DNA from: Devosia litorisediminis
GTDB taxonomy: Bacteria; Pseudomonadota; Alphaproteobacteria; Rhizobiales; Devosiaceae
Assembly: GCF_018334155.1 (NCBI RefSeq)
Contig: NZ_JAGXTP010000001.1
Coordinates: 1,426,001 to 1,490,000 of the forward strand
Reading direction: 5' to 3'
Length of the DNA: 64,000 nucleotides
The notes beneath the pieces are model-generated. The model saw nothing but the letters and a program-made list of their open reading frames with translations, did not search any database and was not told where the DNA came from. Made by a program: the position numbers and the translations under genes. How positions within the stretch are numbered: position 1 is the stretch's first letter; every line of letters starts with the position of its first letter. This document shows, one piece after another, positions 1 to 64,000 of the stretch.

Positions 1-150
1 GTGAGCGGTGTGGTCGGTTCCTTCGTGGGGGGATATCTGTTCAACGCGCTGCGGATCAATCTTGGTATCCGCAACGAACTGCTGCGGCAGATCGTGACCT
101 CAACGGTCGGCGCCATCATAGTCGTGCTGCTGGCACGGCTGATTGCTTAG
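1..150 (+). CDS. C-terminal part of a GlsB/YeaQ/YmgE-type small membrane protein
   Basis: The reading frame is open from the first base of the window to a TAG at 148-150, so only about 49 residues are seen. They contain a glycine-rich hydrophobic stretch (VVGSFVGGYLF) and a second hydrophobic segment near the C-terminus (VGAIIVVLLARLI). This matches the last two membrane segments of the transglycosylase-associated/GlsB family, about 80 residues long, often stress-induced. The GTG at position 1 is more likely an internal codon than the start. Biochemical function is unknown. It ends 15 nt before lipA. Confidence 0.6.
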   Translation: MSGVVGSFVGGYLFNALRINLGIRNELLRQIVTSTVGAIIVVLLARLIA

Positions 151-165
151 AAGTCAGGACATCCC

Positions 166-1119
166 TTGGTCACACTGATCGACAATTCCGCGCTCAAGCC
201 ACGCCACCCCGAAAAGGCCAACAGGCCTGACAGCGTGGTGCTGCGCAAGCCGGACTGGATCCGCGTCAAGGCGCCGGGTTCGCCGGTTTACAAGGAGACC
301 CAGCAGATCGTGCGTGAGCACGGGCTGGTGACGGTGTGCGAGGAGGCCGGCTGCCCCAATATTGGCGAGTGCTGGAGCAAGAAGCACGCGACCATGATGA
401 TCATGGGCGAAATCTGTACGCGCGCCTGCGCCTTCTGCAATGTACGTACCGGCATGCCCGGTCCGCTCGATGCCAGTGAGCCGGAAAAGGTCGCCAGTGC
501 GGTCGAAAAGCTTGGGCTTGAGCATGTGGTGATCACCTCGGTGGACCGGGATGATCTGGCCGATGGCGGGGCGCAGCACTTTGCCGACGTGATCCTGGCG
601 ATCCGGGCCCGTAATCCCAAGACCACTATTGAAATCCTGACACCGGACTTCCTGCGCAAGGATGGCGCGCTCGAAGTGGTGGTGGCGGCCAAGCCAGACG
701 TGTTCAACCACAATCTGGAAACCGTTCCGTCGAAATATCTCAAGGTGCGCCCCGGTGCGCGCTATTTCCACTCAATCCGTCTGCTGCAGCGGGTCAAGGA
801 ACTCGACCCCACCATGTTCACCAAATCGGGCATCATGGTCGGGCTTGGCGAGGAGCGGAATGAAGTGCTGCAATTGATGGATGACTTGCGCTCTGCAGAG
901 GTGGATTTCCTGACCATCGGCCAGTATCTGCAGCCGACCAAAAAGCATACGCCGCTGATCCGCTTTGTGACGCCGGACGAGTTCAAGTCCTATGCGACGG
1001 TGGCGACGGCCAAGGGGTTCTCGCTTGTTTCATCGAGCCCGCTGACCCGCTCTTCGCATCATGCCGGTGAAGACTTTGCCGCGCTCAAGGCGGCCCGGAT
1101 GGCAAAGCTGGGTCACTGA
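166..1119 (+). CDS. lipA: Lipoyl synthase
   Basis: Radical SAM enzyme that inserts two sulfurs into octanoyl-E2/H proteins to make the lipoyl cofactor. Both cluster motifs are visible in the 317-residue product: the auxiliary cluster cysteines C58, C63 and C69 ([12 protein letters not shown]), and the radical SAM CX3CX2C motif C84, C88 and C91 (CTRACAFC). The C-terminal RSS motif that supplies a serine ligand is present (TRSSHHA). The start used is TTG at 166. It is supported by the N-terminal extension usual in alphaproteobacterial LipA, but the ribosome site is weak. The stop overlaps the next gene as ATGA, indicating coupling. Confidence 0.97.
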
Positions 1120-1562
1120 TGAAACGCTTCTTCGAGCGGCATGTGCCGCATCTGCCGCAGCGCATGTTTCAGATCGTGTCAGATCTGCCGGACTATCCGC
1201 GCTTCATCCCCAACTGCAAGGCGATGGACGTGCGGCCAGATCCGGCAGCGGGATCGCCCAATGTGCAACTGGCCAAGATGACGTTGAATTTCGGACCTAT
1301 CACCCAGGCCTATACCAGCCGGGTGACCAGCGATCCCGAGGCACTGACCATTTCGGCCAAGGCCGTCGATGGCCCGTTTGCCTATCTCGATAGTGTCTGG
1401 CGCTTTGAGGCCGAGGGCATGGGCACGCGGGTGCGCTTCGAAATCGACTTCAAGATATCCAATCCCTTCGTGGCAGCCGTGGCCGAGCCGGCCTTTGCGG
1501 CCAAGCAGGAAGAGATCATGCAGGCGTTCTGCGACGAGGCAGACCGGCGCTTCGGGAACTAG
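1119..1562 (+). CDS. START-domain protein, COQ10/RatA family
   Basis: A 147-residue single-domain protein of the polyketide cyclase/START fold. It has the family opening (FERHVPHLPQRMFQIVSDLPDYPRF), the FxPxC segment (RFIPNCK), and a C-terminal amphipathic helix that closes the hydrophobic cavity. Relatives are called coenzyme Q-binding COQ10 in mitochondria and alphaproteobacteria, and RatA (ribosome association toxin) in E. coli. In this group a role in ubiquinone handling is the usual assignment. The start codon overlaps the lipA stop by one base (ATGA). The toxin annotation is not supported by any partner antitoxin here. Confidence 0.85.
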   Translation: MKRFFERHVPHLPQRMFQIVSDLPDYPRFIPNCKAMDVRPDPAAGSPNVQLAKMTLNFGPITQAYTSRVTSDPEALTISAKAVDGPFAYLDSVWRFEAEGMGTRVRFEIDFKISNPFVAAVAEPAFAAKQEEIMQAFCDEADRRFGN

Positions 1563-1584
1563 CCCAGAGCGCGGCTGGGCCCGT

Positions 1585-2094
1585 TCAGTCCTGCGTGCCG
1601 GTGAGAACCTCGACCACCAGATCAAGTGCGGCATTGACGCTGGCCTGGCGAATTTCGGCGCGTCCGAGATCGCCAAAACGGTGTTCGATGACCACGGTGG
1701 CCAGTTCGGACGAGACCGCCACATAGACCAGACCGACCGGCTTCTTTTCGGAGCCACCATCGGGGCCGGCAATGCCGGTGACCGCGACGGCGAAATCGGC
1801 GTGGGCCGTGTTGCGGGCACCGTCGGCCATGGCGCGGGCGACCTGGTTACTGACAGCGCCATAGTCACGGATCAGGCGGGCCTGCACATGGATCATGCGG
1901 GCCTTGGCGTCATTGGCGTAGGTAATGTATCCGCCAAAGAACGCCTTTGAGGCGCCGGGCACATCGGTGAGCGCGGCGGCGACAAGGCCGCCAGTGCAGC
2001 TTTCGGCCGTCACAATGGACTTTTTGGCGGCCGTGAGCAGTTCGATGACCTGCTGTGCAGGGTCAGTGGGTGTTGCGGCTGTTTTGGTTGTCAT
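1585..2094 (-). CDS. cinA: CinA C-terminal-domain protein, nicotinamide-nucleotide amidase
   Basis: A 169-residue stand-alone CinA C-terminal domain, also called PncC. It deamidates nicotinamide mononucleotide to nicotinate mononucleotide in NAD salvage. Family signatures are the AESCTGG motif near residue 31, GGYITYAN, the GAVS segment, and the AVTGIAGPDGG loop. The N-terminal molybdopterin-binding domain of full-length CinA is absent, as is normal for short proteobacterial forms. Its ATG overlaps the ispDF stop by one base (TGATG), so the two are translationally coupled. It ends convergently with the START-domain gene 22 nt away. Confidence 0.92.
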   Translation of the reverse strand: MTTKTAATPTDPAQQVIELLTAAKKSIVTAESCTGGLVAAALTDVPGASKAFFGGYITYANDAKARMIHVQARLIRDYGAVSNQVARAMADGARNTAHADFAVAVTGIAGPDGGSEKKPVGLVYVAVSSELATVVIEHRFGDLGRAEIRQASVNAALDLVVEVLTGTQD

Positions 2095-3305
2095 CAGTCA
2101 ACCCTCGGCACTTCAATGCTTGCGCTTGCCATAGCCACGATACCTTCCTCCCGCCCGGTGAACCCGAGCTTCTCGCTTGTCGTTGCCTTGACCGCGATCC
2201 GCGATGACGCGATCCCAAGTGTTTCGGCAATGACAGTGCGCATTGCCGGCACGTGTGGCGCGATCTTGGGTCCTTCGCAGACAATTGTCACGTCGAGATT
2301 GACGATGCGGCCGCTGGCCTTGGCGACCAGTTCGCCAGCGTGCTTAAGGAACAAGGTGGAGGCTGCGCCTTTCCACTGCATATCGGAGGGTGGAAAGTGC
2401 ACGCCGATATCGCCAGCGCCGATGGCGCCATAAATGGCGTCCGTCAAGGCATGCAGGGCGACGTCTGAATCGGAGTGACCGTTAAGCTTGAACTTGTAGG
2501 GAATGCGGACGCCGCCGAGCCAGACATGGTCGCCGGGTTCAAATGAGTGCACGTCAAAGCCGGTGCCGATGCGGGTTTCCATAGCGAGGTCTCCAGTCAG
2601 AATACGTTCGGCGTGGGCGAAGTCGTCGGGGTGGGTAATCTTGATATTGCTGCGCTCGCCGGCGACCATGGCGACACGCAGCCCGGCCCATTCGGCAATC
2701 TCGGCATCGTCGGTAAACTGGCGCGGCACGGTGGCGGCGCGCATATGGGCCGAAAAGATCTGGCCGAAACGGAAGCCCTGCGGGGTCTGCGCGGCAAAGA
2801 GCTGGTTGCGGTCTTCGGTCGTGCTGACCTGAGTGCCATCAAGCGAGCGCTTTATGGTGTCGGTGACGGGCAAGGTGGGCAGGGCACCCTCGGACTGGCT
2901 GAGCGCGCCAATGACATCACCAATCAGCCTTGCGCTGGCAAAGGGGCGTGCAGCGTCCTGAATCAGCACCAGATCAGGCCGGGCTGGCGCCAAGGCCTTG
3001 AGCCCGGCCAGTACCGAGGCCTGTCGCGATGCCCCGCCGACTACGGGAGGCAATAAACGGTCATCCTTGAGGCCGAGCGCGGCATAGCGGTCACCATGAT
3101 CGGGATGGATGATGGTGACGATCTGGGTGACTTCCGGCACCGCGAGAAAGGCCGCAATGGTGCGGGTCAGGACCGGCTTGCCGCCAATGGTGCGATATTG
3201 TTTGGGATCGGGGATGCCGGTCGCTGCGGCGCGTTCGCCCTTGCCGGCAGCCACGATGATAACGGCAATTGTTTTTGGACGCATGGCGGGCAGAAACTCG
3301 GACAA
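2094..3305 (-). CDS. ispDF: Bifunctional IspD/IspF enzyme of the MEP isoprenoid pathway
   Basis: A 403-residue fusion catalysing two non-consecutive steps of the MEP pathway. Residues 1 to about 235 are the CDP-ME cytidylyltransferase IspD (VIIVAAGKGERA nucleotide loop, DAARPF, DTIK). From Met242 onward comes MECDP synthase IspF (GTGFDVHSF zinc ligands, NGHSDSD, FTGREEGI near the end). The fusion is known in alphaproteobacteria. The intermediate enzyme IspE is not here. The start could also be Met8 (MRPKT), which fits most IspD N-termini better. It is divergent from dusB across a 157-nt gap. Confidence 0.96.
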   Translation of the reverse strand: MSEFLPAMRPKTIAVIIVAAGKGERAAATGIPDPKQYRTIGGKPVLTRTIAAFLAVPEVTQIVTIIHPDHGDRYAALGLKDDRLLPPVVGGASRQASVLAGLKALAPARPDLVLIQDAARPFASARLIGDVIGALSQSEGALPTLPVTDTIKRSLDGTQVSTTEDRNQLFAAQTPQGFRFGQIFSAHMRAATVPRQFTDDAEIAEWAGLRVAMVAGERSNIKITHPDDFAHAERILTGDLAMETRIGTGFDVHSFEPGDHVWLGGVRIPYKFKLNGHSDSDVALHALTDAIYGAIGAGDIGVHFPPSDMQWKGAASTLFLKHAGELVAKASGRIVNLDVTIVCEGPKIAPHVPAMRTVIAETLGIASSRIAVKATTSEKLGFTGREEGIVAMASASIEVPRVD

Positions 3306-3410
3306 GAAGCAGTCACATTAAGGTGGTCTAGCGTCGGTGGTCCTATGCGGCAAGTGCAGGGCTGCTGAACGCTGGCAATGCCCAGATAAGGGATTGCGCG
3401 GGCATGGGTT

Positions 3411-3439
3411 TTGACTATTGTGCGGGCATATTTGTAACG
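3411..3439 (+). promoter_or_regulatory. Possible sigma-70 promoter for dusB-ntrBC
   Basis: TTGACT at 3411-3416 matches five of six -35 bases. A weak -10 candidate (TGTAAC) follows after 16 nt. It lies 24 nt upstream of the preferred dusB start at 3463, and no other promoter-like pair is seen in the gap. The -10 is poor, so this is tentative. Confidence 0.3.
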
Positions 3440-3462
3440 ATGATCATTTCTGGGGCAGTGTT

Positions 3463-4464
3463 TTGTCGGTAGATGCCTGCAAGTTGAGCATCGGCGGCCA
3501 TTCGGTCCGCAATAATGCTTTTCTCGCGCCCATGGCCGGGATCACTGACCGGTCATTCCGCAAGATGGCCGAGCGCTATGGCGCGGGTATGGTGGTGTCG
3601 GAAATGATCGCCAGCAATGCGCTGGCCACCGGCAACAAGGATATGGCGCGCCGCCTGGGCAAGCCGGAAAAGCTGCCGCACATGGTGCAACTCGCCGGTT
3701 GTGAAGCCGAGTGGATGCGCCGGGGCGCCAAGCTGGCCCAGGATGCAGGGGCCGATATCATCGACATCAACTTCGGCTGCCCATCCAAACGGGTGACCAA
3801 TGGCTTTGCCGGGTCTGCCCTGATGCGGGTGCCCGATCACGCCATGACGCTGGTGGACGCCGTGGTTTCGGCCACGCCATTGCCGGTCACGGTCAAGATG
3901 CGACTGGGATGGGACGATGATAGTCTCAATGCGGCCGAGATGGCCCGCCGGGCGGTCGATGCTGGCGTGCAGATGATTTCGGTGCATGGGCGCACCCGGC
4001 AGCAGTTCTACAAAGGACAGGCGCGCTGGGAACTGGTGCGGGCCGTTGTAGAGGCCGTGAACGTGCCTGTGGTGGTCAATGGCGACATTACCGACCTTGA
4101 TGCGGCGCAGGAGGCCCTGCGGCTGTCTGGTGCGGCAGCGGTCATGCTGGGACGCGGCGCTCAGGGACAACCATGGCGGGTGGGGGCTATTGGCGCCCGG
4201 TTGAGTGGACACGATGTGCCCGAGCAGCCTCGGGGTGAGGTGCTGACGGCGCTGATCTGCGAGCAATATGAAGACATGCTGAGCGAGTATGGCACTGGCG
4301 TGGGACTGCGGGCTGCGCGCAAGCATCTGGGCTGGTATCTCGATGCCGCCGGGATCGTGCTGGACAAGCCCAGCCGCACAGCCTTCCTCAACAATGAGAC
4401 CCCCGCGGAGGTTCTGACCATGATCCGCGAGATTTTTTCGGGCGACTGGAAGGCCGCAGCATGA
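3463..4464 (+). CDS. dusB: tRNA-dihydrouridine synthase B (NifR3)
   Basis: FMN/NADPH enzyme reducing specific uridines of tRNA to dihydrouridine. The TIM-barrel opening LAPMAGITDRSFR binds flavin. The catalytic cysteine is C106 in NFGCPSKRV, and HGRTRQQFYKG and VNGDI are the usual later motifs. I chose TTG at 3463 (333 aa) because it gives the normal N-terminus; an in-frame TTG at 3418 would add 15 non-conserved residues. It is the first gene of the dusB-ntrB-ntrC operon (historically nifR3-ntrB-ntrC). Its stop overlaps ntrB by ATGA. Confidence 0.93.
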   Translation: MSVDACKLSIGGHSVRNNAFLAPMAGITDRSFRKMAERYGAGMVVSEMIASNALATGNKDMARRLGKPEKLPHMVQLAGCEAEWMRRGAKLAQDAGADIIDINFGCPSKRVTNGFAGSALMRVPDHAMTLVDAVVSATPLPVTVKMRLGWDDDSLNAAEMARRAVDAGVQMISVHGRTRQQFYKGQARWELVRAVVEAVNVPVVVNGDITDLDAAQEALRLSGAAAVMLGRGAQGQPWRVGAIGARLSGHDVPEQPRGEVLTALICEQYEDMLSEYGTGVGLRAARKHLGWYLDAAGIVLDKPSRTAFLNNETPAEVLTMIREIFSGDWKAAA

Positions 4465-5597
4465 GTTCTGAACAAGCCAAACAAGCTGCAGCATCCGTGC
4501 CATCGGCTGCGGTCATTCAGGCGTTGCCGCAGCCGATTATCGTGTGTGACGACAATCGACAGATTGTCTTCGTGAATTATGCAGCAGAAGCGTTCTTTGG
4601 CGCTTCGCTGAGTGTGCTGACGCGGCAGCGGCTCGATGATCTGATAGCCTTTGGCTCGCCGATCATCAGTCTGGTTGAGACGGTGGCATTGCGCCGGGCG
4701 CCAATGACCGAATACCGCGTCCGTGTCGGTTCCTCGCGCTTTGGCGATGAGCGGATTGCCGATGTGTTCGCCAGTCCGCTTTCGGACAGTGATGGCCGGG
4801 TCGCCCTGCTGATTCAGGAACGCACCATGGCCGACAAGATCGATCGGCAGATGGTGTCGCGGGGCGCGGCGCGCTCGGTGACGGGGCTGGCGTCGATGCT
4901 GGCGCATGAAATCAAGAACCCGCTATCGGGTATCCGAGGCGCAGCGCAACTGCTCGAGCAGACCGTGAGCAGCGACGAAATTCCGCTGGCGCGCCTGATC
5001 CGCGAAGAGACCGACCGGATCGTGCATCTGATTGATCGGGTGGAAGTGTTTGGCGACGAGCGACCGATGGAGCGCGAGCCGATCAATATCCACGTCATTC
5101 TGGATCGGGTGAAGCTGCTGGCGCGCAATGGCGTGGCGCGCGGAATTTCGTTCTCCGAAGAGTATGATCCATCGTTGCCACCGGTGTTCGGCAATCGTGA
5201 TCAACTGATCCAGGTCTTCCTCAATCTGGTGAAGAATGCCTCGGAATCCCTTGATCGTACACAGAATCCCGAGATCAAGTTCTCTACTGCATTTCGTCCG
5301 GGCATCCGTATCAGCGTGATGGGCGTGTCGGAACGCATTTCACTGCCGCTCGAGATTGTCATCGAAGACAATGGGCCGGGCGTGCCAGCTGACATCCTGC
5401 CGTTCCTGTTTGATCCATTCGTGACGACCAAGCAGAACGGGTCGGGGCTTGGGCTGGCGCTGGTGGCCAAGATCGTCGGTGACCATGGCGGCGTGATCGA
5501 TTGCGACAGCCGGCCGGGTCGGACCAAGTTTCGTATTCTGCTTCCCGTTGCGAGCGGGGCCTTTCAAGTTCCAGAAGAAGAGGGAATGGCACCATGA
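4461..5597 (+). CDS. ntrB: Nitrogen regulation sensor histidine kinase NtrB (GlnL)
   Basis: A soluble 378-residue kinase/phosphatase that sets NtrC phosphorylation in response to nitrogen status through PII. Domains in order: a PAS domain at about 15-125 ([19 protein letters not shown]), a dimerisation/phosphoacceptor helix with H149 in [18 protein letters not shown], and an ATPase domain with the N box (NLVKNASES), DNGPGVP, and the G2 box GSGLGLALV. There are no membrane segments, as expected. It overlaps dusB upstream and ntrC downstream with ATGA junctions, so the three are made together. Confidence 0.96.
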
Positions 5598-7039
5598 GCC
5601 ATGTCGTCCTGCTCGCCGATGACGATGCCGCCATCCGCATGGTGCTCAACCAGGCGCTGACACGTGCCGGCTATGAGGTGCGCCCCACGGGCAATATCTC
5701 GACCATGTGGAACTGGGTCAGCCGTGGTGAAGGTGACATTCTGATCACCGACGTGGCGATGCCCGATGGCAACGCCTTTGAGGTGATGCCCAAGATCAAG
5801 AAGCTGCGCCCCGATCTGCCGATGATCGTGATGAGCGCGCAGAACACCTTCATGACCGCCATTCGGGCGTCTGAGGTGGGGGCCTATGAATATCTGCCAA
5901 AGCCATTCGACATTACCGAAGTGCTTTCGGTGGTGGCGCGGGCGCTGGCCGATGCGAAGAAGCCGACCAAGGCCGAACGTCATGCCGATGAAGCCGGTGA
6001 AACCATGCCGCTGGTGGGTCGCTCCACCGCGATGCAGGATATCTATCGTGCGCTGGCGCGGCTGATGCAGACCGATCTGACGGTGATGATCACCGGCGAG
6101 AGCGGTACGGGCAAGGAACTGGTGGCGCGGGCGCTGCATGATTTCGGCAAGCGCCGGAACGGGCCGTTTGTGGCCATCAATATGGCAGCCATTCCGCGTG
6201 ACCTGATCGAAGCCGAACTGTTCGGGCATGAGAAGGGTGCCTTTACCGGTGCCAATACGCGCTCTTCGGGGCGTTTTGAGCAGGCGGAGGGGGGCACGCT
6301 GTTCCTTGACGAAATCGGCGACATGCCGATGGATGCCCAGACCCGTCTGCTGCGCGTGCTGCAGGAAGGCGAATACACGATGGTCGGCGGGCGCAGCTCA
6401 ATCAAGACGAATGTGCGCATCGTGGCAGCGACCCATCGTGACCTGAGCCAGATGATCCGCCAGGGTCTGTTCCGCGAAGATCTGTACTATCGCCTCAATG
6501 TAGTGCCGATCCGGTTGCCACCGCTGCGCGAACGCATTGACGATGTCGGTGATCTGGCGCTGCACTTCCTCAAGGTTGCACAGCGCGAGGGCGAGCCGGT
6601 GAAGTCGATTTCGCCCGAGGCCATCAAGCTGATGCAGAACTATTCCTGGCCGGGCAATGTGCGCGAGTTGGAGAATCTGGTTCGGCGGCTCTCGGCGCTG
6701 TACGCCGACGAAAGCATTTCGGCCGAGATCGTGCAGAACGAACTCAATATTGCCGATCGTCCGACGGCCACAGGGCCCTCGGGACCAGTGGATGTGTCGA
6801 TGGCCGTGGAAACCCATGTGGGTGATGTGCTGCGCGAATATGAGCCCAATCTGCCGCCGCCCGGCCTCTATCAGCGGGTGATTGACCGGGTCGAGGCGCC
6901 ATTGATCGCCATGGCGCTCAATGCCTGTGGGGGCAACCAGATCAAGGCGGCGGACCTGCTCGGGCTCAACCGCAATACGCTGCGCAAGAAGATCCGCACG
7001 CACAGCATCGAGATCGTCAAGCACAGCCGCCGCAATTAG
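5594..7039 (+). CDS. ntrC: Nitrogen assimilation response regulator NtrC (GlnG)
   Basis: A 481-residue sigma-54 activator. The receiver domain covers about 1-120 with phosphoacceptor D53 (ITDVAMP). The AAA+ domain has Walker A GESGTGKE and the sigma-54 contact loop GAFTGA, and the C-terminus carries a Fis-type helix-turn-helix ([17 protein letters not shown]). The start is ATG 5594, overlapping the ntrB stop as ATGA; an earlier in-frame ATG at 5501 lies deep inside ntrB and adds no receiver sequence. It activates ammonium-assimilation genes when nitrogen is limiting. Confidence 0.97.
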
Positions 7040-7041
7040 CG

Positions 7042-7076
7042 CGGGTGGCCCGGCGCTGGCGACAGTGCCGGACCCG
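7042..7076. terminator. Hairpin between the convergent ntrC and hydrolase genes
   Basis: Two nested inverted repeats occupy the 43-nt gap between the converging stops: outer CGGGT/ACCCG and inner CCGGCGCTG/CAGTGCCGG (eight of nine pairs). There is no clear T tract on either strand, so a bidirectional terminator is likely but not certain. Confidence 0.5.
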
Positions 7077-7082
7077 TTGTGA

Positions 7083-7919
7083 TCAAGACCGGATGAAGGC
7101 CAGCATGTCAGGGTTGATGATATCGGCATGGACGGTCATCAGTCCGTGTGGATAGCCCGGATAGACCTTGAGTTCGGCACCGCTGACCAGCTTTGCTGAC
7201 AGGTGTGCCGAGTTGCCGATCGGCACGATCTGGTCGTCATCACCATGCACAATCAGTGTCGGGACGCTGATAACCTTGAGATCATCTGTAAAGTCGGTTT
7301 CGGAGAAGGCCTTGATGCCGTCATAGTGCGCCTTGGCGCCGCCCATCATGCCCTGTCGCCACCAATTGCGGGCCAAGGCTGTATCCACAACCGCATCAGG
7401 CCGGTTGAAGCCATAGAACGGGCCGCTGGCCAGATTGTCGTAGAACTTGCTGCGATTGGCGGCCAGTTGCGCCCGCAGGCCGTCAAAGACTTCCATGGGC
7501 AGGCCGTCGGGATAGGAGTCGGTCTTGACCATGATGGGTGGGACAGCGGCGAGCATGATAAGCTTGGCAACGCGCCCATTGCCGCGTCTGGCCACATAGG
7601 CTGCAGCTTCACCGCCTCCGGTCGAGTGACCGATATGGACGGCGTTGCGCAGGTCCAGTTTTTCGGTCAGTGCGGCAATATCGGCCACATAGTGCGCCAT
7701 GTCGTGGCCGTCCGATACTTGTGTAGACCGCCCATGGCCGCGACGGTCATGGGCAATGACCCGATATCCCTGGCTGTGAAAATACAGCATCTGGGTATCC
7801 CAGTCGTCGGACGAGAGCGGCCAGCCATGGTGGAATACGATAGGCTGGGCATCGCGCGGACCCCAATCCTTGTAGAAAAGTTCGACGCCGTCTGGAGTGG
7901 TTATGAAGCTATTGGTCAT
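7083..7919 (-). CDS. Alpha/beta hydrolase, non-heme haloperoxidase-like
   Basis: A 278-residue alpha/beta-fold hydrolase of the bacterial cofactor-free chloroperoxidase/esterase group. Visible elements are the oxyanion HHGWP, the RGHGRS turn, the nucleophile elbow GHSTGG with Ser99, an acid in VHGDDDQIVP, and a late histidine in YPHG. Members show perhydrolase activity in vitro but usually serve as esterases or lactonases in vivo; the substrate cannot be told. There is no signal peptide. It sits reversed between ntrBC and ntrYX, which are adjacent in many relatives, and is probably a later insertion. Confidence 0.88.
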   Translation of the reverse strand: MTNSFITTPDGVELFYKDWGPRDAQPIVFHHGWPLSSDDWDTQMLYFHSQGYRVIAHDRRGHGRSTQVSDGHDMAHYVADIAALTEKLDLRNAVHIGHSTGGGEAAAYVARRGNGRVAKLIMLAAVPPIMVKTDSYPDGLPMEVFDGLRAQLAANRSKFYDNLASGPFYGFNRPDAVVDTALARNWWRQGMMGGAKAHYDGIKAFSETDFTDDLKVISVPTLIVHGDDDQIVPIGNSAHLSAKLVSGAELKVYPGYPHGLMTVHADIINPDMLAFIRS

Positions 7920-8344
7920 TGCAAAAGGCTCCTTGAAAACGGCACAACGCCGTTGATGCAGGGCCCGTCAGTGACGGAAGCAAGATACGCGGGATCAAGG
8001 GATTGGGGCCGGGCGTGGTACCAAAGACAGAACAGACCCAGAGGCCAGCAAAACTCAAGTCACGTGCGGCTTGCTCACCCCGTCATGCTGTTTCAAATCA
8101 AACGCCTGACGGGCCATGGCGAGGTATTGTGTAGCAGCTTTGGGGCGACGGAATTGTGGCAGTTTTAGCGGGGCTGATCTGCCCAAGGTGAGTGGCTCGA
8201 TGGTGGTGGACCGGTCGCTGCGCATTCGTTCAATCAGAGTGGCCTGTGGTCAGTGTCACATTTTGGCAACATTTATCTTGAAGGGTCCGCCGAATTGCGT
8301 CAGGCTCGCGGCTTGCGGCGGATATGGAGTGCCACCCGGCATTA
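7920..8344. other. Intergenic region upstream of both the hydrolase and ntrY
   Basis: This 425-nt gap is divergent: the hydrolase leaves to the left and ntrY to the right. I found no coding frame with family resemblance, no convincing sigma-70 or sigma-54 promoter pair, and no strong inverted repeat. It must hold the promoters of both genes. Confidence 0.4.
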
Positions 8345-10678
8345 ATGAGTGACATAGCCACGATCGAGGACGAGCCAGAGCGCATCTCACACGATGCCGG
8401 CAAGAGTGCGCGCGCGCCATTGTTCAACATGCGGAACAATCGGCCCCTTCGCGTGCTGGGCTTTGTCGTGGTCGTTGCATCGGTGCTGATGTCCTCGATC
8501 TCGTTCCTGATCCTGTCGGGCACCACCAATATCGAGCCATCGACCACAGTGTGGACGGTAATCTGGATTGTCACCGGCGTGCTGGTGCTGCTGGTGATCG
8601 CACTGGTGGTCACCGAAGCGGCGTTGCTGTTCCAGGCGCGCATGCGCAAGCAGGCCGGCGCGGGGATGCAGATCCGCATGGTGACGATGTTTGCCCTGGT
8701 CGCGGCCATTCCTGCGGCAATCGTTGCCGTGGTGGCGACAATCGCACTCAATCAGGGGCTGGATCAGTGGTTCAGCGAGCGCACACGCGCCATGGTTGAG
8801 AGCTCGCGGCTGGTCGCCCGCTCCTACATGCTCGAGCACGCTCAGGTGCTGCGCGATGATATCATCTGGACGGCGACCGAGCTGGAACAGGCTAAGGATA
8901 CCTACGACAGTGATCCCGAGCGGTTTCAGCGTATTCTGACCGCGCTGGCCGTGACCCGGTCATTGCCCTTTACCTCGCTGGTCAACGGGCAGGGGGAGAC
9001 CCTGGCCCGGGCGCAGATCGCGGTGCAGGGGGCCTATCCCAAATTGCCCGAGGGGATCACGGTCGGGCTGGTCGAGGGCATCCCGGCGGCCATTGCACCG
9101 GGGCGGGTCAATCTGGTCGGCTCTGTGATCAAGCTGCGTGGCTATGACGACACGTTCCTGTTCGTGGCGCGACCGGTCGAAGCCGAAGTGCTCGAATATA
9201 TGCGGCTGACCGACGAGAACATCACTGAGTACCGGCAATACGCCTCGAACCGGCTGGTGTTTCAGATCACCTTCACCATCATGTATGTCGGTCTGGCCGT
9301 GGTGCTGCTGCTGGCAGCGCTGTGGATCGGTATTGCGCTCGCCAACCGGTTTGTTGATCCCATTCGAAACCTGATGATTGCTTCGACACGGGTGCGTGGT
9401 GGTGATCTTGATGTGCAGGTTCCGGTGCAGGAAGGCAAGGGTGATCTGCGCGATTTGTCTAACGGTTTCAACCTCATGACGCTGCAACTTAAACATCAGC
9501 GTGAGGCACTTCTGGCTGCCAATGAAATGAACGAGAAGCGGCGACAGTTCACCGAGGCCGTGGTGGAAGGTGTGTCTGCGGGCATTATCGGACTGGACCC
9601 GTTTGGTACGGTGACGCTGGTCAATGCCCGGGCCTGCGAGATGCTGGAGCGCGACGAAATCGGACTGATGGGGGAGCGGATCGAAGTGGCAATGCCGCAG
9701 CTGGCGCCCATTCTGGAGCGGGCGCGCTCGGCGCGGCGTGGTCAGGTACGCGACCAGATTCATCTGGGCAATGAAACCGACCGCCGCACCTATCAGGTGC
9801 AGCTGACCCGCGAGGGTTCGATTACCGAGTCCAAGGGCTATGTGTTGACCTTTGACGACATTACCGATCTTGAGTCAGCGCAGCGCACCAGTGCCTGGGC
9901 CGACGTGGCGCGGCGCATTGCACACGAGATCAAGAACCCGCTGACTCCCATTCAGCTATCGGCCGAACGCCTGCGGCGCCGCTATGGCTCCAAGCTGGAG
10001 GATGATCGCGAGGTGTTCGACAAATGCATCAACACCATTGTGCGGCAGGTGGGCGATATCGGACGTATGGTCGACGAGTTCTCGGCCTTTGCCCGCATGC
10101 CTGAAGCGGCGCCGGAGATCTCGGATCTGTCCGATATCGTGCGCCAGGCGGTGTTCCTGGAAAGCGTGCGGCTGCCCGAAATCACCATTGAAACCACGCT
10201 GCCCGAGGAGGCGATCTATGCCTGGTGCGATAACCGGCTGATTTCGCAGACGCTGACCAATCTGATCAAAAATGCCGTGGAGGCATTCGAGATGGTTGAT
10301 CGCAGCGAGGATCTGCAGCCCAGGATTCTTGTGGACGGGCATATTGAAGGCAATCATGCCCGGGTTTCAGTGTCCGATAATGGCAAGGGCTGGCCCAAGG
10401 AAAACCGGCAACGGCTGCTTGAGCCCTATATGACCACCCGCGAAAAGGGCACCGGTCTGGGTCTGGCGATCGTTGCCCGGATCATCGAGCAGCATGGCGG
10501 CATCGTCGAGCTGGTTGACGCCGAACCCGATGCAACCGGGCGCATCGGCGCCTGCGTTACGTTCACACTGCCTTTGCAGTCTCCCATCAAGACGTCAGCG
10601 GCAGAGGAGGGGGCTGAGTCGCCCGCTCAATCTGCCCAACAGGAGGAGTCGCTCATTTCAGCGGCTGATCAGAAGTAA
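8345..10678 (+). CDS. ntrY: Membrane nitrogen sensor histidine kinase NtrY
   Basis: A roughly 777-residue membrane kinase. Three hydrophobic segments lie near the N-terminus (VVVVASVLMSSISFLIL, WIVTGVLVLLVIALVV, FALVAAIPAAIVAVVATIAL). A periplasmic loop follows, then a fourth segment, a HAMP linker (ANRFVDPIRNLM), a PAS domain, and the kinase core with [19 protein letters not shown] and an ATPase domain ending in GTGLGLAIV. It pairs with NtrX and is linked to nitrogen, redox and envelope control in alphaproteobacteria. ATG 8345 is preferred; ATG 8324 in frame is possible and neither has an ideal ribosome site. The TAA overlaps the ntrX ATG. Confidence 0.95.
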   Translation: MSDIATIEDEPERISHDAGKSARAPLFNMRNNRPLRVLGFVVVVASVLMSSISFLILSGTTNIEPSTTVWTVIWIVTGVLVLLVIALVVTEAALLFQARMRKQAGAGMQIRMVTMFALVAAIPAAIVAVVATIALNQGLDQWFSERTRAMVESSRLVARSYMLEHAQVLRDDIIWTATELEQAKDTYDSDPERFQRILTALAVTRSLPFTSLVNGQGETLARAQIAVQGAYPKLPEGITVGLVEGIPAAIAPGRVNLVGSVIKLRGYDDTFLFVARPVEAEVLEYMRLTDENITEYRQYASNRLVFQITFTIMYVGLAVVLLLAALWIGIALANRFVDPIRNLMIASTRVRGGDLDVQVPVQEGKGDLRDLSNGFNLMTLQLKHQREALLAANEMNEKRRQFTEAVVEGVSAGIIGLDPFGTVTLVNARACEMLERDEIGLMGERIEVAMPQLAPILERARSARRGQVRDQIHLGNETDRRTYQVQLTREGSITESKGYVLTFDDITDLESAQRTSAWADVARRIAHEIKNPLTPIQLSAERLRRRYGSKLEDDREVFDKCINTIVRQVGDIGRMVDEFSAFARMPEAAPEISDLSDIVRQAVFLESVRLPEITIETTLPEEAIYAWCDNRLISQTLTNLIKNAVEAFEMVDRSEDLQPRILVDGHIEGNHARVSVSDNGKGWPKENRQRLLEPYMTTREKGTGLGLAIVARIIEQHGGIVELVDAEPDATGRIGACVTFTLPLQSPIKTSAAEEGAESPAQSAQQEESLISAADQK

Positions 10679-12060
10679 TGGCACTCGATATTTTGATCAT
10701 CGACGACGAAGACGATATCCGCGATCTGATCGCCGGCATTCTGGAGGATGAGGGTTTTGAGGCGCGGCAGGCGCACGATGCCGATAGCGGGCTGAATGAA
10801 ATTGCCCGTCGCCGGCCCAGCCTGGTGTTTCTCGACATCTGGATGCAGGGGTCGCGGCTCGACGGGTTGCAGCTGCTTGATGTGTTTCAGAGCCAGCACC
10901 CCGACATGCCGGTGGTGATGATTTCGGGTCATGGCAATGTGGAGACCGCCGTGTCGGCGATCCGGCGCGGCGCGTATGACTACATTGAAAAGCCGTTCAA
11001 GATTGATCGCCTGTTGCACATTACCCAGCGTGCCATGGAGGCGACGCGCCTGCGCACCGAAGTGGCCGAACTCAAGGAGCGGTCGGCCACCAAGAGCGCA
11101 GACATGGTGGGAACGTCCACGGCGCTGCAGAACGTCAAAGGCATTATTGAGAAATCGGCGCCGACCAATTCGCGGATATTCATTTCCGGCCCATCGGGAG
11201 CGGGCAAGGGACTGGTAGCGCGGCTGATCCATCACCGTAGTCCGCGCGCTGAATCGCCGTTTATCGAGATCAATGCGTCGCTCTATGCACCCGAGGAAGT
11301 GCCGGTCGTGCTGTTCGGGCGCGAAACGCGCGACAAGAGCGGCATTCTCAATGTCGAGGTCGGTGCACTGGAGCGTGCGCATGGCGGCACGCTGTATCTG
11401 TCTGAGGTGACGACACTGCCGGCCCAGACGCAGGCAGCACTACTGCGCACGCTGGTGGAAAACCGGTTCAACCGGGTGGGCGGTACCCAGGCCGTGCCGA
11501 TTGACGTGCGGATCATCGCCTCAAGTTCGCAGAACGTGGCGGCGCAGGTGGAAAGCGGAGAATTCCGCTCCGATCTGTTCCATCGCCTGTCGATCGTGCC
11601 ATTGCCGCTGATCCCGCTCAAGGAGCGTCGCGAAGACGTGCCACCGCTGGTCAACGTGTTCATCGAACAGGTGGCGCGGATGCACAATCTGCAGCGTCTG
11701 GTGGTGGGTGATGATGCGATGGCCGTGTTGCAGGCCCAGGAATGGCCCGGCAATGCGCGGCAATTGCGCAATTCCATCGAGCGGTTGCTGATCCTGATGA
11801 AGGACCAGCAACCTGAGGATGGCGTGATTACCGCCGCCATGCTGCCATCGGACATTGGCGAGGTGCTGCCAACCGTCGGTGATACCGATGCCTCGGCCCA
11901 TCTGATGAGCCTGCCCTTGCGTGAGGCCCGCGAAGTGTTCGAACGGCAATATCTGCTGGCACAGATTGAACGGTTCGGGGGTAATATCTCCAAAACTGCC
12001 GAATTTGTGGGGATGGAGCGCAGTGCTTTGCACCGCAAGATCAAGTCGCTGGGTCTCTAG
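10678..12060 (+). CDS. ntrX: Response regulator NtrX
   Basis: A 460-residue NtrC-like regulator. The receiver domain has D53 (FLDIWM). The AAA+ domain has Walker A GPSGAGKG, and the C-terminal Fis-type helix reads KTAEFVGMERSALHRKI. The GAFTGA loop needed to contact sigma-54 is missing: the equivalent region reads GRETRDKSGILNVEVGALE. This is typical of alphaproteobacterial NtrX, which is thought to act with sigma-70 or as a repressor. The start overlaps the ntrY stop by one base. hfq follows after 183 nt. Confidence 0.96.
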   Translation: MALDILIIDDEDDIRDLIAGILEDEGFEARQAHDADSGLNEIARRRPSLVFLDIWMQGSRLDGLQLLDVFQSQHPDMPVVMISGHGNVETAVSAIRRGAYDYIEKPFKIDRLLHITQRAMEATRLRTEVAELKERSATKSADMVGTSTALQNVKGIIEKSAPTNSRIFISGPSGAGKGLVARLIHHRSPRAESPFIEINASLYAPEEVPVVLFGRETRDKSGILNVEVGALERAHGGTLYLSEVTTLPAQTQAALLRTLVENRFNRVGGTQAVPIDVRIIASSSQNVAAQVESGEFRSDLFHRLSIVPLPLIPLKERREDVPPLVNVFIEQVARMHNLQRLVVGDDAMAVLQAQEWPGNARQLRNSIERLLILMKDQQPEDGVITAAMLPSDIGEVLPTVGDTDASAHLMSLPLREAREVFERQYLLAQIERFGGNISKTAEFVGMERSALHRKIKSLGL

Positions 12061-12243
12061 ACAAGGCCCAATTTTTAGACCCGGCCATGCAGTTGGTCGG
12101 GTAGGCACGAAAATGCATCTGTGCCATAGTGCTTAATGTGTGGTGAATGCACACCGGTGCGGACTGGGCGGCAGTTCGATTGCCGGTAGGCGAGCAAGCG
12201 CAACGACAACAGCGACAAGCAATGCCGCGAATTAGAGGCCTCA

Positions 12244-12495
12244 ATGCCCAGCGAAAAGCAGCAAAACCTGCAGGATTCCTTTCTCAATCACGTGCGCAAG
12301 CAGAAGGTGCCAGTCACGATCTTCCTCGTGAATGGCGTCAAATTGCAGGGCGTGATTACCTGGTTCGACAATTTCTGCCTGCTGCTGCGCCGTGATGCGC
12401 AGTCGCAGTTGGTCTACAAGCATGCTATCTCGACCATTATGCCGGGGGCACCGATCCAGCTGTTCGATCCCGAGCAGAACCAAGACAGCGACTAA
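12244..12495 (+). CDS. hfq: RNA chaperone Hfq
   Basis: An 83-residue Sm-like protein forming a hexamer that pairs small RNAs with mRNAs. The Sm1 region ([29 protein letters not shown]) and Sm2 signature YKHAIST are complete. A short acidic tail (DPEQNQDSD) replaces the long tail of enterobacterial Hfq, as usual in rhizobia. It follows ntrX after 183 nt and precedes hflX by 9 nt. The hfq-hflX pairing is widely conserved. Confidence 0.98.
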
Positions 12496-12504
12496 CGAGT
12501 TTTT

Positions 12505-13878
12505 ATGAGCGAATTCGACGATGAAGGGGCCGTCCAGAAGGGCGGCCCAAAGGCGTTTATTGACCAGCGAGACCAGCCATTTCGGGTGGGCATTGTTGTG
12601 CCGGATGTGCGCGGGCATTTTTCGCAGCACTCCATTGAAGCGCGACAGGCCGAATTTGAGGGACTGGCCGGGGCCATCGGCCTGGACGTTCAGTTCTCCG
12701 AAGTGGTCAAGGTGCGCGAGATCAAGCCGGCGACGTTTATCGGTGGCGGTCACACCGAAACGCTGGCCGGCAAGGTCAAGGAAGACAAGATTGACCTGTT
12801 GCTGATCGATGCGCAGCTGACTGCCATTCAGCAGCGCAATCTGGAGAAGGAAACCGCGGCCAAGGTGCTGGACCGGACCGGGTTGATCCTTGAAATCTTT
12901 GGCGACCGGGCTGCCACGCGTGAAGGTGTGTTGCAGGTCGAGTTGGCGCATCTGAACTATCAGAAGGGTCGTCTGGTACGGTCCTGGACCCACCTTGAAC
13001 GCCAGCGCGGCAGTGGCGGCAGCGGCTTTATGGGTGGCCCTGGTGAAACCCAGATTGAAAGCGATCGACGCCAGATCATGGATCGTATCGTGCTGCTTGA
13101 AGACCGACTGGAGAAGGTCAAAAAGACCCGCATGCAGCAGCGTTCGCAGCGCGAAGGCACACCGATCGTGGCGCTGGTGGGCTACACCAATGCTGGTAAA
13201 TCAAGCCTGTTCAACGCGATGACGCGCTCGGAAGTGTTTGCCAAGGACCTGCTGTTCGCGACGCTGGACACCACGGTGCGCAAGCTGGCGCTGCCGCATG
13301 GGCGCGAGATCATGCTCAGTGACACGGTGGGCTTTGTGGCAGACCTGCCAACCGATCTGGTGGCCGCTTTCCGCGCGACGCTGGAAGAGGTGATCGACGC
13401 CGATGTGATCCTGCACGCGCGCGACATAGCCAACCCGGACCATCTGGCCCAGGCGCAGGACGTTATCAGTGTGCTGGGCGATCTGGGCGTGCTGGCCGAA
13501 ACCACGCCGATCATTGAGGTGTGGAACAAGATCGACCTGTTGGGGCAGGGCGGTCTGGCGCTCGAAGACGCGCTGGCCAGTATTGCGCCGGCCAGCAAGG
13601 TTGCCGCCGTTGTGCCGGTTTCCGCGCTAACCGGGCAGGGGCTTGATGCGCTGGCGTTGGCGGTCGAGACGGCACTGGGCGAAAAAAGCCGCAGCTATCA
13701 CGTGCATGTGCCGCATAGCGCCGGTGGCGATATTGGCTGGCTGCATTCGCATACCGAAGTGATTTCGCGCGACGAACCCACCGAGCAGGGCACCGGATTC
13801 ATGGTGCGGGTCGAGCCACGCCACAAGACGGCGTTCCTGGAACGCTTCAACGGCCGGATCGACAGCTCAGACGCCTAG
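12505..13878 (+). CDS. hflX: Ribosome-splitting GTPase HflX
   Basis: A 457-residue GTPase that binds the 50S subunit and rescues stalled or heat-damaged ribosomes. The HflX N-terminal domain comes first, then a glycine-rich linker (GSGGSGFMGGPGETQIE) with a following coiled helix. The G domain has G1 GYTNAGKSSLFN, G3 DTVGF and G4 NKID. Length is normal for the family. It is probably co-transcribed with hfq. Its TAG stop overlaps the mazG stop on the opposite strand through a shared CTAG. Confidence 0.96.
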   Translation: MSEFDDEGAVQKGGPKAFIDQRDQPFRVGIVVPDVRGHFSQHSIEARQAEFEGLAGAIGLDVQFSEVVKVREIKPATFIGGGHTETLAGKVKEDKIDLLLIDAQLTAIQQRNLEKETAAKVLDRTGLILEIFGDRAATREGVLQVELAHLNYQKGRLVRSWTHLERQRGSGGSGFMGGPGETQIESDRRQIMDRIVLLEDRLEKVKKTRMQQRSQREGTPIVALVGYTNAGKSSLFNAMTRSEVFAKDLLFATLDTTVRKLALPHGREIMLSDTVGFVADLPTDLVAAFRATLEEVIDADVILHARDIANPDHLAQAQDVISVLGDLGVLAETTPIIEVWNKIDLLGQGGLALEDALASIAPASKVAAVVPVSALTGQGLDALALAVETALGEKSRSYHVHVPHSAGGDIGWLHSHTEVISRDEPTEQGTGFMVRVEPRHKTAFLERFNGRIDSSDA

Positions 13879-14684
13879 AGCTTGTCGGCGGCGCGGATTT
13901 CATTCCAGTAGCCGTCCAGGCGGTCGAGCCCGGCATCCTTGGGGTCAACGCCATCTTCTCGGCAGCGCTGCTCGACGTGATGAAAGCGGCGGGTGAACTT
14001 GAAGTTGGCGTCGCGCAGGGCGCCCTCGGCATCGACACCGGCCTGACGGGCCAGATTGGCGACAGCAAACAGCAGGTCGCCAATTTCCTCGTGCACCGCC
14101 GCCTGATCCTGACGCTGGTGCGCTTCGCTCACTTCGGCCAGTTCCTCGGCGACCTTGGCCTGCACTGACGCGAAATCGGGCCAGTCAAAGCCCACTTTGG
14201 CCGCGCGCTTGGTAAGCTTTTCGGCACGGGCCAAAGCCGGCAGGACATGGGGCACATCGTCAAGAAGGGAAGGGGTGATATCACCCTTGCGGGCCGCTTT
14301 GGCGGCGCGCTCCTCGACCTTGATGGCTTCCCAGCGACCTTTGGCCATTTCAGCGCCCTGAGCGGCGTCTTCCCCAAATACGTGTGGATGGCGGCGGATC
14401 AGTTTCTGGGTGATGCCGTAGATGACGTCACCAATGTCGAAATGGCCAGCCTCGGTGGCCATCTGGGCGTGGTAGATCGGCTGCAACAGCAAGTCGCCCA
14501 GTTCCTCGCGCAGATCATCATAATCTTCGCGCTCGATAGCGTCTGAAACCTCATAGGCTTCCTCGATCGTATAGTGGCGAATGCTGGAGAAATCCTGCTC
14601 CAGATCCCATGGGCAGCCACCATCGGGGTTACGCAGGGCGGCCATGATTTCGATCAGGCGTGAGATGTCGCGTGAGGGCTGCAT
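13875..14684 (-). CDS. mazG: Nucleoside triphosphate pyrophosphohydrolase MazG
   Basis: An all-alpha NTP pyrophosphatase that hydrolyses NTPs and dNTPs to monophosphates. Two MazG-type repeats are visible. The first has CPWD, EEAYEVSDAIE and the EELGDLLLQ metal motif. The second has VAEELAEVSEA and EEIGDLLFAVANLAR. I place the start at ATG 14684 (269 aa, MQPSRDISRLIEIM), the normal family N-terminus; an upstream ATG at 14816 adds 44 residues of no recognisable sequence. It converges on hflX with a 4-base overlap of the stops. Confidence 0.94.
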   Translation of the reverse strand: MQPSRDISRLIEIMAALRNPDGGCPWDLEQDFSSIRHYTIEEAYEVSDAIEREDYDDLREELGDLLLQPIYHAQMATEAGHFDIGDVIYGITQKLIRRHPHVFGEDAAQGAEMAKGRWEAIKVEERAAKAARKGDITPSLLDDVPHVLPALARAEKLTKRAAKVGFDWPDFASVQAKVAEELAEVSEAHQRQDQAAVHEEIGDLLFAVANLARQAGVDAEGALRDANFKFTRRFHHVEQRCREDGVDPKDAGLDRLDGYWNEIRAADKL

Positions 14685-15112
14685 GGGGACGCTTTCACTG
14701 GCTTTGGAATCACAAAGCGACGGTAACGCGTCGAGGACGGTGATGTCGCCAACCTTGCCGGGTGGTGCGGGCGAAAATTGCCGCTGTGCAGTTGCCAAGC
14801 CTGATTGTTTCGCCACGACTCCCGGTTTTCAGGGCCTGCGTGCTGACATGCAAATTGCTCAGTTGCTCACAGGTTCCAACCCGCTATGACCACGCTGACA
14901 CCGGCAAGGAATGTCGGGCGTTCGATGCGCGGCGGGCACAGATCCAGTCCGTAGTGCCGCGCTGTCGCGTCTAATCGGACAGTTCCGTACGGGCACAGTT
15001 AGGTGATGGGGTCGGTGGCGTCACCGGGGTCAACAATTCGGCCTGAGCGCAAGAGTAGTAACAGGTGACCGGGCGTGCATACCGGGCACATAATTCAGAT
15101 ACCCGTTATTCG

Positions 15113-15128
15113 CATAATATATATTATG
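15113..15128. repeat. AT-rich perfect palindrome
   Basis: CATAATATATATTATG is a perfect 16-nt palindrome in an otherwise GC-rich region, 172 nt upstream of the F420-dependent dehydrogenase. It could be a second regulator site or an AT-rich promoter element; nothing shows which. Confidence 0.45.
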
Positions 15129-15220
15129 GAACTTATACGGATTTGAAAACGGCCCAGAAGGCAGCAATTTGCGTGGCTTTTTATCAGTTCGTGCCAAAAT
15201 GTACGAATCCGATGGACAGA

Positions 15221-15238
15221 TTTGACCGTTTGGTCAAA
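15221..15238. promoter_or_regulatory. Putative operator 1 of the F420 island
   Basis: TTTGACCGTTTGGTCAAA has two perfect 7-bp arms around a 4-nt centre, 46 nt before the GTG start of the F420-dependent dehydrogenase. The same arms, with one changed base, recur at 19960-19977 before the other F420-type oxidoreductase. The symmetry and size fit a TetR- or MarR-type dimer. The regulator is not in this window. Confidence 0.65.
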
Positions 15239-15284
15239 ACTCGCTGCCACGACATGACCAGCCATGGCTGCCAAGGAGGACGAT

Positions 15285-16295
15285 GTGCGTTTCGGATACA
15301 AGGCTTCTGCTGAGCAATTCGCGCCCAACACGTTGCTGAAATTCGCCATCGAGGCCGAGCAAGCCGGGTTCGACTCGGTGTTTGTCAGCGATCACTTTCA
15401 GCCCTGGAAGCATACCGACGGCCATGCGCCGTTCGCACCCGCCTGGATGGCCGCGGTGCTGGCCAAGACCGAACGGATCATATTGGGCACGTCGGTGCTG
15501 ACACCGACATTCCGCCTGCATCCGTCGGTTGTGGCGCATGCCTTTGGTACGTTGGGTTCGATGTTTCCCGGCCGGGTCATTCTGGGCGTCGGTACCGGCG
15601 AGTCGCTCAACGAGGTGCCATCGACCGGCATGGTTTGGCCCGAACTCAAGGAACGGTCGGCCCGTATGCGCGAAGCTGTGGCCTTGATCCGACAGCTGTG
15701 GAGCGAGGACCGCGTGACGTTCGAGGGCGAATACTACAAGACGCAGAACGCCACGATCTATGACAAGCCCGACGAAATGGTGCCGATCTATCTGGCCGCT
15801 GGCGGGCCTTTGAACGCGAAATATGCTGGCCGCGCCGGCGACGGTTTCATCTGTACATCAGGCAAGGGCGAAGAGCTTTACGTCGACAAACTGCTGCCCA
15901 ATGTGGCGCTTGGCCGCGAAGAATCCGCGTTGGCTGACAAGCCTTTCGAGCGGATGATTGAAGTGAAAGTCTCGTTCGATACCGATCCTGAGGCGGCGCT
16001 GGAGAACACGCGTGGCTGGGCGGCGCTATCGCTGACGGCGGAGGAAAAACACTCGATCGAAGATCCTGCGGAAATGGAGCGCCTCGCGTCCGAACTGCCG
16101 ATTGAGCGTATTGCGAAGCGCTGGATCGTCTCGAGCGATCCGGATGAGCATGTGAGCGCCATCAAGACCTATATGGATTATGGCTTTGATCATCTGGTAT
16201 TCCATGCACCAGGTGATGATCAGAGCCGCTTCCTGGCGCTCTATGCCAAGGAAATTCTGCCGCGCTTGCGCGCATTGGCGCCAGCCGGGCAGTAG
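15285..16295 (+). CDS. fgd: F420-dependent glucose-6-phosphate dehydrogenase
   Basis: A 336-residue luciferase-like TIM-barrel enzyme oxidising glucose 6-phosphate to 6-phosphogluconolactone while reducing F420 to F420H2. It shares long identical runs with the mycobacterial enzyme ([41 protein letters not shown]). Catalytic H37, W41 and E106 align with His40, Trp44 and Glu109 of M. tuberculosis FGD. The phosphate-binding K194, K255 and R279 align with Lys198, Lys259 and Arg283. GTG 15285 is chosen: AAGGAGG lies five bases upstream and the protein then starts like its relatives. cofE follows after 28 nt. Confidence 0.93.
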
Positions 16296-16323
16296 CCCCC
16301 TGCCCTCGATACGGGACGATGCG

Positions 16324-17160
16324 ATGAGTTTGCCGCGATTTACGGTGTGGGGCGTTACTGGTGTCCCCGAAATTGGTGCCGGTGATGATCTGGTCAGCCA
16401 CATCCTGCAGGCCGTCGCCGCGCAGGAAGCGGACGATCCAGAAGCAGCACTGCGCGATGGCGATATTCTGGTGGTGACCAGCAAGATCGTTTCCAAGGCG
16501 GAAGGTCGGCAATTTCCTGCCGCGGATCGCGAGAAGGTCATTGCGCAGGATACGGTGCGCGTCGTGGCCGAGCGCGTGCATCCCGGTGGCGTGACGCAGA
16601 TCGTCGAGACCCGTCATGGCCTGATCATGGCTGCTGCAGGCGTGGATACGTCCAATGTGCCTGATGGAATTGCCCTGCGGCTGCCAGAGGATCCCGATGC
16701 TTCGGCACGGGCGATGTGTGCTGGCCTACGGGAGCGCCTGGGGATCACGCTTGGCCTCATCATCACCGACACCATGGGGCGGCCTTGGCGCGTCGGTCAG
16801 ACCGATGTGGCTATTGGCGCTGCTGGCGTGATGGTTACAGATGACATGCGCGGCGGCGTCGATGCCAATGGGCGTCCGTTGCAGGTGACCATTACAGTGT
16901 TGGCTGATGAACTGGCCGGCGCCACCGATCTGGTCAAGGGCAAGGCCACAGGCATTCCCATTGCCGTGGTGCGCGGTTTGGGTCGTCTGGTCACCGATGT
17001 CGATGCGCCTGGCGCCCGTACGCTGGTGCGTTCGGTCGATGATGACATGTTCCGCTTTGGCTCTGCCGAGGCTTATCGCCTGGGTTATGAAGCCGCGCTG
17101 GCCGAGCTGCGCGATGGCGGCCAGACCACCTCAAAACGCGTCAAACAACGGCAGGATTAA
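16324..17160 (+). CDS. cofE: Coenzyme F420-0:L-glutamate ligase
   Basis: A GTP-dependent ligase adding glutamates to F420-0, the last step of F420 synthesis. The 278-residue length matches the single-domain CofE form rather than the two-domain FbiB. Family segments are [18 protein letters not shown] near 45, the [19 protein letters not shown] block in the middle, and [10 protein letters not shown] near the C-terminus. The start is ATG 16324; in-frame codons upstream lie inside fgd. It is the second gene of the apparent fgd-cofE-ABC operon. No cofC, cofD, cofG or cofH homologue is in the window. Confidence 0.92.
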
Positions 17161-17164
17161 AGCC

Positions 17165-18109
17165 ATGCGTGCCTCTTTTCTCGCGGCATTTGCCGCCGTG
17201 TCGCTGTCTGCCGCGCCAGTGCTGGCCCAGACCAGCTATCCCTTGAGCATCGAGAACTGCGGCGTGTCCGTCGTGTTCGACGCAGCGCCCAAGCGCGTGG
17301 TGACGATCAAGTCGACAGCCACCGAAATGTTGCTGGCCCTTGGTCTGGGTAACAGGATTGTCGGCGTGGGTTTTCAGGATGGTCCGGTGCCACAGGCCTG
17401 GGCGGTCGGCGCTGGGGCGCTGCCGGTGCTGGCTGAAAAGCTGCCATCGCAGGAAGTGGTGCTCGAAGTGGAGCCCGACCTCATCTATGGCGGCTGGGAA
17501 AGCAATTTTGCGGCGGACGGCGCTGGCGAACGGGCCAGCCTGGCCAGCCTGGGTGTCGCCAGTTATGTCTCGCCGGCTGCCTGTCGCTCGATCAAGCCGG
17601 CCAAGCTGAGCTTTGACGGCCTGTTTGCCGATATCGCCGAGATGGGCGCGATATTTGATGCATCTTCGGCAGCAGACGCGCTGATTGCCGAACAGCAGGA
17701 AGCACTCGCCGCCATCCCCGCCGACGATCGTGGGCTGAGCGTGCTGTGGTATTCGTCAGGCACCAAGGCGCCCTATGTCGGAGCGGGCAGCAATGCGCCG
17801 GCCATGATGATGGCAGCGCTGGGACTGAACAATATCATGGGTGATGTCGACGAAGGCTGGGTTTCGGCCAGCTGGGAAGCCATTGTCGATGCCAATCCCG
17901 ACGTGATCATCCTGGTTGATGCGGCGTGGAATTCGGTGGACCAAAAGAAGCAATTGCTCGCCGAGAATCCGATTACCAGTCAGCTCGATGCGGTCATTCA
18001 CGAGCGGTACCTTGTGGTGCCGTTCCCGGCCTCCGAGGCCGGGGTGCGCAATGTCGGGGCGACAGCCGATATGGCGGCGCAACTGGCGGCGTTGTCCTTC
18101 TTAAAATGA
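17165..18109 (+). CDS. Periplasmic binding protein of the putative F420-0 ABC transporter
   Basis: A 314-residue class III (BtuF/FhuD-like) binding protein. The first 21 residues form a Sec signal peptide with a likely cut after VLA (MRASFLAAFAAVSLSAAPVLA). There is no lipobox cysteine, so it should be free in the periplasm. The domain opening APKRVVTIKSTATEMLLALGLG and the EVEPDLIYGGWES and NPDVIILVDAAW segments are typical. Position directly after cofE (4-nt gap) and before matching permease and ATPase genes points to F420-0 or a related deazaflavin as ligand. A vitamin B12 or siderophore ligand cannot be excluded by sequence. Confidence 0.8.
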   Translation: MRASFLAAFAAVSLSAAPVLAQTSYPLSIENCGVSVVFDAAPKRVVTIKSTATEMLLALGLGNRIVGVGFQDGPVPQAWAVGAGALPVLAEKLPSQEVVLEVEPDLIYGGWESNFAADGAGERASLASLGVASYVSPAACRSIKPAKLSFDGLFADIAEMGAIFDASSAADALIAEQQEALAAIPADDRGLSVLWYSSGTKAPYVGAGSNAPAMMMAALGLNNIMGDVDEGWVSASWEAIVDANPDVIILVDAAWNSVDQKKQLLAENPITSQLDAVIHERYLVVPFPASEAGVRNVGATADMAAQLAALSFLK

Positions 18110-19125
18110 GTTTGACCCGCGGCCCTCGGATAGCGCTTGGCGCCGGGCTGTGGGCGCTATTGCTGGCGAGCGTGGTGTTGGCGGTGACCTTTGGGCCCGC
18201 CGATATAGCGCCGCAGGAGGTCTGGCAGACCATTGGCAACCATTTCGGCTTGCCGATGGACAGTCCGGTGACGCGGCTGCGCGATGCGATCATCTGGGAA
18301 TTGCGGCTGCCACGCGTACTGGTTGCCGCCGGGATTGGCGCGGGGCTGGCGCTATGTGGCGCCATCATGCAGGCGCTGACCCGCAATCCGCTGGCGGATC
18401 CCTATCTGCTGGGCCTTTCGTCCGGTGCCTCGTTCGGGGCCGTGGTGTTTTTGCTAGCCGGGGCGGCCTTGCTGATGCCGATCGGGGCGTTTCTGGGTGC
18501 CGGGGCCGCCATGGCGCTGACGTTACTGATCACAAGGCTTCTGGGTGGCGCCACGCCGTCGCGGGCCATTCTGGCGGGCATTGCCATTTCAGCGCTGGCG
18601 GCAGCAGGAACATCCTTTTTGATCTTCTGGTCGGCGACGGGTGATTCCTATCGTGAAATCCTGAGCTGGTTGATGGGCTCGCTCAGTGGCACTGGTTGGG
18701 GTGATGCGGGCATTGTCCTGAGCGCCGTCGTGCTGCTCGGTGTGCCGATGCTGATGAGTGGCCGCTCGCTTGATGCCTTTGCCTTTGGTGACGCGGCGGC
18801 GGCGACGCTGGGGATCGATGTGGCCCAGTTGCGCTGGGTGCTGCTGGGTGCCACGGCGCTGCTGACCGGTGCGCTCGTTGCCATTGGCGGCGCGATCGGT
18901 TTTGTGGGCCTGATCATTCCTCATGTGGTGCGCCTGGGGACCGGTTCGCGCCATCGGGTGCTGTTGCCGGTGACCATGCTGGTGGGTGCCATCTTCATGG
19001 TGTGGACCGATACCGCAGCGCGCAGCCTGTTCTCGCCGCGTGAATTGCCGGTGGGGATCATCACCGCTCTACTGGGCGCGCCGATCTTTCTGCTCGTACT
19101 GTTGCGCTATCGGCGGGTGACATGA
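18106..19125 (+). CDS. FecCD/BtuC-type permease of the putative F420-0 ABC transporter
   Basis: A 339-residue inner-membrane permease of the FecCD family with about ten hydrophobic segments. Family motifs are LPRVLVAAGIGAGLALCGAIMQ near 65-85, NPLADPYLLGLSSGASFGA, and GFVGLIIPHVVRLGTG toward the end, the last being the coupling region that meets the ATPase. The start is ATG 18106, overlapping the binding-protein stop by ATGA. Its stop overlaps the ATPase start the same way. Substrate is inferred from cofE and fgd in the same operon. Confidence 0.85.
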   Translation: MSLTRGPRIALGAGLWALLLASVVLAVTFGPADIAPQEVWQTIGNHFGLPMDSPVTRLRDAIIWELRLPRVLVAAGIGAGLALCGAIMQALTRNPLADPYLLGLSSGASFGAVVFLLAGAALLMPIGAFLGAGAAMALTLLITRLLGGATPSRAILAGIAISALAAAGTSFLIFWSATGDSYREILSWLMGSLSGTGWGDAGIVLSAVVLLGVPMLMSGRSLDAFAFGDAAAATLGIDVAQLRWVLLGATALLTGALVAIGGAIGFVGLIIPHVVRLGTGSRHRVLLPVTMLVGAIFMVWTDTAARSLFSPRELPVGIITALLGAPIFLLVLLRYRRVT

Positions 19126-19910
19126 GCGCGGGGCTGGCGTTCAGCGAAGTGGTGGTGCGCGCCGGGCAAAGCACGCTGCTTGATGGCGTCAGCTGTGCAG
19201 CGCGCGCAGGCCGATTGACCGGTCTGATTGGTCCCAATGGCGCCGGGAAATCGACATTAATGCGGGCGGCTCTGGGGCTCGTTGCCATGGATAGCGGTTC
19301 AATTCGCTTTGGTGACGCTGATCTGCCTGCCATGGCGCGGCGGGATCGGGCGCAAATGAGCGCGTTCGTCGAACAGAGCGGCGCGAGCGAGGTGCATCTG
19401 AGTGCCCGCGAAGTGGTGATGCTGGGCCGTATTCCGTTTCAATCGCTCTGGCAATCAACGGCGGGCCCGCAGGATGATGCCGCAGCCGATGCGGCGCTGG
19501 CTGCCGTGGGCATGACCGGCTTTGCCGAGCGGCAATACCAGACGCTTTCGGGTGGCGAACAACAGCGTCTGCAGGTGGCGCGAGCCTTGGCCCAGCAGCC
19601 GCAATTGCTGATTCTGGATGAGCCCACCAATCACCTTGATGTGCATGCGCAATTGAGCATTCTCAACCTGCTGCGGCAGCGGGCGCAGGCCGGCGCGACG
19701 GTTTTGCTGGCGTTGCATGATCTCAATCTGGCGGCAGCGTTCTGTGACGAGCTGGTGGTCCTCCATCACGGCCGGCAAGTGGCTCAGGGTTCACCCCAGG
19801 CGGTGTTGACCCCTGCCCTGCTGGCCGATGTCTATGCCGTCAAGGCGAGCGTTCTGGCGCATCCGCATTCAGGACGGCCGATGATTGCCTATGATCTGCC
19901 ATCTGATTGA
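19122..19910 (+). CDS. ATP-binding protein of the putative F420-0 ABC transporter
   Basis: A 262-residue FepC/BtuD-type ATPase. Walker A is GPNGAGKST, the Q-loop lies in FVEQSG, the signature reads LSGGEQQR, Walker B is LLILDEPTNHLD, and the H-loop is LALHDL. It is the last gene of the five-gene run fgd-cofE-binding protein-permease-ATPase, joined to the permease by an ATGA overlap. A 97-nt gap with its own promoter and operator separates it from the next oxidoreductase. Confidence 0.88.
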   Translation: MSAGLAFSEVVVRAGQSTLLDGVSCAARAGRLTGLIGPNGAGKSTLMRAALGLVAMDSGSIRFGDADLPAMARRDRAQMSAFVEQSGASEVHLSAREVVMLGRIPFQSLWQSTAGPQDDAAADAALAAVGMTGFAERQYQTLSGGEQQRLQVARALAQQPQLLILDEPTNHLDVHAQLSILNLLRQRAQAGATVLLALHDLNLAAAFCDELVVLHHGRQVAQGSPQAVLTPALLADVYAVKASVLAHPHSGRPMIAYDLPSD

Positions 19911-19930
19911 GGGACGTTGCGCAAATGCGA

Positions 19931-19959
19931 TTGACATTAGCGTCGGCCCCGACCAAAAT
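19931..19959 (+). promoter_or_regulatory. Sigma-70-type promoter of the second F420-type oxidoreductase
   Basis: A perfect -35 TTGACA at 19931-19936 is followed after 17 nt by CAAAAT at 19954-19959, four of six -10 bases. Transcription would begin near 19966, inside the operator at 19960-19977. Such an overlap is the usual geometry for repression. Confidence 0.55.
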
Positions 19960-19977
19960 TTTGATCAGCTGGTCAAA
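19960..19977. promoter_or_regulatory. Putative operator 2 of the F420 island
   Basis: TTTGATCAGCTGGTCAAA is an 18-nt inverted repeat matching operator 1 (15221-15238) in all arm positions but one (T for C). It begins directly after the -10 of the promoter for the gene at 20008. An additional GACC-AAA half-site lies just upstream at 19951-19957. Confidence 0.65.
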
Positions 19978-20007
19978 TTTCTGATCGATCGATAGTCGGA
20001 GGGCTCT

Positions 20008-21009
20008 ATGGAATTCGGAATCACCTTCAAGGGTTTCATTGAACCCGAACGGGCGCGTTACCTGGTGCGCGCTGCTGAATATGCTGGCTTCACCTATTGC
20101 TGGTTCTACGATTCACACATTCTGTGGCGCGACTGTTACGCCGCCATTGCCATGTGCATGGAACACACAACCGATATGCGGTTTGGTCCGCTGGTGACCA
20201 ATCCCGATGTGCGCGACTGGTCGGTGGCCGCGTCGCTGTTCGGTTCGCTGTCCAAGCAGAGTGGCGGACGCTTTGATCTGGCTGTTGGTCGCGGCGACAG
20301 TTCGCGCCGGGTGATGGGCAAAAAGCCAGCCAAGCTGGCCCGTGTTGCGGAATTCATCGAAAAGACCCGCGCCATGGTTCGCGGCGAGGCTGTCACCTAT
20401 GATGACATCCCCGAGCCCGTCCAGTTCCCGTGGGCCGTTGGCCACGACATGCCGAGCTGGATTGCCGCCTATGGTCCGCTGGCGCTGAAAACCGCCGGTG
20501 AACATGCCGATGGCGTGGTGCTGCAGCTGGCAGATCCCGGGCTATGCAAATGGTTCACGGACCAGTGTCTGGATGCGGGCAAGGCCGCAGGCAAGGATAT
20601 GAGCAATTACCGCTCTATGGCTGCTGCCCCCGCCTATTTCGGCGACAAGGCCCGCGCTATCGAGGCCACGAAGTGGTTCCCCGCCATGGTGGGCAATCAC
20701 GTGGCTGATATTGTCGAAAAATATGGCGCCGACAGCGATCAGGTGCCAGCCAGCCTGACCAGCTATATCGAAAAGCGTCGCGGCTACGACTATTCCAAGC
20801 ATGGTCAGGCCGATAACCCGTTCCTGGATTTCATCACGCCCGACGTGGTGGAGAACTTCTGTGTGCTTGGCGAGCCCGAGGAGCACATTGCCAAGATGCA
20901 TGCGCTCAAGGCTGCGGGCATCACGCAATTCAACATCTATCTCGATAGTGGCGATGAGGAAGAGATCATTGCCGGCTATGGCCGACACGTGATCCCGGCG
21001 TTTCGCTAA
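20008..21009 (+). CDS. LLM-class F420-dependent oxidoreductase
   Basis: A 333-residue luciferase-like monooxygenase-fold protein resembling the family annotated TIGR03842/CPS_4043-type F420-dependent oxidoreductases. Family features are the N-terminal strand MEFGITFKGF, the YDSHILWRD segment at the cofactor pocket, and the LAVGRGDSSRRVMGKKP loop. A strong ribosome site (GGAGGG) lies 7 nt before the ATG. The substrate is unknown. Placement beside an F420H2-generating dehydrogenase, with a shared operator, suggests it consumes F420H2. Cofactor choice between F420 and FMN cannot be proven from sequence. Confidence 0.82.
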   Translation: MEFGITFKGFIEPERARYLVRAAEYAGFTYCWFYDSHILWRDCYAAIAMCMEHTTDMRFGPLVTNPDVRDWSVAASLFGSLSKQSGGRFDLAVGRGDSSRRVMGKKPAKLARVAEFIEKTRAMVRGEAVTYDDIPEPVQFPWAVGHDMPSWIAAYGPLALKTAGEHADGVVLQLADPGLCKWFTDQCLDAGKAAGKDMSNYRSMAAAPAYFGDKARAIEATKWFPAMVGNHVADIVEKYGADSDQVPASLTSYIEKRRGYDYSKHGQADNPFLDFITPDVVENFCVLGEPEEHIAKMHALKAAGITQFNIYLDSGDEEEIIAGYGRHVIPAFR

Positions 21010-21021
21010 CAGGCGGACCGC

Positions 21022-21858
21022 TTAGCGATTGAGGATGGTGCCGGTTACGACGTCAATTCTCATGCCATCGAACGCCGGCGTTATGTGCGCCGGCGTTTCC
21101 GCGTCGAGCCGGGCATAGTCGAGGTCGATATGCATATCGGTCAACACGGCCTGGCGCGGCGCAAAGCGCTCGATCCAGTCCAGCGTTTCGGGCAGGCTGA
21201 GATGGCTGGGGTGCGGCGTGGGCCGCAAGGCATCCACGATCCACAGATCAAGACCGGTCAGGGCGGCGTGGGAGGCATCTGGAAAGCCGGACAGATCGCA
21301 GGAATAGGCAAGTCCAGCAATGCGGAAGCCGAGCGAGTTGATATTGCCGTGCTCCTGCTCAAAGGCGGAAATATCAAGAGTACCGCCCGGACCATCGATG
21401 CTCAGATGCTGGCCTGCCACGATTTCATGGGCATTGAGAATGGGCGGATAGTCGCTGCCCTTGGGGCTGGAAAAGCAATAGCCAAAGGCTTCGCGAATAC
21501 GGTCGCCCGCCGCCTGCGTGAAATAGACATCGACCCGGCGACGATTGTGCAGCGCCAGAACGCGCAGATCATCAATGCCATGGGTGTGGTCGGCATGTTC
21601 GTGGGTATAAAGCACGGCATCAACGCTATCGACGCCGGCATCAAGCAATTGTTCGCGCAGATCGCATCCGGTGTCGATCAATACACGCGTGGGCACCTCG
21701 CTGCCATCGGTCCAACCCTCGATCAGCAGCGAGCAGCGCCGACGCCGGTTGCGGGGTTCGTCAGGGTCGCAGGCGCCCCAGACATTGCCAATGCGCGGCA
21801 CGCCGCCCGATGAGCCGCAGCCCAGAATGGTCGCAATGATCCGTTGCGCGGCCGGCAT
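21022..21858 (-). CDS. MBL-fold metal-dependent hydrolase, PhnP-like
   Basis: A 278-residue metallo-beta-lactamase-fold protein. The metal motif HEHADH lies near residue 87, a tight GCGSSGGVPRIG loop is at the start, and late metal ligands lie in SCDLSGF and MHIDLDY. Such proteins sit beside tatD in many alphaproteobacteria and are often annotated as cyclic phosphodiesterases (PhnP). The true substrate is unknown. It is the last gene of the minus-strand run, 3 nt after tatD, and converges on the oxidoreductase at 21009. Confidence 0.85.
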   Translation of the reverse strand: MPAAQRIIATILGCGSSGGVPRIGNVWGACDPDEPRNRRRRCSLLIEGWTDGSEVPTRVLIDTGCDLREQLLDAGVDSVDAVLYTHEHADHTHGIDDLRVLALHNRRRVDVYFTQAAGDRIREAFGYCFSSPKGSDYPPILNAHEIVAGQHLSIDGPGGTLDISAFEQEHGNINSLGFRIAGLAYSCDLSGFPDASHAALTGLDLWIVDALRPTPHPSHLSLPETLDWIERFAPRQAVLTDMHIDLDYARLDAETPAHITPAFDGMRIDVVTGTILNR

Positions 21859-21861
21859 GGG

Positions 21862-22641
21862 TCAGGCCAGTCCGGTTTTTGAGAATAGACGCGCGAAGTT
21901 GGCGGTCGTCTCGGCGCCGAGTTGTTCAAGGCTGACACCGCGCACCTCGGCGACCTTTTCAGCTGTGTAACGGACAAAGCTGGGCTCGTTGGATTGGCCG
22001 CGATGCGGAATGGGCGCCAGATAGGGAGCATCGGTTTCGACCAGATAGCGATTAGCTGGCACGAATTTGGCGACGTCACGAATTTCTTCGGCGTTCTTGA
22101 AGGTGATGATGCCCGAGAAGGAGATATAGCCACCCAGATCCAGCGCGGTTCGGGCGAGATCCGTGCCGGCGGTAAAGCAGTGCAGCAGGAAGGGGAATGC
22201 CCCCTGCCCGCTTTCGTCCTTGAGGATCGCCGCAATGTCGTCGTCGCACTTGCGGCTGTGGATAACCAGTGGAAGACCGGTAATGCGCGCAGCGGCAATA
22301 TGACGACGCAGCCCGGTGGCCTGAGCCTGGCGCGGGGCGTTGTCATAGAAGTAGTCCAGGCCGGCCTCCCCGATGGCAACGCAGCGTGGGTGGGCCGAAA
22401 GCCGCACCAGATCGTCGGTCTGGATGTGCAGCTCTTCATCGGCGTGGTGCGGGTGGGTGCCGACGGAGCACCAGACATTGTCGAAGCGTTCGGCCAGTGC
22501 GATGTATGTGGAGAACTTTTCCACATGTGTGGATATCGTGACCATTCCGGTGACGCCGGCGGCGGCGGCACGCGCCATCACACCGTCGATGTCATTGGTC
22601 AGGGCTTCGAAGTCCAGATGGCAGTGGCTGTCGATCAACAT
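21862..22641 (-). CDS. tatD: TatD family metal-dependent hydrolase/DNase
   Basis: A 259-residue amidohydrolase-fold enzyme with 3'-5' exonuclease/DNase activity in studied members. The metal ligands H6 and H8 (MLIDSHCHLDFE) are present, as are GEAGLDYFYD, PLVIHSRKCDDD and LVETDAPYLAP. Position between metG (3 nt) and the MBL-fold gene (3 nt) is a conserved operon in this class. Length is normal. Confidence 0.93.
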   Translation of the reverse strand: MLIDSHCHLDFEALTNDIDGVMARAAAAGVTGMVTISTHVEKFSTYIALAERFDNVWCSVGTHPHHADEELHIQTDDLVRLSAHPRCVAIGEAGLDYFYDNAPRQAQATGLRRHIAAARITGLPLVIHSRKCDDDIAAILKDESGQGAFPFLLHCFTAGTDLARTALDLGGYISFSGIITFKNAEEIRDVAKFVPANRYLVETDAPYLAPIPHRGQSNEPSFVRYTAEKVAEVRGVSLEQLGAETTANFARLFSKTGLA

Positions 22642-22644
22642 GGC

Positions 22645-24195
22645 CTAGTCTGCCTTGCGCTCGATGCGGGCAAAAACGCCCTGCGGTGCCGGCAGTTCGG
22701 TGCCAGGCTGCAGCTTGTTGTGCTCCAGCGCATGGGCCAGCAGGCGCTCGCCCTGGGGCACCATCAACTGGTCGAGCAGGCGCTCGGCCGAAGCCGGCAC
22801 GAAGGCAAGCATGGGAATGGTCAGGCGGCGTACGGTGTCGGCCGTGACGTAGAGTACCGTGGCCATGCGCTCTGGATCCGTCTTCTTGAGAGCCCAGGGT
22901 TCCTGGCCGGCAAAGTAGTTATTGGCCGAGCTCAACGCCGCGACGATGGCGCCGCTCGCCTCATGCACCAATTGCTCGTCCATGGCCTTGCGGGCCTGTT
23001 CGATGGCGGCGTCGACTTCCTGGATCAGCTCAAGATCGGCCGGGGTCATGTCACCGAAGCTGGGGACCTTGGCGTCGCAATTCTTGTTGATCATCGACAG
23101 CGAGCGCTGCGCCAGATTGCCCAGATTGTTGGCAAGGTCGGCATTGACGCGGTTCACCAGCTTGTCGCGGCTATAGTCGCCATCCTGACCGAAGGAGACT
23201 TCGCGCAGCAGGAAATAACGCAGCGCGTCCGGGCCAAACTCCTCGATCAGCACGAAAGGATCGATCACATTGCCCAGTGACTTGCTCATCTTCTGGCCGT
23301 CCACGGTAAGGAAGCCATGGGCAAAGACGCGATGGGGGACGTCGATGCCGGCGCTCATCAGGAAAGCGGGCCAGTAGACCGTGTGGAAGCGGATGATGTC
23401 CTTGCCGATCACATGCAGATCGGCGGGCCAGAATTTCTTGAACAGTTCGGCGGCTTCATCGGGGAAACCCAGACCACTGATATAATTGGTCAGCGCATCG
23501 ACCCAGACATACATGACGTGGCCGGGGGCATCGGGCACCGGAATGCCCCAGTCAAAGGTGGTGCGCGAGATCGAGAGATCCTTCAGTCCGCCTTTGACGA
23601 AGGAAATGATCTCGTTGCGGCGCTCTTTGGGCGCGATGAAATCGGGGTTGGACTCATAGAGTGCCAGCAACTTGTCCTGATAGGCGGACAGGCGGAAGAA
23701 ATAGGTTGGCTCCTCTACCCATTCGACCTGGGCGCCCGAGGGGGCAAAGCGCTTGCCATCCTTCTCGGTCAGTTCGTCTTCGTCGAAATAGGCCTCGTCC
23801 CGCACGGAGTACCAGCCCTTGTAGGTGGACTGGAAGATGTCGCCATTGTGAGACGCCGCCATCTTTTGCCAGATGGCCTGGCTGGACTGGTGGTGGCGCT
23901 CTTCGGTAGTGCGGATGAAGTCGTCATTGGAGACGTTGAGCTTACCGGCCAGTTTCTTGAACTCGGCAGCATTTCTATCCGCCAGTTCGCGCGGCGTGAT
24001 GTCCTGCGCAGCGGCCGTCTGGACCATCTTGATGCCGTGCTCGTCGGTACCGGTCAGGAAATAGACCTCACGGCCTTCAAGCCGCTTGAAACGGGCAATC
24101 GCGTCGGTCGCAATCATCTCGTAGGCGTGGCCGATATGGGGCACGCCATTGGGATAGGAAATCGCGGTCGTGACGTAAAAGGGCTTTGAGGTCAT
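22645..24195 (-). CDS. metG: Methionine-tRNA ligase
   Basis: A 516-residue class I aminoacyl-tRNA synthetase charging tRNA-Met. HIGH is at residues 20-23 (PHIGHAYE), KMSKS is present in [12 protein letters not shown], and an anticodon-binding helical domain follows. The zinc-knuckle cysteines of the E. coli-type enzyme are absent, as in the shorter form found in rhizobia. There is no C-terminal tRNA-binding EMAP-like domain. The start overlaps the holB stop by four bases. Confidence 0.97.
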
Positions 24196-25220
24196 TGGGT
24201 CTCGGCAGAAATGGGGATGGTCGTGGACACATGCTTCCTGATCGCATCGAAGATGGCGATGAGGGTCTGTTTCATGTCCAGATTGATCGCATCAGCATCG
24301 GCTAACAGGCTGTGGGCCTTGTCCCATAGCTCGTTGGCCGAGGCAAGGCGCATCCGCGCACCGGGCTGCATGGCGGCGTTGCGGGCTTCATCGGCAATCC
24401 AGTCGTCGAGCATTTCGCGGGCGAAGGACAGTTCGGGACTTTGCGCATCGGCGCCCAGCGTTTCGGCCAGTTTGAAAGCGACGCCGGGCGCATGTTCGCC
24501 CGGATTGCTCAGCCAGGTTTGCAGCGCCCCCAGTGCAGAATCCTTGCCCAGAGCCAGGGTTTCAAAGGCACGCCGTGGGCGGCCCCCTGACAGGGCGATG
24601 GCGCGATCAAGCTCATCGGCGGCCAGCGTGGCGTCGTGTTCACTCAGGATGGCGCGCACTTCATCGGCGGCAACGGGTCTGAGCGCCAGATTGTGGCAGC
24701 GCGACTTGATCGTGGGCAGCAATTGGCCGGGCCGGTGCGACACCAGCAGGAAGGTGGTGTCGGCCGGTGGTTCCTCAAGCGTCTTGAGCAGCGCATTGGC
24801 GGCTGACGGGTTGCAGTCATCAATGCTGTCAATGATGGCGACGCGGTGCCCTGCCCTGCCCCGGGTGTGATGCAGGCGGTCGCGCAGGCTGCGAATGTCC
24901 TCGACGCGGATGACAGTGTAGTAGCTCTTGGCGTCCTTGGGCCGGCGCCGCAGCAGGAAGATATTGGGGTGCGATAGCGCGGCGACCTGTTCCTCGACGC
25001 GATGGGCTGGCTCGTCGCCCGTGGCCGTCAGAATGGCGGCAGCGAGTTCGAAGGCGAAAGTTGCCTTGCCGATACCCATGGGGCCGTGCAGCAGAATGGC
25101 ACCGGGCAGACGGCGATCGGTGATTTGGCTGGTAATGGCGGTACGGGCGGCATCATGGCCGCGGGCCTTCTGGCGGCGCTCGGGGGCCAGAACGTCATCA
25201 AGGGCATTGGGGTCCGTCAC
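24192..25220 (-). CDS. holB: DNA polymerase III subunit delta'
   Basis: The 342-residue delta' subunit of the clamp loader, which helps open and load the sliding clamp. The AAA+ core has a P-loop-like [10 protein letters not shown], the helix [12 protein letters not shown], and sensor-type [15 protein letters not shown], where the SRC motif supplies the arginine finger. Its position between tmk and metG with ATGA overlaps on both sides is the standard tmk-holB order. Confidence 0.94.
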
Positions 25221-25903
25221 GCCTGCGACCCGGCGAGCAGTTCGGGAAAGCGCTGGCTGACGGCTTCCCAGATAGCGGCCTCAAGGGCTTCTTCATTCTG
25301 GGCGGCGGAAATGACGATGCAGCGATCCGGGTTGGCCCTGGCGATAGCGAGGAAACCGTCGCGCAGGCGAATATGCCAGTCGAGCTCTTCCTTTTCGAAG
25401 CGATCGCCGGTCAGTGCCAGTCCGTCCTCGACTGCGCGTTCGGCAACCCGCTTGAAGGCAGCTTCGGGATCCATGTCGAGCACGATGGTCAGATCGGGTG
25501 CGTGACCGTCGAGTGCCAGGCTTTCAAGGGCCGCAATGAGCTTGTCGTCCACGCCACCGGTCAGGCCCTGATAGGCGCGGGTGGAATCGTGGAAGCGATC
25601 GGACAACACCCAGACACCATTGGCCAGATTGGGGGCGATCAGTTGGTTGACGTGATCCAGCCGGGCAGCCGCAAACAGCACAGCTTCGGCCCCTGCCCCC
25701 CAGCTTTCCGAGCGTCCCTGCAGAATGAAGGAGCGGATGGCCTCGGCCTTGGGCGTACCGCCCGGCTCGCGGGTGCGCACGGCCTGCACAGAATGCTGTT
25801 GCAGATTTTGCAGCAGGCGCTTGACCTGCGTGGACTTGCCGACGCCTTCACCACCCTCAAAGGTGATGAAGCGGGCACGATTGGCTTTGGGCGATTCGAG
25901 CAT
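25217..25903 (-). CDS. tmk: Thymidylate kinase
   Basis: Phosphorylates dTMP to dTDP for DNA synthesis. The 228-residue protein has the P-loop GGEGVGKST near residue 17, the REPGGT motif, and the DRFHDSTRAYQG segment that binds dTMP. The lid region lies around 150. It overlaps holB by four bases and starts 21 nt after the carboxypeptidase gene. Length is typical, with a slightly extended N-terminus. Confidence 0.96.
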   Translation of the reverse strand: MLESPKANRARFITFEGGEGVGKSTQVKRLLQNLQQHSVQAVRTREPGGTPKAEAIRSFILQGRSESWGAGAEAVLFAAARLDHVNQLIAPNLANGVWVLSDRFHDSTRAYQGLTGGVDDKLIAALESLALDGHAPDLTIVLDMDPEAAFKRVAERAVEDGLALTGDRFEKEELDWHIRLRDGFLAIARANPDRCIVISAAQNEEALEAAIWEAVSQRFPELLAGSQA

Positions 25904-25924
25904 GATGAGCGTTGTATCCGAGTC

Positions 25925-27070
25925 TCAGAGCCAGCCAAGAGCCAGTTGTCGCAATGCATCGGCCGCCTTGCGGGTGATGCCGCCTTCCAGCACGGTTTCG
26001 GCCGCGTAGAGAGGCGCGACCTGAACCAGCCGGTCGTCACAGAACACGCGCAGTTCAGCGATCTGGTCGCCGGCCAGCACGGGGGGGCGCAACGGTGCAT
26101 TGTACTGCACTTCGGCGCTGAGGCATTTGCGCGAGCCGCGCGGCAGGTAAAGCGCTACCTCGCCGTTACCGATCAGGCCGACACTGCCGCTTTCTCCGCC
26201 ATAGACGCTGGCATAGGCGACAATCGCACCGTCGGCATAAGCGGCGACGCGTTCAAAGGCGCGGGCGCCCCAGGTGATCAGCTTGCGACCTTCTTCGGCG
26301 CGTTGGGACATCGAGGTCAGGCCATGAATGACGCCAATGAGGCGGCGGCCGCCCTCTTTGGTGGAGATGACAGAGCCGTAGCCGGCTGCTTCGGTATGAC
26401 CGGTCTTGAGACCGTCCACGCCAATACCCAGTTCAACCAGCGAGTTGCGATTGCCCTGCTTGATGCCGTTCCACTCCATATCCGGTTCGGAGAAGTAGTG
26501 GTAATATTGGGGATATTCGCGGATCAGATAGCGGGCCAGATCGGCCAGGTCACGTGCGGTTACGCGCATGTCGGGATCGGGCAAGCCGGTAGGATTGGTG
26601 AAATAGGAGCCCGTCAGGCCGATATCCTCGGCCAACTCGTTCATCATCGCGGCAAAGCTGGCTTCCGAGCCGGCAATACCTTCGGCCAGAATGATGGCGG
26701 CGTCGTTGCCCGACTGGATGATCACCGAACGGATCAGGTTCTCGACCGAAATCTTGGAATTGAGTTCGGCGAACATGGTCGAGCCGCCCGAAGAGGCGCC
26801 GCCAGTGCGCCAGGCGTGTTCTGAGACGAAAAACTCATCGGAAAAACTGAGGCGGCCGGTGCGGATCTGATCAAAGACCACCGCTATGGTCATCAGCTTG
26901 GCCATGCTGGCCGGCTCCATGGGCAGGTCAGCATCCTTCTGGAAGATGACGGTGCCGGTCTCATGGTCCATCAGAACGGCAAATTTGGCCTTGGTGTCGA
27001 AAGTGGCCTGCGCCCAAACCGGGGCCGCCATCGCCAGCAGCACTGCCAGTATATATCCGAGCCGTTTCAC
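25925..27070 (-). CDS. dacC: D-alanyl-D-alanine carboxypeptidase (PBP5/6 type)
   Basis: A 381-residue exported DD-carboxypeptidase trimming peptidoglycan pentapeptides. A signal peptide occupies residues 1-20 (cut VWA-QA). The active-site triad of motifs is complete: S55xxK58 (SMAK), SGN (QSGNDAA), and KTG (DGLKTGHTE). A C-terminal beta-rich PBP5 domain follows. An amphipathic membrane anchor may be formed by the last helix (ADALRQLALGWL). The precise paralogue name (dacA/dacC/dacF) is not settled by sequence alone. It lies 45 nt after rlpA. Confidence 0.92.
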   Translation of the reverse strand: MKRLGYILAVLLAMAAPVWAQATFDTKAKFAVLMDHETGTVIFQKDADLPMEPASMAKLMTIAVVFDQIRTGRLSFSDEFFVSEHAWRTGGASSGGSTMFAELNSKISVENLIRSVIIQSGNDAAIILAEGIAGSEASFAAMMNELAEDIGLTGSYFTNPTGLPDPDMRVTARDLADLARYLIREYPQYYHYFSEPDMEWNGIKQGNRNSLVELGIGVDGLKTGHTEAAGYGSVISTKEGGRRLIGVIHGLTSMSQRAEEGRKLITWGARAFERVAAYADGAIVAYASVYGGESGSVGLIGNGEVALYLPRGSRKCLSAEVQYNAPLRPPVLAGDQIAELRVFCDDRLVQVAPLYAAETVLEGGITRKAADALRQLALGWL

Positions 27071-27087
27071 GCGCGCCTATCCCTCCA

Positions 27088-27109
27088 TTGTCGGCCAATT
27101 TGCCGACAA
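27088..27109. repeat. Hairpin between rlpA and dacC
   Basis: TTGTCGGC and GCCGACAA form perfect 8-bp arms around a 6-nt loop in the 45-nt gap between two minus-strand genes. No T tract follows on the minus strand. It may be an mRNA stability or attenuating structure. Confidence 0.4.
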
Positions 27110-27115
27110 ATAGAA

Positions 27116-28174
27116 CTAATAGAGACTTATGTCGTTCAGGCCAAGTTGCCGCGCCATATCAAGGGCATCAACTTTGGAAACACCGGGTTTGAGATGGGTC
27201 AGGACGAGCCGGGTTGCGTCCCGGCCATTAATGGTGACGGGCTCTTCGTCGACGGCGCCTAGCAAGGCGAACTGCTCGGCCAGCGCGATGGCATTGTTGC
27301 GATCAGCAAAGACACCAAGGCCCATCTTGATCTGACGGGCATCGACATCGACCGACTGAACCCATTCGTCGAGCGCTGTCGAGCGGGTTGCCATGGCCGT
27401 TGCTGCGGCGTGTGCGGTGCCGATGGCGAGATCCTGCTCCTGCGGTGTAGTGTCTGCATAGGAGAACAGGCCGCCGATGAAATTGCCGGCAATATCGGCC
27501 AGGCTATTTGTGTTGTCGGCATAGGCGTAGCGGGTATTGCTGCTGCCGCCGAAATCAGCGGGGCCGGAATAGCTGGCCACCAGCATGCGGGTATCGTCAC
27601 CCTCAAGCGGCGCGCGGCCGACATATTCGGCACGAATCTGGGCGTGGCCATTGTTCACATAGCCAAGCATTTCCGCGGCACGATGCGAGAGATCCATGAT
27701 GCGACCGGCCACATAGGGGCCGCGATCATTGACGCGAACGATGACCGAGCGACCGTTTTCCTGATTGGTAACACGGACATAGCTGGGCAGCGGCAGCGTT
27801 GGATGCGCGCCCGTTATGGCGTTGGCCGAGAAGATTTCACCATTCGCCGTGCGGCGTCCATGGAAGTCAGAGCCATACCAGGACGCTTCGCCACTATCGG
27901 CGTAGCTGGGGTTTTCCTGGGGCACATAGACCTTGCCGCGCACCGTATAGGGCTTGCCGACCTGATAGCGGCCGCCACCCTTGGGCGGATTGGGGTTGGA
28001 GGTGACCCGTGGCGAGGCGTTGACGCCATATTCCTTGGAAGTGAAGGCCGAGCGCTTCACGGTGGCGCCCAGATCGCCCATGCCGCAAGCCGCGATCATC
28101 GGCGCGATCAGGGTCGCCAGAGCGACAAGGCGGATGGCATGGCGCCAGGGTGTCGTCACGGTATGCATACTCAT
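27116..28174 (-). CDS. rlpA: Septal-ring lytic transglycosylase RlpA family lipoprotein
   Basis: A 352-residue lipoprotein. A basic N-terminus and hydrophobic stretch end in a lipobox with Cys30 (MIAAC-G). Residues about 95-185 are the double-psi beta-barrel with GEASWYGSDFHGRRTANGE and the acidic catalytic region VNDRGPYVAGRIMDLS. The last roughly 80 residues resemble a SPOR domain that binds denuded glycan at division sites. It heads the minus-strand run into dacC, both acting on cell wall. Whether it cleaves glycan in this species is inferred from family members. Confidence 0.9.
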   Translation of the reverse strand: MSMHTVTTPWRHAIRLVALATLIAPMIAACGMGDLGATVKRSAFTSKEYGVNASPRVTSNPNPPKGGGRYQVGKPYTVRGKVYVPQENPSYADSGEASWYGSDFHGRRTANGEIFSANAITGAHPTLPLPSYVRVTNQENGRSVIVRVNDRGPYVAGRIMDLSHRAAEMLGYVNNGHAQIRAEYVGRAPLEGDDTRMLVASYSGPADFGGSSNTRYAYADNTNSLADIAGNFIGGLFSYADTTPQEQDLAIGTAHAAATAMATRSTALDEWVQSVDVDARQIKMGLGVFADRNNAIALAEQFALLGAVDEEPVTINGRDATRLVLTHLKPGVSKVDALDMARQLGLNDISLY

Positions 28175-28416
28175 AGGCTGACCTTACTGCGAATGCCGAT
28201 GGTAACGTGACCAGAGGGCAAGGTCGCGCAAAGAACAGTTTTCTGGTTTAGGGGAGGTTAAGGACAACAGACTGTTAGCATTGAGCATCGCATTTAGATG
28301 CAATGTGCGAATGACAGGCTTGGCGCGCATTCAGCCGCCCCTGACCTTGCGCTTTCGATGATATAAAGATATCTTTATGTCAATTCTGACGACCGTATGA
28401 ACCGAGGTGAACGGCG
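28175..28416. other. Divergent region between rlpA and metH
   Basis: A 242-nt spacer. Its only strong signal is the palindrome at 28360-28381 on the metH side. No tRNA, riboswitch or small gene is recognised. Confidence 0.4.
28360..28381. promoter_or_regulatory. Near-perfect palindrome before metH, SahR-type operator candidate
   Basis: The 16-nt core ATAAAGATATCTTTAT is perfectly palindromic. The symmetry extends to 11-bp arms with one mismatch over 28360-28381, ending 35 nt before the metH start and overlapping a TATAAA-like -10. ArsR-family SahR regulators bind AT-rich palindromes of this kind before metH and ahcY in proteobacteria. The assignment to SahR is by recall and context. Confidence 0.55.
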
Positions 28417-31400
28417 ATGAGCCTTTCCGAGCAGCAGCCCCCTATTCCCGACTGGAACGAAGTGCGCACCGCGTTGGCCGATGCCATGCGGGAGCGCATC
28501 CTGATTCTGGATGGCGCGATGGGCACGATGCTGCAGCGCCGCAAGTTCACCGAGGAGAACTTCCGGGGCGAGCGGTTCAAGGACTGGGATCTGCCATTGC
28601 AGGGCAATAATGACCTGCTGGTGATCACCGAGGCGCAGGCAGTCGAGGATATCCATCTCGAATATTATCTGGCCGGTGCCGATATCGTAGAGACCAATAC
28701 GTTCTCGGCGACCTCGGTGGCGCAGGCCGATTATGGCTGCGAAGACGCGGTCTATGACATCAATTTCCAGGGTGTGGCGGTTGCCCGGCGGGCTGCGTTG
28801 CGGGCCGAGGCGGAAGATGGCCGGCGGCGTTTCGTGGCTGGTGCCCTGGGGCCAACCAACAAGACCTCGTCGATGTCGACGGACGTCAACAGCCCCGGCC
28901 ACCGCTCGATCACCTTTGATGAACTGGTTGTGGCCTATGGCGAAGCCATTCGCGGTCTGGTTGATGCGGGCGCCGATCTGCTGCTGTTCGAGACGATTAC
29001 CGATACGCTGAACACCAAGGCGGGCATTTTCGCGGCGCAGCGGCTGTTTGAAGAGCGCGGCATCGATGTGCCGATCATGATCTCGGGCACGATCACCGAT
29101 CTGTCGGGGCGGACGCTGTCGGGTCAGACGCCGTCGGCATTCTGGTATTCGGTGCGCCATGCCAATCCGATCACTATCGGGCTGAACTGTGCCCTGGGCG
29201 CCGATCTGATGCGCGACCATATCGCGGAGCTGTCAGGCGTCGCCGACACTTTCATCTGCGCCTACCCCAATGCCGGCCTGCCCAATGAATTTGGCGGCTA
29301 TGACGAAACACCCGAGATGATGGCAAGCCAGCTGGATCAGTTCGCCAGCGAAGGTCTGCTCAATATCGTGGGCGGTTGCTGTGGTTCGACGCCAGATCAT
29401 ATTCGGGCCATCGCCGAAACGGTGAGCAAGTATCAGCCGCGTGTGGTGCCCGAGATCGAGACCAGGCTGCGGCTGGCCGGACTTGAGCCCTTTACGCTGA
29501 CTGCCGAAATTCCATTCGTGAATGTGGGTGAGCGCACCAATGTCACCGGCTCGGCCCGGTTCCGCAAACTGATCACGGCGGGCGATTATCACGCGGCACT
29601 CGAAGTGGCGCGCGATCAGGTGGCCAATGGTGCCCAGATCATCGACATCAACATGGATGAAGGGTTGATCGACTCCAAGCAGGTGATGATCGAGTATCTC
29701 AACCTGCTGGCAGCCGAGCCCGACATCGCCAAGGTGCCGTTGATGATCGACAGCTCCAAATGGGAGGTGATCGAGGCGGGCCTTAAGTGCGTCCAGGGCA
29801 AGGCACTGGTCAATTCGATCTCGATGAAGGAAGGCGAAGAGGCCTTCCTCAAGTCAGCCCGGCTGGTGCGGGCCTATGGCGCCGCCGTTGTGGTGATGGC
29901 GTTTGACGAACAGGGTCAGGCCGACACGTTCGAGCGCAAGGTCGAAATCTGTACCCGTGCCTACAAGCTGCTGACTGAAGAGGTGGGCTTTCCGCCCGAA
30001 GACATCGTGTTCGACCCCAATGTGTTCGCCGTGGCGACGGGCATTGAAGAGCATAATGGCTATGGCGTGGCCTTTATCGAAGCGACCAAGCAGATCACCG
30101 AGACCCTGCCCCATGTCCATATTTCGGGCGGCATCTCCAATCTGAGCTTCTCGTTCCGCGGCAATGAGCCGGTGCGCGAGGCCATGCACGCGGTGTTCCT
30201 GTATTATGCCATCCAGAACGGCATGGACATGGGCATCGTCAATGCCGGTCAGCTGGCCGTATACGAGTCGATCGATCCCGAACTGCGCGAGGCCTGCGAG
30301 GACGTGATCCTCAATCGCCGCGATGACGGCACGGATCGTCTGCTGGAGATTGCCGAGCGCTATCGCGGTACCGCCGGCAAGGAAGCGGCCGCCAAGGATA
30401 TGAGCTGGCGCGAAAAACCGGTCGAAGACCGCATTGCGCATGCGCTGGTCAACGGCATTACCGAATTTATCGACGCCGATACCGAAGAAGCGCGCCAGAA
30501 GGCCGCTCGGCCGCTGCACGTTATCGAAGGCCCGCTCATGGCGGGCATGGGCATTGTGGGTGACCTGTTCGGCTCGGGCAAAATGTTCCTGCCCCAGGTG
30601 GTCAAGTCAGCCCGCGTGATGAAGCAGGCCGTGGCACTGCTGCTGCCCTATATGGAAGCCGAAAAGAACGCCGACGGCAATGCCACGGGCCGCAAGAGCG
30701 CGGGCAAGGTGCTGATGGCGACGGTGAAGGGCGATGTGCACGATATTGGCAAGAACATCGTGGGCGTGGTGCTCAGCTGCAATAATTACGAAATCATCGA
30801 TCTGGGCGTGATGGTCCCCACCGCCAAGATCCTGCAGACGGCCAAGGACGAGAACGTCGATATTATCGGCCTGTCCGGGCTGATCACGCCGTCACTGGAC
30901 GAGATGGTGCATGTGGCCGCCGAAATGGAGCGCGAAGGGTTCGACATTCCGCTGCTGATTGGTGGGGCGACCACCAGCCGCGTGCACACGGCCGTCAAGA
31001 TCCACCCGCGCTATGAGCGGGGCCAGGCCGTGCATGTCAACGACGCCAGCCGCGCCGTTGGGGTGGTGGGCAATCTGCTCTCGGCCGACACCAAGGTGGC
31101 GTTTATCGACGACATCAAGGCCCAGTACGCCAAGGCTGCGGCGGCGCATTTGCGCGCCGAGGAAGACAAGAAGCGTCTGCCCCTGACCACCGCGCGCGCC
31201 AATGCTTTCAAGCCTGACTGGGAAGGCTATGAGCCCCCCAAGCCGAGCTTTTTGGGCACCAAGGTGTTCGCGGATTTTGATCTGGCGGAACTGGCTGGAT
31301 ACATTGACTGGACGCCGTTCTTCCAGACCTGGGAGCTCAAGGGACGCTATCCGGCCATTCTGCAGGACGAACGCCAGGGCGAAGCCGCGCGGGCGCTGTT

Positions 31401-32178
31401 TGACGATGCGCAGCGCATGCTCAAGCAGATCATTGACGAGAAATGGTTCGTGCCACGCGCCGTTGTGGGGCTGTGGCCAGCCAATGCGGTGGGCGACGAT
31501 ATCCGCCTGTTCACCGATGAAGGCCGCAAGGAAGAGTTGGCAACCCTGTTCACCCTGCGCCAGCAGTTGAGCAAGCGCGATGGCAAGCCCAATATGGCGC
31601 TGAGCGATTTCGTGGCACCGGTTGATAGCGGCAAGGCCGACTATATGGGCGCCTTCGTGGTCACCGCCGGGCTTGAAGAAGTGGCAATTGCCGAGCGGTT
31701 CGAGAAGCAGAACGACGATTATTCGTCCATTCTGGTCAAGGCGCTGGCGGATCGCTTTGCCGAGGCACTGGCTGAAATGATGCATGCGCGGGTGCGGCGC
31801 GAGCTGTGGGGTTATGCTGCCGACGAAACGCAGACCCCCGAAGAGCTGGCACAGGAAACCTATCGCGGCATTCGCCCGGCGCCGGGCTATCCAGCCCAGC
31901 CCGATCACACAGAAAAGACCACGTTGTTCAAGCTGCTGGACGCTGAAAAGAATGCCGGCGTCACGCTGACGGAGAGCTTTTCGATGTGGCCCGGCTCGTC
32001 GGTGTCAGGCTTTTACTACGCGCATCCCGATGCCTATTACTTCGGCGTGGCCAAGGTGGAACGCGATCAGGTGCTCGATTATGCCGCCCGCAAGGGCATG
32101 CCGGTCGAAGAGGTCGAACGCTGGCTCGGGCCGATCCTGAACTACATTCCCGGCCCGGCTATCGTGGCGGCGGAGTAA
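28417..32178 (+). CDS. metH: Cobalamin-dependent methionine synthase
   Basis: A 1253-residue modular enzyme moving a methyl group from methyltetrahydrofolate to homocysteine through cobalamin. Domains in order: homocysteine-binding barrel to about 350, with zinc cysteines in LNCALG and GGCCGST; pterin-binding barrel about 365-640 ([16 protein letters not shown]); cobalamin cap and Rossmann domains with the base-off motif DVHDIGKN, cobalt ligand H775; and a C-terminal SAM-dependent reactivation domain ([12 protein letters not shown]). All parts are intact. ATG 28417 has a GAGGTGA site upstream. The CobW-like gene starts 2 nt after the stop. Confidence 0.98.
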
Positions 32179-32180
32179 GC

Positions 32181-32531
32181 ATGGCCAGGGTTGAACCCAT
32201 TCCGGTGACCGTCGTGACCAAGGCAGGGCAGTTGCTGGCGCTGGACGCCGATACCGCCCTGCTCCGCCTGCCTGCCAATAGCGGGCACGGCCACCCCGAT
32301 GGGCAGCATTGCGTGGCCTGTGCGACGCGTACCGATGTGCGTGCGATGCTCTATGATCTGCTTGAAAGCGCCAAGCGGGAGCTGCGACCGGCCTTTACGC
32401 GGGTAATCGTCGACGCCAGCGCGGTGCCGGATCCCGCCGTTGTCGTGGCGGCGCTGACCGGCAAGCTTCCGGCACAGGCGCTGCGCGATCATACCGTGGC
32501 GCGGCTGTTCTATCTGGCGGATGCGGCCTAG
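32181..32531 (+). CDS. Small CobW/G3E-like protein lacking the P-loop
   Basis: A 116-residue protein not belonging to a family I can name with certainty. It starts IPVTVVT, like CobW GTPases, but the expected GFLGAGKTT nucleotide loop is gone. The next part, HCVACATRTDVRAMLYDLL then RVIVDASAVPDPAVVVAAL, parallels the CobW pattern CxCC-x(1-2)-R-x-DL...LL and RVVIETTGLADPAPV. A histidine-rich run (GHGHPDGQHC) precedes the CxxC and could bind metal. It begins 2 nt after metH, so it is almost certainly co-translated. GTPase activity is not expected; a metal or cobalamin-related role is a guess. Confidence 0.65.
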   Translation: MARVEPIPVTVVTKAGQLLALDADTALLRLPANSGHGHPDGQHCVACATRTDVRAMLYDLLESAKRELRPAFTRVIVDASAVPDPAVVVAALTGKLPAQALRDHTVARLFYLADAA

Positions 32532-32593
32532 CGTCTCTTTCCCCGGCTGACGCCCTCGCCTATCGTGGGCAAAATAGCGTTGGGAGATCGATC

Positions 32594-33538
32594 ATGGCCA
32601 AACCATCCATTGCGCTGGCGCTGGGCAGCGGCGCAGCGCGCGGCTGGGCCCATATTGGCGTGCTCGATGTGCTGACCGAGGCTGGCATCAAACCCGACAT
32701 TGTCTGTGGCACCTCAATGGGCGCGCTGGTCGGTTCGGTCTATGCCAGCGGACGGTTGGACGCGCTGCGCGACTGGGCCATGGGTGCCGACTGGCGTGCC
32801 GTGGCGGCGATGATCGATGTGGGGCTGCTGGCCGGCGGGCTGGTGGATGGCGTTCACATCGTGAAGTGGCTGACCGGGCTGGGCCTGCCCGACAAGATCG
32901 AAGACCTCAAACTCCCCTTTGCGGCAGTGGCGACCGATATCAGCACGGGCCGGGAAATCTGGCTGCAATCGGGGTCGCTGGCGACGGCGGTGCGCGCCTC
33001 TATCGGCATGCCCGGCCTGTTCAGCCCCACCAAGTTGGACGGGCGCTGGTTGTCCGATGGCGGGCTGGTCAACCCGATCCCGGTCTCGGTGTGCCGGGCC
33101 ATGGGCGCCGACTTCATCATTGCGGTCAATCTGAATGAGGACCTGTTGGGGCGTCGTCTGGTGATGGAAGCCGATCCAGCGGCCGATGATGCCAACAGGT
33201 CGGACACGGTGGCCAAGCCTGAAAGCCTGATGGAATTGATCGCGTCTATCCCCACCTCGGTGCAGTCGAAAATGTCGTCGCTGAGCTTTTTCGGGACGGG
33301 TAGCCCGACACCGGGTTATTTCGACGTGCTGACCAATGCCATCGACATCATGCAGGACCACATCACCCGCTCACGGCTTGCGGGCGAGCCGCCGCACGCC
33401 ATGGTCATGCCGCGGGTGGCCGATATCGGTCTGATGGATTTCCACCGGGCGGGAGAATCGATCGCCGAGGGCCGTGCAGCGGCCGAACAGGTGCTGCCGG
33501 TCATCGAAGCCAAGCTGAAGGGCCGCAGCCGGCTCTAG
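32594..33538 (+). CDS. Patatin-like phospholipase, RssA type
   Basis: A 314-residue patatin-fold lipid acyl hydrolase. The oxyanion hole (GSGAARGWAHIG), nucleophile serine in GTSMG near residue 41, and catalytic aspartate in DGG (LSDGGLVNPIP) form the Ser-Asp dyad. There is no signal peptide or membrane segment. The natural substrate is unknown. It follows the CobW-like gene by 62 nt with a GGGAGA ribosome site, and converges with the DUF1643 gene, overlapping its stop by four bases. Confidence 0.9.
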   Translation: MAKPSIALALGSGAARGWAHIGVLDVLTEAGIKPDIVCGTSMGALVGSVYASGRLDALRDWAMGADWRAVAAMIDVGLLAGGLVDGVHIVKWLTGLGLPDKIEDLKLPFAAVATDISTGREIWLQSGSLATAVRASIGMPGLFSPTKLDGRWLSDGGLVNPIPVSVCRAMGADFIIAVNLNEDLLGRRLVMEADPAADDANRSDTVAKPESLMELIASIPTSVQSKMSSLSFFGTGSPTPGYFDVLTNAIDIMQDHITRSRLAGEPPHAMVMPRVADIGLMDFHRAGESIAEGRAAAEQVLPVIEAKLKGRSRL

Positions 33539-34086
33539 CCGATCGTGAAGCGGCGCAGCGGGGTGTCGGCGCGCAAATAGAGCGGATGCTTGGGTGAACC
33601 GTCGGCATTGGTACCAAAGCACCAGAGATCGGTGCCGTCGGCCTGAAGTGCCGCCACCAGTGCCCTGCCCGCTGGTGCCAGCGCCTTGTTGAGCTTGCCG
33701 TGACACAGCACCACCAGGGCCGCGTCCGCCGCGACCTGGCGGATGGTGGGCAGGTTGTCTGGCGACACAGCCTCGACGCCCGGCGCCAGCAGCATTTTGG
33801 GATCGGTGGCGCGATAGTCGCCGACATTGGCCTTGACCATGGCGGCATAGCCTTCGCGCTGCGTGAAGCTCCACTCGCGGGCGCAGGTGGGATCATTGAC
33901 CTCGGCGTCGGCGGTGCTGGGGTTCATGCCGATGAACAATACGTAACGATCAGGGAACGCATCGCCGGTCCAACGCCGCATTAGCTGGCGATAGCGGCCG
34001 TCGGCGCTGAAGCGCGCATCGCCGCGCACGCCCGGCATCAATGCCAGGCGCACCTTGCCGCCGGGATCGTGACTGGCTGCACTCAC
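33535..34086 (-). CDS. DUF1643 domain protein
   Basis: A 183-residue member of the uncharacterised DUF1643 family. The signature GMNPSTADAEVNDPTC near 53-70 and the later LCHGKLNKALAPAGRAL and FGTNADGSPKHPLYL segments are all present. No catalytic role is established. It follows folD by 10 nt on the same strand, suggesting co-transcription. Its stop overlaps that of the convergent patatin gene. Confidence 0.85.
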   Translation of the reverse strand: MSAASHDPGGKVRLALMPGVRGDARFSADGRYRQLMRRWTGDAFPDRYVLFIGMNPSTADAEVNDPTCAREWSFTQREGYAAMVKANVGDYRATDPKMLLAPGVEAVSPDNLPTIRQVAADAALVVLCHGKLNKALAPAGRALVAALQADGTDLWCFGTNADGSPKHPLYLRADTPLRRFTIG

Positions 34087-34096
34087 CGGACGGACC

Positions 34097-34999
34097 TTAC
34101 GCGGTCAGATCGCTGGGGGGCACCAGACCATTGATCAACGAGGCTGTGGTGACGGTATTGGCCAGCAGGCAGGCAATGGTCATGGGTCCAACGCCACCCG
34201 GGACCGGGGTAATCGCACCGGCGACTTCCGACGCCTGTGCGAAATCAACGTCGCCGAGCAGGCGTGTCTTGCCCGCGCCGCGCTCGGGGGCGTCGATGCG
34301 GTTGATACCAACATCGATCACGGTGGCCCCCGGCTTGATCCAGTCACCCTTGATCATTTCGGGACGGCCGACAGCGGCGATGACAATATCGCCCTGGCGC
34401 ACGATGGATGGCAGATCCTGGGTGCGTGAATGGGCCATGGTGACGGTGCAGTTCTCACGCAGCAGCAATTGGGCAATGGGCTTGCCCACCAGATTGGAGC
34501 GACCCACCACCACGGCGTGCTTGCCCGAGAGGTCGCCCAACTGGTCGCGCAGCAGCATCAGGCAACCCAATGGGGTGCAGGAGACCGGGCCCGGCAGGCC
34601 AATCGCCAGCTTGCCGACACTGGCGGGGGTGAAGCAGTCGACGTCCTTGGCAGGATCGATGGTTTCGATGATCTTCTTCGAATCGATATGATCGGGCACC
34701 GGCAATTGCACGAGGATGCCGTGGATGGCGGGATCGGCATTGAGCTTTTGCACCAGCGCCAGCACCTCGGCCTCGCTGACGGTTTCGGGCAGTTCGTATT
34801 TTTCCGAATGCATGCCCACGGCGACTGTCTGCTTGGCCTTCTGGGCGACATAGACCTGGCTGCCCGGATCGTGACCAACAATGACCACGGCCAGACCCGG
34901 GGTGATGCCGTGTTCGGTCTTGAGGCGTTCCACATGGTCGGCAATGCGACCGCGCAGACCTTCGGCGAAGCTCTTACCGTCGATGATCTTGGCTGCCAT
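34097..34999 (-). CDS. folD: Methylenetetrahydrofolate dehydrogenase/cyclohydrolase
   Basis: Bifunctional enzyme interconverting methylene-, methenyl- and formyl-tetrahydrofolate with NADP. The 300-residue protein has the [14 protein letters not shown] segment with the catalytic lysine, QLPVPDHID, the [15 protein letters not shown] turn (SCTPLGCLM), and the Rossmann loop [16 protein letters not shown]. It supplies one-carbon units for the folate cycle that also feeds metH. A GGAGGTG-like ribosome site is present upstream of the ATG. Confidence 0.97.
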
Positions 35000-35120
35000 G
35001 TGACACCTCCATAGGGTTCAATCAGTGTTGGGATCGGCCGGTTGGACCGTTGGGCGCAGCAATAGGAAATGCGGAGACGCTCGTCTATGGTTTTGCCAGC
35101 AAAATGGGAGGGAGCCAGCC

Positions 35121-35555
35121 ATGCCGGAACAGAAGACCAGACCGCATAGTGGTGACGTCGACGCCTTCATTGCGCAGGTGCCCGATGCGACCAAGCGCGC
35201 CGATAGCGAAACGCTGATCGCCATGATGGGTAAGGTGACGGGCGAACCGCCCGTGCTGTGGGGTACCATGGTGGGGTTTGGCCAGTATCACTATCGCTAT
35301 GCCAGCGGACACGAGGGAGACACGTTTCTGATCGGTTTCGCCCCGCGCAAGGCCGCGTTCAGCCTTTATCTGATGGGCTGTTCCGAAGACGCCGATGCGG
35401 CGGAAATCACCGCATTGCTGGCCCGGCTGGGCAAGCACCGCATGGCCAAGGCGTGCTTGTACGTCAAGCGGCTCGCCGATATCGACCTGGGCGTTCTGGA
35501 AGAGTTGGCGCGGCGGTCGGTGGTGGCAACCAAAGCGCGTTATGTTGAGCATTGA
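35121..35555 (+). CDS. DUF1801 domain protein
   Basis: A 144-residue member of the small DUF1801/YdhG-like group. The pattern of an N-terminal helical DVDAFIAQVPDATKRADSETL, then the beta-rich LWGTMVGFGQYHYRYASG and the LIGFAPRKAAFSLYLM region is diagnostic. Function is unknown. The start at ATG 35121 has GGGAGGGAG upstream; an earlier in-frame ATG at 35025 lacks homology. It is divergent from folD. A hairpin follows its stop directly. Confidence 0.85.
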   Translation: MPEQKTRPHSGDVDAFIAQVPDATKRADSETLIAMMGKVTGEPPVLWGTMVGFGQYHYRYASGHEGDTFLIGFAPRKAAFSLYLMGCSEDADAAEITALLARLGKHRMAKACLYVKRLADIDLGVLEELARRSVVATKARYVEH

Positions 35556-35591
35556 AAGGGCCACCGGAACATCTCTGTCCTGGTGGCCCTT
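35555..35591 (+). terminator. Hairpin directly after the DUF1801 gene
   Basis: AAGGGCCACC and GGTGGCCCTT form perfect 10-bp arms starting at the last base of the stop codon, with a 16-nt loop that can add a GGA/TCC extension. The downstream T run is short (TT), so termination is likely but not ideal. Confidence 0.55.
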
Positions 35592-35888
35592 GGGAATGCC
35601 GGCCTACCGCACTGTTGAGGGCTTGGGGGACAAGCGGCCAACGCGGCACTCCTGGCTCACCGGTTGCATGGGTCGTTTGCTATGCCAGTGAACTGATCCT
35701 CAAGATGGTGCGCAATTGCGGCGAGAAAAGTGGCAATCACTCCGATGTGAAAAGACCCCGATATCAGGGCTGGAGTTGAAGCGGCGTCGAGAAGCTGTCA
35801 TCAGGAAAGGCTAATCGTTGCCGGATGCGCAACACGATTCCGCCGACGGGGGTTCAATCCGGAGCCCGCGAGATGAAAGAGCAAGAAA
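35592..35888. other. Spacer before the AMP nucleosidase gene
   Basis: With the preceding hairpin this makes a 333-nt gap. No gene, tRNA or clear promoter is seen. A GGGTTCAATCC stretch near 35844 looks like a tRNA T-loop but has no matching stem or cloverleaf. Confidence 0.35.
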
Positions 35889-37361
35889 ATGACCATCAGC
35901 CCACCACGTGCCGAAACGCAATCCTTCACCGATCCTGAGAAGGCGTGGGCCTATCTGGCCGAGCTCTATCACCGCAATACCGGCTTTATCCGCGAGCATC
36001 TGGCGGCGCTGACCAAGGGAACCGTGCCGGCCAAGCGGGTGCGGGCCTGCTATCCGCAGATCGAGGTGCGTTCGACAAGCTACAGCCGCAGCGAGAGCAC
36101 CCTGCCCTATGGCTTCCTGCATACGCCGGGCATCTATCGCACCACAGTCACGGCACCGGACCTGTTCCGCACCTATTTTATCGAGCAGTTCACGGTGATC
36201 CTGAAAAACCATGGCGGCACGATCGATATTGGCGAGTCGGACACCCCGATCCCGCTGCACTTTGCCGTGCCGGCCAATGAACGGATCGATGGCGAAGCGC
36301 TCAATGCGCTCAACATTCCGCTGCGCGATGTGTTCGACGCGCCCGATCTGGGCAATACCGATGACGAAATTGCCAATGGCACCTTCGTGCCGCCACGCGG
36401 CGGACCCTACCCGCTGGCAGCGTTTACAGCGCCGCGCGTCGACTATTCGCTGTTCCGGCTGAGCCACTACACCGGCACCGATGCCAGCCATTTTCAGAAC
36501 TTCGTGATCTTCACCAATTACGCGTTCTACATCGATGAGTTCTGCCGCGTCGCCAAGCAGTACCTGGCTGACGGGCATACGCATTACGAGAGCTTTATCG
36601 AGCCGGGCAATGTGGTCACGGACAATGCGCTGACGGGCGGCAAGGTCGAGGGCACCTCGCCGGCGCGTGCACCGCAAATGCCGGCCTATCACCTGACCGC
36701 GGCCAATGGCCGGGGCATCACCATGGTCAATATCGGCGTGGGGCCGTCCAACGCCAAGACGATCACCGATCATATCGCGGTGCTGCGGCCCCATGCCTGG
36801 ATCATGCTGGGCCATTGCGCCGGTCTGCGCAATTCGCAGGAGCTGGGCGATTATGTACTGGCGCACGCTTATGTGCGTGAAGATCACGTGCTCGACGCTG
36901 ATCTGCCACTGTCGGTGCCGATCCCGGCGCTGGCCGAAGTGCAGGTTGCCCTTGAGCAGGCGGTGCACGAGATCACCGAGACCGAGGGCATCGAGACCAA
37001 GAAGATCATGCGCACCGGCACAGTGGCGACGTTTGATAATCGCAACTGGGAACTACGCGATCAGGCCGAGATCACCCAGCGGCTGAGCCAGTCGCGTGCC
37101 GTCGCGCTGGACATGGAATCGGCGACCATCGCCGCCAATGGTTTCCGCTTCCGCGTGCCCTATGGCACCCTGCTCTGCGTCTCCGACAAGCCGTTGCATG
37201 GTGAGCTCAAGCTGCCCGGCATGGCCTCGGACTTCTACCGCACCCAGATCAACCGGCATCTGCAGATTGGCCTGCGCGCCATGGAAATCCTGCGTGATCA
37301 GCCGGCAGAGCGGCTGCATTCACGCAAGCTGCGCAGCTTTGCCGAGACCGCGTTCCAGTAA
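35889..37361 (+). CDS. amn: AMP nucleosidase
   Basis: A 490-residue enzyme splitting AMP to adenine and ribose 5-phosphate, helping set adenylate levels. An N-terminal regulatory domain (to about 200) is followed by a nucleoside phosphorylase-like catalytic domain with ITMVNIGVGPSNAKT, MLGHCAGLRNSQELGDYVLA, and ALDMESATIAANGFRFRVPYGTLLCVSDKP, the last holding the purine-binding region and catalytic acid. The length fits the bacterial Amn family (about 480-500). An AGCAAGAAA purine stretch precedes the ATG. Confidence 0.95.
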   Translation: MTISPPRAETQSFTDPEKAWAYLAELYHRNTGFIREHLAALTKGTVPAKRVRACYPQIEVRSTSYSRSESTLPYGFLHTPGIYRTTVTAPDLFRTYFIEQFTVILKNHGGTIDIGESDTPIPLHFAVPANERIDGEALNALNIPLRDVFDAPDLGNTDDEIANGTFVPPRGGPYPLAAFTAPRVDYSLFRLSHYTGTDASHFQNFVIFTNYAFYIDEFCRVAKQYLADGHTHYESFIEPGNVVTDNALTGGKVEGTSPARAPQMPAYHLTAANGRGITMVNIGVGPSNAKTITDHIAVLRPHAWIMLGHCAGLRNSQELGDYVLAHAYVREDHVLDADLPLSVPIPALAEVQVALEQAVHEITETEGIETKKIMRTGTVATFDNRNWELRDQAEITQRLSQSRAVALDMESATIAANGFRFRVPYGTLLCVSDKPLHGELKLPGMASDFYRTQINRHLQIGLRAMEILRDQPAERLHSRKLRSFAETAFQ

Positions 37362-37369
37362 GGGCGCGG

Positions 37370-37576
37370 TTACGGTTTCTGGGTCGCGTCGTCCTGAAAA
37401 ACGGATTCGATGGGTTCTCCGAGTAGGCGCGCGATCTTGAAGGCCAGAGGGAGCGACGGGTCAAACCTGCCGCTCTCTATGGCGATGATGGACTGCCGGG
37501 ATACGTCGAGCTTTTCTCCCATCACCGCCTGCGACCAGCCCTGCGCCGTGCGCAACTCCTTGAGGCGGTTCCTCAA
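37370..37576 (-). CDS. XRE-family transcriptional regulator
   Basis: A 68-residue protein that is almost entirely a Cro/C1-type helix-turn-helix (LRTAQGWSQAVMGEKLDVSRQSIIAIESGRFDPSLPLAFKIARLLG), followed by the common IESVFQ tail. Its start overlaps the stop of the upstream membrane-protein gene by ATGA, so the two form one operon. Two copies of an 18-bp palindrome at the operon promoter are the obvious autoregulatory targets. Confidence 0.93.
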   Translation of the reverse strand: MRNRLKELRTAQGWSQAVMGEKLDVSRQSIIAIESGRFDPSLPLAFKIARLLGEPIESVFQDDATQKP

Positions 37577-37980
37577 AGTGGGGCTCCTTCGCGGCGCGAG
37601 AAGACCATCGCCGCACAGGAATAGGCTATCCAGTAGATCGGGTTGAGCCAGAACATGGGTAGCGTGGGGGCGTCGACATAACGTTCGAGATAGCCCCAGC
37701 TTGATACCAGGATCAGGATGACGGCCAGGCCGACGAAGATCGCCTTGATCTGAATGCTGCGCAAGAACTCGTCTATTTCAGTGACAAAACGCCAATGTGC
37801 CCAGAGGGTTGTCAGCAAAGCAGCAATCGGGACCAGGCTTGCGGCCCACAGGATTGGCGCGGCCAGTTCAAGGTTTCTGTTGCTCCAGTCGATCAGCAGG
37901 CTGAACAGCAGGAACAGCGCCATGGCACTCATCATCACCGTGAGAAAGCGCCTGTTGGCTTGCTTGTACATCATGGTCAT
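37573..37980 (-). CDS. Four-segment membrane protein paired with an XRE regulator
   Basis: A 135-residue protein of no certain family. Four hydrophobic segments are visible: FLTVMMSAMALFLLFSLLI, APILWAASLVPIAALLTTLW, IFVGLAVILILVSSW, and MFWLNPIYWIAYSCAAMVF. The layout, a small four-helix membrane protein directly followed by a minimal XRE regulator, recurs in many bacteria, often as DUF2178-like proteins. The job is unknown. ATG 37980 and ATG 37974 are both possible starts, the latter better spaced from GGGG. Confidence 0.75.
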   Translation of the reverse strand: MTMMYKQANRRFLTVMMSAMALFLLFSLLIDWSNRNLELAAPILWAASLVPIAALLTTLWAHWRFVTEIDEFLRSIQIKAIFVGLAVILILVSSWGYLERYVDAPTLPMFWLNPIYWIAYSCAAMVFSRREGAPL

Positions 37981-37990
37981 CCCCGTGACT

Positions 37991-38008
37991 TGTAAAGTGT
38001 GCTTTACA
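37991..38008. promoter_or_regulatory. XRE-module operator, promoter-proximal copy
   Basis: TGTAAAGTGTGCTTTACA has perfect 7-bp arms around TGTG. It overlaps the -10 of the minus-strand promoter of the membrane protein/XRE pair. Confidence 0.65.
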
Positions 38009-38033
38009 TAGGCGCGGTTCGAAATTGTGTCAA
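38005..38033 (-). promoter_or_regulatory. Promoter of the membrane protein/XRE operon
   Basis: On the minus strand a perfect TTGACA (38033-38028) and TATGTA (38010-38005) are separated by exactly 17 nt. Both elements lie inside copies of the same palindrome. The -35 is also only 8 nt from the end of the upstream phosphotransferase gene. Confidence 0.6.
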
Positions 38034-38045
38034 GCGTGCTTTACA
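38028..38045. promoter_or_regulatory. XRE-module operator, promoter-distal copy
   Basis: TGTCAAGCGTGCTTTACA matches the copy at 37991-38008 in 16 of 18 positions (one change in an arm, one in the centre). It covers the -35 and the stop codon of the phosphotransferase gene. The two centres are 37 nt apart. Confidence 0.6.
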
Positions 38046-38829
38046 GTTCGATATTTGCGACGAGGTTTTGGCGCTTCGCGTGGAAGGCATCGCGTTCGCG
38101 ATGCCAGTGATCGAAATGACCGTCCAGCTGTAGGCGCGCGGCGACGGCAGGGCCGACCATGGCTGTCGCGAATGTCGGGTCGCCCATGTCATGCAGCACG
38201 GCTGCAACCCAATCGAGAAGCGCGGTATCGGTGGCGACGCCATAAGCCTGGCAGAATGCCTTGAGACGACGGGAGCCTTCAGCGAGATCGCGCATGGCAG
38301 GGGCGCGCATATCCCCTGCTTCGAACGAGAGCGGCACCATCCAGTAGGCGGCGTAGGCCAGATCACGCAGGCGCGGCCCAGGTCCCACCAGATCGAAATC
38401 GATGGCGGCGATGGGCATGCCGTCGGCAAAGACCAGATTGTAGGGCGCAAAGTCGTTGTGGCTGATGACCTCGTGTCGGGTCGGATCGGGATGGCGATAG
38501 GCCCACACATCGTCCGGTCCGGAGACAAAATCAGCTGTCGCATCATGATAGGCGCGCAGCAGTCTGGCGCCTGCGAGTAGCGGCAGATCTTCAGTCCAGA
38601 GGTGCGCGGTGTCGTTTACCGCGCCTGCAATGAAGGAGAGCGTTTCGCGGCCCTGTGCATCAATGCCGCGGAAGCGTGGGGCGCCAGTGAAGCCCTTGGC
38701 CTCCAGATGGCGCAGCAGCCGTTGAATGGCGGGGCTGGCGGGCGTCTGTGCGCGTCGGACGGAATCGCCGACGCGCACGACAGATTGGTTGACGTTGCCG
38801 CCGGTAAGGGCGACCTCGTCATCGTTCAT
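38041..38829 (-). CDS. Aminoglycoside phosphotransferase (APH)-family kinase
   Basis: A 262-residue protein-kinase-like small-molecule kinase. The catalytic HNDFAPYNLVF loop and metal-binding IDFDLVGPGPRLRDLA are present. The glycine loop is reduced to LTGGNVNQSVVRVGD. Members phosphorylate aminoglycosides, choline, homoserine or other alcohols; the substrate here is unknown and resistance should not be assumed. ATG 38829 is preferred because it sits just after the eno stop; an in-frame ATG at 38880 lies inside eno. Confidence 0.85.
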   Translation of the reverse strand: MNDDEVALTGGNVNQSVVRVGDSVRRAQTPASPAIQRLLRHLEAKGFTGAPRFRGIDAQGRETLSFIAGAVNDTAHLWTEDLPLLAGARLLRAYHDATADFVSGPDDVWAYRHPDPTRHEVISHNDFAPYNLVFADGMPIAAIDFDLVGPGPRLRDLAYAAYWMVPLSFEAGDMRAPAMRDLAEGSRRLKAFCQAYGVATDTALLDWVAAVLHDMGDPTFATAMVGPAVAARLQLDGHFDHWHRERDAFHAKRQNLVANIEL

Positions 38830-38830
38830 A

Positions 38831-40159
<1,329 letters not shown>

Positions 40160-40297
40160 TCAGCTATGACAAGGAAAAGAGGGCAGCCGGAAAAAAATGC
40201 GACTTTAGTCGGTGTTTGGGCGGCAGTTTGGCGCATATCCGATTGTCTGACCGTCGGATTATCGTTAATACCATTTGCAACACATGGAGGAGCCGGA

Positions 40298-40729
40298 ATG
40301 GCCAAATCGTTCATCAAGCAGGTGGCACATGCCTGTATCTTCGCCCACGATCTTGCGGCCACCGAGGCTTTCTATCGAGACGTGCTGGGTATCCCGACGG
40401 CCTTTACCTTCATGCGGGGTGAAGAACGGATCGGTTATTACCTCGATCTGGGCGCCCGCACCTTCATCGAGGTGTTCAGCAAGGCCAATGCCAGTTTCGA
40501 CGAAACCAATCAGATCAACCATATCTGCCTCGAGACCGAAGATATGGACGGGTTACTGGCCCATGTGCGCAGCCAGGGCGTGACCATCACCGACAAGAAG
40601 CGCGGCGTGGACGGGACCTGGCAAGCCTGGATGGCCGACCCCAATGGCGTCAAGCTGGAGATCTTCGAATACACCGCCGACAGCCTGCAATTCAAACCGC
40701 ATGGCAGCGTGTGCGCGGTGAACTGGTAA
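40298..40729 (+). CDS. VOC-family (glyoxalase/dioxygenase-like) protein
   Basis: A 143-residue vicinal oxygen chelate protein with two beta-alpha-beta-beta-beta repeats. The candidate metal ligands lie where lactoylglutathione lyase has them: H in VAHACIF, E in FIEVF, H in INHICLE and E in KLEIFEY. It could be a glyoxalase I, but substrate is unproven. ATG 40298 is preceded by GGAGGAG. It is divergent from eno and converges with the epimerase-like gene 3 nt away. Confidence 0.85.
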   Translation: MAKSFIKQVAHACIFAHDLAATEAFYRDVLGIPTAFTFMRGEERIGYYLDLGARTFIEVFSKANASFDETNQINHICLETEDMDGLLAHVRSQGVTITDKKRGVDGTWQAWMADPNGVKLEIFEYTADSLQFKPHGSVCAVNW

Positions 40730-40732
40730 CGT

Positions 40733-41698
40733 CTAGCTGACCTGCGTGGTGACCTGTCCATCGCTTATGAGCCAGGTCACCGCTTCCTGAACGGCCTCGA
40801 GCGAGGTGTAGCGCGGGGCGTAGCCGAGCAATCGCCTGCCCTTTTCGATCGAGCAATTGGGCGAGCGGGCAATATGCTCGCGCGTGGCATGAGCCTCGTC
40901 GGGATTCTGTTCGGCGGCCCATTGAGCAAAGGGGGCGAAGTCCAGATTGGGCTCGTGACCGAACCAGCGATACATGGCTTCGGCATAGCCGCGCAGGGTC
41001 AATGCCCCTGAAGAGACCGCGTGGAAGCTCTCGCCCATCGATGCGGCATGATTGTCCATGGTACCCAAAATCACCTGGGCAACATCATCGGCATGGACGT
41101 CGTGGACCGTTTCAAGCCCGAAATTGGGCAGGCTGAGCCTCTGGTTGGCGGCGATGGCGGAAAACACCGCGGGATTGAAATGGCCAGCCGGATTGAGCGG
41201 CGCCCAGCCCGGACCGACGATATGGCCGGGATAAACGATGCTGACGGGGAAATTGCGCCGATGGGCGCGGCGCAGCAGGTCAGCCTCGATATCGGCCTTT
41301 TGTACCCCGTAGTCACCGAAGGGATATTTGACCGCTGATTCCAGCGTAGGCACGACCGCAGCGGCCCCGTGTGTCCAGATGGTGCCGACATGGATGAGGT
41401 GGCTGACATTGTGCTCCAGCGCATCAGCAAGCTGGTCGCTGCTGGCGCGGGTGAAACAGATCAGGTCGATGACGATATCGGCATTCAGATTGGCAATGGT
41501 GGTGCCGAAATTGCCCTTGGCCTCTTCGGCCTGCCGGTCGATCTGCAAGGTCTCGACATGGGACCAGACCGCATTGGTCTGATAGGGCCTGGCGACGCCG
41601 CGACTGACAGCGATGACCTGATGGCCTGCCATGGCAAGACGCGGCACCAGATAGGTGCCGATGTGACCGGTGGCGCCAATAACGACAACCTTGCTCAT
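40733..41698 (-). CDS. NAD-dependent epimerase/dehydratase family protein
   Basis: A 321-residue extended short-chain dehydrogenase. The nucleotide loop GATGHIG is at residues 8-14. The strand with VIDLICFTRAS follows. The usual YxxxK is modified: the region reads YPFGDYGVQKADIEADLL, which retains Y-x3-K (YGVQK). SIVYPGHIVGPGW follows as in sugar epimerases. Substrate is unknown. ATG 41698 is preferred with AGGGAGAA upstream; an upstream ATG at 41740 lies over the ribosome site. Confidence 0.85.
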   Translation of the reverse strand: MSKVVVIGATGHIGTYLVPRLAMAGHQVIAVSRGVARPYQTNAVWSHVETLQIDRQAEEAKGNFGTTIANLNADIVIDLICFTRASSDQLADALEHNVSHLIHVGTIWTHGAAAVVPTLESAVKYPFGDYGVQKADIEADLLRRAHRRNFPVSIVYPGHIVGPGWAPLNPAGHFNPAVFSAIAANQRLSLPNFGLETVHDVHADDVAQVILGTMDNHAASMGESFHAVSSGALTLRGYAEAMYRWFGHEPNLDFAPFAQWAAEQNPDEAHATREHIARSPNCSIEKGRRLLGYAPRYTSLEAVQEAVTWLISDGQVTTQVS

Positions 41699-41708
41699 GG
41701 TATTCTCC

Positions 41709-41891
41709 CTAGTCTTCGTCGTCGCGCTTGTGGCCGTCAATGCGCTTGTCGGCCAGCGCCTGTTCGGCAGCGGTCAATTGTTTTTCGGCCTTGGTGCGGC
41801 CGAACTTGATGCGGTTCTGCTCGGCCTGTTCGGCCTTTTCAGTCCGGGCGCGCTGCTTGCGCACCTTTTGCAGATTGATGATCTCGGCCAT
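41709..41891 (-). CDS. DUF4169 family small protein
   Basis: A 60-residue, highly charged protein beginning MAEIINLQKVRKQRART, the diagnostic opening of DUF4169 in alphaproteobacteria. The rest is a basic/acidic helix ending KRIDGHKRDDED. Function is unknown. Start ATG 41891 matches the family; an earlier in-frame ATG at 41927 is unlikely. It lies 10 nt upstream of the epimerase-like gene on the same strand. Confidence 0.8.
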   Translation of the reverse strand: MAEIINLQKVRKQRARTEKAEQAEQNRIKFGRTKAEKQLTAAEQALADKRIDGHKRDDED

Positions 41892-41951
41892 TGGTGTCTC
41901 CACGGGTTCGACACCCTTGGCTAACATGGCGTCCGCCAGGGCGCCAAATAC

Positions 41952-42457
41952 TCAGAGCGGCACATGTAGCCGCGGCAATGCCAGATAGATGCTGTCGCAC
42001 CATTGCTCGCCCAGCAGGAACGTGTTGGCAGCCCGACCGGTTTCAACAAAACCCAGGCGCGCCAGGACATGTAGCGAGGCGGCATTGCGCGGATCGACAT
42101 CGGCCTGCAGATCGGGCGTGTCGGTGACAGCGAAGATGTGGCTGATCACCGCGCGGGCGGCCTCGGTGGCGATCCCCTGCCCCCAGAAATCGGGATGGAG
42201 GATGAAACCGAAATCGGGCGGGCGCCAGCTGCCCACTTCGCCAATAACCCGGTCATCAAGCAGGATGAGGAACTGATGGCCTTCCGACTGGTTGTTGGCG
42301 ATCATCCGCTCGAGCCAGGGCCGGGTCACCTCTATGCTGGCGTGCGGCAGCGTAGACCAAAACCGCATGGCGGCGGGATTGGACATGATCTCGAACAGCG
42401 GCCCGAGATCATCCCGTGTTGGGTGACGAAGCGTTAGGCGCTCCGTCTGCAGTTCCA

Positions 42458-42458
<1 letters not shown>
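41952..42458 (-). CDS. GNAT-family N-acetyltransferase (RimJ/RimL-like)
   Basis: A 168-residue acetyltransferase. The opening TERLTLRHPTRDDLGPLFEI is typical of the RimJ/RimL branch. The acetyl-CoA loop is DFWGQGIATEAARAVISH. The C-terminal NAASLHVLARLGFVETG strand-helix is complete. The acceptor is unknown. Its ATG overlaps the pyrG stop by one base (TGATG), so it is read through from pyrG. Confidence 0.9.
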
Positions 42459-44092
<1,634 letters not shown>

Positions 44093-44147
44093 TCACCTTA
44101 ATCACATCAGCATCGATTCGTAGAGGCCACGTGCGGCTCTACACAAA

Positions 44148-44176
44148 AAGAAGAAGGGGATGTTGCCATCCCCCTC
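44148..44176 (-). terminator. Rho-independent terminator of secG
   Basis: Read on the minus strand, GGGGATG/CATCCCC form perfect 7-bp arms with a 4-nt loop 20-40 nt after the secG stop. A pyrimidine tail TTCTTCTTTTT follows. This is the best intrinsic terminator in the window. Confidence 0.8.
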
Positions 44177-44197
44177 AATCGTCGTGCCTTGCGGCAG

Positions 44198-44680
44198 TTA
44201 GTTCGTCGCCGGAGCTGCCGGCGTTTCGGCAGGTGCATCGGGCACCGGCAAGCTGGCATTGCTGTCGGTTGCAGCGGCAGGTTCTGCCGGCGCAGTCTCG
44301 GCAGCAGGGGCCGCTGGCGTTGTTTCAGTGGTCGGCACTGGCAGATCGCTGGTGTCGTCACCCTGCAGCGAATTGAGCGCATCGAGCACGCTGCCCGGGG
44401 CTTCTTCGCCGTCAGTGGTCACTGCACGGTCCAGAATGCTGGAGGTGCCGCGATCGAGTTCGCTCAGTACGGTCAGGCCAATCGCTGTTGCAAAGAACAG
44501 GGCCGCCAGGATGGCCGTGGTGCGGGTCAGCAGATTCGCCGAGCCGCGGGCCGTCATCAGGCCGCCGCCGCCGCCACCACCGCCAATGCCCAGCGCGCCG
44601 CCCTCGGAACGCTGCAGCAGGATAACTGCAATCAGCGCCAGAACGATCAGCAGATAGGCCACAATCAGGACATTCGCCAT
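44198..44680 (-). CDS. secG: Preprotein translocase subunit SecG
   Basis: A 160-residue SecYEG accessory subunit. The first hydrophobic segment (VLIVAYLLIVLALIAVILLQ) ends in the family motif LLQRSEGGALG. A glycine run and SANLLTRTTAILAALFF then begin the second membrane segment. The long C-terminal tail is rich in Ala, Pro, Glu and Thr (TTETTPAAPAAETAP), low-complexity and common in rhizobial SecG. It follows tpiA by 108 nt. Confidence 0.95.
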   Translation of the reverse strand: MANVLIVAYLLIVLALIAVILLQRSEGGALGIGGGGGGGGLMTARGSANLLTRTTAILAALFFATAIGLTVLSELDRGTSSILDRAVTTDGEEAPGSVLDALNSLQGDDTSDLPVPTTETTPAAPAAETAPAEPAAATDSNASLPVPDAPAETPAAPATN

Positions 44681-44788
44681 GGTGTCTCAGTCTATTGGTC
44701 TGTCAAAAGATGGCGCGTCATACACGCCTGCGTCCGCAAATGCCAGAGGCCGGGCGGAATTTCCGACCAGCCCTTGGCGCTCACGGCG

Positions 44789-45544
44789 TCATACGGCGGA
44801 GATAATGGTGTAGAAGTCTTTTGCCAAGAGGCTGGCGCCACCAACGAGCCCACCATTAACGTTTTCCACGGCCAGTATTTCGCGGGCGTTCTGCGGCTTG
44901 AGCGAACCACCATAGAGAATGCGAATGGATGGGCCCTTTTCGGCGAAGCGCGCCGTGAGTTTTTCGCGGATCGCGGCGTGCATGCTGGAAATGTCTTCAA
45001 TGGTCGGGGTGCGACCGGTGCCGATGGCCCAGATGGGTTCATAGGCAATGATGACTTCATGCTGGCTGGCGGCCTCGGGGATCGAGCCGGCAAGCTGAGC
45101 GGCCACGACGTTTTCCGCGTCGCCGCTGTCACGCTGGGATTCGGTTTCGCCGACGCAGATGATCGGCTTGAGGCCTGCACCGATGGCGGCTTCGGCCTTG
45201 GCGCAGACCTGGGCGTCGGTTTCACCATGATCGGCGCGGCGTTCGGAATGACCGACGATGACATATTGTGCACCGGCGTCAGCCAGCATGCCGGCGGAGA
45301 TATCGCCGGTATGGGCGCCGTGGGATTCGGTGTGGCAATCCTGACCACCGGCCAGAATGCCCGCTGTGGCGCCTTGATGGACCACTTCGGACAGGATTGT
45401 TGCGGGTGGGCAGATCACCACCAGCGCGCGGGGCGCTTCACCGGTGGTCAGCATGCCGGCAAGGGCTGTCAGCTCGTCCAGCGAGCCACGCAATCCGTTC
45501 ATTTTCCAGTTGCCTGCGATAAGCGGCGAGATTGTCGTGGTCAC
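44789..45544 (-). CDS. tpiA: Triosephosphate isomerase
   Basis: Interconverts dihydroxyacetone phosphate and glyceraldehyde 3-phosphate. The 251-residue barrel has the N-terminal AGNWKMNG with catalytic Lys, the electrophilic His in [10 protein letters not shown], the catalytic Glu in [17 protein letters not shown], and the phosphate loop [11 protein letters not shown]. It heads the tpiA-secG unit and is divergent from the PpiD-like gene across 124 nt. Confidence 0.97.
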
Positions 45545-45668
45545 TGTTTGCTACTCCTGCCTCTTGCACCGGAACGGGCTTTGCCCTAACCCCGGCTGTC
45601 AAAATGGATTACTAATGCCCTGCCGCCATTGCGGTAAAGGCCCAAGTCTCTGAAACGGAACGTCCGAT

Positions 45669-47540
45669 ATGCTCGATAGTTTGCGCGGTTTTGCAAAATC
45701 CTGGCCCGGAAAGATCATGGGGGCGTTCCTTCTGGTTGGTGTAGCCGGATTCGGCATCAACAATGTGATCACTGATCTGGGCACCAATACGGTGGCCCGC
45801 GTGGGCGACGCGGAGATCAATTCGCGGACCTTCCTGCGCGCCTATCAGCGTCAGATCAATCAGGTAGCACAGCAGCTCGGTTCGGTGCCAACTGCCGAGC
45901 AGGCCGTCAATCTGGGTATTCCCTCAATGGTGCTGCAGGATCTGGCGCAGGATGCGGCGCTCGATCAGATGGCGAGCACGTTCGGTCTGGGCGTTTCGGA
46001 GGACAAGCTCAGCGAAATGTTGCGGGCTGATCCTTCCTTCCAGGGCACGCTGGGCACGTTCGATCCAAACGCCTTTACCCAGGTATTGCGCCAGAGCGGC
46101 CTGACGGAAGCTGAATATTTCCAGGATCAGGGCGATGCTGCGCGTCGCCAGCAGCTGATTTTGAGCCTGTTTGGTGACACTACCCTGCCCGAGACTGCCT
46201 CCAAGCTGATCAATCGCTATGTGGGTGATCAGCGTACGATCGATTTCTTCGTGCTGGGTGACACCAATATCGAAACGCCGGCAACGCCGAGCGAAGAGGA
46301 ACTGGCAGCCTATCTCGAGGAGAACCAGGTCGAGTTCCGCACTGTTGAGACACGCACCGTTCAGATGCTGCGCCTGTCGCCAGCCGATCTGGCAGCAACC
46401 AAGACCATTGCAGCGGACGCCATTGCCGCCGAATATGAGCGCACCAAGGACGGGTTGACCAAGCCAGAGCGCCGCACGATCGAACAGGTCGTGCTCAATG
46501 ACGAACAGGTTGCCGCTTTTGAAGCTGGTCAAGCCGCTGGCACACCGTTTGAAACGCTGCTGGCCGATAATGGCCTGAGCGCAACCGGTCTGGGCACACT
46601 GGCCGAGAGCGAAATCAATGACGGCAATCTGGCCCGTGCCGCCTATGGCGTCAGCGAAGGTGGCTTTGCCATCATCGATGGCGTGACGGGCAAGCGTGCG
46701 GTGCATGTTTCGGCCATCGAGCCGGGCGGCGTGCCGAGCCTGGATGAAGTCAGCGAGCAGATTGCACAGGGTCTGGCGCGTACCCAGGCCCGCAACGAGA
46801 TCGCCGATGTGCAGGATCAGGTGGAAGAGTTGCGCGCAGCGTTCCGTCCGCTGACCGAAATTGCGGATCGCTTTGGCCTTCATCTCTATCAGGCTGATGT
46901 GACCGCCAGCGGTACCGAGTTGAACATCCTGCCGGATCTTGCCAGTGAAGACGCCGGGCGTATCAGCCAGGCCATCTTCAAGGCCGAGGAAGGTCAACTG
47001 ACAGCGGCCATTCCACTGGCTGGCAGTGGCAACCTCTACTTCGACCTGACGGCGATTGAGCCGGCGCGGGACCAGACACTGGATGAAGTCCGTGATGCGG
47101 TCGCCGCTGCCGTGACCGCGCAGCGCACCAATGATGCCCTGTTGGCGGCCCGTGCTGATGCCGTGGCCAAGCTTGATGCCGGGACGCCGCTTGCCGATGT
47201 TGCGGCCAGCTACAATGTGTTCCCTCAGCTGAGCTCGCCGTTTACGCGATTTGGTGCTGCCGATGGCAGCGTCGACAGCGTGGTGGCCGCCGCAGCCTTT
47301 GCCGGCGGTGCCGAGCATCATGGTTCGGCGCTGAACCAGTCGGGCGAGCATATCGTGTTCCAGGTGGTCGCTGCGACCCCTGCCGAAGGCCCGCTCGACC
47401 CCGGTGCCCAGGCAAGCCTTGAGAACGAGGCGCGTATCGGCATCTATGGCGACTTCGTCACAGCCATCCGTGATGATGCCGGCCTGCGGATCAATCAGCA
47501 GGCCCTGCAGCAGACACTGGCTCTCACTTCCGGCCTGTAA
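45669..47540 (+). CDS. PpiD-like membrane-anchored peptidyl-prolyl isomerase/chaperone
   Basis: A 623-residue envelope chaperone, the same length as E. coli PpiD. A single N-terminal membrane anchor (MGAFLLVGVAGFGINNVI) follows a short cytoplasmic start. A SurA-like N domain then runs through VARVGDAEINSRTFLRAYQRQINQ to about 230, and a parvulin-like region covers about 240-380. The parvulin core is weakly conserved, so chaperone function is safer than isomerase activity. It stands directly upstream of trpE, a standard alphaproteobacterial arrangement. Confidence 0.9.
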   Translation: MLDSLRGFAKSWPGKIMGAFLLVGVAGFGINNVITDLGTNTVARVGDAEINSRTFLRAYQRQINQVAQQLGSVPTAEQAVNLGIPSMVLQDLAQDAALDQMASTFGLGVSEDKLSEMLRADPSFQGTLGTFDPNAFTQVLRQSGLTEAEYFQDQGDAARRQQLILSLFGDTTLPETASKLINRYVGDQRTIDFFVLGDTNIETPATPSEEELAAYLEENQVEFRTVETRTVQMLRLSPADLAATKTIAADAIAAEYERTKDGLTKPERRTIEQVVLNDEQVAAFEAGQAAGTPFETLLADNGLSATGLGTLAESEINDGNLARAAYGVSEGGFAIIDGVTGKRAVHVSAIEPGGVPSLDEVSEQIAQGLARTQARNEIADVQDQVEELRAAFRPLTEIADRFGLHLYQADVTASGTELNILPDLASEDAGRISQAIFKAEEGQLTAAIPLAGSGNLYFDLTAIEPARDQTLDEVRDAVAAAVTAQRTNDALLAARADAVAKLDAGTPLADVAASYNVFPQLSSPFTRFGAADGSVDSVVAAAAFAGGAEHHGSALNQSGEHIVFQVVAATPAEGPLDPGAQASLENEARIGIYGDFVTAIRDDAGLRINQQALQQTLALTSGL

Positions 47541-47551
47541 ATCAGGCCGGA
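47529..47551. repeat. Hairpin over the stop codon of the PpiD-like gene
   Basis: TCCGGCCTG and CAGGCCGGA form perfect 9-bp arms with the stop codon TAA inside the 5-nt loop. No T tract follows, and trpE starts 27 nt later. It may terminate partially or protect the 3' end. Confidence 0.5.
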
Positions 47552-47577
47552 TCAACTCGAAACTGGACAATATCACG

Positions 47578-49086
47578 ATGGGCGACGACGATTTTCAGCG
47601 CTTCTCTGAGCAATACAATGCCGGGAAATCGCAGATCGTCTGGCGGCGCATCGTGGCCGACCTCGAAACGCCGATTGGCACCTATCTCAAGCTCGCCGAG
47701 GGCCGCAAGAACACGTTCCTGCTGGAATCCGTGCAGGACGCGGCCGTGCGCGGACGTTACTCGATCATTGGTACACAGCCCGATGTGATCCTCAAGGTTG
47801 AGGCCGGGGCGGCCACGATCAACCGGAGCGCGCAGCTCGACGAGACCAGCTTTGAGCCGGTTGATGCGCTGCCCCTCGACGCCTTGCGCGAGCTGGTTGC
47901 AGGCAGCCAGATCGACATGCCCAAGGGATTGCCGCCGCAGTCGGCCGGCGTCTATGGTTATCTGGGCTATGAGATGGTGCGCTATATGGAAGTGCTGCCC
48001 GACAGCAATCCAGACCATCTGCAGACGCCTGAAGCTGTGTTGATGCGCCCATCGCTGCTGGCGATCTTCGACACGCTCAAGGATGAGCTCTATCTGACCG
48101 CGCCGGTCTATGTGCGTGACGGTGTTTCGGCCCGTCAGGCTCATGAAGCGGCCCAGGCGCGGATCGATGACGCGATTGCGCGGCTGGGCCGGGCCATGCC
48201 CGCCACCCCTGCCCTGCCCGATCTGGAAAGCATTGCGGTCACCAGCAATACCAGTCGCGATGAGTATTTTGCCATGGTGGCGCGGGCCAAGGAATACATC
48301 ACGGCCGGCGATATCTTTCAGGTGGTGTTGAGCCAGCGTTTTTCGGCCGACTTCAACCTGCCGCCCACAGCGCTGTATCGCGCCCTGCGTCGGACCAATC
48401 CCAGCCCCTATATGTATTTCCTGGATTTCGGCGATTTCGCTGTCGCCGGATCGAGCCCGGAAATTCTGGTCCGGGTGCAGGATGGCGAGGTCACCATTCG
48501 CCCGATCGCGGGGACGCGCAAGCGTGGCGCGACGCCGAGCAAGGACGCGGAGATGGCGGCCGAGCTGATGAGCGACCCCAAGGAGCTGGCCGAGCATCTG
48601 ATGCTGCTTGATCTGGGCCGCAATGATGTGGGGCGCGTGGCCAAGATCGGCACGGTCAAGGTCACCGACAAGTTCTTCCTCGAATACTATTCGCACGTCA
48701 TGCACATCGTCTCCAATGTGGTGGGCGAGCTCGACCCGCAATACGATTTCGTTGACGCCCTGTCGGCGGGCTTTCCGGCGGGTACGGTATCGGGGGCGCC
48801 CAAGGTGCGCGCGATGGAGATCATTGACGAGCTGGAGAAATCCAGGCGCGGTATCTATGGCGGCTGCGTGGGCTATTTTGGAGCCGATGGCACCATGGAC
48901 ACCTGTATCGTGCTGCGCACGGCGATCCTGAAAGATGGCAAGCTGCATGTGCAGTCGGGCGCCGGTATTGTTGCCGATAGCCAGCCAGCGCTTGAGCAGA
49001 TGGAATGCGAAAACAAGGCGCGGGCCCTTTTCAGCGCGGCAGAGGAAGCGCTACGCTATGCTGGCGAGGCAAGGATCGGACAATGA
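47578..49086 (+). CDS. trpE: Anthranilate synthase component I
   Basis: A 502-residue chorismate-using subunit of anthranilate synthase, first committed step of tryptophan synthesis. The allosteric tryptophan site motif LLESV is present near residue 45 (TFLLESVQDAAVRGRYS). The catalytic half has IFQVVLSQRF, PIAGTRKRG, LMLLDLGRNDVGRV and SGAPKVRAMEIIDELE. The start is ATG 47578; an in-frame ATG at 47404 lies in the previous gene. trpE is separate from trpG here, unlike the fused trpE(G) of Sinorhizobium. Confidence 0.97.
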   Translation: MGDDDFQRFSEQYNAGKSQIVWRRIVADLETPIGTYLKLAEGRKNTFLLESVQDAAVRGRYSIIGTQPDVILKVEAGAATINRSAQLDETSFEPVDALPLDALRELVAGSQIDMPKGLPPQSAGVYGYLGYEMVRYMEVLPDSNPDHLQTPEAVLMRPSLLAIFDTLKDELYLTAPVYVRDGVSARQAHEAAQARIDDAIARLGRAMPATPALPDLESIAVTSNTSRDEYFAMVARAKEYITAGDIFQVVLSQRFSADFNLPPTALYRALRRTNPSPYMYFLDFGDFAVAGSSPEILVRVQDGEVTIRPIAGTRKRGATPSKDAEMAAELMSDPKELAEHLMLLDLGRNDVGRVAKIGTVKVTDKFFLEYYSHVMHIVSNVVGELDPQYDFVDALSAGFPAGTVSGAPKVRAMEIIDELEKSRRGIYGGCVGYFGADGTMDTCIVLRTAILKDGKLHVQSGAGIVADSQPALEQMECENKARALFSAAEEALRYAGEARIGQ

Positions 49087-49186
49087 TGCGGCAGGTATTT
49101 GACAGGCAGCGATGGCGGGGCGGCTTCTGACCGTGGCGCCCGATGGGGCCGCCGGAAGTTGACAAAAACCTGCCAGGAACCAGACC

Positions 49187-49786
49187 ATGACCCGCACTCT
49201 CGTCATCGATAATTACGACAGCTTTACCTACAATCTCGTCCATTTTCTGGGCGAACTGGGCGCCGATGTTTCGGTGGTCCGTAACGACAAGATTACCCTT
49301 GAAGACATCGCCGCACAGGCGCCCGACGCCATTGTGCTGTCGCCAGGCCCCTGCACGCCCAATGAGGCCGGCATCTGTCTGGCCGTGATCGAGCGCTTCC
49401 AGGCCGAAATTCCGATGCTGGGTGTCTGTCTGGGGCATCAAGCCATTGGACAGGCCATGGGTGGAGAGGTGATCCGCGCGCCGCATCTGGTGCATGGCAA
49501 GACCTCAAAAATCAATCATACCGGCAAGGGCCTGTTCCGCGGGCTCAATGCGGGGTTTGAGGCTACGCGCTATCACTCGCTGACGGTGCGGCCGGAAACC
49601 CTGCCCGATGTGCTCGAGGTCACCGCGACCACCGAGGATGGCCTGATCATGGGCATGCAACACAAGACGTTGCCCGTTCATGGGGTGCAGTTCCATCCGG
49701 AGAGCATTGCCTCGGAAAATGGTCATGCCTTGCTGCAGAACTTCCTGAACATCGCCCGCGACTTCAACCAGAAGAGGGCCGCGTGA
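49187..49786 (+). CDS. trpG: Anthranilate synthase component II (glutamine amidotransferase)
   Basis: A 199-residue class I glutamine amidotransferase giving ammonia to TrpE. It starts [23 protein letters not shown]. The nucleophile Cys lies in [12 protein letters not shown] and the His-Glu pair in [12 protein letters not shown]. It may also serve para-aminobenzoate synthesis. It is 100 nt after trpE and its stop overlaps trpD (TGATG). Confidence 0.96.
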
Positions 49787-50805
49787 TGGATATCAAGACC
49801 GCACTGAGCCAGATTGCCGAGCGCAAAAACCTGACGGGCGAAGAGATGCGCGATGTGATGCGCGTGATCATGGCTGGCGAGGCCACACCAAGCCAGATCG
49901 GCGCCTTTTTGATGGGCATGCGGATCAAGGGCGAGACCGTTGGCGAAATCGCCGCGGCGGTGTCGATCCTGCGCGAGCAGATGGTGCCCGTCGAGGCGCC
50001 CGCCGATGCCATCGACATTGTCGGCACGGGCGGCGACGGCATGGGCACGCTGAACATTTCGACCGCCGCTGCCATCGTGGTGGCTGCAGCCGGTGTGCCA
50101 GTGGCCAAGCATGGCAATCGCGCGCTGTCGTCCAAATCGGGTTCGTCGCAGGCGCTCGAAGCGCTGGGCGTTAAACTTGACCTGGAGCCCTCTGGCATTT
50201 CGCGCTGCATCAACCAGGCCGGCATCGGCTTCATGTTCGCGCCCAGTCACCATCCGGCGATGCGCCATGTGGGGCCATCGCGCGCCGAAATGGGCGTGCG
50301 CACCATGTTCAACCTGCTCGGTCCGCAGTCCAACCCGGCCGGTGTGCGCCGTTACATGCTGGGCGTTTACGCGCGCGAATGGGTCGAGCCTGTCGCCGCG
50401 GCGCTATTGGCCAACCGCGCCATCAAGGCCTGGGTGGTGCATGGCAGCGACGGGCTGGACGAGATCACGGTGACGGGCCCCAGCTTTGTCGCCCAGATTG
50501 CCAATGGCGATCTGCGCAGCTTTGAAGTGAGCCCGGAACAGGCCGGCCTGAAACAGCACGATCCCAAGGATCTGCTGGGTGGCGATCCCGAATACAATGC
50601 CCAGGCCATCCACGCCCTGTTTGACGGGCAGAGCGGCGCCTATCGCGATATCGTGCTGCTCAATGCCGGCGCGGCGCTGATTGTGGCCGACAAGGTGGCC
50701 GATCTGCGCGAAGGCGCAGCGGCGGCGGCCGAGCTGATTGACAGCGGCAAGGCCAAGGACACACTGACCCGCCTGGTGGCGGTATCGAATGGACGCGATG
50801 CATGA
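49786..50805 (+). CDS. trpD: Anthranilate phosphoribosyltransferase
   Basis: Transfers phosphoribose from PRPP to anthranilate. The 339-residue protein shows the helical N-terminal domain ([18 protein letters not shown]), the PRPP loop [28 protein letters not shown], and the anthranilate site [22 protein letters not shown] 49786 overlaps the trpG stop; the GTG just before it at 49783 would add one residue. It overlaps trpC by ATGA. Confidence 0.97.
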
Positions 50806-51614
50806 CCGATATTCTCAAACAGATCGAAGCCTATAAGCGCGAGGAAATCGCCGCTGCCAAATCCATGCGGCCCTGGGCCGAAGTGGTGGCGCAGGCACAT
50901 GATCAGGCGCCGACGCGCGGCTTTATCAAGGCGATCAAGGCCAAGCGGGCCAAGGATGAATATGCGCTGATCGCCGAAGTGAAGAAGGCCAGTCCGTCAA
51001 AGGGCCTGATCCGGGAGAACTTCAACCCGACCGAAATCGCCCTGGCTTATGAAGCAGCCGGCGCCGCGTGCCTGTCCGTGCTGACTGACCGGCCCAGCTT
51101 TCAGGGCTCGCCGCGCTTTCTCAAGGAAGCCCGCGCGGCGGTCAAACTGCCCGTGCTGCGCAAGGATTTTCTGTTCGAGACCTATCAGGTGGCGGAGGCG
51201 CGCGCCTGGGGCGCGGACTGCATTCTGATCATTCTGGCCGCCGTGGGCGATGACGTGGCTCGCTACCTGCTCGATGCCGCCGAAGAGTGGAAGATGGATG
51301 CGCTGGTGGAAGTACATGACCAGCTTGAGCTTGATCGGGCCGTGGCGCTGGGCGCCGAGTTCATCGGCATCAACAATCGCAATCTGCGCACCTTCGAGAC
51401 GACGCTGGAAACTTCGGTTAATCTGGCCGTTGGCGTGCCCAAGGGGACGCTACTGGTCAGCGAAAGCGGCATCGTCAATCACGAACACCTGCTCAAGCTC
51501 GACCATGAAGCCGGTATCGGCAGCTTTCTGGTTGGCGAGAGCCTGATGCGCCAGGACGATGTGACCGCGGCAACCAGAGCGCTATTGCATGGCGCCGCGC
51601 AGGCTGCGCCCTGA
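50802..51614 (+). CDS. trpC: Indole-3-glycerol phosphate synthase
   Basis: A 270-residue TIM barrel closing the indole ring. Catalytic features are [12 protein letters not shown] (Lys and phosphate-binding Ser), [12 protein letters not shown] with the catalytic Lys, [11 protein letters not shown], and VSESGIVNH. It is monofunctional: no TrpF domain. It overlaps trpD upstream and moaC downstream, so tryptophan and molybdopterin genes are translationally linked, as in other rhizobia. Confidence 0.97.
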
Positions 51615-52090
51615 TGGCCGACGGGCTCACCCATCTCAATGCCCGGGGCGAAGCCCATATTGTCGATATTGCCGGCAAGCCCGCAACACGGCGGCGCGCC
51701 GTGGCACAGGCCCGTATTGTCGGGCAGCCGCAGACGATTGCCACCATTATGGGCGGCAGCCTCAAAAAGGGTGATGCGCTGGCGGTAGCGCGGATTGCCG
51801 GTATCATGGCGGCCAAAAAGACCGCTGAGCTGATCCCGTTGTGCCACCCCATCCCGCTGACCAAGGTCAGCGTGGAGATTGCCGAACATGGCGAAGATGC
51901 CATCCTGATTGTGGCGACGGCTGAAACTACCGGCCAGACCGGGGTCGAGATGGAAGCATTGGTGGCTGCCTCCACGGCGGCGCTGACATTGTATGACATG
52001 GCCAAGGCGATTGATCGCGCCATGGTGGTGACCGATATCTGCCTGATGGAAAAATCGGGCGGCAAGTCCGGGGATTTCGTGCGCGCATGA
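51614..52090 (+). CDS. moaC: Cyclic pyranopterin monophosphate synthase
   Basis: With MoaA makes cyclic pyranopterin monophosphate from GTP, the first stage of molybdenum cofactor synthesis. The 158-residue protein has the KTAELIPLCHPIPLT motif near 70-85, GQTGVEMEALVAASTAALTLYDM, and LMEKSGGKSGDF at the C-terminus. It starts on the last base of trpC (TGATG) and overlaps moeA by ATGA. Confidence 0.97.
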   Translation: MADGLTHLNARGEAHIVDIAGKPATRRRAVAQARIVGQPQTIATIMGGSLKKGDALAVARIAGIMAAKKTAELIPLCHPIPLTKVSVEIAEHGEDAILIVATAETTGQTGVEMEALVAASTAALTLYDMAKAIDRAMVVTDICLMEKSGGKSGDFVRA

Positions 52091-53289
52091 GCCTGCTCCC
52101 CGTTGAAGAGGCCATTGCGGCCATTCTCAAGCGCGTGCCGACGCCGGTCGGCGAAACCGTGTCGCTGGATGCGGCGGCGGGTCGGGTCTTGCTCGAACCG
52201 GTCAAGGCCCGCCATGACCAGCCGCCCTTCAATGCCAGCGCCATGGATGGCTATGCCGTCGGGGCCGCTGACATCATGGAAGGTCACAGCCTCAAGGTCG
52301 TGGGGACCTCCCAGGCCGGGGCCAGTTATGCCGGACGTCTGGGCTCGCAAGAAGCGGTCAGGATTTTTACCGGTGCGCCGGTGCCCGAAGGGGCCGATGC
52401 CGTCATCATGCAGGAACAGGCCCTGCTCGACGGCGATCAGGTGTCGTTCAGCATCGAGCCCTTGCCGGGGCGCAATATCCGGGCCCTGGGCAATGACTTC
52501 ACCACAGGCCAGACGCTGATCGAGGCTGGCGTCCGACTGACCCCGATGCAGATTGCCGTGGCCGCGGCAGCCAATACCCCGACGCTGACCGTGGCGCGAC
52601 GGCCGCGTATTGCGCTGCTGGCGACGGGTGATGAACTCGCCCTGCCCGGCGCGGCGCTGGGGCCTGACCAGATCATTGCTTCCAACAGCTTCGGGCTGGC
52701 GCCCATGCTGGCCCCCTATGCCCATACCATGACCGATCACGGCATTGCCCGCGATGACCGGGAAGCCCTGCGCGACAAGCTCAGCGCCATTCTGGCCGAT
52801 GCACCGGACGTGCTGATCACGACCGGCGGCGCCAGCGTTGGCGACCACGATATCGTGCAGGAAATTCTCGTTGAACTGGGCGTGACGCTGGATTTCTGGC
52901 GCATCAATATGCGCCCGGGCAAGCCGCTGATGTTCGGCACGATCGGCAAGACGCTGGTATTCGGCCTGCCGGGCAATCCGGTTTCGGCGATGGTCACGGC
53001 GATTGTTTTCATCAAACCGGCGCTGCGACACTGGCTGGGCCTGACGCCGCAGACGCCCTGGCACCTGCCACTGGCTGCCGCGACCCCAGCCAATACGGCG
53101 CGGCGGCATTTCATGCGGGCACAGTTGCAGCAGACTCCCAATGGTCCGGTGGCGCTGCCAATTTCCCAGACCGATAGTGGGCACACTTCATCCATGGCGC
53201 TGGCTGACCTGTTGATTGTGCAGCCCGAACAGGCCCCTGGACAGGCGGCGGGCACGCTGGTCGAAACCATTGTGGTCGACGCCTTCTAG
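52087..53289 (+). CDS. moeA: Molybdopterin molybdenumtransferase
   Basis: Inserts molybdate into adenylylated molybdopterin. The 400-residue protein has the MoeA N-terminal domain (RHDQPPFNASAMDGYAV, TGAPVPEGADAVIMQE), the molybdopterin-binding domain with TGDEL, DVLITTGGASVGDHD and MRPGKPLMFG, GLPGNPVSA, and the C-terminal beta domain. Complete. moaA, moaB and mogA are not in the window. Confidence 0.96.
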   Translation: MSLLPVEEAIAAILKRVPTPVGETVSLDAAAGRVLLEPVKARHDQPPFNASAMDGYAVGAADIMEGHSLKVVGTSQAGASYAGRLGSQEAVRIFTGAPVPEGADAVIMQEQALLDGDQVSFSIEPLPGRNIRALGNDFTTGQTLIEAGVRLTPMQIAVAAAANTPTLTVARRPRIALLATGDELALPGAALGPDQIIASNSFGLAPMLAPYAHTMTDHGIARDDREALRDKLSAILADAPDVLITTGGASVGDHDIVQEILVELGVTLDFWRINMRPGKPLMFGTIGKTLVFGLPGNPVSAMVTAIVFIKPALRHWLGLTPQTPWHLPLAAATPANTARRHFMRAQLQQTPNGPVALPISQTDSGHTSSMALADLLIVQPEQAPGQAAGTLVETIVVDAF

Positions 53290-53329
53290 GTTTCGGGCCG
53301 CCCCAGTTGCAGGAAAATCGTCGAGCATA

Positions 53330-53358
53330 TTGCAGAACATAACTGGAACACATATAGT
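53330..53358 (+). promoter_or_regulatory. lexA promoter
   Basis: TTGCAG (53330-53335) and TATAGT (53353-53358) are separated by 17 nt. The first LexA box lies in the spacer and the second starts directly after the -10. Transcription would start near 53365. Confidence 0.65.
53335..53349. promoter_or_regulatory. LexA box 1
   Basis: GAAC-N7-GAAC, the alphaproteobacterial SOS-box form, lies between the -35 and -10 of lexA. Binding there would block RNA polymerase. Confidence 0.75.
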
Positions 53359-53359
53359 C

Positions 53360-53374
53360 GTTCTGTCTATGTTC
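53360..53374. promoter_or_regulatory. LexA box 2
   Basis: GTTC-N7-GTTC, the same motif in the opposite orientation, starts one base after the lexA -10. Starts of boxes 1 and 2 are 25 nt apart. Confidence 0.75.
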
Positions 53375-53396
53375 CGATTCTCACCCCGAGGGGCCT

Positions 53397-54110
53397 ATGC
53401 TGACGCGCAAACAACACGAGCTGTTGATGTTCATCCATGAACGGATGAAGGAAAGCGGCATTCCGCCTTCGTTCGACGAGATGAAGGATGCCCTCGATCT
53501 GGCGTCCAAGTCGGGCATTCACCGGCTGATCACCGCGCTGGAAGAGCGCGGTTTCATCCGCCGCCTGCCCAATCGGGCCCGGGCGCTGGAAGTCGTTAAG
53601 CTGCCGGATTCGATGAACCCGTCGCTTGGCGGCCGTAAGGCCCGCTTTGAACCATCGGTGATCGAAGGCAATCTTGGCAAGGTGGCGAGCCCGCCATCGC
53701 GTGTCGCCGCCGATGATGATGGCGTGCGCTCGATTTCGATCCCGGTGATGGGTCGAATTGCAGCGGGTACGCCGATCGAGGCCATTCAGAGCCATTCCCA
53801 CACCATTATGGTGCCGCCCGAAATGCTGGGCAGCGGCGAGCATTACGCACTGGAAGTGCGCGGTGACTCGATGATCGATGCCGGCATTTTTGATGGCGAC
53901 ACGGTATTGATCAAAAAGCAGGATGCAGCCAGCACCGGCGAGATCATCGTGGCGCTGGTGGATGATGAGGAAGCGACGCTCAAGCGCTTGCGCCGCAAGG
54001 GCAATACGGTGGCACTTGAAGCCGCCAACCCGGCTTATGAGACCCGCATTTTTCCGCCTGACCGGGTCAAGGTTCAGGGCCGGCTTGTCGGGTTGCTGCG
54101 TAAATATTGA
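53397..54110 (+). CDS. lexA: SOS repressor LexA
   Basis: A 237-residue self-cleaving repressor. The winged helix ([28 protein letters not shown]) covers the first 65 residues. The cleavage site is Ala133-Gly134 (GRIAAGTP). The catalytic dyad is Ser158 (GDSMIDAG) and Lys196 (ATLKRLRR). The hinge is longer than in E. coli, as usual in alphaproteobacteria. Two LexA boxes at its own promoter show autoregulation. Its stop overlaps the next gene (TGATG). Confidence 0.97.
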
Positions 54111-54484
54111 TGGGGGCGGCGACGCCCGAAGCGTTGATCGCGGCCTATGGCGAGGCGATCAACACGCATCGCTTCGCGGTCGTCGCGCCCTTGATCGCCC
54201 AGGATGCCAGTTTCTGGTTCAATGATGGATCTCATCTTGGCATTGCAGCGATACGCGATGCCTTTGAAGCCACATGGGCACGGCTGGTTGACGAGCGCTA
54301 CTGGCTGGAAGACCTGATCTGGATCGTAAAAGGTCAGGATATCGCGGCCTGTCGCTATCTGTTTTGCTACACGGCGGTTGTGAACGGAGATGTTCAATCT
54401 GGCGCCGGTCGCGGCACCTGCATTGTCGAGCGGCGCTTGCATGGCTGGGTCATCGTTCACGAGCATCTGAGCGCCTTGGCCTAG
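54110..54484 (+). CDS. SnoaL/NTF2-like protein coupled to lexA
   Basis: A 124-residue nuclear-transport-factor-2-fold protein, close to the SnoaL/DUF4440 group. Features are ALIAAYGEAINTHRFAVVAPLIAQDASFWFNDG, a central helix, and a closing GTCIVERRLHGWVIVHEHLS. Members bind small ligands or act as isomerases; the role here is unknown. ATG 54110 overlaps the lexA stop, so it is probably co-expressed with lexA and under SOS control. Confidence 0.75.
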   Translation: MGAATPEALIAAYGEAINTHRFAVVAPLIAQDASFWFNDGSHLGIAAIRDAFEATWARLVDERYWLEDLIWIVKGQDIAACRYLFCYTAVVNGDVQSGAGRGTCIVERRLHGWVIVHEHLSALA

Positions 54485-54539
54485 CGGCGCGCGGTGCGTG
54501 ACTTCGGGAGTGACGGGCGATCAATGCCGGTATTGGCGT

Positions 54540-55043
54540 TCAGGCCGGACCGGTGGTCTTGATCCGCAATGTGGTGACCCACTTGTCAGGATCAGGTTCC
54601 TGCTCCGGGTCGGTCTCGTAGATTTCCAGACGACAGGCAAAGTGATGACCGTCGGACTGGGTTGCGCTATCCCATTCAATGCCCCGCTCCTTGGCCCAGC
54701 CGATCAGCATGGCTGTGGCATCATAGAGATCGTCATAGGGGCCGGTATGGGTGGTCCAGACGTAATGCCCCGCCGGTAGTTGCGAGAATTTTACGGTGTC
54801 GTCACCCGCTGCCGCGCGGTCCACCGGGACCCCTGCTTCCACTTCAAGCGTTCTGGCCATATCGATGCGGTTGTATTTGTAGAATGGCGCGCCGGTCGGC
54901 GTGATGCCATTGGCGGAGAGCCAGGAAAATAGCGCCGGAAAGCCCTCATTTGCGGGCTGCGCCATTTCGGCCATTGATACGGTAAAGCTGATATAGGCGT
55001 AGGTCTGGACCGGCAGGTCCTGGAAACGTGGAACAGTCAGCAT
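54540..55043 (-). CDS. GyrI-like/effector-binding domain protein
   Basis: A 167-residue stand-alone GyrI-like small-molecule-binding domain (SOUL/BmrR C-domain fold). The repeat pattern is visible as QTYAYISFTVSMAEMAQ and FSQLPAGHYVWTTHTGPYDDLYDATAMLIGWAKERGIEW. There is no DNA-binding domain. ATG 55043 with GGAGGAG upstream is preferred over an in-frame ATG at 55067. Ligand unknown. Confidence 0.8.
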   Translation of the reverse strand: MLTVPRFQDLPVQTYAYISFTVSMAEMAQPANEGFPALFSWLSANGITPTGAPFYKYNRIDMARTLEVEAGVPVDRAAAGDDTVKFSQLPAGHYVWTTHTGPYDDLYDATAMLIGWAKERGIEWDSATQSDGHHFACRLEIYETDPEQEPDPDKWVTTLRIKTTGPA

Positions 55044-55150
55044 AAGGCGCTCCTCCCGCAATATCATGCAGTCGCGCAGTTCTGCCCGCCTGCATCAATG
55101 CTGGTGACATTAGAATGGCGCGCGTCAGCGGGCCAGTACCATTGAGAGAA

Positions 55151-55582
55151 TCAGTCGCGCGCGTCGGGCGGCGGTACGTCGGTGCTGGTGCGGCACTCGA
55201 TCAGCCACACATCATAGACTGCGTGATCGACGGCGTTGAGCGCCGGGCTGTCGGCGAACATCCAGCCGGTAAAGATGCGCTTGGATGTGCCGGTCAGGCT
55301 GCGCTGATCGACTTCGAGAAAGGCCGATGTCCGCTGGGTCTCGGTGGCAGCGCGATTGTAGCAGGCGCGCGGGGTGATCTCGAGCGCGCCGAACAGCACG
55401 GTTTCATCGATATAGACGTCGAAGCGGGTGATGCGGCCGGTGATCTTGTCGAGCCCGGCAAAGGTCGCCACCGGATTGGCAATGGGCTGGGCCGATACGG
55501 GCGCTGCAACGCCAAAGACGCCCAGCGCCGCGAGCGGCGCCAGGGTCATCATCATGCGGGCAAGAGTTTTGAGGTGGCGCAA
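55151..55582 (-). CDS. DUF2155 domain exported protein
   Basis: A DUF2155 protein of about 143 residues. A signal peptide is evident (MMMTLAPLAALGVFGVAAPVSA-Q). The mature part has the family core TGRITRFDVYIDETVLFGALEITPRACYNR and RIFTGWMFADSPALNAVDHAVYDVWLIEC with two conserved cysteines. TTG 55582 is preferred, with AAGGA seven bases upstream and a basic n-region; ATG 55555 is the alternative. It lies 10 nt after the NDUFA12 homologue, a conserved pair in alphaproteobacteria. Function is unknown. Confidence 0.85.
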   Translation of the reverse strand: MRHLKTLARMMMTLAPLAALGVFGVAAPVSAQPIANPVATFAGLDKITGRITRFDVYIDETVLFGALEITPRACYNRAATETQRTSAFLEVDQRSLTGTSKRIFTGWMFADSPALNAVDHAVYDVWLIECRTSTDVPPPDARD

Positions 55583-55592
55583 GGCGCCGTCC

Positions 55593-55991
55593 TTATTCTG
55601 GCGACCAGGCGTCGTAGTCACCGGTCACGCGGGGGCGTTCGCCCTTGTTGAGCAGGCTGCCATCGGGACGATAGGCGGCTGCCGTGCCGGTCAGGTTCTG
55701 CTGATGGGGCAGCTCCCAGCTCTTGGCGACATAGTTGGCCTTGGTTGGCACGATGTCGGTGCGATAGTGCATCCAGCCGTGCCAGCCCTGACCAATGGTC
55801 GAGGCGTCAGCGGGGCCGGCATAGGTCACATAACGCCGATCAGCCTTACGATCCTGGAAATAGCGATTGCCGAATTCGTCGCTGCCGACATAGTCGCCGA
55901 AGCGCCAGATCCACAGACGGGTGCCCCAGGTCTGACCACCCCACCAGGAGAAGATTTCGCTCAGGAACTGCTTGATACCGGATTTAGCCAA
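55593..55991 (-). CDS. NADH:ubiquinone oxidoreductase subunit NDUFA12 homologue
   Basis: A 132-residue homologue of the mitochondrial complex I accessory subunit NDUFA12 (B17.2), found in alphaproteobacteria. The diagnostic parts are LWIWRFGDYVGSDEFGNRYFQ, ADRRYVTYAG and GWHGWMHYRTDIVPT. It associates with complex I at the membrane side of the peripheral arm. The nuo genes are elsewhere. Confidence 0.93.
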   Translation of the reverse strand: MAKSGIKQFLSEIFSWWGGQTWGTRLWIWRFGDYVGSDEFGNRYFQDRKADRRYVTYAGPADASTIGQGWHGWMHYRTDIVPTKANYVAKSWELPHQQNLTGTAAAYRPDGSLLNKGERPRVTGDYDAWSPE

Positions 55992-56165
55992 TTGTCGATT
56001 CCGCCGTCGATAGCTGCGAGTGCGCCGGGTGTAACATGCGTGGTCAGATCAGCCTAGTGTTTGGCGGGTTTTTCGCGCGCTGTTTTCGCGCCCCGCTCAC
56101 CCTTCTATAGGAGGGGCATCGGGGCCAGCTTTGCAGTGAGCGCCACCCTGCCCTGCACACAGCAT

Positions 56166-56210
56166 CTGGTAGTGGGTCACAGGCAGATCACCACAAGCAC
56201 TGGTAGTGGG
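56166..56210. repeat. Direct repeat CTGGTAGTGGG
   Basis: Two exact 11-nt copies, 56166-56176 and 56200-56210, start 34 nt apart, about three helical turns. Unassigned; possible regulator site. Confidence 0.4.
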
Positions 56211-56462
56211 CGCATTGTGGATTTCGCGTAATTTTTCTGCGCTTGACAGCTTTGTGACGGTTTGATTCGACGGCGTTGGTGGCATGGTTAGCCCATTGTA
56301 AACACGCGCCTGGCGGTGAATTTAGCCGTGGAATCTCGGCACTTTAGCGGGGCTTGTTCGGCTCACATATGCGCCGTTCACGTGACGCTCCAGCCTGCAT
56401 AAAAGGGGGCGGCCAAGTCCGCGTTTTCCTTGCAGTTTGTCCCCACTATCCACATAATGAGC

Positions 56463-56478
56463 CTACTAGTGGTTGTCT
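56463..56478. promoter_or_regulatory. NrdR-type box 1 upstream of nrdJ
   Basis: CTACTAGTGGTTGTCT agrees with about 10 of 16 positions of the NrdR consensus (acaCwAtATaTwgtgt) and with 10 of 16 of box 2. Its start is exactly 31 nt before that of box 2, the spacing typical of paired NrdR sites. Confidence 0.5.
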
Positions 56479-56493
56479 GAACCACCCCTCCAA

Positions 56494-56509
56494 CCACTAG
56501 ACCTTGTGA
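56494..56509. promoter_or_regulatory. NrdR-type box 2 upstream of nrdJ
   Basis: CCACTAGACCTTGTGA has the CACTA...TTGTG frame of NrdR boxes, 11 of 16 consensus positions. The two boxes also create a 10-bp inverted repeat (CTAGTGGTTG/CAACCACTAG, 56466-56500). Confidence 0.55.
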
Positions 56510-56757
56510 TTTCTTGCGTTGACGCATCGTTTGAATCGGCAGATGTTTTGGACAGGCCGACAACACACCATGTCGTCGGCTCAAGACCCCTGCTCAAAGC
56601 ACTGGCATCAGACCGGCGCCATACAGGGGCACAGGCAAGTTTTTCGAGCCCGGCCACGGGCTCGGTTGGTGACGCGTCAAAACAGATTTGGGTGAGAAGC
56701 CGGGTTTTTCGGCTCGCGGGCATTTGTGTGCCCGTTACATTGGGGACTAAGACGACT

Positions 56758-59700
56758 ATGCGCATTGAACGCCGGTTTACCAAAGCCAATGAAGACCGCT
56801 ACGCCGGTCTCGAATTCCGCTCGGCCACGAGTGAGATTCGCAACCCGGATGGCTCGGTCGTCTTCAAGCTCGAAGATATCGCCATCCCCAAGAGCTGGAG
56901 CCAGGTTGCGGCTGACATCATTGCTCAGAAATACTTCCGCAAGGCCGGCGTCGCCAAGGCCCTCAAGAAGGTTGAAGAGAATTCCGTGCCGTCCTGGCTG
57001 TGGCGCTCCGTCCCCGACGAAGCTGCGCTCGCCAAGCTGCCGGAAGATGAGCGCTACGGTTCAGAAATGGACAGCCGCCAGGTGTTTGATCGCCTGGCTG
57101 GCACCTGGACCTATTGGGGCTGGAAAGGCGGCTATTTCGACAGTGAAGAAGATGCGCGCACCTTCTTTGACGAGCTGGCCTATATGCTGGCCAGCCAGCG
57201 CGTGGCGCCCAACAGCCCGCAATGGTTCAATACCGGTCTGCACTGGGCCTATGGCATTGATGGTCCGGGCCAGGGGCACTTCTATGTGGACCCCTTCACC
57301 CACAAGCTGGTGAGTTCCAAGAGCTCGTATGAACATCCCCAGCCCCATGCCTGCTTCATCCAGTCGGTCAATGACGATCTGGTCAATGAAAACGGCATCA
57401 TGGATCTGTGGGTGCGTGAAGCGCGCCTGTTCAAATATGGTTCGGGCACCGGCACCAATTTCTCGGCCCTGCGCGGTTCGGGCGAAAAGCTCTCGGGCGG
57501 CGGCAAGTCCAGCGGTCTGATGAGCTTCCTCAAGATTGGTGACCGGGCGGCCGGCGCCATCAAGTCGGGCGGCACCACCCGTCGCGCCGCCAAGATGGTG
57601 GTGCTGGATATCGATCACCCCGATGTCGAGGAATACATCAACTGGAAGGTCAAGGAAGAGCAGAAGGTTGCCGCTTTGGTGACCGGCTCCAAGGTCGTCT
57701 CCAAGCACCTCAAGGCCATCATGAAGGCTGCCGTCAACTGCGAAGGCAGCGGCGATGACTGCTTTGATGTGGCGATGAACCCCGCGCTCAAGCGCGAAGT
57801 GCGCGCTGCCAAGAAGGCCCTGGTCCCCGAGAACTACATCTTCCGGGTCATCCAGTTCGCCAAGCAGGGCTATACCGATATCGAATTCCCGGTCTACGAC
57901 ACCGATTGGGACAGCGAAGCCTACCTGACCGTTTCGGGCCAGAACTCGAACAATTCGGTGCGGGTGAGCGACGAGTTCCTGCGCGCCGTTGAAGGCGATA
58001 GCGACTGGGACCTCAAGGCACGCCAGTCCGGCGTTGTCACCAAGACCCTTAAAGCCCGCGATCTGTGGGAGCAGGTGGGCTATGCCGCCTGGGCCTCGGC
58101 CGATCCCGGCATTCAGTACCACACCACCATCAATGAGTGGCACACCAGCCCCGAGGCCGGTCCGATCAATGCATCGAACCCCTGCTCGGAATACATGTTC
58201 CTTGATGACACCGCCTGCAATCTGGCATCGGTGAACCTGCTGCCCTATCGCAACCAGGATGGCTCGTTCAACACCGCTGCCTATGAGCACACCGTGCGTC
58301 TGTGGACCGTGGTGCTGGAAATCTCGGTGATGATGGCGCAGTTCCCATCCAAGGCGATTGCTGAACGGTCGTTCGAATACCGCACGCTGGGTATCGGTTA
58401 CGCCAATATTGGCGGCTTCCTGATGACCTCGGGTATTCCCTATGACTCCAAGGAAGGCCGCGCCATTGCCGGTGCTGTCACCGCCATCATGACCGGCGTG
58501 AGCTATGCGACCTCGGCCGAAATGGCCAAGGAGCTGGGCCCGTTCAAGGATTACAAGCGCAATTCCAAGCACATGCTGCGCGTCATCCGCAATCACCGCA
58601 ATGCTGCCCACGGCAATGCCGAAGGCTATGAAAAGCTCTCGATCACCCCCGTGCCGCTCGATCATGCTTCGCTGATCGACAGCGAATTGAGCGAACGCGC
58701 CAAGATCGCCTGGGACAACGCGCTCAAGCTGGGCGAAAAGCACGGCTACCGTAACGCCCAGGTTTCGGTTATCGCCCCGACCGGCACGATCGGTCTGGTG
58801 ATGGATTGCGACACCACCGGCATCGAGCCAGACTTTGCGCTGGTCAAGTTCAAGAAGCTCGCCGGTGGCGGTTACTTCAAGATCATCAACCGCGCCGTGC
58901 CACCTGCCCTGCGCACGCTGGGCTATTCGGAAGCCGATATTGCCGAGATGGAGGCCTATGCGGTCGGCCATGGCAATCTCAACCAGGCACCGGGCGTCAA
59001 TCCATCCACGCTCAAGGCCAAGGGCTTTACCGATGAGAAGATCGCCGCGCTGAACGCTGCGACCGCATCGGCCTTCGACATCAAGTTCATCTTCAACCAG
59101 TGGACACTGGGTGCGGACTTCCTCAAGACGCTGGGCGTCACCGATGAGCAACTGGGCGATTTCTCGTTCGACCTGCTCAGCTTCCTGGGCTTTTCCAAGA
59201 AGGATATCGAGGCGGCCAATATCCACGTCTGTGGCGCGATGACCCTGGAAGGTGCCCCGCACCTCAAGGCCGAGCATCTGCCCGTGTTCGATTGCGCTGC
59301 GCCTTGCGGCAAGATCGGCAAGCGCTCGCTGTCGATTGAATCGCACATCCTGATGATGGCGGCTGCACAGCCTTTCATCTCGGGCGCGATTTCCAAGACC
59401 ATCAACATGCCAAACGACGCGACCGTCGAAGACGCCAAGCAGGCCTATATGCTGTCCTGGCGCCTGGCCTTGAAGGCCAATGCGCTCTATCGCGACGGCT
59501 CCAAGCTCAGCCAGCCGCTCAATTCATCCGTGCTGGCTGCGGCCGACGAGGATGAAGACGAGGATGCAGCCGAGGAAATGGCGGCGATGTCATCTGCCGC
59601 CCGCGTGCCGCAGGTTGCCGAAAAGATCGTCGAGCGCATCGTTGAAACGGTCATTCGTGACCGCGAAAAAATGCCCGATCGCCGCAAGGGTTACACCCAG

Positions 59701-60474
59701 AAGGCCGTCGTTGGTGGCCATAAGGTCTATCTGCGCACCGGCGAATATGATGATGGCCGTCTGGGCGAGATCTTCATCGACATGCACAAGGAAGGCGCAG
59801 CCTTCCGCGCGATGATGAACAATTTCGCCATCGCCATCTCGCTGGGCCTGCAATATGGCGTGCCGCTGGACGAGTATGTGGAGGCCTTCACCTTCACCCG
59901 CTTCGAGCCTGCCGGCATGGTCATGGGCAATGACCGGATCAAGAACGCCACCTCGATCCTGGATTACGTGTTCCGCGAACTGGCCGTGTCCTATCTCGAT
60001 CGTGACGATCTGGCCCACGTCAATCCCGAAAGCCCGACCTCGCTGGGCAAGGGAGCCGACGAAGACAAGGCAACCGGTCGCCCCGCTGCCAACACCCCGG
60101 CCCCCATGCCTGCCGACAAGTTCGTGTCGCGTGGCATGACCCGTGGTCGCGTCAGCAATAAGAGCCTGATGATCGTTTCGGGCGACCATCACCTGAACCC
60201 GGTTCAGGCGATGCAGACCTCGACGGTGACCGCGCTCAAGGCGGCAACGGCGCTCAAGCCTGACAGCCAGGTGGCCCCCGCGGCCTTCCCGGCCGCCGAA
60301 CTGAGCCCCCTGCCCAGCCCGCCGCCGAGCAAGGATACCGGCCTGCTGCGCGCCGAAGCCCAGATGAAGGGCTATACCGGCGACCAGTGTACCGAGTGCC
60401 ACAACTTCACCATGGTGCGGAACGGCACCTGCCTGAAGTGCGACACCTGCGGGACGACGACTGGGTGTAGCTAA
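56758..60474 (+). CDS. nrdJ: Vitamin B12-dependent (class II) ribonucleoside-diphosphate reductase
   Basis: A 1238-residue adenosylcobalamin-dependent reductase making deoxyribonucleotides, of the long form usual in rhizobia and Caulobacter. The start is ATG 56758 ([15 protein letters not shown]); no credible start lies further upstream. Core motifs are [25 protein letters not shown], the cysteine-bearing [21 protein letters not shown], and [26 protein letters not shown]-type segment follows ([18 protein letters not shown]). The C-terminus is a zinc ribbon (CTECHNF...CLKCDTC). An acidic linker ([12 protein letters not shown]) precedes the last third. Paired NrdR boxes lie about 250 nt upstream. 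Confidence 0.97.
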
Positions 60475-60587
60475 GTAGCTAAAAGATAGAAATAGTGTCG
60501 CTGCATATGAAGTTTGACCAGATTCCTGGCATCAGACGCAGAGAGGTGAGGCAAAGTGTGCCTCATCTCCTCAGGTCGGCCGACTAG

Positions 60588-60659
60588 GAAGTCGCCACTG
60601 ACCAGATTGGTACTTGCTCGAAGTGCGATACTTGGGGGACGACGACTGGCCGAAATTGC
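60588..60659 (+). pseudogene. Decayed duplicate of the nrdJ C-terminal zinc ribbon
   Basis: Bases 60615-60649 match the nrdJ 3' end (60430-60464) at 30 of 35 positions. In one frame they read GTCSKCDTWGTTTGRNC, against [16 protein letters not shown] in NrdJ. Two differences are third-base transitions (GAC/GAT, ACC/ACT), and one replaces a zinc cysteine by tryptophan. A stop codon (TAG 60585-60587) precedes the fragment and no start is available. It looks like a remnant of a duplicated or older nrdJ end. Confidence 0.6.
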
Positions 60660-60755
60660 CGTTCGAGGTACTGTTTGTGTGACGATCCCGATAGAATTTC
60701 CATTAGCGGGGCCGTCGTTTCCATCGCCGAACCGATAGTTTGTCCATTCAAGCAA

Positions 60756-60779
60756 AAAGGCCCGGAAATCCGGGCCTTT
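60756..60779. terminator. Bidirectional intrinsic terminator
   Basis: AAAGGCCCGG and CCGGGCCTTT form perfect 10-bp arms with a 4-nt loop. A-rich sequence lies on the left and T-rich on the right, so both strands end in T runs. It lies between the convergent nrdJ and phytochrome genes, though 280 and 370 nt from their stops. Confidence 0.75.
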
Positions 60780-61151
60780 ACTTTTGCGCCTCCCCAGCAC
60801 CTGCACTCGAGTACTCCGGAGGGGCTGGAGACACGATTGCTTGTCGAAAACATTGATCTTGAGTGGCCTATCCTGCGGGGGCACCACCGTCGCACGGGCT
60901 AATGGTGGCGCTTGTTTCCAACGACCGTTCTGGGGCCGATAGCGGACCGGCGGCTTTTAGGACCTGAACGACGAAAGCTGCCGTTAGAGCGCTGCGCCAA
61001 AATGCCTTAAGTGATTGCGCCCATTGCTCAACCTAGGGAGCTGTAGCTAACAAGCTGGCTGCCGTTTCATAGACGGAGGCTGAACGGCTACAAAAGGCCG
61101 GAACAAATGTTGGGACCGGACACCTCCCCAAGGTCAGAAAAACTGACAACA

Positions 61152-63293
61152 TTACGCCTCGTACCCACGGCTTTGTATCGGCGCGACGACGACAGCCCGG
61201 GTACCCGGAGAATTGTCTTCGAACTCGATACTGCCCTTCAAATTGCTCACCAGTGCACTCAGCATTCTGGTGCCAAAGCCGGTTCCATTGACCGGGCCGG
61301 AGATGCCTTTGCCGGAATCAGAAATGGTCACCCGCAGGTTTGATCTGATCTGTTCGATCTTGATCGTCGCCGACCCGGGGCGCCCGTCATAGGCGTATTT
61401 GGCAAGGTTGGTGAAAAGCTCATTGACCACCAGCCCGACGGTGACGGCGTCGTCGGTCTTGATCAATACGGGGGCCAGATCAAGGTGGAGATGGTCCCCC
61501 CATTCGCTGTTCATGGTGGCCAAGAGCTCGGCAACCAGTTCCCCGATATATCGGGACAGATCGATGATTTCGACGCTATCGTCCTGATAGAGCCGCCGGT
61601 GGGCGAGTGAAACGGCCATCAGTCGATGCTCAGCCTGTTCAAGGCTGGATTTGACCTCCTGGGAAGCGCCGCGCCCCTGCATGCGAAGAAAGGTGGCCAC
61701 CAGCGACAGGCTGTTCTGAACCCGGTGATTAACCTCTCTCAACAGCACGTCCTTCTGCTGCATCAGGCTGACATTGTCATTGAGCGAGCGGCTCAGTTCG
61801 CTATTGAGCAGGCGGATCCGGCTATTGTTGCGGGCCTCGTGCAGCGAACGCACAACGCGCCCTGCAGATTCGATCTGTGCCAGGTTCCAGTCTTCCGACT
61901 TGCCGCTGACCTGTTCGGACCATTCGTCAAAGGATGCGCGGGGCGTGAGTACCGTGTTGGGGTCCTTCGCGCCCTCCTTGTGCGGATTGCCTGCCCACTT
62001 GATGGTCTGCAGGACTTCGGCGCGGAACCACATCAGCACAGTTGGCACATCGGTGGCCATTTTGACCGCAATCAATCCACTGGCCTTGTCCTTAAAGGCC
62101 ATGGCCGGAGGAAATTTTGCAGATAGCTGACGGGTCACCACAGGCTGGCTCGAACTGATCGCGCGGACATAGTCGCTGATGGCGTGGATATCGTCGGTCG
62201 GGGGGCAGCTGCCAAACTGCACCAGCTTGTCGCCCTGCAGCACCGCAAAGCCATGGGCATTGAGCAGTTCAGCCAGATCCCGTCCGGTTCGGGCAAAGAA
62301 CTGGCTCAGGTTGCGGTCCTCGCCGACCAGTCGGAGGATTCTGTCCTCCTGCGCGCGCAATGCGATGCGCTCGCGATAGAGCTCGCTATCTTCGCGCGCC
62401 TTGATCACCCGCGCCAGATTGGAGGCCATGTTTTGGCAGGCCAGGCGGATGTTGAGCGGCAGCGGCCGCGGCTGGTGGTGATGGCAGGCCACCAGCCCCC
62501 ACAATATGCCATCCTTGACGATAGACATTGAGGCTGACGCCGCCACGCCCATATTCTTGAGATACTGGATATGAACCGGAGAGACGCTCCGAATTGTCGA
62601 GTCACTCATATCGATCGTTTGCAGATCAGAACTGGCGCTGACGACTGGCGAGGGCTGATAATGCACATCAGCAATGACCCGGACCTTGTTGCGGACGTAG
62701 AGGTCACGCGCCTGTTTGGGAATGTCAGTGGCGGGGAAGTGGTGGCGCATGAAGCTGGGCGAATTGTCAGCGATGCTCTCGCCCACGACAACTCCGGCCT
62801 CATCGTCGACGAACCGATAGACCATCACCCTTCCATAGCCAGTCAGGCGCTGAAACACGCGCGACGCTTCATTGGCCAAATCAAGTAGCGAGGTCGCCCG
62901 GTCCAGTTGGGCTTCAAGCGCATCAAGCTCAGCGAGAAACGCGCCGTCCGGTGTGTGACCATCGGCTTTGCCGGTCAGCTCGACAATAATGTGCGCCCCA
63001 CTGGCATAGGCCACCGCATCCCATGATGAGTTGGCGAACACGAGCTCGCCAAGAACCTGAATGCCCGTTCCGGGCAATGAATCCTGCACCACCTGACAGT
63101 CGATCCCGACCAGCTCTTCAAGCGTGCGGCCCAGAATTTCTGAAGGGTCGGCCAGCTCACCGGCGCAGCCTACGACCTGACCTGAGCGCGGATCGGAAAT
63201 AAGCATGATGCCGTGAGGCTGAATTGAACCCGGGATGTGGATGGGCTCCAGATCACAGCTGGTCAGGTCCATTTGGTTCGTCTCGTCCAACAC
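61152..63293 (-). CDS. bphP: Bacteriophytochrome histidine kinase
   Basis: A 713-residue red/far-red photoreceptor kinase. PAS: biliverdin-binding Cys13 (DLTSCDLEPIHIPGSIQPHG region). GAF: the chromophore motif PATDIP with Asp190 and the HHH stretch in CHHHQPRPLP. PHY: tongue motif PRASF. The output is a HisKA_2/HWE-like kinase with His523 in REVNHRVQNSL and an ATPase domain (NELFTNLAKYA, GTGFGTRML). GTG 63293 is chosen: it overlaps the heme oxygenase stop and has CGGAG upstream; an in-frame ATG at 63272 is possible. No response regulator is next to it. Confidence 0.95.
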   Translation of the reverse strand: MLDETNQMDLTSCDLEPIHIPGSIQPHGIMLISDPRSGQVVGCAGELADPSEILGRTLEELVGIDCQVVQDSLPGTGIQVLGELVFANSSWDAVAYASGAHIIVELTGKADGHTPDGAFLAELDALEAQLDRATSLLDLANEASRVFQRLTGYGRVMVYRFVDDEAGVVVGESIADNSPSFMRHHFPATDIPKQARDLYVRNKVRVIADVHYQPSPVVSASSDLQTIDMSDSTIRSVSPVHIQYLKNMGVAASASMSIVKDGILWGLVACHHHQPRPLPLNIRLACQNMASNLARVIKAREDSELYRERIALRAQEDRILRLVGEDRNLSQFFARTGRDLAELLNAHGFAVLQGDKLVQFGSCPPTDDIHAISDYVRAISSSQPVVTRQLSAKFPPAMAFKDKASGLIAVKMATDVPTVLMWFRAEVLQTIKWAGNPHKEGAKDPNTVLTPRASFDEWSEQVSGKSEDWNLAQIESAGRVVRSLHEARNNSRIRLLNSELSRSLNDNVSLMQQKDVLLREVNHRVQNSLSLVATFLRMQGRGASQEVKSSLEQAEHRLMAVSLAHRRLYQDDSVEIIDLSRYIGELVAELLATMNSEWGDHLHLDLAPVLIKTDDAVTVGLVVNELFTNLAKYAYDGRPGSATIKIEQIRSNLRVTISDSGKGISGPVNGTGFGTRMLSALVSNLKGSIEFEDNSPGTRAVVVAPIQSRGYEA

Positions 63294-63826
63294 TAACTCC
63301 GATAGATTTCCAGTGCTCTTTCAAAGAGCACTTGCGCGCTCGCCAAGGCAGCCGACCGGTCGAAGGCTGGTTCGGTGTCGGCTGCCTCCAAAATCGCTAG
63401 GAATGCGGGCCAACGGTGCATGTCTTCAACCTGGATGGCAAGGTGCCGTGCACCGAATTCGGCGCTGAGGCCAAGGGTTTGCGCGCGCCGGAAGAGCAAT
63501 CGCGCTCCCACTCCGGACCCTTCGAGAACATAAAGCGCGCCCAATTTGGTGGACCAGTCGGGCAGTGTAATCGGGGCAAGAGGCTGAGGAGCCGATGCAA
63601 TCTTCAAATCATCCATATCCGCTTGCATCGCCGCTACGAGAGGCAATACCGGCCAGGCGGCAACCGCGTCGCACTCAGGCTCGACAAGGCTGCGAAACAG
63701 ATAGTTGTTCAGGACGAAGGATCGATAGCTTTCGACATCGTGGAATGGGCCGATTGCCGCGTCGAGGCGGGCATGGATTTCCGCGGTGTGCTCGCGCAGG
63801 GCAGCTCTCAAACTGTTGGTACTCAT
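63293..63826 (-). CDS. bphO: Heme oxygenase (biliverdin-producing, BphO type)
   Basis: A 177-residue bacterial heme oxygenase opening heme to biliverdin, the chromophore of the neighbouring phytochrome. His18 in REHTAEIHARLD fits the proximal heme ligand. The distal helix glycines appear in LYVLEGSGVGARLLFRRA. ATG 63826 matches the family N-terminus; an earlier in-frame ATG at 63916 adds 30 non-conserved residues. Its TAG overlaps the phytochrome GTG, so sensor and chromophore enzyme are co-translated. Confidence 0.92.
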   Translation of the reverse strand: MSTNSLRAALREHTAEIHARLDAAIGPFHDVESYRSFVLNNYLFRSLVEPECDAVAAWPVLPLVAAMQADMDDLKIASAPQPLAPITLPDWSTKLGALYVLEGSGVGARLLFRRAQTLGLSAEFGARHLAIQVEDMHRWPAFLAILEAADTEPAFDRSAALASAQVLFERALEIYRS

Positions 63827-64000
63827 GCCGCTTTCCGAAACAGTCTGACACAATTCCAGACAATCGATGTCAGATCCATCCAACCACGCCAAGGGTGTAA
63901 TGAGAGCCGTGGGCATTTGGTCTCTAGTGCACGGTTGGACGTGATTGCGAACTGTGGTCGGAGTAGCGGCGAAAACCCGCGAAGTGCTTTGGGATCGCCC

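What the first reader, a model, noticed from the sequence alone, without database searches (positions are those of the whole stretch)
15285..19910. F420-0 salvage cassette (fgd-cofE-ABC transporter) in an alphaproteobacterium
Five overlapping or tightly spaced genes encode an F420-dependent glucose-6-phosphate dehydrogenase, the F420 glutamate ligase CofE, and a complete BtuFCD-like importer. No cofC, cofD, cofG or cofH is visible. As I recall, the TIGRFAM models for such transporters (TIGR03868, TIGR03869, TIGR03873) were built on Actinobacteria that often lack early F420 synthesis but keep cofE, in one case beside fgd; F420-0 uptake was proposed there. Finding the same cassette in a Gram-negative rhizobial-type chromosome suggests that this organism scavenges F420-0, finishes its glutamate tail, and uses it. 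FGD residues for catalysis and phosphate binding are all present, so the cofactor use is credible. Transfer from Actinobacteria is inference.
Basis: partly seen in the sequence, partly recalled or inferred. Interest (0 to 1): 0.9.

Follow-up and report, generated by a model that had tools for sequence, protein, structure and literature searches.

The report
F420 scavenging gene set in Devosia
This soil bacterium seems unable to make the rare redox vitamin F420, yet carries genes to import, finish and recharge it, behind a DNA signal that resembles the site of the E. coli uracil sensor, which hints that the vitamin serves the breakdown of pyrimidines.

Summary
Confirmed: window 15285-19910 holds fgd, cofE and a binding protein-permease-ATPase importer; the ATPase model fits best but below cut-off. 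The genus is Devosia. In 61 genomes of the genus, this one included, CofD and CofH are absent and CofC never reaches cut-off, while CofE does in 50. Salvage is the best reading.

Additions. (1) A sixth gene, LLM2 (TIGR03842, 20008-21009), belongs to the set: 41 of 41 Devosiaceae loci with room have it. (2) One palindrome, TTGACC-N4-GGTCAA, precedes LLM2 in 41 of 41 loci and the fgd-position gene wherever that leads its unit (35 of 44). It resembles a palindrome before E. coli carA, a RutR (uracil-sensor) target. LLM2 relatives stand beside dihydropyrimidinase genes in Leisingera and in 17 of 35 actinobacterial loci. I propose that F420 is scavenged to reduce pyrimidines. (3) The 34 actinobacterial carriers searched have CofD but no CofH over cut-off; their importer probably takes up FO.

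hydA and rutR were not found in the third of this genome that I read; the rest is untested.

The parts
15222..15237 (.). Palindrome TTGACCGTTTGGTCAA before fgd, RutR-like operator (function inferred)
   Evidence: 0 mismatches; in Devosiaceae present before the fgd-position gene in 35 of 44 loci, the 9 others being those where LLM2 leads the unit
15285..16295 (+). fgd, F420-dependent glucose-6-phosphate dehydrogenase
   Evidence: TIGR03554 503.5 bits, cut-off 420; residues
16324..17160 (+). cofE, F420-0:gamma-glutamyl ligase
   Evidence: TIGR01916 223.6 bits, cut-off 180.65; solved CofE relatives
17165..18109 (+). periplasmic binding protein of the proposed deazaflavin importer
   Evidence: TIGR03868 418.1 bits, cut-off 392.4; model pLDDT 89.3, nearest solved chain 4mlz of Jonesia denitrificans, 48% identity
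18106..19125 (+). FecCD-type permease of the importer
   Evidence: TIGR03869 442.4 bits, cut-off 437.35
19122..19910 (+). ATPase of the importer
   Evidence: TIGR03873 329.3 bits, below the 372.4 cut-off but first of 191 families
19961..19976 (.). Second palindrome TTGATCAGCTGGTCAA before LLM2
   Evidence: 1 mismatch; 41 of 41 Devosiaceae LLM2 promoters with at most 1 mismatch
20008..21009 (+). LLM2, TIGR03842 luciferase-like oxidoreductase, proposed F420H2-dependent pyrimidine reductase
   Evidence: TIGR03842 478.6 bits, cut-off 295.45; of 9 solved matches the best six are methylene-H4MPT reductases, an F420 enzyme

Best explanation
This is a compact F420 salvage regulon of Devosia. The binding protein, permease and ATPase import a ready-made F420 compound that already carries the phospholactyl group, most likely F420-0. 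CofE adds the glutamate tail, which also traps it. FGD recharges it with glucose-6-phosphate. LLM2 spends the F420H2. Both transcription units are most likely repressed by a RutR-type, uracil-sensing TetR protein at TTGACC-N4-GGTCAA, and LLM2 most likely reduces uracil or thymine for breakdown. Shown by sequence: gene identities, absence of CofD and CofH and of above-cut-off CofC, conserved linkage, shared palindrome. Inferred: transport substrate, enzyme activities, identity of the regulator, pyrimidine substrate. My odds: salvage of an F420 compound 0.85; F420-0 rather than a tailed form 0.6; pyrimidine use 0.55.
For: Families. In 61 genomes CofD 0, CofH 0, CofC 0 over cut-off (20 weak), CofE 50 over cut-off. 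All 50 CofE genomes have a TIGR03868 match of 329 bits or more (47 over cut-off); none of the 11 others does. Controls: CofH over cut-off in 90 of 148 genomes of the actinobacterial class; alphaproteobacterial Cof proteins score well. The importer stands near other F420 genes: CofD within 25 and CofC within 21 of 35 actinobacterial loci, npdG plus another CofE at a second Devosiaceae copy (L139). The Mer model finds three genes in this genome at E 0.001, two of them FGD and LLM2, the third a TIGR03858 monooxygenase. LLM2: of 11 plasmid records with 69-70% identity I looked at three; all three end a cofG-H-D-C-E-npdG operon. In both Leisingera that operon faces pntAB-aminotransferase-Zn hydrolase-hydA-NCS1 and is followed by a RutR-like gene. 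TIGR03842-type, hydA and amidase genes lie upstream of the importer in 17 of 35 actinobacterial loci. Palindrome: at most 1 mismatch in 41 of 41 LLM2 and 35 of 44 fgd-position promoters, the 9 exceptions being the 9 loci where LLM2 leads; E. coli carA has it with 1 mismatch. A nucleoside hydrolase (78-100% alike) lies divergent upstream of fgd in 10 of 45 loci with a box between.
Against: No uptake or F420 has been measured. The ATPase is below its cut-off. Relatives of hydA, rutR, NCS1 and the Zn hydrolase were not found in the 1,249,706 bases of this genome that I read, a third of it; the one TetR match there scores 50.8 bits for RutR, cut-off 368. The palindrome is not specific: the same third holds 17 sites with at most 1 mismatch, 15 of them outside the cassette and several inside reading frames. 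L160 (Paracoccus) and L161 (Leisingera) have only one 2-mismatch site each, inside genes. Paracoccus alcaliphilus has the F420-LLM2 operon without hydA, transaminase or RutR-like gene in the annotated stretch. The actinobacterial LLM2 relatives are only 38-44% alike and form a separate clade; their amidase is below its model's cut-off. The window itself has no such nucleoside hydrolase. The four TIGR03557-type enzymes checked (three beside or near actinobacterial importers, one in Pelagibacterium) score higher, though below cut-off, for the FMN family TIGR03885. 34 of 34 actinobacterial carriers have CofD, so the importer family may serve FO. 11 of 61 Devosia have no CofE over cut-off, so the set is dispensable.
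Confidence: 0.72

Rival explanations
1. F420 salvage is real but LLM2 and the palindrome have nothing to do with pyrimidines: another TetR-type repressor binds the box and LLM2 is a general F420H2 reductase, for instance for detoxification.
For: No hydA or rutR in the third of the genome read; 15 further sites with at most 1 mismatch there, one perfect one 95 nt before a DppA-like gene. Paracoccus has the F420-LLM2 operon without pyrimidine genes in the stretch seen. Devosia LLM2 is only 38-44% alike to the hydA-linked actinobacterial ones.
Against: Six Devosia loci have a box before fgd that differs from the carA palindrome by one base; a nucleoside hydrolase shares the box in 10 loci; LLM2's close relatives in two Leisingera stand in pyrimidine clusters with a RutR-like gene.
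Confidence: 0.3
2. The importer takes up FO, and Devosia turns FO into F420-0 with unrecognised enzymes before CofE acts.
For: 34 of 34 actinobacterial carriers searched have CofD over cut-off and 0 of 34 have CofH over cut-off, 3 with weak partial matches; only five binding-protein positions differ consistently between the groups.
Against: No CofD match at E 0.001 in 61 Devosia genomes, while the model scores alphaproteobacterial CofD at 255.8 and 286.9 bits.
Confidence: 0.1
3. The importer carries something else (cobalamin, siderophore, flavin) and the LLM enzymes have gone back to FMN.
For: Fold and permease family are shared with B12, heme and siderophore importers; an FMN-reverted sister family is named, TIGR03885, and the four TIGR03557-type enzymes checked score higher for it, below cut-off.
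Against: Window FGD scores 503.5 for TIGR03554 and 247.2 for TIGR03885, cut-off 398.7; the binding protein scores 20.4 for BtuF and 121.1 for EitA, far below cut-offs; CofE, CofD, CofC and npdG stand near this importer; no riboswitch hit.
Confidence: 0.06

Closest known systems
TIGR03868/TIGR03869/TIGR03873 putative F420-0 ABC transporter cassette (hypothetical equivalogs; their rationale from Actinobacteria is recalled, not read here)
   Same: All three subunits match these models best; cofE and fgd adjacent; no CofD or CofH
   Different: In a Gram-negative genus, with LLM2 and a shared palindrome; ATPase below cut-off; the actinobacterial carriers searched here have CofD
Actinobacterial BP-permease-ATPase clusters with CofD, CofC, CofE seen here (Cellulomonas, Cryobacterium, Arthrobacter, Naasia)
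   Same: Homologous importer (51-60% binding-protein identity over all actinobacterial loci) and CofE
   Different: They keep CofC and CofD and lack CofH over cut-off, so FO is the likely import; Devosia keeps CofE only
Alphaproteobacterial operon cofG-cofH-cofD-cofC-cofE-npdG-TIGR03842 (two Leisingera species, Paracoccus alcaliphilus)
   Same: LLM2 is 69-70% identical and ends the operon
   Different: Makes F420 itself, has npdG in place of fgd; a FecCD-type importer further downstream in L. caerulea is only 34-37% alike
Reductive pyrimidine pathway PydABC with RutR/PydR control
   Same: hydA, Zn hydrolase, transaminase, NCS1 symporter and RutR-like gene around TIGR03842 in Leisingera; PydR is named RutR-like in the reference list of PMC7332683 (passage)
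   Different: No uracil reductase is annotated in the Leisingera stretches; LLM2 with F420H2 would take its place. Absence of PydA elsewhere in those genomes was not tested
Jonesia denitrificans periplasmic binding protein, PDB 4mlz
   Same: 48% identity, TM 0.89/0.93 to the model
   Different: No ligand or function in the entry title

Membership tests
F420-0 ABC transporter (TIGR03868/69/73) | Binding protein over cut-off | tested here: met
   418.1 vs 392.4
F420-0 ABC transporter (TIGR03868/69/73) | Permease over cut-off | tested here: met
   442.4 vs 437.35
F420-0 ABC transporter (TIGR03868/69/73) | ATPase over cut-off | tested here: not met
   329.3 vs 372.4, yet first of 191 families
F420-0 ABC transporter (TIGR03868/69/73) | Transports F420-0 | not testable with these tools
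   needs a binding or uptake assay
F420 salvage organism | No CofD, CofH, CofC | tested here: met
   0, 0 and 0 over cut-off of 61; in G000 one CofC match of 26.4 bits in a 464-aa frame, cut-off 105
F420 salvage organism | No CofG | not tested
   TIGR03550 was not run on the genome; CofH absence covers fused FbiC
F420-dependent glucose-6-phosphate dehydrogenase | Equivalog score and catalytic/phosphate residues | tested here: met
   503.5 vs 420; residues; residue list recalled
CofE | Equivalog score | tested here: met
   223.6 vs 180.65
RutR regulon | RutR-type palindrome before both units | tested here: met
   yardstick in E. coli K-12; binding itself not tested
RutR regulon | rutR in the genome | tested here: inconclusive
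   not found in 1,249,706 of 3,743,297 bases
Reductive pyrimidine catabolism | dihydropyrimidinase in this genome | tested here: inconclusive
   not found in the same third

The most novel reading that the evidence does not exclude
TIGR03842 enzymes are F420H2-dependent uracil/thymine reductases that replace dihydropyrimidine dehydrogenase, and Devosia scavenges F420 as a vitamin for this purpose under a uracil-sensing repressor. The transporter family as a whole is a deazaflavin importer: FO in Actinobacteria that kept CofC and CofD, F420-0 in Devosiaceae that kept only CofE.
Probability: 0.45. Interest if true: 0.88.

Novelty: new variant of a known kind. Interest (0 to 1): 0.77.

Why it matters
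F420 is usually discussed as a cofactor that its users make; in the 2021 review the words 'salvage' and 'uptake' do not occur in the main text. A genus in which most species keep import, tailing, recharging and use but no synthesis would be a clear case of F420 as a shared vitamin. It would also give F420 a definable job in these bacteria and an unassigned oxidoreductase family a testable substrate. Named strains, among them Devosia riboflavina IFO13584, D. subaequoris DSM 23447 and D. elaeis S37, carry the set (L076, L062, L075), so the test is practicable.

Tried and rejected
Considered and dropped: cobalamin or siderophore import (scores; no riboswitch). A plasmid origin of the importer: all 1283 plasmid matches are under 60% and the 40 listed are 32-35% alike. 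Intermediate TIGR03868 relatives at about 230-270 bits as further F420 importers: no cofE in 13 of 13 loci L124-L136. L003 as RutA: TIGR03858 instead. L227 TetR as RutR: 50.8 bits. Trees: the binding-protein tree used the window and 70 of 98 extracted proteins, Devosia being thinned and rows with stops or over 400 aa dropped. The two outgroup rows that I labelled EitA score 197.9 for TIGR03868 and 88.9 for EitA (one checked), so that label is loose. CofE and TIGR03557-type trees put Devosiaceae inside Actinobacteria, with 0 of 200 bootstraps for one actinobacterial clade, but AU tests do not reject such a clade (p 0.134, 0.0896). Paper searches; in their listings I saw no paper on F420 salvage in Devosia or on F420 with dihydropyrimidinase. 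Nine papers hold F420 and Devosia and were not opened. Two papers were not held.
Full report
OBSERVATION. NCBIfam names FGD, CofE, binding protein and permease over their cut-offs; the ATPase fits TIGR03873 best but below cut-off. A sixth gene follows at 20008-21009, TIGR03842, well over cut-off. I call it LLM2.

WHOSE GENOME. The window is part of contig C1 of a 3.74-Mb genome, completeness 100. Named near relatives of the binding protein are Devosia, and a genome of the same genus has a contig as long as a named Devosia record (G015 C8 and NZ_JANQAJ010000011.1). Automatic names already read 'putative F420-0 ABC transporter substrate-binding protein' in Devosia, so the annotation itself is not new.

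SYNTHESIS IS MISSING. In 61 genomes of the genus: CofD 0; CofH 0; CofC 20 weak matches, none over cut-off, 16 of them in frames of 455-485 aa (GlmU-sized, my inference); CofE 51 matches, 50 over cut-off. All 50 have a TIGR03868 match of at least 329 bits, 47 over cut-off; none of the 11 others has one. Controls: 90 of 148 genomes from an even sample of the actinobacterial class have CofH over cut-off, mostly in frames above 750 aa as expected for FbiC. Of alphaproteobacterial proteins, CofG, CofH and CofC are over cut-off, CofD once over (286.9) and once just under (255.8, cut-off 257.45).

DISTRIBUTION. TIGR03868 is over cut-off in 66 of 136 genomes of the family. In a sample of the class only this genome, of 385, has a match at E 1e-80. 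A scan of named genomes confirmed 131 relatives and returned the best 80: Devosia, Pelagibacterium, some MAGs filed under other Hyphomicrobiales names, and Actinobacteria (Cellulomonas, Cryobacterium, Jiangella, Arthrobacter, Glaciihabitans and others). The 51 not returned were not seen. I treat 45 loci as Devosiaceae (L044-L086, L089, L109). Of these, 41 reach far enough and all 41 hold LLM2 beside the cassette: 27 fgd-cofE-BP-permease-ATPase-LLM2, 9 with LLM2 first, 3 Pelagibacterium-type with another luciferase-type enzyme in fgd's place (L084's is TIGR03557), 1 without a matched first gene (L083), 1 with permease and ATPase matched in two pieces each (L086). Four are cut by contig ends. 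A 2.0-Mb congener, G069, keeps only a cofE remnant with a stop between pieces of mazG/hflX and the PhnP-like, tatD and metG genes.

WHAT ACTINOBACTERIA SHOW. CofD lies within 25 of 35 actinobacterial loci, often directly behind the ATPase, and CofC within 21 of 35 (CofC checked twice and CofD once against the models, all over cut-off). All 34 of these genomes that could be searched (L110 was not held) have CofD over cut-off; the four Pelagibacterium-type genomes have none. None of the 38 has CofH over cut-off; three actinobacteria have weak partial matches. These actinobacteria could turn FO into F420 but not make FO, so their importer should bring in FO. Devosiaceae lack CofD and need at least F420-0. 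Only five binding-protein positions differ consistently between the groups (V98, R141, D165, S257, P288). The simplest view is an importer that holds the shared deazaflavin-ribityl head. This is inference.

INDEPENDENT F420 LINKS. A second Devosiaceae copy (G492, L139) has near the importer another CofE (246.7 bits), NpdG (195.5, cut-off 149.8) and a further luciferase-type enzyme. A second copy in G479 (L137) has its own CofE (267.1 bits). CofD was not searched in G492. A caution: the four TIGR03557-type enzymes checked score higher, below cut-off, for the FMN family TIGR03885.

ORIGIN. Binding proteins of Devosiaceae, with the second copy L137, form one clade (95/85) next to the actinobacterial ones and apart from two below-cut-off paralog classes. 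CofE goes with actinobacterial CofE and not with that of Leisingera or Paracoccus. LLM2 goes with Leisingera and Paracoccus. FGD relatives on plasmids at E 1e-60 are all actinobacterial (17 of 17 records). The set looks mosaic. AU tests do not reject one actinobacterial clade, so the direction of transfer is not shown.

THE PALINDROME. TTGACCGTTTGGTCAA ends 48 nt before fgd's start and TTGATCAGCTGGTCAA 32 nt before LLM2's. The window has six matches with up to two mismatches against 1.91 expected (0 of 100 shuffles reach six); these two are the best. Within 180 nt upstream, 41 of 41 Devosiaceae LLM2 genes and 35 of 44 fgd-position genes have it with at most one mismatch; the nine without are the nine where LLM2 leads the unit. 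The half-sites are nearly invariant while the four middle bases vary, as for a bound site. E. coli RutR binds a palindrome of about 16 bp upstream of rutA and carA and is released by uracil (PMC10891134, passages; the letters are in a figure that I could not see, and the consensus that I remember was only a lead). I read the K-12 sequence: TTGACCATTTGGTCCA lies upstream of carA and TGGACTAAACGGTCAA between rutA and rutR. Six Devosia loci have TTGACCATTTGGTCAA before fgd. Against specificity: the third of this genome that I read holds 17 sites with at most one mismatch, 15 outside the cassette and several inside reading frames.

THE PYRIMIDINE LINK. (a) In two Leisingera species LLM2 ends cofG-H-D-C-E-npdG, is followed by a RutR-like gene (TIGR03613 198.3 bits, below 368; 42% to E. 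coli RutR) and the operon faces pntA-pntB-aminotransferase-Zn hydrolase-hydA-NCS1 symporter, with no uracil reductase annotated in the stretch. Paracoccus alcaliphilus has the F420-LLM2 operon but none of these neighbours in the stretch seen. (b) A TIGR03842-type gene, dihydropyrimidinase (547.1 bits, cut-off 393.25) and an amidase (below its cut-off) lie upstream of the importer in 17 of 35 actinobacterial loci, the models being run on L107 alone; similar genes lie together in a Streptomyces. (c) A nucleoside hydrolase (PF01156, 265.4 bits, in L061) is divergent upstream of fgd in 10 of 45 loci with a box between; in L061 and L077, where another gene intervenes, both sides keep a box. (d) cpdB of this genome has a one-mismatch site 144 nt before its start, one of the 17 sites above. 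(e) A nodulation study of Sinorhizobium meliloti lists fbi genes, an F420 oxidoreductase, PntAB and PyrC among its hits (PMC8407117, passages); whether it is the same kind of cluster was not checked. Against: no hydA, rutR, NCS1 or Zn hydrolase relative in the 33% of the genome read.

MECHANISM. Imported F420 compound, tailed by CofE, reduced by FGD with glucose-6-phosphate, oxidised by LLM2 on a pyrimidine; transcription released by uracil. F420-0 (about 516 Da, recalled) could pass porins; no outer-membrane receptor gene is in the cassette. Gene identities and linkage are shown; transport, catalysis and regulation are inferred.

LITERATURE. PMC8498797 (passages): 'salvage' 0 and 'uptake' 0 occurrences; FGD in Alphaproteobacteria with a question mark in a table, and predicted alphaproteobacterial F420 producers said to encode Fgd besides Fno. 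One paper holds F420, dihydropyrimidinase and uracil together, on the gut microbiota in cancer; it was seen in the listing only. The library lacks most subscription papers. The TIGRFAM rationale is recalled.

Mended: 'siderophore-type' paralogs are now below-cut-off paralogs; added the Paracoccus counter-example, the 17 genome sites, the TIGR03885 scores and the fact that PydA absence was read only from annotation of a stretch.

Noticed in passing
L124-L136 (Devosiaceae): A distinct TIGR03868-like importer class at about 230-270 bits with no cofE in the fetched stretch; substrate unknown.
   Followed up: partly
L140:9355-9666 (G069, 2.0 Mb genome): Decayed cassette: a cofE remnant with a stop near the usual neighbours in a small Devosia genome.
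   Followed up: partly
L139:3556-9925: Second Devosiaceae F420 set with importer, CofE, NpdG and a different luciferase-type enzyme.
   Followed up: partly
L061:3471-5750 and L077:3807-6083: A luciferase-FAD-binding fusion gene sits between the nucleoside hydrolase and fgd.
   Followed up: no
L212:12864 and L194:16565 (window's own genome): Further sites of the palindrome before a DppA-like gene (perfect) and before cpdB (1 mismatch).
   Followed up: partly
L050:2094-4886 and L056:2141-4933: Another importer of the same superfamily (binding protein 34% alike) lies just upstream of the cassette in two Devosia.
   Followed up: no
L165:6001-9991 (Caballeronia plasmid): A piece of an LLM2-like gene (80% to Devosia over 128 aa) beside a Zn-dependent hydrolase and a transhydrogenase piece.
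   Followed up: no
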